A DNA stretch of 32,616 bases from NCBI GenBank assembly GCA_019510095.1, contig JAEKLB010000033.1, forward strand, positions 1 to 32,616, given 5' to 3'. Made by a program: the position numbers and the translations under genes. Source of the stretch: Acidobacteriota bacterium. GTDB taxonomy: Bacteria; Actinomycetota; Acidimicrobiia; Acidimicrobiales; CADCSY01. Positions 1 through 32,616 of this stretch are shown in pieces (the stretch's first letter is position 1; each line of letters begins with the position of its first letter). Under the pieces are notes generated by a model, which made no database searches, was not told the origin of the DNA, and saw only the letters and a program-made list of their open reading frames with translations.

Positions 1-1578
1 GTCGACTGCTGCGTCGTCGGCGGTCGACGGCATGGCAATCGGCTCGGGCGCCGATTCCAGCGCGATCGGGTCGTGCTCGACCGGCGCTTCACCAGCGGGC
101 AGGGCGGCGTGCTCGGGGGCGGCCGGAAGCGCCGGCGGCACGTGCGGCTCCGACTCGGCAGGCGTTTCAGCGTCGGTAGCGTCGGCGACCGGCGCGGGAG
201 CGACCGGCGCGGGAGCCGGCGGGGCCGAGCGGGGCGGGGGCGGCGGCGGGATACGCCGGGTGCCCGGGGGAGGGGGCAACAGGCCCGCGGCCGCTTGGAC
301 CTCGGCGGCGCGCTTGGGCTTGGGCTTCGGCGCCCGTCGCGGTGCCTTCGGCGCTGGGGGCTCGATGCCGAACAGGGCGGCGACCGTCGGCGTCCGGCCG
401 GCGTGCTTGCGCACCATGGTGAGGAGCTCCTCGGTCGGCTCCTCCGGCTTGCCGGCCGGCGCCACCGCCCGGCGAACGGGCGAGTAGGCGAGGGCGTCGA
501 TGAGCGTCGCCCACCGGTCGGAGGGCGTGTCGGCGGCCATCGCCGCGCTGGCGGCGTCGGCGAGCTGGGTCGTGAGCTCCGCCGAGAGGGTCTCCGTGGG
601 CTCCGGTGGGCGGGAGGCCAGCCGTAGGGCCCGGACAACCCGGCCCGCAGCGAGTGAGGTCGTGAGCTCGTCGAGCCACGCCTGCTGCTCCGCGGCCGCA
701 CGGCGGTCGAGGACTTCCTTCAGGCTGGACGCCAGCTCACGGGTCGACTCGTCACGGGCGACGTCAGCGGCGCTGGCCACCACCGCCCGAAGGTCGCGCA
801 GGGCGATCTCCTCGGCGTCGGCTGCCGCGCCTTCGGCCCGGTCGAGCCAGTCGGCGACCCGCACGCGAGGCAGCAGGTCCTCGGCGATGCCGAGCACCAT
901 GGCCTCCGGCATCTCGGGGAGGCCCTCGGCCTTGGCCTTGGTGTTCTGCTCGGTGAGCGCCGTGCGCACGCCTGGCATCCCCGACTTGAAGAGCTGCTCG
1001 GCGATGGGCTGCTGCTCGGGCGACAGGGCGGCCAGCAGCTCATCGCGATGGGCATGGCCAGCCCGGAGCTTCTTGGCCTTGGGCTTCGGGGGCGGGGGGG
1101 CGGGACGTTCGGGCCGCGGTGTGCGGGGGCGGTCGGGCCGGGCCGGGCGCTCAGGGCGCTCCGCCCGCGGCGGTCGGGGTCCTCGGTCGCGGTCGCCCTC
1201 GCGGGCACGGTCGGGACGGGGGCCACGGTCGCGATCGCCGGGGCGATCCGAACGCGGGCGCCGCTCGCCCCGGTCGCCACGGCCGCCGCCGCCACGACCG
1301 GCGAGCGTGGTGATCACCGGCTCGAACGCCCGCTCACTTCCCTTGATCTCGATCCGCTCGGGCTCAGGGCGCGCCCCCTTGGGCGGAAGCACCCCGAGCA
1401 CGGTGATGCCTTCGATGTCGAAGTCGGCGTCAGCCCGCACGACGTCGCCCACCTTCGACCCGCTGGGCAGCAACGACCCATCGAGCTCACCGCGCGGCTG
1501 GAGCGCGCCGGCCGCCCGCCAGGTCCACGTCCCGTCGTCACGTGAGCTGGTGAGCTCGACCTCAATCCGCCGGGACAT
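1..1578 (-). CDS. Conserved hypothetical protein with basic R/P/D-rich linker (3' end outside window)
   Basis: The frame is open from an ATG at 1578 to the window edge, giving 526 residues with no stop, so the C-terminus is missing. The N-terminal ~85 residues (MSRRIEVELTSSRDDG...) look like a small folded domain that mentions a cold-shock-like 'WRAAGALQPRGEL' strand pattern. A long low-complexity basic stretch of RDRGPRPDR/RPERPARPDR units follows, typical of RNA-binding linkers. A helical region comes next (about residues 175-390, starting near HRDELLAALSPEQQ and containing LRDLRAVVASAADVARDEST). The last part is a Pro/Ala-rich tail with a second KPKPKR basic patch. I do not recognise a named family; the design suggests a nucleic-acid-associated protein. 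It is the only long minus frame here without stops, and the plus-strand frames over it are G+C shadows. Confidence 0.7.
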   Translation of the reverse strand, partial: MSRRIEVELTSSRDDGTWTWRAAGALQPRGELDGSLLPSGSKVGDVVRADADFDIEGITVLGVLPPKGARPEPERIEIKGSERAFEPVITTLAGRGGGGRGDRGERRPRSDRPGDRDRGPRPDRAREGDRDRGPRPPRAERPERPARPDRPRTPRPERPAPPPPKPKAKKLRAGHAHRDELLAALSPEQQPIAEQLFKSGMPGVRTALTEQNTKAKAEGLPEMPEAMVLGIAEDLLPRVRVADWLDRAEGAAADAEEIALRDLRAVVASAADVARDESTRELASSLKEVLDRRAAAEQQAWLDELTTSLAAGRVVRALRLASRPPEPTETLSAELTTQLADAASAAMAADTPSDRWATLIDALAYSPVRRAVAPAGKPEEPTEELLTMVRKHAGRTPTVAALFGIEPPAPKAPRRAPKPKPKRAAEVQAAAGLLPPPPGTRRIPPPPPPRSAPPAPAPVAPAPVADATDAETPAESEPHVPPALPAAPEHAALPAGEAPVEHDPIALESAPEPIAMPSTADDAAVD

Positions 1579-1692
1579 AGGGCCGACAGGCTACCGGTCA
1601 CTGCGTCCCTCCTCGAAGCCGGAGGGTGGTCGCGCGAGACGTGATCCACCGAGGTGTCGACGCCCGCTGGCAGACTCACCGAATAAGCGGAA

Positions 1693-1893
1693 CTGACAGA
1701 ATCGGTCGCGACGGCACACCCGGCCGCTGCGCGTGGTGCGGACGTCGTCCGGGACGCGCTGTACGTCGTCGAGGCCGCTGTGGAAGACGTTGATCGTGAC
1801 CTGCAGGCCGTGGGAGACGACCCCGACGAGTTGCGGCGGACGCTCGACTGGTTGCTCCAGGCTGTCCGACCGCTCCTGGAGCTCCGCCCATAA
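1693..1893 (+). other. Possible small ORF or gene remnant in a 398-bp gap
   Basis: Between 1579 and 1976 there is no convincing full gene. One stretch, read in frame to the TAA at 1891, has codon-like G/C third positions. It gives an acidic amphipathic helix-like peptide (for example DALYVVEAAVEDVDRDLQ, then RRTLDWLLQAVRPLLELRP). A TAA at 1684 closes the frame upstream, and no ATG, GTG or TTG follows until GTG 1780. Translation would therefore need a CTG near 1693 or would give only 37 residues. It may be the 3' remnant of a decayed gene. The rest of the gap shows nothing clear apart from the promoter-like site before 1977. Confidence 0.25.
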
Positions 1894-1964
1894 TCATAGT
1901 TATGTCAAGTAGATGGTTCCGGCCGGGCCGGCGCTTTGACCTCCCTACTGGATCGGGTGCCACC

Positions 1965-1970
1965 TAGGCT
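1965..1970 (+). promoter_or_regulatory. Candidate -10 element (TAGGCT) for a leaderless fmdB-like mRNA
   Basis: TAGGCT fits the actinobacterial -10 pattern TANNNT. Only six bases (cacgtc) separate it from the GTG at 1977, and there is no Shine-Dalgarno sequence. That spacing would put transcription start at or next to the start codon. A TTGACC at 1936 lies too far upstream to be its -35. Confidence 0.4.
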
Positions 1971-1976
1971 CACGTC

Positions 1977-2207
1977 GTGCCGATCTACGAGTACCGCTGC
2001 CTCGACTGCGAGACCGTCTTCGAGCAGCGGCGGTCGATGGCCGACGCCGATGCCGCGGTCACCTGCCCTGACGGGCACAGCCGGGCCAAGCGCCTCTTGC
2101 CGATGTTCGCCTCTGCGCGGTCGGCCAGCAATGGCGGCTCCTCCCCCGCGCCGGCGCCGATGCGGAGCATGGGCGGCGGTTGCGGCTCGGGCTGCGGCTG
2201 CCACTGA
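1977..2207 (+). CDS. FmdB-family zinc-ribbon protein
   Basis: This 76-residue protein opens with MPIYEYRC, the signature start of the FmdB / CxxC_CxxC_SSSS zinc-ribbon family. Metal ligands visible are C8 and C11, then C30 in the knuckle CPDGH, where the usual fourth Cys appears as His34. A Ser/Ala/Pro linker leads to a Gly/Cys-rich tail (GGGCGSGCGCH) that is common in this family and may bind a second metal. Members are often annotated as regulators of formamidase or amidase expression from one early case, but the general role is unknown. The GTG at 1977 is chosen because the family motif starts there. The gene stands alone; the Rpf-like gene follows after 65 bp. Confidence 0.85.
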   Translation: MPIYEYRCLDCETVFEQRRSMADADAAVTCPDGHSRAKRLLPMFASARSASNGGSSPAPAPMRSMGGGCGSGCGCH

Positions 2208-2225
2208 ACGCTGGCAGTTCGGCTT

Positions 2226-2231
2226 TACCCT
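2226..2231 (+). promoter_or_regulatory. Candidate -10 element (TACCCT) for the Rpf-like gene
   Basis: TACCCT fits TANNNT and lies 41 bp before the ATG at 2273, in the 65-bp gap after the fmdB-like gene. The same hexamer occurs upstream of the glycine riboswitch at 4998. No clear -35 is seen. Confidence 0.3.
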
Positions 2232-2272
2232 GAGGTGCCGTCCCGGGCGGTCCGGGCGCGGACCGGCAGGCG

Positions 2273-2902
2273 ATGGAACCCACCACGACCACCACGACCA
2301 GACGCGGGCGGGCGATCGCCCTCGGAGTGCTCTGGATGGTCGTCGTGCCCGTGGCCCTCGGCATCGGGATCGCCGAAGGCCGGATCCGCCTCCAGGACAA
2401 GCCGGCTCGCCTGATCTCGGCGCCAGCAACAACTGTCGTCCCGACGACCACGACGACGACGGCGGCCGTCTTTGCGATCGGTGAGCGGCCCACCTCCACC
2501 ACAGCCGCCGCGGGGCCCGCCGCCCTCGACGGCACGCTGGCCCGCGAGGTCGTCTGGTACCAGCTGGCCGATTGCGAGAGCGGCGCCTGGACCGGTGGCA
2601 CCCCGATCGCCGGCAGCGCCCGTTGGGAGATCGTCGCTCGGGGCTACCAGGGTGGCCTCCAGTTCCACCCGGTGACCTGGGACCGCTTCCGCTCGCCCAG
2701 CGACCCTGCCGAGGCCAACCTGGCAACCTCCGCGCAGCAGATCGCCGTTGGCGAGCGCGTGCTCGCCCGCGAAGGGGTCATGGCCTGGCCGACGTGCGGG
2801 CCACGAGTGGGTCTCGCCCGCCTGCTCGCTCCGGGCCACGTCCCCGTCACCGACGCCCTGCTGCTCCCCGCCGCCGAGCCCACCATTCTCGACGACGAGT
2901 GA
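2273..2902 (+). CDS. Membrane-anchored Rpf-like transglycosylase
   Basis: The 209-residue protein has a Thr-rich cytoplasmic start, one hydrophobic segment (about 13-33) and a Thr/Ala-rich extracellular linker. A C-terminal resuscitation-promoting-factor / transglycosylase-like domain spans about residues 93-190. Key features are WYQLADCESGAW with the catalytic-type Glu102, then GGLQFHPVTW, then the helix QQIAVGERVLAREG and AWPTCG, with the Cys101 and later Cys pair usual for Rpf domains. Such enzymes cleave peptidoglycan glycan strands and promote growth or resuscitation in actinobacteria. The N-terminal helix is not followed by a clear signal-peptidase site, so I infer a tethered rather than secreted enzyme. 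The ATG at 2273 places the membrane helix close to the N-terminus. Confidence 0.88.
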   Translation: MEPTTTTTTRRGRAIALGVLWMVVVPVALGIGIAEGRIRLQDKPARLISAPATTVVPTTTTTTAAVFAIGERPTSTTAAAGPAALDGTLAREVVWYQLADCESGAWTGGTPIAGSARWEIVARGYQGGLQFHPVTWDRFRSPSDPAEANLATSAQQIAVGERVLAREGVMAWPTCGPRVGLARLLAPGHVPVTDALLLPAAEPTILDDE

Positions 2903-2905
2903 TCC

Positions 2906-2958
2906 CCGTTCTCTGGCGACTCACCCGCACAGTGTCTGGGCAAGTCGCCAAAGAACGG
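2906..2958 (+). terminator. Inverted repeat between convergent genes, possible bidirectional terminator
   Basis: The arms 2906-2921 (ccgttctctggcgact) and 2943-2958 (agtcgccaaagaacgg) pair over 16 bp with one mismatch around a 21-nt loop. They lie between the stop of the Rpf-like gene (2902) and the stop of prmA (2989, minus). There is no T-run, so this would be an atypical terminator. Confidence 0.45.
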
Positions 2959-2988
2959 AGAGAGTCTGGATGTACTTCACCTCGGGAC

Positions 2989-3867
2989 TCACCGGCGCAG
3001 GACGGCGACAGCCCACCCGTCCTGCTCGTCGGTGCTGACCAGCCGAAGCCCGGCGATGGCGAAGGCCGTTGTGACCGACGCGGCCTGCTCGCTCAACATG
3101 CCGGCCACCACCAGGCGCCCGCCCCGTGCGATCGATCCCACGATGACCGGTGCGAGGTGACAGAGGACGGCCGCTCCGATGTTGGCCACGACGACGTCGA
3201 ACGGACCATCACCGGCCTGCACCGATCTGCTGTGACACTCGACGCCCACGCCATTGGCCACGGCGTTCCGCTCGGTCACGAGCGTCGCCTCGGGGTCGAT
3301 GTCCAACGCCGTCACCGCCGCCGCATCGAGCAGGGCGGCGGCCACCGACAGGATCCCGCTGCCGCAGCCGAGGTCGAGCACCTGGTCGCCGCCGTGCAGG
3401 ACCTGCTGGAGGGCCGCCAGGCTCAGGCGGGTGCTCGGGTGCGAGCCACTGCCGAACGTCGCCCCGGGATCGAGCCTGATGACGAGGCCGTCGTGACGCT
3501 CGGGCGGGGGTTCGGTCCACCACCCCGGCCACACCAGGACCCGGCCGACCTCGACCGGCTCGACGAACGCCCGCCAGTTGTCACGCCACGACGAGTCGTC
3601 GGGTGCCGTCTCGACCGTCGGTTCCCACTCGGGCGGCAGCTCTCCCGCCACCATGGCCGCGGTGGCGAGGTCGTCGAAGCCGGCGAGCAGCGCCACCCGG
3701 CCGTCGTCGGTCGCCGCCTCGTGGATGGCAACGGGCTCGTGGAGCCAGAGCCGCCCGGCGGCCTCGTCGACACCGCTGGCGGGGACGACGACGCGGAGGC
3801 AGCGCAGGTTGTCTCCGTCAGTCGGAGGTCGGAAGAGCCTTGGCTTCCTTGAGCGGGAGCGGCTCAC
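2989..3867 (-). CDS. prmA: Ribosomal protein L11 methyltransferase PrmA
   Basis: The product (292 residues) is a PrmA-type protein N-methyltransferase, which trimethylates ribosomal protein L11 using SAM. Visible motifs are the family loop FGSGSHPSTR (about 138-147), SAM motif I VLDLGCGSG (163-171), the acidic residue of motif II in ALDIDPEA, and VVVANIGAAV (the N-I substrate-loop motif). The N-terminal half (LRCLRVVVPASGVDEAAG...) matches the short ferredoxin-like substrate-binding domain of the family. The only usable start is a GTG at 3867. It overlaps the upstream minus-strand gene by 50 bp, which suggests translational coupling but also leaves the exact start uncertain. The 3' end faces the Rpf-like gene. 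Confidence 0.85.
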   Translation of the reverse strand: MSRSRSRKPRLFRPPTDGDNLRCLRVVVPASGVDEAAGRLWLHEPVAIHEAATDDGRVALLAGFDDLATAAMVAGELPPEWEPTVETAPDDSSWRDNWRAFVEPVEVGRVLVWPGWWTEPPPERHDGLVIRLDPGATFGSGSHPSTRLSLAALQQVLHGGDQVLDLGCGSGILSVAAALLDAAAVTALDIDPEATLVTERNAVANGVGVECHSRSVQAGDGPFDVVVANIGAAVLCHLAPVIVGSIARGGRLVVAGMLSEQAASVTTAFAIAGLRLVSTDEQDGWAVAVLRR

Positions 3868-4126
3868 CGTTCACGGTGAGGGTGCCGTCGCCGGCCTTGG
3901 TGACGAGCACCTCGATCCCCAGATCATCGCTGGCGAACCGCTTGCCGAGGGGCGAGCCGCCCGACAGGCCGGCGTCGAGCGTGGCACCGGCCGGGGCGTC
4001 CTCGCCCTGCTGGAGCATCGTCGTACCGCCACAGGCGAGGGCGACGTCGTCGGAGGGGGCGCGGACGATGATGACTTCCGTGGTGCAAACGGCGCTGCGC
4101 AGCCGGGTGCCGACCTTCAACGGCAT
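3818..4126 (-). CDS. Small conserved actinobacterial-type protein, function unknown
   Basis: A 102-residue protein starting MPLKVGTRLRSAVCTTEV. It has two single Cys (in AVCTTEV and ALACGGT), alternating short strands, and a Lys-rich acidic end. There is no signal peptide or membrane segment. The pattern, basic first strand then CTTEVIIVRAP then CGG, resembles small beta-rich actinobacterial proteins without a known role; I cannot name the family. The ATG at 4126 is preceded by AGGAGA, a good ribosome-binding site on the minus strand. The 3' end overlaps the start of prmA by 50 bp, so the two are likely one operon, read away from the aldolase gene at 4264. Confidence 0.7.
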   Translation of the reverse strand: MPLKVGTRLRSAVCTTEVIIVRAPSDDVALACGGTTMLQQGEDAPAGATLDAGLSGGSPLGKRFASDDLGIEVLVTKAGDGTLTVNGEPLPLKEAKALPTSD

Positions 4127-4263
4127 GAGAAGCGGTCTCCTGTGTGCTGGGAATTCGGGACCCTCCAGTGTGACAGACGCCGCTCGCCGGGCCGGAGTCG
4201 TGAGATCGACGACTGCCCCGGGGGTACCGTTTGTCCAGTACCAGCGACACCGGGAGGTACCGG

Positions 4264-4992
4264 ATGGACGACCTGGACCAGGAGCGCGAGCGCCGCAAGC
4301 GGGAGCTGGCGGCCGCCTTCCGGATCTTCGCACGCTTCGGCTACGAGGAGGGCCTGGCCGGCCACATCACCGCCCGGGACCCCGAGCGGCTCGACCACTT
4401 CTGGGTCAACCCGCTGGCCCGCCACTTCGACACCATCCGGGTCTCGGACCTCCACCTGGTCAACCACGCCGGCGACGTCGTCGAGGGCGACGACTTCGTC
4501 AACGTGGCCGCCTTCACCATCCACTCCCAGATCCACGCGGCCCGCCCCGAGGTGGTGGCCGCTGCGCACTCCCACTCGGTGCACGGCAAGGCGTGGTCGA
4601 GCCTGGCCCGACCCCTCGACCCCATCACCCAGGACGCCTGCTCGTTCTTCGAGGACCATGCCGTGTTCGACGACTACACCGGCGTGGTGCTCGAGCTCGA
4701 CGAGGCCAAGCGCATCGCCCATGCCCTCGGCGGCGCCAAGGCGTGCATCCTCCGCAACCACGGCCTGCTCATGGTGGGCCGGTCGGTTGGCGAGGCGGCG
4801 TGGTGGTTCATCGCCATGGACCGCTCCTGCCACGCCCAGCTCCTCGCCGAGGCCGCTGGCACGCCGCAGCTGATCGACCCCGACATGGCCCGCCTCACCG
4901 CCGGCCAGGTCGGGACGCCGTCGATGGGTGAGCTCAACTTCCGCTCCCTCTACAACTGGATCGTCAAGGAAGAACCCGACCTGCTGGAGTAG
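4264..4992 (+). CDS. Class II aldolase/adducin family protein
   Basis: The 242-residue protein belongs to the zinc-dependent class II aldolase/adducin fold (FucA/AraD type). Family motifs are GHITARDP (about 33-40), NHAGDVVEG, the zinc pair His102/His104 in AHSHSVHGK, and the third ligand His166 in RNHGLL. In the strand before the zinc pair the common YR of the family is HA (IHSQIHAARP). The C-terminal part has the usual WWFIAMDRSC helix. These enzymes cleave or epimerise phosphorylated sugars, but many family members are unassigned, so no substrate is claimed. ATG 4264 follows gggaggt at 4252-4258. A TTG at 4231 would add 11 residues but lacks such a site. Confidence 0.82.
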   Translation: MDDLDQERERRKRELAAAFRIFARFGYEEGLAGHITARDPERLDHFWVNPLARHFDTIRVSDLHLVNHAGDVVEGDDFVNVAAFTIHSQIHAARPEVVAAAHSHSVHGKAWSSLARPLDPITQDACSFFEDHAVFDDYTGVVLELDEAKRIAHALGGAKACILRNHGLLMVGRSVGEAAWWFIAMDRSCHAQLLAEAAGTPQLIDPDMARLTAGQVGTPSMGELNFRSLYNWIVKEEPDLLE

Positions 4993-4997
4993 CCGGG

Positions 4998-5003
4998 TAC
5001 CCT
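4998..5003 (+). promoter_or_regulatory. Candidate -10 element (TACCCT) for the glycine riboswitch transcript
   Basis: TACCCT fits TANNNT and lies just after the aldolase stop, about 35 bp before the riboswitch core. Transcription would start near 5010, so the whole aptamer would be in the leader. Confidence 0.35.
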
Positions 5004-5035
5004 CGCCGGGTTGACAACCGAACGCTGTTGATCCC

Positions 5036-5140
5036 GGGCGGGAGAGTCCCCGCCTCGTGCGGGGCGCCGAAGGAGCAAGTCTCCCCACCAACCTCTCAGG
5101 CACCCGAACCGCCCGGGCGAGGCAACTCTGGAGAGCAGGT
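5036..5140 (+). promoter_or_regulatory. Glycine riboswitch, single aptamer
   Basis: The leader has the conserved glycine-aptamer elements in order: gggcgggagagt at 5036, the invariant core gcgccgaaggagcaa near 5069, ctcaggca near 5096, and the closing actctggagagc ending at 5136. The element binds glycine and switches on glycine-cleavage genes. Only one aptamer fits; the 40 bp between its end and the gcvP ATG cannot hold the second aptamer of the usual tandem form. It lies directly upstream of gcvP, which fits its role exactly. Confidence 0.9.
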
Positions 5141-5150
5141 CGACAGAGGG

Positions 5151-5175
5151 GGAGGCGCATCCACGAGGAGCCTCC
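5151..5175 (+). promoter_or_regulatory. Hairpin abutting the gcvP start codon
   Basis: GGAGGC (5151-5156) pairs with GCCTCC (5170-5175), which ends one base before the ATG at 5176. The Shine-Dalgarno-like GAGGAG (5165-5170) lies in the loop and the 3' arm. It is a plausible expression platform acting on translation. A ligand-dependent partner strand is inferred, not shown. Confidence 0.5.
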
Positions 5176-8013
<2,838 letters not shown>

Positions 8014-8045
8014 TGCCGGTCGCCGGCGAGGGGCGACGACCGGCA
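8014..8045 (+). terminator. Hairpin between convergent gcvP and gcvT
   Basis: TGCCGGTCG (8014-8022) and CGACCGGCA (8037-8045) form a perfect 9-bp stem with a 14-nt loop, starting right at the gcvP stop. No T-run follows on either strand. It could stop both converging transcripts. Confidence 0.5.
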
Positions 8046-8064
8046 CAGCCGGCTCGTCGCCAGG

Positions 8065-9117
8065 TCAGCCTGTCTTGACGAACGGCAGCTTGACGATGCG
8101 GCCGGGCGTCGGGGTCCCTCGGAGGTCGACCTCGACGGCGTCACCGGGCTTGAGGTCGGGGCGCACGAAGGCAAGGGCGATGCCGTGCTCGAGCGTCGGC
8201 GAGAAGTTCCCGCTCGTCACCTCGCCGACTACCTCACCGCCGGCGGTCACCGCCTGGTGCTCGCGGGGCGGGCGGCGGCCCTCGATGGCGACCCCGCGCA
8301 GACGACGGGCGATCCCGCGGGCTCGCTCGGCCTCCAGCGCCGCCCGCCCCCGGAAGTCCCCCTTGTCCCAGCCCACCACCCAGCCCAGCCCGGCCTGGAG
8401 GGGGGTGATGCCCGGGCCCAGCTCGTGGCCGTGCAGCGGGAGGCCGGCCTCGAGCCGGAGCGTGTCGCGGGCACCGAGCCCGGCGGGTGTCACACCGGCG
8501 GCAACGATCGCCTCCCAGACCCTCGTGGCGTCGGCGGCCGGCACCGCGATCTCGACCCCGGGCTCGCCGGTGTAGCCGGTGCCGGCGACCACACAGCCAG
8601 CCCCCAGCACGTCGACCTCGGCCACCTCGAAGTGGCCCACCTCGGCCGCGACCGGCGCCACCGATGCCAGCCGGCGGCGGGCGTGCGGCCCCTGGACGGC
8701 AAGGATTGCCCGTCCCCTGGTCACGTCGTCGCCCCCGAGCGCAGCCAGCACGCCCGAGGTGTTCGACGCGTTGGGCATGACGTCGAACCGGTCGACGCCG
8801 ACCCACCACACGATGATGTCGTCGACGACCGAGCCGTCGTCGGGATCGAGCAGGTGGGTGTACTGGGCCCGACCGGGTGTGATCTTGCTGAGGTCGTTGG
8901 TCAGCGACCGCTGGAGGAGCTCGAAGGCGTGGCTCCCGGTGACCCGCACCGTCCCGAGATGGCTGACGTCGAAGATCGCGGCGTCGGTGCGGCACGCCCG
9001 GTGCTCGGCGAGTGTCCCCTGCCCATAGGCCAGGGGCATGTCCCAGCCGCCGAACGGGCTCGTCTTGGCGCCGAGCGCTCGATGGGCTGCGTCGAGGGGC
9101 GAGAGGAGCAGGGCCAC
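8065..9117 (-). CDS. gcvT: Aminomethyltransferase, T-protein of the glycine cleavage system
   Basis: The 350-residue protein is a folate-dependent GcvT. It releases ammonia from the aminomethyl-GcvH and makes 5,10-methylene-THF. Family motifs include SPLDAAHRALGAKTSPFGGW at the start, CRTDAAIFDVSHLGTVRV, FELLQRSLTNDLSKI, GTGYTGEPGVEI and LGARDTLRLEAGLPLHGHEL. The end is the barrel domain with GEVTSGNFSPTLEHGIALAF. GTG 9117 is chosen because the family N-terminus (LSPLDAAHR) begins there; upstream codons to 9381 encode shadow sequence over the AlkB gene. The gene is convergent with gcvP and divergent from the AlkB gene. A GCTAACGTC box (9135-9127 on the minus strand) upstream is shared with gcvH. 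Confidence 0.95.
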   Translation of the reverse strand: MALLLSPLDAAHRALGAKTSPFGGWDMPLAYGQGTLAEHRACRTDAAIFDVSHLGTVRVTGSHAFELLQRSLTNDLSKITPGRAQYTHLLDPDDGSVVDDIIVWWVGVDRFDVMPNASNTSGVLAALGGDDVTRGRAILAVQGPHARRRLASVAPVAAEVGHFEVAEVDVLGAGCVVAGTGYTGEPGVEIAVPAADATRVWEAIVAAGVTPAGLGARDTLRLEAGLPLHGHELGPGITPLQAGLGWVVGWDKGDFRGRAALEAERARGIARRLRGVAIEGRRPPREHQAVTAGGEVVGEVTSGNFSPTLEHGIALAFVRPDLKPGDAVEVDLRGTPTPGRIVKLPFVKTG

Positions 9118-9127
9118 GAGGGCTGGG

Positions 9128-9133
9128 ACGTTA
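9128..9133 (-). promoter_or_regulatory. Candidate -10 element (TAACGT) for gcvT
   Basis: On the minus strand TAACGT, inside GCTAACGTC, lies 10 bases before the gcvT GTG at 9117. The same nine bases lie 8 bases before the gcvH GTG (13399-13391). Confidence 0.3.
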
Positions 9134-9148
9134 GCGGCGACGCCTCCG

Positions 9149-9154
9149 TAGCCT
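9149..9154 (+). promoter_or_regulatory. Candidate -10 element (TAGCCT) for a leaderless alkB-like mRNA
   Basis: TAGCCT is followed by six bases (ggagac) and then GTG 9161, the same geometry as TAGGCT-N6-GTG before the fmdB-like gene. Confidence 0.4.
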
Positions 9155-9160
9155 GGAGAC

Positions 9161-9766
9161 GTGGCGGTGGTCTGGCAGCAATCGCTGTTCGGCGCTGGCT
9201 CGCCTGAGCCAGATCGCGCCGCGACGACCAGACGAGAGCTGGCCGGTGGCGCCTGGGTCGACCACGCCCCGAGCTGGCTCCACGGAGCCGACACCGTCTT
9301 CGACGACCTGGTTGCCACCGCGCCGTGGGGGCAGCGCCATCGCCGGATGTACGACGACATGGTCGCCGAGCCGAGGCTCACCGCGTGGTGGAACCTGCGG
9401 GAGTCCGCCGCCGACGGCTTGCCGCCCGTCTTGCTCGAGACCCGTGACCTCCTCGCTCACCGCTATGGCGAGGACTTCGACTCAATGGGCTGCAACCTCT
9501 ACCGCGACGGTCGGGACAGCGTGGCTTGGCACGGTGACACCGTCCGCAAGACGATGGCCCAGCCGATCGTGGCCATCCTCTCGCTGGGTGAGCCGCGCAA
9601 GCTCCTCCTCCGACCGGTCGGCGGCGGCCCGTCGATCCGCTACCACCTCGGCGCCGGCGACCTCTTCGTGATGGGTGGCACCTGCCAGCACACCTGGCAG
9701 CACTCGGTTCCAAAGGTCGCCTCGGCCGGGCCCCGCATCAGCGTGACCTACCGCCACTCCGTGTAG
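9161..9766 (+). CDS. AlkB-type 2-oxoglutarate/Fe(II) dioxygenase
   Basis: A 201-residue AlkB-family enzyme, which removes alkyl lesions from DNA or RNA bases by oxidative demethylation. The N-terminal part holds APWGQRHRRMYDDMVAEPR and a substrate-lid-like segment. The jelly-roll core has NLYRDGRDSVAWHGD with iron ligands His124 and Asp126, then His181 in QHTWQHSVPK. The 2-oxoglutarate-binding end is RISVTYR (Arg192, Arg198). The length and motifs are closest to the short actinobacterial/ALKBH2-3-like AlkB group. Start GTG 9161 fits the promoter spacing. It is transcribed away from gcvT and converges on the nuclease-like gene at 9838. No damage-response operator was identified. Confidence 0.92.
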   Translation: MAVVWQQSLFGAGSPEPDRAATTRRELAGGAWVDHAPSWLHGADTVFDDLVATAPWGQRHRRMYDDMVAEPRLTAWWNLRESAADGLPPVLLETRDLLAHRYGEDFDSMGCNLYRDGRDSVAWHGDTVRKTMAQPIVAILSLGEPRKLLLRPVGGGPSIRYHLGAGDLFVMGGTCQHTWQHSVPKVASAGPRISVTYRHSV

Positions 9767-9837
9767 CCACCGCGGCGGCCCGATCCTCGGTAGCCGGAGT
9801 CCTTCAGACGGACCGCCGATACCGCAGAACGGGAGAA

Positions 9838-10191
9838 TCAGGAGGCGGCCCACTGCTCGGGCTCCTCGAGGCCGTACTTGGCGAGGAGGCCGAGGTAGTC
9901 GCGCTGGTAGATCATCTGCACCCGCAGCTCCGGGTGCAGCTCCCGCAGTCGGCGGAGCTTGCCGTTCTTCTTGGTGACGAGGCCCTGGCGCTGGGTCGTC
10001 ACCTCGATCCAGATGTCGTGGACCGGCAGGTAGAAGTCGGGGGTGAACGCCATGGTGACGTTGCCTGCCGCGTCCCCCTCGAGCTCGAAGGTCCGGGGCT
10101 CGTACTGCCACTCGACGCCGTAGAAGTCGAACAGCGCCGCCAGCTGCCGCTCGGCGTTGTGTGCGAACCGGATCCCCTCGTGCGGCAGCAC
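9838..10191 (-). CDS. Small PD-(D/E)xK-like nuclease-fold protein
   Basis: The 117-residue protein begins GIRFAHNAERQLAALFDFYGVEWQYEP and then shows FTPDFYLPVHDIWIEVTTQRQ. The spacing of Glu31, Asp52, Glu63 and Lys79 fits a restriction-endonuclease-like core (E...PD...ExT...K). Similar short proteins in actinobacteria are uncharacterised. The fold call rests on this motif pattern only, and nuclease activity is inferred. A GTG at 10191 starts it, eight bases after the stop of the MerR gene at 10200. It is the last gene of the long minus-strand block and converges with the AlkB gene. Confidence 0.6.
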   Translation of the reverse strand: MLPHEGIRFAHNAERQLAALFDFYGVEWQYEPRTFELEGDAAGNVTMAFTPDFYLPVHDIWIEVTTQRQGLVTKKNGKLRRLRELHPELRVQMIYQRDYLGLLAKYGLEEPEQWAAS

Positions 10192-10199
10192 CCGGTGCT

Positions 10200-10679
10200 C
10201 TACTGCGCGGCCGCCGTCGCCGACTCGCCGCCGTCGTGGCGGGTCGGGTGCAGCTCGCGGATGGCGGCGTCGACCTCGCCGGGGATGGTGGTGAGCTTCA
10301 CCAGGTTCAGCACGCCCTGGCCCTTGCGGAACAGGTCGATGAGCTCGTCGTCGGTCCGGACGAGCAGCGAGTTGGGCCCGTCGAGCACGAGGTCGGCCGA
10401 GGCCAGGTCCTCACCCAGCTGGTCACGGAGGAACTCGATGGCCTTGCGGGCCTTCTGGAGCGAGACGCCCCCGTCGAGCAGCTGCTTCACGACCTTGAGG
10501 TCGACGATGTCGCGATAGGAGTAGAGCCGCTGGGAGCCCGAGCCGGTGGCGTCGGCCACGCTCGGCCGCAACAGGTTCTGGCGGGCCCAGTAGTCGAGCT
10601 GCCGGTAGGTGATCCCGACGATCTCGCAGACCTGCTTGCCCCGGTAGCCCTCGAGACCCTCGTTCACGGTTGCCTCCAT
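10200..10679 (-). CDS. MerR-family regulator (Rv1830-like)
   Basis: The 159-residue protein has an N-terminal MerR DNA-binding domain: GKQVCEIVGITYRQLDYWARQNLLRPS, followed by the wing GSQRLYSYRDIVDLKVVKQLLDGGVS. The C-terminal half is a helical region with an acidic, Leu-rich segment (GPNSLLVRTDDELIDLFRKG) instead of a Cys metal-sensing loop. It matches the layout of the second MerR gene next to gcvH-garA-ftsR in mycobacteria, whose ligand is unknown. ATG 10679 is preceded by a 58-bp gap from the bifunctional-nuclease gene. That gap may hold its own promoter. It is likely a dimeric activator or repressor acting at a palindrome, which I could not find. Confidence 0.85.
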   Translation of the reverse strand: MEATVNEGLEGYRGKQVCEIVGITYRQLDYWARQNLLRPSVADATGSGSQRLYSYRDIVDLKVVKQLLDGGVSLQKARKAIEFLRDQLGEDLASADLVLDGPNSLLVRTDDELIDLFRKGQGVLNLVKLTTIPGEVDAAIRELHPTRHDGGESATAAAQ

Positions 10680-10737
10680 GCGTGGAATTACGCCGCTGTG
10701 ATGCTACCGGCCCGGTCGCGCGCCGTCGAGGAGTCGG

Positions 10738-11244
10738 TCAGGAGGCGAAGTCCTCGGGGTTGACGTCGTCGAGGAACTCACGGAACTGGTCGACGATCTC
10801 CTCCTGCTCCTCGGCGTCGTCGTCCTCCTCAACGGCGCTGGCGGCGGCGGCCAGGACCGCCTCCTCGGCGAAGATCGGCGCGCCGACCCGCACGGCGAGG
10901 GCCACCGCGTCGGACGGCCGGCTCGACACCCGCAGCTCCCGGCCGCTGGCGTCGAGCTCGATCTCGGCGAAGAACGTGCCGCCACCGGCATCGCTCTCCC
11001 GCAGTTCGGTGATGACGACTCGGGTCACTCGGGCGGAGAGGGCGTTGAGGAGGTCACGCATGAGGTCATGGGTCATGGGCCGCGGTGGCTCCTTGCCCTC
11101 GAGGGCCCACTGGATCGACTGGGCCTCGGGCTGCGCGATGTAGATCGGCAAGACGCGGCGGTCGTCGCCCTGCTCCCGCAGCAGGAGCACCGGCATGTTG
11201 ACCGGAAGCTCCAGCTTCACGCCGAGAAGCTCCATCTCGACCAC
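10738..11244 (-). CDS. Bifunctional nuclease family (DUF151) protein
   Basis: The 168-residue protein matches the bifunctional nuclease family: MELLGVKLE at the start, LLLREQGDDRRVLPIYI, the EAQSIQWALEG loop, RPMTHDLMRDLL and the conserved SSRPSDAVALAVRVGAPIFA. It ends in an acidic tail (VEEDDDAEEQEEIVDQFREFL). Family members have been reported to cut DNA and RNA, and in mycobacteria this gene sits between ftsR and a second merR as here. GTG or ATG lies just after the HPRT-like gene's stop, 9 bp away, so the two are co-transcribed. No signal peptide is present. Confidence 0.9.
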   Translation of the reverse strand: MVEMELLGVKLELPVNMPVLLLREQGDDRRVLPIYIAQPEAQSIQWALEGKEPPRPMTHDLMRDLLNALSARVTRVVITELRESDAGGGTFFAEIELDASGRELRVSSRPSDAVALAVRVGAPIFAEEAVLAAAASAVEEDDDAEEQEEIVDQFREFLDDVNPEDFAS

Positions 11245-11253
11245 GTCCGGACC

Positions 11254-11754
11254 CTACCCCTCCCCCTCCGGCGCAGGCACCACGATGCCGGCGAGGTTTG
11301 GGCGGTCGAGGCCATAGCCCACCACGTAGGGCGCCTCGAGCTCGAAGCCCCGCCAGGCCACCTCGACGGGCAGGACGCGACGCCCCGGACGGTCGAGCAG
11401 CGCACAGACGGCCAGTGACCGTGGGCCCCGTTGCCGCAGCACCCCGAGCAGGTAGGAGATGGTCGGGCCGGTGTCGACGAGGGCCTCGGCCAGCACGACG
11501 TCCCGGCCGGCGATGTCGAGATCGAGGTCATGCAGGAGCCGGGCGCGCCCGGCGCCCGGCGCGTACCGGCTGACCGCCACGAACCCGATCTCGACGTCGA
11601 CCGTCACGGCCCGGCAGAGATCGGCGACGAACACCACGCTCTTGGGCAGCACACCCACCAGGACCAGACCGCTGGGGTGGTCGGCAGAGATGGCGGCACC
11701 CAGGCGCTGCACTCCTGCCCGCAGCTCGTCGGGCGGCAGGAGCCACTGGGTCAC
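11254..11754 (-). CDS. Hypoxanthine phosphoribosyltransferase-like protein
   Basis: A 166-residue protein with the type I phosphoribosyltransferase layout of HPRT. It has the region LVLVGVLPKSVVFVADLCRAV, the PRPP loop VVLAEALVDTGPT, LAVCALLDRPGRR and the end VVGYGLDRPNLAGIVV. HPRT makes IMP or GMP from purine bases and PRPP. Two departures are visible: the usual acidic pair ED in the PRPP loop is Glu90-Ala91 (catalytic Asp94 kept), and the hood segment after YGLD is shortened. Substrate choice may be altered, or the protein may be regulatory. Its GTG at 11754 overlaps the ftsR-like stop by four bases (GTGA), so translation is coupled. Confidence 0.8.
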   Translation of the reverse strand: MTQWLLPPDELRAGVQRLGAAISADHPSGLVLVGVLPKSVVFVADLCRAVTVDVEIGFVAVSRYAPGAGRARLLHDLDLDIAGRDVVLAEALVDTGPTISYLLGVLRQRGPRSLAVCALLDRPGRRVLPVEVAWRGFELEAPYVVGYGLDRPNLAGIVVPAPEGEG

Positions 11755-12530
11755 GAGTCGGCGTAGTTGCGCAGGGCCGCCCGCACGAAGGCGGAGTGGA
11801 GCCCCTCCCCCAGCCGGGCCAGGTCCTCGAGGGTGTCGACCGCCTGCCGGCGGGCCGCTGGGTTCCGCTGCTTGAGGAGGGGCAGGATCACCTGCTCGTA
11901 GGTGCTCGCCTCCCGCTCCGCCGACGTCTTGTACATCCGGAGGTGGCGGGCCTCGACGCCGTGGCGGGCCATGCCGGCGGCAAGGCGGGCCACGACGAGC
12001 GACTCCTCGTCGTAATAGGTCGTGCCCGCCATGGGTCGCCCGGCCATCAAGCCGTACCGCTCGAGCTCCTGGAGCGTCGACACCTCGACCCCAGCCGCCG
12101 ACGCCAGCTCCAGCATCGTCATCGACACGCCGGACAGCCCTGCCGACAACGGTGACGACGATCCAGGGAGGGCACTTCCGCTCGCCGGACGGCTTTGCCG
12201 CTCCGGCGACTCGACCGTCGGCGCAGCCGACGAGCCACCCGGCGACGGAACCTCTGGTTCCGGAGACGAGACCGGAACCTCTGCCTCCGGGGACAAGATC
12301 CGTTCCTTGATGACCTTCAGCGGGAGGAAGTGCTCGCGCTGCTGCTGGAGGATCCAGCGCAGCCGCTCGACGTCGGGGTCGTAGAACTTCCGGTAGCCCG
12401 ACGGCGTCCGCTCCGGATCGAGCAGGCCCTGGCTCTCCAGGAACCGGATCTTGGAGATGGTGATGTCCGGGAACTCCTCCTTGAGGAGCTCGAGGACCTC
12501 CCCGATCGACAGGAACGCCCGGTCGGACAT
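11751..12530 (-). CDS. ftsR: FtsR-like MerR-family regulator
   Basis: The 259-residue protein starts with a MerR DNA-binding domain typical of the Rv1828/FtsR group: FLSIGEVLELLKEEFP, ITISKIRFLESQGL, RTPSGYRKF, then LRWILQQQREHFLPLKVIKE. A long Ser/Pro/Glu-rich linker follows (roughly residues 85-150). A second helical, MerR-like domain follows (MLELASAAGVEVSTLQELERYGLM...TYYDEESLVVARLAAGM). FtsR is a known activator of ftsZ transcription in corynebacteria. The double-domain layout is right for it. The frame offers GTG 12533 and ATG 12530 in tandem; the ATG is used. It abuts the GarA-like gene with no gap and overlaps the HPRT-like gene. Confidence 0.88.
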   Translation of the reverse strand: MSDRAFLSIGEVLELLKEEFPDITISKIRFLESQGLLDPERTPSGYRKFYDPDVERLRWILQQQREHFLPLKVIKERILSPEAEVPVSSPEPEVPSPGGSSAAPTVESPERQSRPASGSALPGSSSPLSAGLSGVSMTMLELASAAGVEVSTLQELERYGLMAGRPMAGTTYYDEESLVVARLAAGMARHGVEARHLRMYKTSAEREASTYEQVILPLLKQRNPAARRQAVDTLEDLARLGEGLHSAFVRAALRNYADS

Positions 12531-12533
12531 CAC

Positions 12534-13010
12534 TCAGGTCGACCGGAGGAAGACGAGCTTGAACCGCCCGATCTGGACCTCGTCGCCGTTGGCCAGCACG
12601 ATCTCGTGGTCGATCCGCTCGCGGTTGACGTAGGTGCCGTTGAGCGACCCCACGTCGCGGACGCGGTACGCATCGTCGGCGCGGACGACCTCGGCATGGC
12701 GGCGGGACACCGTCACGTCGTCGAGGAAGATGTGGCTGTCCGGATGGCGCCCGGCCGTGGTCACCGGCTCGTCGAGCAGGAAGCGAGAACCGGAGCCCGG
12801 CCCTCGCTTCACCACGAGCATCCCGATGCCCGCCGGCAGGTCGTCGAGGGTGACGTTGATCTCGTCGACGTCGCCGGTGCTGTCCTCGACCGGCGACAGG
12901 CTGATCGTGTGGTCCTCGCCCCGAACCTCGAGGGGTGCGCCACACGACGAGCAGAAGTTGGCGCTGGAGGGGTTCCCGTGGCCGCACTGGCCACAGAAGA
13001 TCTCAGCCAT
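12534..13010 (-). CDS. garA: GarA/OdhI-like FHA protein with N-terminal zinc ribbon
   Basis: The 158-residue protein ends in a forkhead-associated domain very close to GarA/OdhI: AGRHPDSHIFLDDVTVSRRH, then RDVGSLNGTYVNRERID and VLANGDEVQIGRFKLVFL. GarA binds 2-oxoglutarate dehydrogenase and glutamate enzymes when not phosphorylated, and is turned off by Ser/Thr kinases acting on N-terminal Thr. Here the N-terminus is a zinc ribbon (CGQCG at 6-10, then CSSCG at 20-24), which mycobacterial GarA lacks. The kinase-target ETTS motif is replaced by EDHTISLSP (Thr35 the only nearby Thr). It overlaps the gcvH stop by eight bases. The FHA call is firm; the control of 2-oxoglutarate flow is inferred. 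Confidence 0.9.
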   Translation of the reverse strand: MAEIFCGQCGHGNPSSANFCSSCGAPLEVRGEDHTISLSPVEDSTGDVDEINVTLDDLPAGIGMLVVKRGPGSGSRFLLDEPVTTAGRHPDSHIFLDDVTVSRRHAEVVRADDAYRVRDVGSLNGTYVNRERIDHEIVLANGDEVQIGRFKLVFLRST

Positions 13011-13383
13011 CGACCAGGGCCCGATAGCCGGCCGCGTCGAGCATGGCCGACACCTCGGCCTCGTCGGCGAGCTCGAGCACGCAGATCCAGCCCTCGCCGT
13101 AGGGGTCCTCGTTCAACCGCTGCGGCGCGTCGGCCAGGTCTTCGTTGGTCTCGACGACGGTGCCCGAGACCGGGGCGTAGATGTCGGACACCGACTTGGT
13201 CGACTCGACCTCGGTGATGGTCGCCCCGGCGGTCACGACCGCTCCCACCGCCGGGACCTGGACGAACACCACGTCGCCGAGGGCGTCCTGGGCGTAGTCG
13301 GTGATGCCGATGCGCACCCTGGTGCCCTCGATCCTCGCCCACTCGTGGTCCGACGTGTAGCGGAGGTCCTCGGGGACGTTCAC
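13003..13383 (-). CDS. gcvH: Glycine cleavage system H protein
   Basis: A 126-residue lipoyl carrier protein. It starts with the family sequence PEDLRYTSDHEWARIEG and has ITDYAQDALGDVVFVQVP and the lipoylation site VESTKSVSDIYAP with Lys63. It ends with NEDPYGEGWICVLEL. It carries the aminomethyl group between gcvP and gcvT products. Start GTG at 13383 has the shared GCTAACGTC box eight bases upstream. The garA-like gene starts inside its last codons, so they are one transcription unit, as in mycobacteria. No L-protein (dihydrolipoamide dehydrogenase) gene is in the window. Confidence 0.96.
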   Translation of the reverse strand: MNVPEDLRYTSDHEWARIEGTRVRIGITDYAQDALGDVVFVQVPAVGAVVTAGATITEVESTKSVSDIYAPVSGTVVETNEDLADAPQRLNEDPYGEGWICVLELADEAEVSAMLDAAGYRALVDG

Positions 13384-13391
13384 GGCGGGCG

Positions 13392-13397
13392 ACGTTA
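13392..13397 (-). promoter_or_regulatory. Candidate -10 element (TAACGT) for gcvH operon
   Basis: TAACGT on the minus strand, inside GCTAACGTC, sits eight bases before the gcvH GTG. The same box precedes gcvT, which suggests shared promoter architecture for the two glycine-cleavage genes that lack the riboswitch. Confidence 0.35.
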
Positions 13398-13411
13398 GCT
13401 AAACCACAGGT

Positions 13412-13427
13412 CGAGGGTTACCCCTCG
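13412..13427 (-). terminator. Short hairpin after the mannose-1-P guanylyltransferase-like gene
   Basis: CGAGGG (13412-13417) pairs with CCCTCG (13422-13427) around a 4-nt loop, between the stop at 13454 and the gcvH start. A short TTT lies downstream on the minus strand. It is weak as a terminator. Confidence 0.35.
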
Positions 13428-13453
13428 GCTGGACCGGCCCGACCACGACGGAG

Positions 13454-15943
13454 TCAACGCATCAGGCGGCGGATCCGGCCCACGTAGTCGAGGGCCCGGC
13501 GGCGGGCTTCGCCGTCGCTGACCCCCTCGGCCCACACATGGGAGATCGACAGCTCCGGATCGGGCACGACCAGCGCCCACCCGTCGGGGTGGACGACCTT
13601 GACCCCGTCGATCAGCACCAGCTCCCCATCGGCCGACTCGAGCAGGCCACGCATCACCGCGCCCTTCTGCTCCGACGGCGTCGGCACCGTCTCGTGGGCG
13701 ACATGGGTCGCCGGCAGCGACGCCACCAGCTTCGAGAGCCGGGTACCGGTGCGGGCCAACAGCTCGAGCATGCTCACCAGCGCCGCCATGGCGTCGAACG
13801 CCGGCAGGAACTGGGGGAAGACGAAGCCGCCGTCGAGGGTGGCGGCCAGCGCGACGCCATCCTCCTCGGCCACCGCCATCAGCGCGGCCGGCGCCAGCTT
13901 GGTGCCGATGACCTCGATGCCGAGGCTCTCGGCGACCTGGTTGACCTGGGTGGGCGCCACCACCGGCACCGCAACCCGCACACCCGAGTACCGGGTGCTG
14001 CCGATCATCGAGATGAAGGCGAGCAGGGCCTCGACATCGCTGACCACGTCGCCCTCGTCGTCGATGAAGGTCACCCGCTCGCCGTCGGGGTCGAGCACCA
14101 CGCCGATGTGGGCACCCGAGGCCCGGACCACGTCGGCCACCGCCGCAGCCCTGGCGTCGCGATCGAAGGCGAGCACGCCGAGCGTCGAGGCATAGGGGTT
14201 CATGGCCAGGACATCGGCACCCAGCTTGGAGAGCACGTTCGGCATCACGAAGGCGGTGCTGCCGTACGCGTAGTCGACGACGACCTTGAAGCTGGCCCCC
14301 CGCACGGCGTGCACGTCGATGGCCTCGGTGAGGGCCGCGGTGTAGTACTCGAGGGCGCGGGGCGGGTAGCCGATGTCGCCGATGTCACCGGGGAACACGC
14401 GGCGGAAGTCCTCCCGGTGGAACGTCCGCTCGATCTTGCGGGCCGCCGCGTCCGAGATGCTGGCCCCGCCCTCGTCGAGGAAGTGGAGGACCACGGACTG
14501 CGGGTCGCCTGCCACCAGCCGCACGGAGATGCCGCCCTGTGACCGCTGCGACCGGACCTGGAAGCGCGTCACCGGCATCGGCGCCACCTCGAGGTCGTCG
14601 ACGTTGATCCCGGCGGCGTTGAGCCCGGCCATGACCGCCCGCTTCAGCATGCGGGCCGCGCGGCTGGAGTCACGCGACGTCGTGACCGTCGAGCCCTTCT
14701 TGAGGGTCGTGGCGTACGCCATCGCCACCCGGGTGGCGAGCTCGGGCGTGATGTCGACGTTGGCCAGGCCGCTGACGCCGTCCCGCCCGAAGATCGTGCG
14801 CGAGCCACGGCTCTCCCAGACCAGCGACTGGTTCACGACCGCGCCGGCCTCGACGGTCTTGAACGGATACACCTTCACGTTGGCGCCGATGGCGGCGTGC
14901 TCGCCGATGAAGCACTCCTCGCCGAGCACCACACCCTCTTCGCACCGGACCCCGCCGCGGAGGTCGCCGTTGCGACCGACGACGGTCCCGACCAGGCGGG
15001 CGTTCTGGCCGATGTAGGCACCGTCGTGCACGACCGTGCGCTCGAGATCGGCCTCGGCCCTGACCATCACGTTCTTGCCCAGCACGGTGTAGGGACCCAA
15101 CCGGGCCCCGGCCTCCACCCGGCAGTGGTCGCCGATCAGTGCCGGGCCCTCGACGCGTGCGTCGGGGTCGACCTCGGCGCCCTCGCCGAGCCAGACGCCC
15201 CGATCGATGCGGAAGCCCGGGATGTCGACCTCGACCCGCCCGTCGAGCACGTCCTTGTGGGCACGGACGTAGGCGTCGAGGGTGCCGACGTCCTCCCAGA
15301 AGCCCTCGGTGATGCAGCCGTACAGTGGGCGGCCTTCCTCCAGCAGGCGGGGGAAGACCTCGCCCGAGAAGTCGACGCTGCGGCCGGCGTCGATGTAGTC
15401 GAAGATCTCGGGCTCGAGCACGAAGATCCCGTTGTTCACCGTGTCGCTGAAAACCTCGCCCCAGCCCGGCTTCTCGAGGAACCGCTCGACCGTCCCGTCG
15501 TCGCGGGTGATGACGATGCCGAACTCGAGTGGGTTCTCGACATGGGTGAGGCCGATGGTCGCCAGCGCGCCCCGTTCCTCGTGATAGGCGACCACGCGCG
15601 ACAGGTCGATGTCGGTGAGGACGTCGCCCGAGATCACGAGGAAGCGCTCGTCGGTGAGCTCGGCCATGGCGTTGCGCACCGAGCCGGCGGTGCCGAGCGG
15701 GGTCTCCTCGGTGGCATAGCTCATGTGCACGCCGAACTCGGATCCGTCGCCGAAGTACGACCGGATGTGGTTGGCCAGGAAGGCGACGGTGACAACGACC
15801 TCGTCGAAGCCGTGCCGCTGGAGCAGCTGCACGATGTGCTCCATCATCGGCCGGTTGGCGATGGGCATCATCGGCTTGGGCTGATTCGACGTGAGGGGCC
15901 GCAGGCGGGTGCCTTCGCCGCCGGCCATGATCACCGCCTTCAC
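13454..15943 (-). CDS. Nucleotidyltransferase-phosphomannomutase-like fusion (ManC/GDP-mannose type)
   Basis: The 829-residue protein begins VKAVIMAGGEGTRLRPLTSN, the NDP-sugar pyrophosphorylase loop, and shows PMMPIANRPMMEHIVQLL and VEKP-type FLEKPGWG. A left-handed beta-helix of hexapeptides follows (about 250-375). The C-terminal half has the phosphohexomutase fold (TTSRDSSRAARMLKRAVMAG, VVVDYAYGST, VVLDPDGERV). The usual catalytic loop with the phosphoserine (TASHNP type) is absent; that place reads RSQRSQGGISVRL. The metal loop has DPDGE instead of DxDxD. Such fusions are annotated as mannose-1-phosphate guanylyltransferases; mutase activity is doubtful here. GTG 15943 overlaps the pgsA-like stop by 4 bp. 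Confidence 0.88.
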   Translation of the reverse strand: MKAVIMAGGEGTRLRPLTSNQPKPMMPIANRPMMEHIVQLLQRHGFDEVVVTVAFLANHIRSYFGDGSEFGVHMSYATEETPLGTAGSVRNAMAELTDERFLVISGDVLTDIDLSRVVAYHEERGALATIGLTHVENPLEFGIVITRDDGTVERFLEKPGWGEVFSDTVNNGIFVLEPEIFDYIDAGRSVDFSGEVFPRLLEEGRPLYGCITEGFWEDVGTLDAYVRAHKDVLDGRVEVDIPGFRIDRGVWLGEGAEVDPDARVEGPALIGDHCRVEAGARLGPYTVLGKNVMVRAEADLERTVVHDGAYIGQNARLVGTVVGRNGDLRGGVRCEEGVVLGEECFIGEHAAIGANVKVYPFKTVEAGAVVNQSLVWESRGSRTIFGRDGVSGLANVDITPELATRVAMAYATTLKKGSTVTTSRDSSRAARMLKRAVMAGLNAAGINVDDLEVAPMPVTRFQVRSQRSQGGISVRLVAGDPQSVVLHFLDEGGASISDAAARKIERTFHREDFRRVFPGDIGDIGYPPRALEYYTAALTEAIDVHAVRGASFKVVVDYAYGSTAFVMPNVLSKLGADVLAMNPYASTLGVLAFDRDARAAAVADVVRASGAHIGVVLDPDGERVTFIDDEGDVVSDVEALLAFISMIGSTRYSGVRVAVPVVAPTQVNQVAESLGIEVIGTKLAPAALMAVAEEDGVALAATLDGGFVFPQFLPAFDAMAALVSMLELLARTGTRLSKLVASLPATHVAHETVPTPSEQKGAVMRGLLESADGELVLIDGVKVVHPDGWALVVPDPELSISHVWAEGVSDGEARRRALDYVGRIRRLMR

Positions 15944-16530
15944 GCCGTCGAACCTACCCGTCCGGCCCGAAGTGCCCGCTTGGCCATCGGGACGTAGCCG
16001 GCGGCGGCCACGTAGCTGAGCGCCAGCCCGGGGACGACGCAGATCCATGCCGCGACCAGGGCCTCGTCGTGCCAGCCGACGCCGGCATGGCTGACGAGGA
16101 AGAGCGGGAAGGCGAACAAGAGGCCGAACGTTCCCGCCTTGCCGAACCAGGTCACGTCGATCCGGCGGGCACCCAGCGCGGCGAGAACCAGGGCGGTGAT
16201 GGCCACGACGCCTTCCCGGAACAAGGTCAGCACCGCGACGACCAGGGGCACGCTCCCGTCGATGGCGATGCCGAGCACCCCGACGAGGAGCAACAGGCGG
16301 TCCGCGGTCGGGTCGAGCACCTTGCCAAGTGTGGACACCTGGCCGAAGCGGCGGGCGATGTAGCCGTCGACCCAGTCCGTCGCGCCGAGGGCGGCAAGGA
16401 GGTAGGCGGCCGCTGCCCGGTCGTCGCGCCCGAACAGGAGCCAGACGAACAGCGGAATGCATGCCAGCCGCGCCAGCGACAGCAGGTTCGGGACGGTGAG
16501 CACCCGGTCCTCGCCACCGTCGCCCGACAC
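15940..16530 (-). CDS. CDP-alcohol phosphatidyltransferase (PgsA-like)
   Basis: A 196-residue integral membrane enzyme with the full CDP-alcohol phosphotransferase motif: Asp52, Asp55-Gly56, Ala59-Arg60, Gly69, Asp73 and Asp77, in DWVDGYIARR and TLGKVLDPTADR. About five further hydrophobic helices fill the chain. It makes a phosphatidyl-alcohol phosphate from CDP-diacylglycerol. Glycerol-3-phosphate is the likeliest acceptor by length, though inositol phosphate is possible in this phylum. Next to a GDP-mannose-type enzyme, a mannosylated phospholipid pathway is an attractive inference only. The start could be GTG 16530 (used) or GTG 16503, which has a GAGGA upstream. The SRAP stop lies 11 bp upstream. 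Confidence 0.85.
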   Translation of the reverse strand: MSGDGGEDRVLTVPNLLSLARLACIPLFVWLLFGRDDRAAAAYLLAALGATDWVDGYIARRFGQVSTLGKVLDPTADRLLLLVGVLGIAIDGSVPLVVAVLTLFREGVVAITALVLAALGARRIDVTWFGKAGTFGLLFAFPLFLVSHAGVGWHDEALVAAWICVVPGLALSYVAAAGYVPMAKRALRAGRVGSTA

Positions 16531-16540
16531 CGGCAGGAGC

Positions 16541-17245
16541 CTAAGGGCCGACGTCGGCCCCCGCCTCTGCCGGCGCCAGCAGTTCGGGGCCGTCGTTGCG
16601 GACGCTGTTGACCGCCCGTGACACCGGCTCGCGCACCACGAGCCCGTCCGGCGCTGGCACCAGCAGCGTCTGGAGGGATCCGACGTCGTCGTTGGCCGGG
16701 TCGAGCCACGGCTCCCACACGTCGGCGGGCAGCACCACGGGCATCCGGTCGTGGAGGGGTGCAACGACCCCGTTGGCCGCGGTCGTGATGATCGAGCAGG
16801 TCACCAGTCGCTCGGCGTCGACGTCGTCCTTGGGTCGCCAGCTCTCCCACAGGCCGGCGAAGGCGAACGGCTCCCCGTCGGACCGGTGGATGTGCCACGG
16901 CTGCTTGCCCCCGGCCACCTTCGCCCACTCGTAGAAGCCGTCGGCCGGCACGATGCAACGGCGGGCGCTGAACGTGCGCCGGAACGCCGACCGGCTCAAC
17001 AGGGTCTCGGCCCGGGCGTTGATCATCTTCGCCCCGCCCTCGGGACCGTCGGCCCAGAAGGGCACCAAGCCCCATCGGGCCGTGCCCAGCCGCCGGACGC
17101 CGGCCTTCGTCTCGGCCACCACGTACACCTCGTCGGTGGGCGCCACGTTGTAGCGGGCACCGAGATCAGGGGCGACGGCCTCGTCGACCATGAAGTAGGC
17201 GGCAAGGTCGCTCGCCGACATCCTCGACACGAACCGACCGCACAT
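16541..17245 (-). CDS. SRAP-domain protein (YedK/HMCES-type)
   Basis: The 234-residue protein begins MCGRFVSR, the invariant SRAP start whose Cys2 becomes the N-terminal nucleophile after Met removal. It crosslinks to abasic sites in single-stranded DNA. Other active-site residues are visible: Asn76 in INARAE, Glu106 in GFYEW and His165 in LHDRMP. The full length matches the bacterial YedK group. ATG 17245 is chosen because of the MCGRF motif; the frame runs further upstream but this is noise. It is likely first in the minus-strand unit with the pgsA-like gene (11-bp gap). Upstream CAGAAT-N7-ATG may be its -10. Confidence 0.93.
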   Translation of the reverse strand: MCGRFVSRMSASDLAAYFMVDEAVAPDLGARYNVAPTDEVYVVAETKAGVRRLGTARWGLVPFWADGPEGGAKMINARAETLLSRSAFRRTFSARRCIVPADGFYEWAKVAGGKQPWHIHRSDGEPFAFAGLWESWRPKDDVDAERLVTCSIITTAANGVVAPLHDRMPVVLPADVWEPWLDPANDDVGSLQTLLVPAPDGLVVREPVSRAVNSVRNDGPELLAPAEAGADVGP

Positions 17246-17337
17246 GCCGACCATTCTGGTGGCCGTGCCCCGCCGGGAGTCGGGCGACGGCGCCCATCCA
17301 CCACCTCTTCGGGCGATGTGGGCAATCTCTCTGGGCA

Positions 17338-17721
17338 ATGGGTCGGCGTTGCAGGCCGGGGCTGGTGGTGGGCATGGTCGCCCTCGCGGTCCTGCTCCTC
17401 GCCCAGATCCTCGGCTAGCCCGGTGCCTCGTCGACGCCCCGCCCGCCGGTGCCCTGGGCGGTGCACGGCGCCGTCGCCGCCAACGGTGCACCCGAGACCG
17501 ACGCCGATGGTTGGAGCGTGAGCCGGGTGAGCGCCGGCCACTACCTCCTCGACCTTGGGCGGCGCCGAGCGGCGGTGACCGTGACGTCGTGGGACGCCCC
17601 GACCGATGCCACCGTCGTGCCCTATGGCGGCGGGGTGGTCGGGCTGGTGTTCGACGGTGCCGGCGGTGGTGTCGACACCCGGTTCCGGTTCGACGCCGTG
17701 CTGCGACCGCTCAGCGGTTGA
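17338..17721 (+). pseudogene. Secreted/anchored small protein gene interrupted by an in-frame TAG
   Basis: ATG 17338 opens a 26-codon reading frame with one hydrophobic segment (GLVVGMVALAVLLLAQILG) that ends at TAG 17416-17418. The same frame then continues without another stop to TGA 17719. It first encodes a Pro/Ser-rich linker (PGASSTPRPPVP), then WAVHGAVAANG and a beta-rich domain. A TM anchor plus proline linker plus extracellular domain is a natural protein of about 127 residues, so the TAG looks like a nonsense mutation, a base-calling error or a readthrough site. The second half alone could start at GTG 17449 (90 residues). The 3' end overlaps the phosphatase gene on the other strand by 11 bp. 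No family is recognised. Confidence 0.5.
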
Positions 17722-18700
17722 CGAGCCGCGCCCGGAGCGCATCGAGGTCAGCAGCAGCCATGCCAGCGGGGCCGGTGAGGTAGGCCTCGACGCCGCCGTA
17801 GGCCTCGTCGAGCTCCTCGAGGGTCTCCTCCATCGCCCACCGCGGCGCGCCGAGCATGCTGGCCGCGGCCTCGGGGGCCACGCCACCGGCGACGAGATGC
17901 TCGAACGAGTCCTCCTGGTGCTCGCGTCGGCGGTAGCGAGCGGTCAGCTCGTAGTCATCGAGCACGTCGTCCCGGGCCACCCCGACGAGCTCCAGCAGCA
18001 GCGCCGCGGTCAGGCCCGTCCGGTCCTTGCCACCGGCGCAGTGGAACACCGCCGGGAGGCCATCGGGGTCGGTGAGGCCGGTCAGCAACCTGCCGATCAG
18101 GGGACCGGCGTGCTCGAGCATCCCCTTGTAGATCTCCCGCAGGAACCGCTCACCGTCGTGGGCTGACTCGCCCGATCGATCGGACGCAACGCCTTCCTCC
18201 CGAACCCTTGACAGCAGCGCAAGCTGGACCGACGGCATCGGGTTGGGCCGCGCTTCACGCTCGAGATCGCCGCGGAGGTCGTAGACGACGCGCATGCCGA
18301 GCCGCTCGTAGAGCGCAAGGTCGGCGGCGGTGAAGCGATGGAGGGCGTCGGCCCGGAAGACCAGGCCCCAACGCGTCCGCCCACCGCCAGCGGTGAGGTA
18401 GCCACCAAGGTCGCGGAAGTTCGTGACCCCCTCGAAGGGGAGGCGCCGCTCGGCTGCCACCAGCCCGGGGCCGGAACCGGCCGGGGCCACGGACACGTAG
18501 TGGCGGCCGGGACCCAGGCCGTCGAGCCGAACCGAATGCGTCCCGGCGCGCACGGTCACGCTGTGGGCGTGGTCGACGGCTTCGGGTGTGGGACCCGCCG
18601 ACACGTCGACGGCGATGTCGGGGCCCTCGATCTGCCAGGCCACGAGGAGAGCTCCCGCGCCGTCGGGCTCGACGGTCACCTCGGCTACGGCACCATCCAT
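17711..18700 (-). CDS. Tyrosine-protein phosphatase, PtpB-like
   Basis: The 329-residue protein has an N-terminal beta-rich region (about 1-80, DGLGPGRHYVSVAPAG). A protein tyrosine/dual-specificity phosphatase of the bacterial PtpB-like type follows. Motifs are EGVTNFRDLGGY at the domain start, FRADALHRF, VYDLRGDLEREARPNP, and the catalytic P-loop HCAGGKDRTG with Cys221 and Arg227. The helix following (LTAALLLELVGV) and DDYELT are also typical. It removes phosphate from Tyr, Ser/Thr or lipids; the substrate is not predictable. ATG 18700 fits the first ordered strand. It is divergent from the SDR gene at 18818. Confidence 0.88.
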   Translation of the reverse strand: MDGAVAEVTVEPDGAGALLVAWQIEGPDIAVDVSAGPTPEAVDHAHSVTVRAGTHSVRLDGLGPGRHYVSVAPAGSGPGLVAAERRLPFEGVTNFRDLGGYLTAGGGRTRWGLVFRADALHRFTAADLALYERLGMRVVYDLRGDLEREARPNPMPSVQLALLSRVREEGVASDRSGESAHDGERFLREIYKGMLEHAGPLIGRLLTGLTDPDGLPAVFHCAGGKDRTGLTAALLLELVGVARDDVLDDYELTARYRRREHQEDSFEHLVAGGVAPEAAASMLGAPRWAMEETLEELDEAYGGVEAYLTGPAGMAAADLDALRARLVNR

Positions 18701-18774
18701 GGGGCGACGGTAGCCAGCCCAGCGCGCCGGCCGGCCAAGCCCGGGTGAACGGAGCCTGAAAGCGGGCACGCCGG

Positions 18775-18780
18775 TACTGT
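18775..18780 (+). promoter_or_regulatory. Candidate -10 element (TACTGT) for the SDR pair
   Basis: TACTGT fits TANNNT and lies 37 bp before ATG 18818, which has a gacgaggaga ribosome-binding site. The gap also serves the divergent phosphatase gene. Confidence 0.35.
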
Positions 18781-18817
18781 CGCCCGTCGACCGACCAGGG
18801 GACGAGGAGACGCACGA

Positions 18818-19642
18818 ATGGCAGGATCGCTGGAGGGACACGTCGCGCTGGTGACCGGTGCGGGGCGAGGGATCGGCAGGGCCCACGCCCTGTTGATGGC
18901 CGAACGGGGCGCCAAGGTCGTGGTGTGCGACATCGGCGTGGAGCTCGACGGGAGCGGTGCCAACGCCTCGCTGGCCCAGCAGGTGGTCGACGAGATCGTC
19001 GCCGCCGGGGGCTCCGCGGTCGCCGACGGCAGTGACATCTCGACCTTCGCCGGTGCGGCCGGCGCCGTGCAGGCGGGCGCTGACGCCTTCGGCAAGGTCG
19101 ACATCGTCATGAACAACGCCGGCATGGTCGGTGGCGCCACCCTCGAGGAGATCACCGAGGAGACCCTCGGCCGTCAGTTCGCGGTGCATGTCTACGGCAG
19201 CATCGGGACGGCCAAGGCGGCCTGGCCGATGATGAAGGCGCAGGGCTGGGGGCGCGTCATCAACACCGTGTCCGAAGCGGCGTTCCCCAGCAAGATCGCC
19301 GGTGCCGGCGGTGGCCTCGGCTACGGGACCGCCAAGGCCGCGGTGTGGGCGGCCACCTTCGGCCTCGCTGGCCAGGGCGCCGAGCACGGCATCACCGTGA
19401 ACGCCATCTCCCCCGGTGCCTTCACCCGGATGAACGAGGAGCTGTTCAAGAAGGGCCGTCCCGACATCGATCTCGACCCGATGCACGTGGCCCGGGTGGC
19501 GGCGTGGCTGGCGAGCGAGGAGGCCGGTGACGTCACCGGCAAGGTGATCCACGCCGCCGGCGGCCAGCACCGCGAGTACATCATGGCCAGGCACGCCGAC
19601 ACCGAGCTCATGGCCCGGGTGAACAAGGAGGTCGTGGCCTGA
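18818..19642 (+). CDS. Short-chain dehydrogenase/reductase (first of pair)
   Basis: A 274-residue SDR with an NAD(P)-binding loop TGAGRGIGRAHA (residues 13-24), MNNAGM, and the catalytic Ser152 / Tyr169 / Lys173 set. It also has NAISPGAFTRM. An acidic residue after strand two (CDIGVELDG) suggests NAD(H) preference. The extra Gly-rich piece between Ser and Tyr (AGAGGGLG) lengthens that loop, as in the 17-beta-HSD4/MFE-type SDRs active on acyl or steroid substrates; the exact substrate is not known. The stop TGA shares its last base with the ATG of the next SDR gene. A gacgaggaga ribosome-binding site is 9 bp before the ATG. The two enzymes probably act in one pathway. Confidence 0.88.
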   Translation: MAGSLEGHVALVTGAGRGIGRAHALLMAERGAKVVVCDIGVELDGSGANASLAQQVVDEIVAAGGSAVADGSDISTFAGAAGAVQAGADAFGKVDIVMNNAGMVGGATLEEITEETLGRQFAVHVYGSIGTAKAAWPMMKAQGWGRVINTVSEAAFPSKIAGAGGGLGYGTAKAAVWAATFGLAGQGAEHGITVNAISPGAFTRMNEELFKKGRPDIDLDPMHVARVAAWLASEEAGDVTGKVIHAAGGQHREYIMARHADTELMARVNKEVVA

Positions 19643-20478
19643 TGGTCACGACGGCTGAGCTCGATCATCGCGGCACCCGACTCGCCGGGAAGGTGGCGAT
19701 CGTCGTCGGCGGCGGCAGCACCGGGGACATCCCTGGCACCGGCTCGGCGATCGCCATGCTGTTCGCCGCGCAGGGCGCCAAGGTGGCGGTGGTGGGCCGG
19801 ACCCAGGCCAACACCCAGAAGACCGTCGACCTCATCGCCGCAGCAGGCGACACCGCCCTGACCCTGCTGGGCGACACGACGAGCGACGAGGACTGTGGCC
19901 GGATCGTCGCCGCCGTCGCGGCCGAGTGGGGCCAGATCGACATCCTGGTCAACAACGTGGGAACCACGGCCAGCCCGACGATCGCTGACTTCGACGAGGC
20001 GATCTGGGACCAGTCCTTCGACACCAACGTCAAGGCGCCGATCCTGATGACCAAGCACGCCCTCCCCCACCTGAAGGCGCGGGACACAGCGTCGATCGTC
20101 AACATCGGGTCGGTCACCGGGATGCAGACCTCCGGCGGCATCGGCTACGCCACGTCGAAGGGGGCCGTGATGGTGCTCACTCGCGACATGGCGGCGGCAC
20201 TGGGCCCCGACGGCATCCGGGTCAACTGCGTCGTGCCCGGCCACCTCAACACGCCCATCGGCACGCTCCCGGGCGAGGGCCTGCGCCAGCTCCGGCGGGA
20301 TCTGTCGATGTTGCGCATCGAGGGCACCGGCTGGGATGCCGCCTACGCCGCCCTGTTCTTCGCCAGCGACGAGTCCCGGTACATCACCGCGGTCTCGATG
20401 CCGGTCGACGGTGGGGTGACCGGCCTGCTCGCCTTCGCCACCGTCATGCGGCTGAAGGCTGCCGAGGCCCAGGCGTAG
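19642..20478 (+). CDS. Short-chain dehydrogenase/reductase (second of pair)
   Basis: The 278-residue protein is an SDR with an unusual nucleotide loop. The normal TGxxxGIG is VGGGSTGDIPGTGSAIA, with a few extra residues. It keeps NNVGTT (for NNAG), Ser157 and Tyr169-Lys173 in YATSKG. It also has RVNCVVPGHLNTP and the C-terminal VDGGVTG. Arg after strand two (VVGRTQ) would suit NADP(H). ATG 19642 overlaps the previous stop by one base, so the pair is translationally coupled. A tandem of diverged SDRs suggests successive oxidation or reduction of one hydrophobic substrate; this is inferred. It is convergent with the PNPOx-like gene, with an 18-bp gap. Confidence 0.87.
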   Translation: MVTTAELDHRGTRLAGKVAIVVGGGSTGDIPGTGSAIAMLFAAQGAKVAVVGRTQANTQKTVDLIAAAGDTALTLLGDTTSDEDCGRIVAAVAAEWGQIDILVNNVGTTASPTIADFDEAIWDQSFDTNVKAPILMTKHALPHLKARDTASIVNIGSVTGMQTSGGIGYATSKGAVMVLTRDMAAALGPDGIRVNCVVPGHLNTPIGTLPGEGLRQLRRDLSMLRIEGTGWDAAYAALFFASDESRYITAVSMPVDGGVTGLLAFATVMRLKAAEAQA

Positions 20479-20496
20479 CTGTCGCCGACGCCCGAT

Positions 20497-20868
20497 CTAC
20501 GCCGGGTCGGGCGCGACCTCGGCGCAGTCGGAGACGCGCCGACCGGTGTCACTGGTGGCGGTCCGGTGCAGGATCGCGGCCTCGGGCCTGATCCGCAGCC
20601 GCTCGCCGTCGAGGGACGCCACGCCGTCGACCAGGAGGCTGTAGCCGCCGTCCTCGTAGGGCGCCCACAGCAGCGTGACCGCCGGGCGGTCGCCGATGTT
20701 GGCAGCGGTCCGGCGGCCGGCGCCCGCCTCGATCTGCCCATCGTGCCACTCGACGGCGGCCGAGACCACGTGCGGGCGGCCGGTGTCGTTGACGGTGACC
20801 ACGAAGGCGAGGGGCCCGAACTGCTCGGTCTGGGACTGCAGGGCATCGAGATCGACCGGCACGCTCAC
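20497..20868 (-). CDS. Pyridoxamine 5'-phosphate oxidase-like flavin/deazaflavin split-barrel protein
   Basis: The 123-residue protein follows the split-barrel pattern. It has LAFVVTVNDTGRPHVVSAAVEW, then RRTAANIGDRPAVTLLWAP, and YSLLVDGVASLDGERLRIRP. Members bind FMN or, in many actinobacteria, F420. No residue here decides between them, so the cofactor stays open. It lacks the C-terminal part of true PNPOx, so vitamin B6 synthesis is not implied. GTG 20868 or GTG 20862 is the start. It is convergent with the SDR pair and read in the same direction as the small membrane gene at 20911. Confidence 0.75.
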   Translation of the reverse strand: MSVPVDLDALQSQTEQFGPLAFVVTVNDTGRPHVVSAAVEWHDGQIEAGAGRRTAANIGDRPAVTLLWAPYEDGGYSLLVDGVASLDGERLRIRPEAAILHRTATSDTGRRVSDCAEVAPDPA

Positions 20869-20910
20869 GCCCTCAACGGTACGCCTGTGGCCCGCCGGCC
20901 GGGCAACGCC

Positions 20911-21078
20911 TCACATCCCGGTACGGAGGTTCGACCCTGCCGGTGGATTGCGGCTGCTCGGGTTGTCCGGCGCCACGAGGGCGGCAACGCCGACTCCAGC
21001 CCAGAACACGACGGCCAACACGATCAGTGCGATGGCCAGCTTGGTGCCGGAGCTGAGCTCGGAGATGGTTCGCAACAT
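20911..21078 (-). CDS. Small single-pass membrane protein
   Basis: The 55-residue protein MLRTISELSSGTKLAIALIV... has one strongly hydrophobic segment (about 14-36) followed by a Pro/Asn/Ser tail with Arg52. It starts at ATG 21078, 42 bp upstream of the next gene in its direction. No family is recognised. Its short N-terminus, membrane helix and tail suit a membrane-inserted regulator or toxin-like peptide, but there is no further support. The region upstream (21079-21136) separates it from the divergent YHYH gene. Confidence 0.55.
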   Translation of the reverse strand: MLRTISELSSGTKLAIALIVLAVVFWAGVGVAALVAPDNPSSRNPPAGSNLRTGM

Positions 21079-21136
21079 CGCCCGCCAGGATGCCCGCCCA
21101 GCGGGGAGCCGGCAATCCAGGGTCATCTCTGGTCGG

Positions 21137-22240
21137 ATGTACGCGATGCGACGCCCGAGCTCCCTGATCGCTCCCCGCTCGAGGCCATTGCTCCTGGCTG
21201 CCGCCGTGGTGGGCGCGGTGGCCCTCGGCCTGTTGGGCCCCGGCGCGGCGATTGGCAAGACGGCCCGGGGGAAGCGGATCACGACCACGACCAAGCGGCG
21301 GAACGGGGCGACGACGGTGAAGGCGCGCCCGACCACGACGACCACCATCCCGGCAGTTCCGGTCACCGTGCCGATCCTCGGTGGTGCCGCGTCGGTCCGT
21401 CGCCAGGGCCTCGGTGCCGTCGATCTCACCCGACTGCCGCTGGGGACCAACAAGTACGGCTCCAGCGCGGCCCCCGGCTCGGTCTACCGGTGCCCGGCGC
21501 CATCGGGACCCCCGACCCCGAACGACGGCGTCGTCCTGCCGTGGATCAACGGCTCGACGTTCGACCTGGTCCACAAGGTCGCCGTCGCCGGCTCGGTGCC
21601 GTGGTCCGGTGGCGCGTTCGCTGCCACCCCTCAGGGCGCGATGCGAGTGCTGGCCGGGAACGACCTGCCACCGCACACCACCGGGGTGTTCCCGGTGGCT
21701 GTCAGCGACCCGGCGTACAAGTACCGCCCCAACCCGAGCGCCATCGCGGCGAACGGCTTCAGCGTGTCGGTACCGCTGAACCCGTCCGTGGCTGCCGCGC
21801 CGAGCTGCCTCGGCGGCGAGATCGGCGTGACGCTGAACGGCATCGAGCTGTTCAACGCGTTCGATGCCGACGGTCGGGACGCCGTCGCCGAGGAGACGCA
21901 AGACCACTGCGAGGGGCATCCGAATGTGTTCGGCTACCACTACCACTCGATCTCGAACTGCCTGGCCGATCCCGGGAGCGGCCACTCACAGCTCCTCGGG
22001 TACGCGTTCGATGGCTTCGGCATCTTCGGCCACCGCGGTGAGGGCGGCAAGGTCCTCACCAACGCCGACCTCGACGAGTGCCACGGCCACACCCACGCCA
22101 TCACCTGGGACGGCAAGACCACGGTGCTCTACCACTACCACGCGACCTGGGAGTTCCCGTACGTGATCGGGTGCTTCCGTGGCACCTCGACGGTGCGTTC
22201 CCCGGCATTCGGGACCGGCGGCGAAGGACCGCGTCGCTAG
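21137..22240 (+). CDS. Secreted YHYH-domain protein
   Basis: The 367-residue protein begins with a basic N-terminus and a signal-type segment (SRPLLLAAAVVGAVALGLLG). A Thr-rich linker (TTTTTKRR and TTTTTIPAVP) leads to a large folded domain with two YHYH motifs, at residues 267-270 (FGYHYHSIS) and 332-335 (LYHYHATW). Other marks are EETQDHCEGHP, FDGFGIFG and the ECHGHTHAITW stretch. The motif set matches the YHYH family, found in secreted proteins of unknown role; the His/Cys-rich pattern suggests metal binding, but this is inferred. Start ATG 21137 is used; ATG 21146 is possible. The gene ends 4 bp inside the convergent DUF5522 gene. Confidence 0.85.
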   Translation: MYAMRRPSSLIAPRSRPLLLAAAVVGAVALGLLGPGAAIGKTARGKRITTTTKRRNGATTVKARPTTTTTIPAVPVTVPILGGAASVRRQGLGAVDLTRLPLGTNKYGSSAAPGSVYRCPAPSGPPTPNDGVVLPWINGSTFDLVHKVAVAGSVPWSGGAFAATPQGAMRVLAGNDLPPHTTGVFPVAVSDPAYKYRPNPSAIAANGFSVSVPLNPSVAAAPSCLGGEIGVTLNGIELFNAFDADGRDAVAEETQDHCEGHPNVFGYHYHSISNCLADPGSGHSQLLGYAFDGFGIFGHRGEGGKVLTNADLDECHGHTHAITWDGKTTVLYHYHATWEFPYVIGCFRGTSTVRSPAFGTGGEGPRR

Positions 22241-22398
22241 TCGTCGTACGGGCAGTGGCGGCACCGGTTGTCGCAGCAGTGACCGCGGGTGAGCAGGAAC
22301 GCCGCAGTGAAGACGTCGAAGCCGGTTGCCGGGTCGACGTAGGTGTCGTCGCCACGTTCGGCTGCCGCCGCGTGCGCCCGCTCGACCACCGGCTCCAC
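22237..22398 (-). CDS. DUF5522-type small Cys-rich protein
   Basis: The 53-residue protein has YVDPATGFDVFTAAFLLTRG and CCDNRCRHCPYDD, the DUF5522 pattern. It is a small protein with a C-terminal cysteine cluster (C-C-x3-C-x2-C), probably metal-binding. GTG 22398 is taken as the start because TACCGT (a TANNNT -10) stands exactly seven bases before it on the minus strand, fitting a leaderless start. An ATG at 22437 would instead share its CATG with the start of the lipoprotein gene on the other strand. It is convergent with and overlaps the YHYH gene. Confidence 0.72.
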   Translation of the reverse strand: MEPVVERAHAAAAERGDDTYVDPATGFDVFTAAFLLTRGHCCDNRCRHCPYDD

Positions 22399-22435
22399 GC
22401 GGATGACGGTACGCGCTCGGGACAGACTCTGAGCC

Positions 22436-22723
22436 ATGTGGCGGCGGCTCTCGGCTCTGATGCTCATCATGTCGATCGGCTCGTGCTCGTCGGCCAACGC
22501 CGGGCTGACCGACAGTGAGCGTCAGGCGCTGGTCGACAGCTGCACGGCAGCGACCGCGTCGGGACGCAGTTCCTTCCCACTCACGGCGTGCGACCGCATC
22601 GTCGCGGTCATCGCCGAGGATGCCAAGACCTTCGGCTGCACGTCTGACGACGCGCAACGACTCCTGACGGCAGCCCTGGCCGACGACAAGCCCGCCGTCC
22701 GCCGGATCGAGCGCGCCTGCTAG
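22436..22723 (+). CDS. Small putative lipoprotein or secreted protein
   Basis: The 95-residue protein starts MWRRLSALMLIMSIGSCSS, a basic start, a hydrophobic core and a lipobox-like SIGSC with Cys17. The mature part has two further Cys pairs' worth of thiols (C36, C52, C69, C95) that could form disulfides outside the membrane, and helical acidic segments (DSERQALVDSCTAA). No family is recognised. ATG 22436 is the only start giving the signal peptide. The gene is on the opposite strand to the DUF5522 gene, with overlapping start regions. A 158-bp gap with an inverted repeat separates it from the histidine kinase. Confidence 0.65.
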   Translation: MWRRLSALMLIMSIGSCSSANAGLTDSERQALVDSCTAATASGRSSFPLTACDRIVAVIAEDAKTFGCTSDDAQRLLTAALADDKPAVRRIERAC

Positions 22724-22777
22724 CTGCTCGCCGCTCTGCTCAGCGACGACGGGAGCGAACGGAGTTCGCAAACAGGA

Positions 22778-22821
22778 CTGCTGGGCGAGAACTGCACAAA
22801 CCCTTGCGCTTCGCTCAGCAG
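22778..22821 (+). terminator. Inverted repeat after the lipoprotein gene
   Basis: CTGCTGGGCGA (22778-22788) pairs with TCGCTCAGCAG (22811-22821) over 11 positions, with one G-T wobble and a 22-nt loop. It may end the lipoprotein transcript or lie in the leader of the histidine kinase. No T-run follows. Confidence 0.3.
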
Positions 22822-22881
22822 AGGTGCAGCATCGCCACACAGCTGACGCATCCCCGCCGGCGTAGCTGGCGTAGGAGGGCA

Positions 22882-24837
22882 GTGACCACGACCGAGGGCA
22901 TGTTCGAGGCGCTGGTGGAAACCGCGCCCGACGCCATGGTCGCGGTCGACGCCGGCGGCCGGATCGTGTTGGCAAACGCCCAGGCCGGCCTGTTGTTTGG
23001 CTACCACCGATCGGAGATGATCGGCCAGCACGTCGAGATGCTGGTGCCGGATGGGGCTCGTTCCCTGCATCCCCGACGTCGAGCGGCGTACGCCGCGAAT
23101 CCGACGACACGATCGATGGGTGCTGGCACGGAACTAGCCGCCCGCCGCAAGGACGGCAGTGAGTTTCCGGCGGAGATCTCGCTGTCGTCGATTCAGACGG
23201 CCGATGGGGTGTTGGTGTCGGCCGCGGTCAGGGACGTCACTGAACGCAAGCGGGCCGAGGCGAAGTTCCGCGGCTTGTTGGAGGCGGCCCCCGACGCGAT
23301 CATCGGGGTGGATTCGTCGGGGCGGATCGCGTTGGTCAACGCGCAGGCCGAGCGGCTGTTCGGCTATGCCCGCGACGAGTTGGTCGGCGAGTTGGTCGAC
23401 CTTCTGGTCCCCGACGCCGTACGAGGCGTGCACCCGGCCAAGCGAGACAGCTACTTCACCGATCCCTTCCCGCGGCCCATGGGCGCCGGCATGCAGCTGG
23501 CGGGCAGGCGCAAGGACGGCACCGAGTTCCCGGCGGAGATCTCGCTTTCGTCGATCGAGACCGAAGACGGTGTCCTCGTCTCCGCCGCGGTGCGCGACGT
23601 GACCGAGCGCCTCGAAGCGCAGGCCGAGCGTGAACGACTCCGCGCTGCGGCGGAACGGGAGCGAATCGAGGCGCAGCTTCAGCAGTCCCAACGGCTCGAG
23701 AGCCTGGGGCAGCTTGCTGGCGGGGTGGCGCACGACTTCAACAACCTGTTGGCGGCGATCCTGAACTTCTCGGCGTTTGTCGCCGAAGAGCTGGGGGTGC
23801 TCGCCAGCGAGGGCCACGCTGAGCGGTACGACCAGATCCTGGATGACGTGGGCCAGATCAGCCGGGCGGCGGACCGGGCCACGGAGCTCACCCATCAGCT
23901 CCTGGCGTTCGGCCGGCGGGAGGTGGTCGCACCGCGAGTGCTCGACCTCAACCACGTGGTTGTCGAGGTGGAGCAGCTGCTGCACCGGACCATCGGCGAA
24001 CATGTCGAGCTGGTCACGTCGCTTGGCGACGACCTCTGGCGCATACGGGCTGATCCGGGCCAGCTCGAGCAGGTCCTCATGAACCTGGCGGTCAACGCGC
24101 GCGACGCCATGCCGGGCGGGGGGATCCTGACCATTGAGACCGGGAACCTGTTCGTCGATGACGCCTACGCGGCGGGGATGCCCGGCCTCCTGGCGGGTCG
24201 GCATGTGAGGATCGCGGTCAGCGACACCGGCCAGGGGATGTCGAAGGACGTCAAGGAGCGGGCATTCGAGCCGTTCTTCTCTACCAAGCCCAAGGGCGAG
24301 GGAACCGGGCTGGGCCTGGCAACCGTCTACGGGATCGTCACCCAGGCCGAGGGACACGCCCACATCTACTCCGAGCCCGGGTTCGGCACCACCATCACCG
24401 CGTTGTTCCCAGCCACCGACGAACACGCGCTCGAGCCCGAGGCCAGGACGCGAGGAGTCCACGCGAGGGGTGGTGAGACGATCCTCGTGGTCGAGGACGA
24501 GGCGTTGCTGCGGACGGTGACCGAGCGGATCTTGAACCGGAACAGCTACCGGGTGCTGCTTGCAGCCACGGGTGCCGACGCGCTCGAGCTGGTGGAGAAG
24601 TACGACGGAACGATCCACCTCCTGCTCTCTGACGTGGTGATGCCGCAGATGCTGGGCAAGGAGGTCGCCTCCCGGATCAGTGAGCTGCGACCGGGGATCA
24701 AGGTGCTGTACATGTCGGGCTATGCCCAGCCCGTCCTGGCCTCCCAGGGGACGCTCGACCCTGGTGTGGTCCTCCTCGGAAAGCCGTTCACCGAGTCCGA
24801 ACTCCTGAGCAAGCTGCGAGAGGTGCTCGACTCGTAA
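22882..24837 (+). CDS. Hybrid histidine kinase: PAS-PAS-HisKA-HATPase-receiver
   Basis: The 651-residue protein has two PAS domains (about 5-125 and 130-245) that are near copies of each other (KDGSEFPAEISLSSI and KDGTEFPAEISLSSI). A coiled coil (about 250-280) leads to the HisKA box GGVAHDFNN with phosphoacceptor His284. The ATPase domain shows NLAVNARDAMPGGG, SDTGQGM, FEPFFSTK and GTGLGLATVYGI. A C-terminal receiver has Asp584 in LLLSDVVMP and a Lys in LGKPF. There is no membrane segment, so it senses a cytoplasmic signal such as redox or a ligand in the PAS domains. GTG 22882 follows aggaggg with short spacing; ATG 22900 is possible. The stop shares one base with the next ATG. Confidence 0.92.
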   Translation: MTTTEGMFEALVETAPDAMVAVDAGGRIVLANAQAGLLFGYHRSEMIGQHVEMLVPDGARSLHPRRRAAYAANPTTRSMGAGTELAARRKDGSEFPAEISLSSIQTADGVLVSAAVRDVTERKRAEAKFRGLLEAAPDAIIGVDSSGRIALVNAQAERLFGYARDELVGELVDLLVPDAVRGVHPAKRDSYFTDPFPRPMGAGMQLAGRRKDGTEFPAEISLSSIETEDGVLVSAAVRDVTERLEAQAERERLRAAAERERIEAQLQQSQRLESLGQLAGGVAHDFNNLLAAILNFSAFVAEELGVLASEGHAERYDQILDDVGQISRAADRATELTHQLLAFGRREVVAPRVLDLNHVVVEVEQLLHRTIGEHVELVTSLGDDLWRIRADPGQLEQVLMNLAVNARDAMPGGGILTIETGNLFVDDAYAAGMPGLLAGRHVRIAVSDTGQGMSKDVKERAFEPFFSTKPKGEGTGLGLATVYGIVTQAEGHAHIYSEPGFGTTITALFPATDEHALEPEARTRGVHARGGETILVVEDEALLRTVTERILNRNSYRVLLAATGADALELVEKYDGTIHLLLSDVVMPQMLGKEVASRISELRPGIKVLYMSGYAQPVLASQGTLDPGVVLLGKPFTESELLSKLREVLDS

Positions 24838-26006
24838 TGAGTCCTCCTCCGGACCACACCAGAACGCGGGTCTTGGTCATCGACGACCACGAGATGGTCG
24901 CCCAGAGCATCGTCCGCATCCTCCAGAGCGATCCAACGATCCAGGCGCTGGGTTGGTGCTCCACCGCGGAAGACGGGCTGGCGCGGGCCAGGGCGGAGCT
25001 TCCCGACATCGTTGTGATGGACTTCGTACTTCCCGACATGGACGGCGCGGCCGCGACCCGCATGCTGCGAGCCGAGCTACCGGACACCAAGGTGATCATG
25101 CTCAGCGGCTCGGACCGGCCCGGCGCCTACTTCGCCGCCAGAGAGGCGGGCGTCGCCGGGTGGGTCCGCAAGACCCGGGCACTCCAAGAGCTTGTCGTCG
25201 TCGTCCGCCACGTCGCTGACGGCGAACCCGTCATCGACGAGGAGATCGCCGAGCTTCCCGCACCCCACGATCTGGTCGTGCACTACCAGCCCGTGGTCGA
25301 GATCGAATCTCGACGAATCGTCGGATTCGAAGCCCTTGTTCGCTGGGCGCATCCGACCCGTGGCCTGCTGGGGCCGAACGAGTTCCTTCCACTCGCCGAG
25401 GACACCGGCTTCATCATCGAGATCGGGCGCCACGTCGGTGCCACCGCCCTCGGCCAGATCGCGACCTGGCAACACCGATACCCCGGCACCCCGCCGTTGT
25501 GGATGAGCGTCAACCTCTCCGTCGCCGGTCTCACCGCCCCGACGTTCCTGCCCGAGCTCACCGCCGGCATTCAGGCGGCAGGCATCGACCCGGGGGACGT
25601 GGTGTTCGAGATCACCGAGACCGTGCTCCTCGAGGAGACCGACGAGAACCTCGCCCACCTCACCGCCATGAAGGACATCGGTGTTCGCCTCGCCCTCGAC
25701 GACTTCGGCACCGCGTTCTCCTCCCTCTCCTATCTCCGCACCTTTCCGTTCGACTACCTCAAGATCGACAACAGCTTCACCGCCGAGCTTCCGTCCAACC
25801 CCCGCTCGAGGCTTCTCGTCGAGGCAGTCGCGCAGATGGCCGACTCCCTCGGCATGCGGGCCATTGCCGAAGGCGTCGAGCGGGAAGACCAGGCCGACGC
25901 CCTCCGCTCAGCGGGGTGGCGCTACGCGCAGGGGTACCTCTACTCGCGACCGCTCGAGCCCTCCTTCATCGAGCTCCAACTCGACGAGCAGGCCGCCGAG
26001 GCCTAG
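24837..26006 (+). CDS. Receiver-EAL protein (c-di-GMP phosphodiesterase response regulator)
   Basis: The 389-residue protein has an N-terminal receiver (acidic pocket IDDHE, phosphoacceptor Asp62 in VVMDFVLPDMDG, Lys in WVRKT). An EAL domain follows (about 145-385). The catalytic set is visible: EAL at 165-167 (FEALVRWAHP), NLS, ITET, the DDFGTAFSSLSYL loop, LKIDNSF, EGVE and QGYLYSRP. It should thus be an active phosphodiesterase that converts c-di-GMP to pGpG, switched by phosphorylation. No output DNA-binding helix is present. It overlaps the kinase stop by one base, so the kinase and regulator are made together. A 6-bp stem (26008-26034) after the stop is a weak terminator. Confidence 0.93.
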   Translation: MSPPPDHTRTRVLVIDDHEMVAQSIVRILQSDPTIQALGWCSTAEDGLARARAELPDIVVMDFVLPDMDGAAATRMLRAELPDTKVIMLSGSDRPGAYFAAREAGVAGWVRKTRALQELVVVVRHVADGEPVIDEEIAELPAPHDLVVHYQPVVEIESRRIVGFEALVRWAHPTRGLLGPNEFLPLAEDTGFIIEIGRHVGATALGQIATWQHRYPGTPPLWMSVNLSVAGLTAPTFLPELTAGIQAAGIDPGDVVFEITETVLLEETDENLAHLTAMKDIGVRLALDDFGTAFSSLSYLRTFPFDYLKIDNSFTAELPSNPRSRLLVEAVAQMADSLGMRAIAEGVEREDQADALRSAGWRYAQGYLYSRPLEPSFIELQLDEQAAEA

Positions 26007-26100
26007 CAGCGGCTTCTCCAGGCGATGGGCCGCTCGGCTCCCCTGGCGACTGGTCTGCCCCGGAGAGTCTCGCGGGGACTGCCTCTACCAGCATTTCAAC

Positions 26101-26143
26101 GTCGGGCTGGCGAGATTCGAACTCGCGACCTCTTGACCCCCAG
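26101..26143 (-). repeat. tRNA-Pro(GGG) 3' fragment, left attachment-site repeat
   Basis: Read on the minus strand the 43 bases give an anticodon loop CTGGGGG, 3' anticodon strand TCAAG, variable loop AGGTC, T arm GCGAG-TTCGAAT-CTCGC, acceptor CAGCCCG, then A and C. That is positions 32-74 of a tRNA-Pro(GGG). The 5' half next to it (higher coordinates) does not pair with TCAAG or CAGCCCG, so this is a fragment, not a working tRNA. An identical copy lies at 28583. Confidence 0.8.
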
Positions 26144-26214
26144 ACCGCATATGTCTACCGGTCATGGTTGCTCGCCGTCGGTCACGTGTGGTTCTAGCTG
26201 CGCCTTTGCCGTTC

Positions 26215-26283
26215 GGTCGTTGGTCGTAGTCGGTCGCTGTCGGAGGGGGTCGGTCGGAGTTGCGCTGACATCGCGCTGACATC
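26215..26283. promoter_or_regulatory. Repeat-rich leader of the SIR2-like gene
   Basis: GGTCG occurs at 26215, 26222, 26232 and 26252. It is followed by two perfect adjacent copies of GCGCTGACATC (26262-26272 and 26273-26283), so CTGACA recurs at 26265 and 26276, 11 bp apart. The second copy ends 20 bp before the GTG at 26303. It may bind a regulator or an integrase arm domain. Confidence 0.5.
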
Positions 26284-26302
26284 CCATTCCGCGGCAGACC
26301 CG

Positions 26303-27367
26303 GTGACCACACTGGGGGTCGTGCTTCTCGTCATACTCGGCGCCGGCGCGTCCCATGACTCCGTGTCGCCCGGCGTCGTCGGCAAGCAGCACATGTCCTT
26401 CGCTCATCGACCCCCGCTGGCCGACCACCTCTGCTCGCCCCAGCCGCTCATCTACGGAGAAGCGCTGGACCGCTTTCCGAGCTGCCGGCCGATCATCGAC
26501 CGGCTCAGACGAGCGAACTCAGGACGCTCCCTCGAGGAGGAGTTGGACGAGATCGCCGCTGAGGCCGATGAGGTCCCGGCCCTCCATCGGCAGCTTCTCG
26601 GGTTCAGGTACTACGTCCGCGACGTCATCATCGGATGCGCTGGCGGCTGGCTTCACAGCGCCAACGGTATGACCAACTATGTCAGCCTGGTCAGGACGAT
26701 CGAGCACTGGCGCGCGCCTCGCGACGAGCGCGTCCTCTTCATCACCTTCAACTACGACCTGCTGCTCGAGCGCGCACTGGTCGACGTCGTCGGCGCCCAG
26801 TTCAACCACATTGACAAGTACATCGGGCGGGAGGACTACTTCGTCGTCAAGCCGCACGGTTCGGTGAACTGGGTCCGTCGCATGCTGAATCCGGACATCG
26901 TCCGCAACGACCGCGGCCGGGGCATGGCCCCAGACGTCGTGAACTGGGCAGCGGAGGCTCAGTGGAGCGACAGCATCGACGTGGCCGACGAGGAACCCCT
27001 CAACCGTGGTGGCTTCGAGAACCTCACCATCGACGCGCCCGCGCTCACGGTGCCGCTTCGGCGAAAAGCGCGGTTCGAGTGCCCGGACGCCCACCTCCAT
27101 CTGCTCGGCGAGCTGCTGCCCGAGGTCGACCGTGCACTCATTATCGGTTGGCGGGGTCTCGAAGAGCACTTCACCGAGAACCTGAGCCACGTCGGCCTTC
27201 TGCTGCCGACCCTGATCATCGTCACCGAGTCCGACGAGGCGTCGATCGCCACGCTCGACAACATCGGTGCATGCTTCGGCACCCCTCGTCTCTCCGATGC
27301 GCCTGGCAGTACCAAGGGGTTCTCCGATTTCCTAGCTGGTGGCGGGTTGGCCGACGTTCTCCTCTGA
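26303..27367 (+). CDS. SIR2-like domain protein, candidate defence effector
   Basis: The 354-residue protein has the SIR2-like nucleotide loop GAGAS (13-17, in VILGAGASHD) and PPLADHLC. It also has ITFNYDLLLERAL with Asn150 and Asp152, and KPHGSVNW with His185. These are the positions of the catalytic Asn and His of SIR2-type NADases. Near the C-terminus ALIIGWRGLEEHF matches the end of the fold. There are no membrane segments and no second domain, so it is short and stand-alone. Such proteins commonly deplete NAD+ in abortive anti-phage defence. GTG 26303 or 26321 starts it; no ribosome-binding site is seen. Its last 36 bp overlap the DUF4062 gene on the other strand. Confidence 0.85.
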   Translation: MTTLGVVLLVILGAGASHDSVSPGVVGKQHMSFAHRPPLADHLCSPQPLIYGEALDRFPSCRPIIDRLRRANSGRSLEEELDEIAAEADEVPALHRQLLGFRYYVRDVIIGCAGGWLHSANGMTNYVSLVRTIEHWRAPRDERVLFITFNYDLLLERALVDVVGAQFNHIDKYIGREDYFVVKPHGSVNWVRRMLNPDIVRNDRGRGMAPDVVNWAAEAQWSDSIDVADEEPLNRGGFENLTIDAPALTVPLRRKARFECPDAHLHLLGELLPEVDRALIIGWRGLEEHFTENLSHVGLLLPTLIIVTESDEASIATLDNIGACFGTPRLSDAPGSTKGFSDFLAGGGLADVLL

Positions 27368-28495
27368 CTCGGCAGGCCCGTCGACGTCCGCCTCCACGTC
27401 CTTTGGAATGGCCCTGAGCTGGATCATGCGAGTGTCACCGAAGGGCGTCAGAGTCCAGTAGGTGCCGGTGTCCGTGACACTGCGACGCTTGTCGCTCGTG
27501 GCGATCAGACCTAGGGCCTTGAGCTGCACGAGGACCGTGCCGAAGTCTTCGTCAGCGATCAGTATGCGGTAGTCGCTGAGGTCCCCCGACCCGACTTCCG
27601 GCTCCATGTCATCCCGCTCCTTACGGAGCTTCCGCACTATCTGGTCGCGACCGAAGACCCAGAACTCTCGCCTGGCCCAGGCCTCGAGTTCGGTCTTCAG
27701 CTTCGATTGCTCGCACTCGTGAATGAGGTGTGGCGCGACACCACCAAAAATGTCATCCCAGGTCGGCCGGGGAGAGATCCAGAGGCTCTGGTTGTCGACC
27801 TTGTATCCGGTTCGGCGAAACGTTGCCCTCATGAGCAATGGAAGACGGAACACGTCCTGCCCCTGCGCGAGGCTTTCGGTTCCCGGAGGCGGCGCCGTTC
27901 TGATCGTCTTCACCTGCCGCTCGAGCTCATCGATGCGCGTCCTGGCCTCGGAGAGCGCCCGCAACGACTCCGTCTCAGTCGCCTGGTCCGCGCGAATCCA
28001 TCCGACGGCCGGGTACTGCTTGGCGAATCGGTTGAAGCTCAGCGCCACCTGCCCTGCGAGTCCGTCGGCGGAGGTCCAGTACTTGACGTGCTTGGAGCCC
28101 TCGACCTTCTTCCGAAAGGCGTCCAGCTTCGCCTGCATGTCTTCGGACCGCTCGGTGAGCTTCGCGGGGATCTGGCCAGGGTCGCCATGGAGGAACGCGA
28201 GCACAGGCTTCCCGCGGGCCACGGCGTGGTCGTACTCCTTCTCGGTGTAGCTCACGTCGTCGACCGGATCGACCGAGCCGTACTTCCCGCCGACGACGAG
28301 GAGGTAGTAGTCGGAGTCGTCGATCACCCGCTGGATGAGAGTCCATGCGTCGTCGTCCGCCGCCGGGAACAACTCCATTCCGGCGGGGAAGGCGTCGCAC
28401 GAAAGGAGCGCGTGGATGACGGCCTGTCGTTCGGCGAGCAAATCGAGATAGGTCGAGCTGACGAAGACCTGAAACCGTCGCTCGTCACTCGCCAT
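27332..28495 (-). CDS. DUF4062 protein with coiled coil, partner of the SIR2-like gene
   Basis: The 387-residue protein begins with a DUF4062 domain (about 8-105). Visible are FQVFVSSTYLDLLAERQAV, FPAGMELFPA, IDDSDYYLLVVGGKYGS, YTEKEYDHA and GKPVLAFLHG. This fold is related to TIR and nucleoside-deoxyribosyltransferase-like domains and is common next to defence effectors. A short coiled coil (about 160-190) is followed by a C-terminal half with DRPTWDDIFGG-like and WARREFWVFG segments and a winged-helix-like end (DLSDYRILIADEDFG... LKALGLI... YWTLTPFG); I cannot name it. ATG 28495 is used; GTG 28504 adds three residues. Sensor or effector role is inferred. Confidence 0.82.
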   Translation of the reverse strand: MASDERRFQVFVSSTYLDLLAERQAVIHALLSCDAFPAGMELFPAADDDAWTLIQRVIDDSDYYLLVVGGKYGSVDPVDDVSYTEKEYDHAVARGKPVLAFLHGDPGQIPAKLTERSEDMQAKLDAFRKKVEGSKHVKYWTSADGLAGQVALSFNRFAKQYPAVGWIRADQATETESLRALSEARTRIDELERQVKTIRTAPPPGTESLAQGQDVFRLPLLMRATFRRTGYKVDNQSLWISPRPTWDDIFGGVAPHLIHECEQSKLKTELEAWARREFWVFGRDQIVRKLRKERDDMEPEVGSGDLSDYRILIADEDFGTVLVQLKALGLIATSDKRRSVTDTGTYWTLTPFGDTRMIQLRAIPKDVEADVDGPAESEENVGQPATS

Positions 28496-28505
28496 CGTGA
28501 TCACA

Positions 28506-28522
28506 CTGACAATCTGCTGACA
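28506..28522. promoter_or_regulatory. CTGACA pair upstream of the DUF4062 gene
   Basis: CTGACA at 28506-28511 and again at 28517-28522, exactly 11 bp apart as before the SIR2-like gene. It lies 11-27 bp upstream of the DUF4062 ATG and 61 bp from the right tRNA repeat. Confidence 0.5.
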
Positions 28523-28582
28523 TTGGCGCCTCTCGGGCCAAGGTCAGCGGCCCGCCGCGGCCGTCTGACCTGCATCTTCGTG

Positions 28583-28625
28583 GTCGGGCTGGCGAGATTC
28601 GAACTCGCGACCTCTTGACCCCCAG
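28583..28625 (-). repeat. tRNA-Pro(GGG) 3' fragment, right attachment-site repeat
   Basis: The 43 bases are identical to 26101-26143 and give positions 32-74 of tRNA-Pro(GGG) on the minus strand. The neighbouring higher-coordinate sequence again cannot form the anticodon or acceptor stem. This is thus a second att-type remnant, separating the SIR2/DUF4062 cassette from the next element. Confidence 0.8.
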
Positions 28626-28722
28626 TCACTGCAAACACCGGGTTGTCGTAGGCACCGTATCCCTGACCAGCATCTCCGAGGCGGAGGCACTCCTCCGAGA
28701 AGGCAGAACTCCGGTCGTTGGC

Positions 28723-28738
28723 TGTCAGTGGGCTGTCA
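28723..28738. promoter_or_regulatory. TGTCA pair right of the second tRNA repeat
   Basis: TGTCA at 28723-28727 and 28734-28738, again 11 bp apart, is the reverse complement of the TGACA core seen at the other two sites. It lies 98 bp right of the repeat, in the leader of the next element. Confidence 0.45.
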
Positions 28739-28776
28739 ACCACAGGGGTCCCATATGCCTGTCACACCTCCCCCGT

Positions 28777-28782
28777 AGCCTC
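28777..28782 (+). promoter_or_regulatory. Candidate -10 element (TAGCCT) for the small-protein/DUF6338 pair
   Basis: TAGCCT fits TANNNT. Transcription would start near 28789, which excludes the ATG at 28783 and favours the GTG at 28813 with its GGAG site at 28801. Confidence 0.4.
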
Positions 28783-28812
28783 ATGGTGGACCCGAAGACA
28801 GGAGCTTCCAAC

Positions 28813-29016
28813 GTGGCCGAAGACAAGGAACACCCCACCCCAAGCACCCCCCCGAGCCAGGGTGACGTTGCGCTCAGCAAGAGCGGTGAGGCCCGAGAGG
28901 GCGTGTACCTGCACCCCGACAGGGATGTTCCGATCAGTTTCGATCCGGGTCCGGTGAACATGGCGCCGATGGACGCTGCACCCACCGATACTCCCGCCGC
29001 CCCTCCTGCCGAGTAG
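28813..29016 (+). CDS. Small acidic, Pro-rich disordered protein
   Basis: The 67-residue protein (VAEDKEHPTPSTPPSQGD..., REGVYLHPDRDVPISFDPG, end DTPAAPPAE) is low in hydrophobic residues except one short YLHPDRDVPISF stretch. It is thus mostly disordered. GTG 28813 follows GGAG by eight bases, and the ATG at 28783 lies too close to the -10. The next gene (DUF6338-type) starts nine bases after its stop, so they are co-translated. The function is unknown; it may be a partner or regulator of the membrane protein. Confidence 0.6.
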   Translation: MAEDKEHPTPSTPPSQGDVALSKSGEAREGVYLHPDRDVPISFDPGPVNMAPMDAAPTDTPAAPPAE

Positions 29017-29025
29017 TCCAGGCTG

Positions 29026-29664
29026 ATGCCGACCTCGCCCGTTGGCATCCTGCTCTTCCTCGCAACGCTCTCGCCGGGATATGCGTTCCTTCGAGTAGCG
29101 GAGCGTCGGTCGCTACGGCCAGCCAGATCGTCGCTGCTGGAAACGATCGAGATGCTGGTGATCGGAGCAACATGCTCTGTCGTCGCACTTGGACTCCTCG
29201 TCGTGGTGCAGGACATCGGCTGGTTTCGTCTGGCGTCCCCACGGCTACTGATCCAGGACTGGCATGGCTATGCCGTCGATGCGCCTCTTCGGACGATTGT
29301 TACTGGCCTTTTTGGCCTCGTAACGGCTTGCGGAATCGGCATGGCAGCCGCTTGGGGCCTAAATCGGCATTCCCCCGCCAACTTCCACATCGCCAAGTCG
29401 GTCTTCTTCACCGCACTCGGTCCGCAGGACAAAGGAAAGCTGCCGTGGGTGACAGTCACGGTCGAGAACGGTGACTGTTGGGAGGGCTACGTCCGTGGGG
29501 TGCCGATGAGTGGAAGTGACAGACCGGATCTGTCCTTGCGGTCACCTATCTTCCTCACCAGAGGTGGTCAACGGTTTCGGGCGGGCATCGAGGCGCTCGT
29601 CCTACCCGGCGACCAGATCCACTCCGTGATGGTGCGTTACGACCCTCCGTCGGTTGCTGAGTAG
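29026..29664 (+). CDS. DUF6338-type membrane protein
   Basis: The 212-residue protein has an N-terminal membrane helix (VGILLFLATLSPGYAFLRVAE), then two more hydrophobic stretches (about 43-65, 90-113). A soluble C-terminal part follows, with PWVTVTVENGDCWEGYVRG and LSLRSPIFLTRGG, a small beta domain of the DUF6338 pattern. The family is of unknown role and often found near mobile or defence regions. ATG 29026 is nine bases after the previous stop. Third-position G/C bias is weaker than in core genes. It is followed by a 152-bp gap with a weak AAGCC-AATC-GGCTT stem near 29714. Confidence 0.68.
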   Translation: MPTSPVGILLFLATLSPGYAFLRVAERRSLRPARSSLLETIEMLVIGATCSVVALGLLVVVQDIGWFRLASPRLLIQDWHGYAVDAPLRTIVTGLFGLVTACGIGMAAAWGLNRHSPANFHIAKSVFFTALGPQDKGKLPWVTVTVENGDCWEGYVRGVPMSGSDRPDLSLRSPIFLTRGGQRFRAGIEALVLPGDQIHSVMVRYDPPSVAE

Positions 29665-29816
29665 CGGATTACTCACACAGCGCTCAACCCGCCGGTCGAC
29701 CAACTAGTTCGAAGCCAATCGGCTTACGGGTCCGCCGTCGGCCGGCCCTGGCCCTTCGTTGGTTGGGATGACCACTAGAGCGCAGACATCGAAGCCTTCA
29801 GCCGAAAGGGACGAGG

Positions 29817-30083
29817 ATGTTTCTCAATCGCCGGGACCTAGAGGATGGACCAAAGAGCTTCGCCGTGATCCTTTCCATTGGTATCCCTCTACTCGTCAGC
29901 TACCAAGCGTGCGGCAGGAACCTCGTCCTAGCTGTTCCAATCACGGCGGCCTTCTGGTTCGGAACAGGCTCGCTCTGGCGAGCCGCTAACAGGCGTGGCG
30001 ATGTCAAGCGCCAGAGGCGCCTAGACGAAGCCGGTCAGCGGCAGGAAGCACTCAGGGCCACAAGGCCCGAGGGCTATCGCTGA
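29817..30083 (+). CDS. Small membrane protein with basic tail
   Basis: The 88-residue protein starts MFLNRRDLEDGPKSFAVILS. It has a hydrophobic segment (about 15-35) and a second one (about 37-51, LVLAVPITAAFWFGTG), then a basic C-terminal helix (RRGDVKRQRRLDEAGQRQEALR). A gggacgagg ribosome-binding site precedes ATG 29817. The two-helix plus cationic tail layout suits a small membrane-active protein; no family is recognised. It is convergent with the XRE-led operon. Confidence 0.55.
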   Translation: MFLNRRDLEDGPKSFAVILSIGIPLLVSYQACGRNLVLAVPITAAFWFGTGSLWRAANRRGDVKRQRRLDEAGQRQEALRATRPEGYR

Positions 30084-30117
30084 AGACTCCAACCTCTCTA
30101 GGTGAGGGACTGCTTCG

Positions 30118-30483
30118 TCAGTCTCGCTGCCGAAGCTTGAACCCGAGCTGCTTCTCAAGCTGCTGTCGTGGAGTGAGGGGCGTGCATTTGACGAAGCGGA
30201 ACTGAGTCTCAGACCGAAGCCACGTCGGATCGGTTCTCCAGCCATACCTGGCGAGTTCCTGACGGCAGCCGTTGACCACGCCACCGAGTCCCTGCGGCGT
30301 GGGCGGGTAATCGGCCTTGCGGTCAAGAGGTACCCGAGTCATCAGGGCGGCGTGCAACTGGGAGATAGTTCCAGCGAATGTGCCTTCGGTTCTCAGGAAG
30401 CCCAACAGTGTTGGCAACGTGCCCGAGATCGGGTAGCGCCGTTGTCCGTCTGCTTTGTGCTCGGTATCCCGCCAGGACGTCAC
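30118..30483 (-). CDS. Hypothetical protein with replication-type winged-helix pattern
   Basis: The 121-residue protein contains GTISQLHAALMTRVPLDRK..YPPTPQGLGGVVNGCRQEL and WLRSETQFRFVKCTPL. The order helix - YPPTPQGLG - ARYGW resembles the winged-helix at the C-terminus of phage and plasmid primases or replicative helicases (tagelhaal... WPktPqgLg... rrlaplL). It is alone here, without a primase. GTG 30483 shares one base with the upstream TAG, so it is translationally coupled to the 252-residue gene. It is the last gene of the XRE operon. Fold by motif only. Confidence 0.5.
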   Translation of the reverse strand: MTSWRDTEHKADGQRRYPISGTLPTLLGFLRTEGTFAGTISQLHAALMTRVPLDRKADYPPTPQGLGGVVNGCRQELARYGWRTDPTWLRSETQFRFVKCTPLTPRQQLEKQLGFKLRQRD

Positions 30484-31241
30484 TACTGGTCAGCCTCAAG
30501 CTCAGCGATGCGCTGACGTTGAGCGTCGATGGTGCCGAGCATCTCAAGCGCAACCCGTGGGGTCCATTGATCCAAGAACTTCTTGTTCACATCGCCGTTG
30601 TTCGACCACTGCCGTCCGGTGGTACTGACGTACGCAATCGTGGAGTTGTCTTCGACGTAGGCGGCCGCCGCCGCCCGCCTCAGGTCCAGGAACGGATCTG
30701 CGGCACGGGCTTCAGCTTCAGCACGAAACTCAGCTTCGACTAGCTCCGCTTCCGTGGGCGCAAACACCAGGGGGACCGGGTTGCCAGTCGACTCCATGAA
30801 GGCCCTCCAGTTCTGGATGGCCCCGAACAACAGAGCGAGCCCCTTCATGGCGCCCTGCCCAGAACCGACCGGGCAATCGCTATCGCCCATCAGCTCCGGG
30901 GCGTACCGACCGTCGCCCGCCTCCACAGTGCGAAGTAGCGAGCCGGTCATCGAGAAGAGGAACTGGAAGTTCTGGACGCTCAGCCCTGCGCATTCCCGAA
31001 GTGCTCGCTGTACCCGACCGTCCAACTCAGACAGAGAAACGGGCTGAACTCCACGAACGACACCAGTCACGACGTCATGCACCAGCGCCTGGCTTGTTGA
31101 GAACGGGGTCAGCGGCCCCGAAAGATTGAAGTTGTACCGCTCTGCAAGTTCAGGCCACGAGATCTCCTGCGGAGCCTCTTCAACCTCGAGCAAGCCCATC
31201 AGCTCGGCCGGTCCAGCCGGCCTCCCAGTTGCTCTAGTCAT
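30483..31241 (-). CDS. Hypothetical protein, 252 residues, mobile-element operon
   Basis: An uncharacterised protein. The first half has LMGLLEVEEAPQEISWPELAERYNF and LQRAL-type helices. The middle has DSDCPVGSGQGAMKGLALLFGAIQNWRAFM. The last 60 residues are acidic-helical (AELVEAEFRAEAEARAADPFLDLRRAA) and end in IDAQRQRIAELEADQ, a short coiled coil. There is no membrane segment or clear catalytic motif. ATG 31241 overlaps the upstream stop by eight bases and the downstream start by one, so it lies in the middle of a tightly coupled operon. The role is not predicted. Confidence 0.6.
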   Translation of the reverse strand: MTRATGRPAGPAELMGLLEVEEAPQEISWPELAERYNFNLSGPLTPFSTSQALVHDVVTGVVRGVQPVSLSELDGRVQRALRECAGLSVQNFQFLFSMTGSLLRTVEAGDGRYAPELMGDSDCPVGSGQGAMKGLALLFGAIQNWRAFMESTGNPVPLVFAPTEAELVEAEFRAEAEARAADPFLDLRRAAAAAYVEDNSTIAYVSTTGRQWSNNGDVNKKFLDQWTPRVALEMLGTIDAQRQRIAELEADQ

Positions 31242-31437
31242 CCTGGTGCTGGTCCTTGCGCACGACTCGTCGAGCGATCACGAAGCCGTATCGGTTGCGC
31301 TCCTCGATCACTTCGGATCGGCCGGCAGCTACGTCCTGGCCGTCCGAGTGATGCTTGGCGAAGAAGTCGGCCCATCGCTCGGCATTGGTCAGCTTCAGCT
31401 TGCGCACCGAAGGGGTGCTCTCGGGGACATCAGTCAT
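31234..31437 (-). CDS. Hypothetical 67-residue protein, mobile-element operon
   Basis: A small charged protein, MTDVPESTPSVRKLKLTNAE.., then RWADFFAKHHSDGQDVAAGRSEVIEERNR and RYGFVIARRVVRKDQHQDD. It has no membrane helix; helical middle and basic end suggest protein or nucleic acid contact. ATG 31437 overlaps the XRE stop (ATGA), so translation is coupled to the regulator. This position, between an XRE repressor and an unknown gene, is where antitoxins, excisionase-like or adaptor proteins often lie; no motif decides. Confidence 0.55.
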   Translation of the reverse strand: MTDVPESTPSVRKLKLTNAERWADFFAKHHSDGQDVAAGRSEVIEERNRYGFVIARRVVRKDQHQDD

Positions 31438-31739
31438 TCGCTCGCCCCCGATGTGCTCGCAGTAGTCGATGCGCCGGCAATGAGCGGCCGGTCGTAGTTC
31501 ATCTCGCTCGCCAGAACAGCCAGCAGGCATCGGAGCTTGCGGGCGATTACCGGCGTCGGCCGCCGATCACCTCTCTCGTAGTTCTCGATGGTGTGGGCAC
31601 TGACATCGAGGAGTGAAGCAACCTCAGTCCTCGACAGCGACGATCCCGTTCTGAACGCACGGATCTGCTCAGGTGTCGGATCAAACGGCAACGGCGGCGT
31701 TACCCGCATTGCCCTGGTGAGTCGTTCTCGATCGTGCAT
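31434..31739 (-). CDS. XRE-family helix-turn-helix regulator
   Basis: The 101-residue protein has the XRE/Cro fold: EQIRAFRTGSSLSRTEVASLLDVS, then AHTIENYERGDRRPTPVIARKL (about 24-65). It is followed by a short helical tail (CLLAVLASEMNYDRP) that may dimerise. Genes of this sort repress their own operon. It is first in the minus-strand operon and overlaps the next gene by ATGA. The 159-bp gap upstream (31740-31898) separates it from the sigma-like gene and should hold its promoter; no clear operator was found there. ATG 31739 is used. Confidence 0.8.
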   Translation of the reverse strand: MHDRERLTRAMRVTPPLPFDPTPEQIRAFRTGSSLSRTEVASLLDVSAHTIENYERGDRRPTPVIARKLRCLLAVLASEMNYDRPLIAGASTTASTSGASE

Positions 31740-31898
31740 TAGACGATCTGCTCCATCTGTGAGTGCCAGCCGGCATGGCCGAAGCTGGAACGGAATTGGG
31801 AGAGGAGCGAGTGGTGTCGCACACCGCAGTCCGCAGGCCTGCCTCGCCCCTCATAGGTCTATCTACCGACGCCGTGACAGCCCCACGGGTCCCCCGCC

Positions 31899-32612
31899 TC
31901 AAGTTGCAGGTCGATGCGAACGACGTCGTGGCTTGCGCAGCCACCGGAGCCGTCCCTCGTATGCCGTGACGGCCTCAGGTTCGGAGAGCGCCAGTAGCCA
32001 CTCCAGCCGGCCAAGGGCCTTGGTGTGCGACCGCTGCACCTGCTTCTTGACTCGCTCCCGGCCCGCTCGATCCATGTCCTTGCTCAGGTCCATGCCGATG
32101 CGGTGGAGAGAATGACCCTCGAAGTAGTGCCGACGAAGAATGAGCTGTTGTTCCGGGTCAAGCAGCGCCATCGACCCGAGCAGGGATCCGAGGAGCGCAG
32201 ACACTTCAGTCGGGGGGTGGTCGTCGTTGAGACTCAGCCGCCAAGCGGCGAGTTCATCCCGGTCGGCTTCCAACGTTGCACCTAGCCAGCGACACGCCTC
32301 CCAGTAGGTCCACTGGACGGCTCGCCGGTAGTTGCCCTCAGGGTCGTCCTTCCGGACGGAGGACGGCCAGAGGAGCCACAGGTGGTAAGCGCCATCAATG
32401 GCGTAGTCCACTGCCTCTTCGATCAGATGCGGTCGTTCCGCAGCGATCCGCCGCCACTTGCGGTTGACCTTCGTCCTAGCGGCCCTGCGAAGGTGTGTCC
32501 AGGTGCGACTTCCGAAGATTTCTTCGGGGTCGCCCGCAAACACGGGGTCGGGTTGTCCCGGAAGTTGTATTAGTTCTACGAAGCCTGGTTGAACCGAGCC
32601 GGCCGGCCCCAA
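31899..32612 (-). CDS. Sigma-70-like protein (start at or beyond the window edge)
   Basis: The 237-residue frame contains a sigma-2-like helical part (about 35-105, with AVDYAIDGAYHLWLLWPSSVRK and EGNYRRAVQWTYWEACRWL) and a clear region-4-like part (about 143-200: LLGSMALLDPEQQLILRRHY, FEGHSLHRIGMDLSKDMDR, KKQVQRSHTKALGRLEW). A basic end follows. It would guide RNA polymerase to element promoters. Only a TTG at 32612 is available within the window, and the frame is still open to the right edge, so the true start may be outside. It is read in the same direction as the XRE operon but 159 bp away from it. Confidence 0.65.
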   Translation of the reverse strand: MGPAGSVQPGFVELIQLPGQPDPVFAGDPEEIFGSRTWTHLRRAARTKVNRKWRRIAAERPHLIEEAVDYAIDGAYHLWLLWPSSVRKDDPEGNYRRAVQWTYWEACRWLGATLEADRDELAAWRLSLNDDHPPTEVSALLGSLLGSMALLDPEQQLILRRHYFEGHSLHRIGMDLSKDMDRAGRERVKKQVQRSHTKALGRLEWLLALSEPEAVTAYEGRLRWLRKPRRRSHRPAT

Positions 32613-32616
32613 CTCA

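Follow-up and report, generated by a model that had tools for sequence, protein, structure and literature searches.

What does a short sequence that occurs twice near the right end of this stretch of DNA delimit, and how far does the foreign DNA beside it extend? The stretch analysed (the window, 32,616 nt) is the whole of contig G000:C26, from an assembly of 227 contigs and 2.95 Mb (97% complete, 3% contamination). The two copies (26101-26143 and 28583-28625) are identical 43-bp repeats, and they are the only sequence of at least 20 bp present twice in the window. On the minus strand they read CTGGGGGTCAAGAGGTC-GCGAG-TTCGAAT-CTCGC-CAGCCCGAC, i.e., the anticodon loop with GGG, the variable loop, the T-arm and the acceptor strand of a tRNA-Pro(GGG). 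ARAGORN called no tRNA in the window, and none at either copy. Hence, neither repeat is an intact tRNA: both are 3' fragments of a minus-strand tRNA that extend from its anticodon loop to its acceptor end, as a sequence-only reading of the window had recognised. Both also matched Rfam weakly, at a relaxed threshold, near the 3' end of the tmRNA model. The same reading had expected a second element to start at the right repeat and to run past the window, up to an intact minus-strand tRNA-Pro(GGG) and a tyrosine integrase next to it.

The sequence to the right of the window is provided by another contig of the assembly, C166. The final 139 bases of C26 (32478-32616, plus strand) are identical to the opening 139 of C166, and a search of the whole assembly returned this sequence at the end of C26 and the start of C166 only. 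The reading frame of a sigma-like gene stays open through the junction, and G+C content hardly changes across it (0.623 in the part of the window right of the repeats, 0.621 in C166:1-4900). The join has support besides the overlap, since gene order is conserved in six related genomes (G007, G051, G013, G022, G054 and G037). In each of these, a single contig carries left-side genes (nucleotidyltransferase, pgsA or an SOS-response-type gene, as available), a tRNA-Pro(GGG) and SpoIIE, with order and orientation unchanged. The relatives named here are for the most part Acidimicrobiales.

Could the join be an artefact of assembly or binning, with a different sequence to the right of position 32,616? 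The assembly is fragmented (227 contigs, 3% contamination) and the assembler left C26 and C166 unjoined. Yet the exact 139-bp overlap is confined to these two contig ends, G+C is equal on either side, and the chromosomal halves are adjacent in the six genomes, in the same orientation and with the same tRNA between them; an artefact is thus very hard to credit. Overlap, G+C and the relatives' gene order together support the join as real. That the two contigs were left separate indicates that the assembly graph was broken there, perhaps by strain variation or low coverage, and some cells may carry extra sequence between C26 and C166.

Across the two contigs, the units at the site are laid out as follows.

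26101..26143, minus strand: tRNA-Pro(GGG) 3'-half fragment 1, a 43-bp exact repeat; outer attachment site adjoining the left chromosome
26144..28582, no strand: integrase-less cassette, 2.4 kb, 64% G+C, between fragments 1 and 2
28583..28625, minus strand: tRNA-Pro(GGG) 3'-half fragment 2; attachment site common to the cassette and element 2
28626..32616, no strand: in-window part of element 2; the remainder lies in C166, between base 140 and the intact tRNA
C166:5025-5102, minus strand: intact tRNA-Pro(GGG), found by tRNA calling

We therefore find on C166 what had been expected there: the second element does run past the window, for 8,921 bp in all, and ends at an intact minus-strand tRNA-Pro(GGG) that lies 126 bp from a tyrosine integrase. 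The order fragment, cassette, fragment, element 2, intact tRNA is borne out by C166, by the step in G+C and by the gene order of the relatives. Core genes directly to the right of the window would have spoken for another layout; they are absent, and start only beyond the intact tRNA, with the following genes.

C166:5363-6442, minus strand: SpoIIE-type phosphatase, core gene past the intact tRNA
C166:6498-7808, minus strand: Der, core gene past the intact tRNA
C166, past Der, minus strand: DUF512-type gene (name read from sequence)
C166, after the DUF512-type gene, plus strand: IspH (name read from sequence)

We are confident that two site-specific units lie in tandem here, at the 3' end of a single tRNA-Pro(GGG) gene, and that one of them, element 2, is an integrative element of 8.9 kb that encodes its own tyrosine integrase. 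No tRNA-Pro(GGG) besides the intact one on C166 was called in the assembly. Element 2 measures 8,921 bp core to core and is bounded by a 21-bp exact repeat. Its G+C content is 62.3% vs about 71% in the flanks, and the values change stepwise along the locus (left flank 0.707, cassette 0.643, element 2 0.623, right flank 0.706). It has the traits of the tRNA-integrated class of elements: a tyrosine integrase close to the tRNA (126 bp from its 3' end), a direct repeat of the 3' part of the tRNA at the far end, 8,921 bp away, and a position within a gene order conserved across six relatives. In the left part of the window, a glycine riboswitch (5029-5121; RF00504, 71 bits) lies directly upstream of a gcvP-like gene (5176-8013).

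The attachment sites suggest an exchange of tRNA halves. Fragment 1 matches the intact tRNA exactly over 18 bp, and fragment 2 does so over the 21-bp repeat at 28608-28628, TGACTGGGGGTCAAGAGGTCG. The T-stem is GGAGG/CCTCT in the intact tRNA vs GCGAG/CTCGC in both fragments, a mismatch that limits the exact identity with the tRNA to 18-21 bp and that is explained if the element brought its own 3' half. The displaced T-stem is also present in the intact tRNA-Pro(GGG) of a relative (G154), and fragment 1 is taken to be the original 3' half, displaced. With element 2 removed in silico, the resulting tRNA-Pro(GGG) is well formed and its T-stem has five pairs; with the cassette removed as well, a well-formed one results too. 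The predicted circle junction of element 2 formed no tRNA in silico.

In the standard route of tyrosine integrases, a region of the tRNA recombines with a matching copy carried by the element. The anatomy of the locus suggests that the integrase of element 2 would use the region of the anticodon loop for this exchange. Integration would then rebuild the tRNA with the 3' half supplied by element 2, and the resident 3' half would be pushed to the far end of the element, at 28583-28625.

Does element 2 carry the genes of a mobile element? Its gene content, on both contigs, is the following.

29026..29664, plus strand: DUF6338 membrane protein, 212 aa, cargo (PF19865, 90.6 bits)
29817..30083, plus strand: small protein, 88 aa, membrane segment likely on visual inspection (open reading frame)
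30118..30483, minus strand: 121-aa protein (DUF6401 match, sub-threshold)
30483..31241, minus strand: 252-aa orphan protein (weak Ead/Ea22-like C-terminus)
31434..31739, minus strand: XRE/HTH_31 transcriptional regulator (PF13560 and PF01381 above cut-off; phage repressor PHROGs)
31899..32616, minus strand: sigma-region-4-like protein, extending into C166 (PF04545, Sigma70_r4, 17.6 bits, below the cut-off of 24.1)
C166:882-1586, minus strand: short serine recombinase (PHROG match; looks complete)
C166:1995-3308, minus strand: 437-aa protein without family, L006 (open reading frame)
C166:3312-3632, minus strand: 106-aa protein (open reading frame)
C166:3747-4898, minus strand: tyrosine integrase (PF00589, 6e-24)

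The gene calls made earlier from the letters alone stood in part. The XRE regulator was recovered with both PF13560 and PF01381, and the larger of the proposed membrane proteins is the DUF6338 protein. The sigma-like call stayed below threshold, and the replication-type winged helix proposed for 30118-30483 found no above-threshold support. A search for a PDB relative of this 121-aa protein by sequence gave none, and the 88-aa protein (29817-30083) had no match in Pfam or PHROG. No relatives of the 252-aa protein turned up in viral contigs, in phage records or in the 396 other genomes searched within the order. The 437-aa protein has distant relatives only, one on a Streptomyces plasmid (28% identity) and one in another genome of its phylum (32%). 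The middle of this last protein (GFEV...DLRI...WEVLAEVRG) has, by eye and without library support, a likeness to a PD-(D/E)XK nuclease core.

Matches to PHROGs in element 2 are limited to regulators, the serine recombinase and the integrase. The integrase is full length, with the GLR, HELRH, LGH and Y catalytic motifs present, and its best matches among phage records are integrases (around 33% identity). No conjugation family was found among the main ORFs of element 2, so that it does not class as an ICE; no phage structural or packaging gene was matched, which sets it apart from prophages and satellites. An IME would carry a relaxase and/or an oriT, and no relaxase was found among the ORFs scanned. 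We found no close copy of element 2 in other genomes. It is a new, previously undescribed sequence of an ordinary kind.

With this gene content, element 2 could be a decayed and immobile island, the remnant of a larger element that lost its transfer genes and the ability to excise. None of the main ORFs was recognised as a gene for a relaxase, conjugation, a capsid or packaging, and two of the proteins are almost without relatives, as one might expect of such a remnant. But the integrase is full length and keeps its catalytic motifs, the short serine recombinase looks complete, and the 21-bp exact core is kept at both attachment sites. We regard decay as conceivable, but rather unlikely. We infer that element 2 still excises and can carry the cassette along. 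Since no transfer gene was found, it most likely passes from cell to cell by hitch-hiking on another element or phage.

The cassette between the two fragments holds two genes, convergent and overlapping.

26303-27367, plus strand: SIR2-like gene (PF13289, 22.1 bits, just below the 24.5 cut-off; FNYD and KPHGS motifs)
27332-28504, minus strand: DUF4062 gene (PF13271, 7e-26; TEKEY motif at residue 87)

No recombinase was found among the cassette ORFs. With 43-bp att-like repeats at both ends and only the SIR2-like and DUF4062 genes inside, the cassette resembles a cis-mobilizable element (CIME). Its movement would, as for a CIME, depend on the integrase of element 2 or of a related element. DUF4062 proteins were described as TIR-like NADases in the antiphage system Swarozyc (2026 preprint, PMC13174449), which makes both the SIR2-like and the DUF4062 protein possible NAD consumers. 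One could go further and see in the cassette a minimal defence unit of two predicted NAD-consuming proteins that is not decayed, and that routinely moves at tRNA-Pro(GGG) by means of the integrase of the neighbouring element. We think this improbable.

How did the two units come to lie side by side? Either order of insertion leads to the identical layout, so that the arrangement does not tell which unit came first. The trailer of fragment 2 resembles the 3' trailers of the relatives' tRNAs, and this likeness weakly favours the cassette having arrived first. The comparison of 3' trailers was dropped as an arbiter of the order of arrival, as both orders give one final arrangement. That arrangement would also result from a single integration, if the cassette and element 2 (11.4 kb together) had arrived as one composite with an internal att copy. 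CIME-ICE tandems have been seen to transfer by conjugation (PMC5704250), and the G+C of the cassette is similar to that of element 2 (0.643 vs 0.623). However, the 43 bp in which fragments 1 and 2 are identical take in the T-arm, whereas the T-arm of the tRNA is now different. A composite would thus require donor and recipient to have shared exactly the same T-arm, which is possible within one species. Overall, a single integration seems unlikely to us, and we retain the reading of two site-specific units stacked at one tRNA gene.

Such stacking has precedents. In the accretion of CIMEs with IMEs or ICEs, an att site is followed by an integrase-less unit, a shared att site, a unit with a tyrosine integrase and an att site in the intact target gene (PMC5704250). 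The tandems of ICESt1-related elements and of IME_Sag2603_tRNAlys (at a tRNA or another conserved 3' end) have the same order of units as found here. They differ from it in phylum and in genes; here, no relaxase or transfer gene was found, and excision and joint transfer are predictions. Dehalococcoides genomes carry islands at ssrA that lie in tandem, separated by repeats of the 3' end of the RNA gene; an integration module is present in some and absent from others (PMC3146451). The likeness lies in the tandem islands at one RNA gene, but those islands use a CcrB-like serine recombinase and a tmRNA gene, where we find a tyrosine integrase and tRNA-Pro(GGG). Closer at hand, islands in Acidimicrobiales (G204, G230, G008, G031 and others) have, as here, a related tyrosine integrase beside a tRNA, although their integrases were, in one comparison, at most around 43% identical to that of element 2.

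The same tRNA is occupied in other genomes. In seven other genomes, a related integrase has a tRNA-Pro(GGG) within 1.5 kb (G008, G031, G204 and G230, and loci L202, L205 and L206), a count that is not a frequency because G204 and G230 were chosen for their repeats or integrases. A fragment and an intact tRNA-Pro(GGG) are found together on a contig, 14.0 kb apart in G204, 10.5 kb in G216 and 5.1 kb in G289; G329 has two tRNA-Pro(GGG) fragments 4.4 kb apart. Other related integrases in the order adjoin tRNA-Val, -Ser, -Lys and -Pro(TGG). The 5.1-kb locus of G289 (L181, C31:5127-10329) holds, besides the intact tRNA-Pro(GGG) and a 3' tRNA fragment, an integrase and a 532-aa protein with a P-loop motif (GTGKTHALR), and looks like a minimal cargo-plus-integrase unit. 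The locus of G329 (L183, C85:64-4477) has no match to the element 2 integrase between its two 3' fragments, and is possibly another integrase-less cassette at tRNA-Pro(GGG). Across the order, the anticodon-loop region of tRNA-Pro(GGG) hardly varies, whereas its T-stem differs widely from genome to genome; incoming elements that replace the 3' half again and again could be the cause.

The region is thus a clear but ordinary stacking of DNA elements at one tRNA. A structural prediction made from raw sequence alone was confirmed on a contig outside the window, and a defence-like cassette and an integrase-bearing element are now placed in one stack, a kind of structure that is well known. For the Acidimicrobiales, the tRNA-Pro(GGG) between the pgsA region and SpoIIE-Der is a recurrent integration site.
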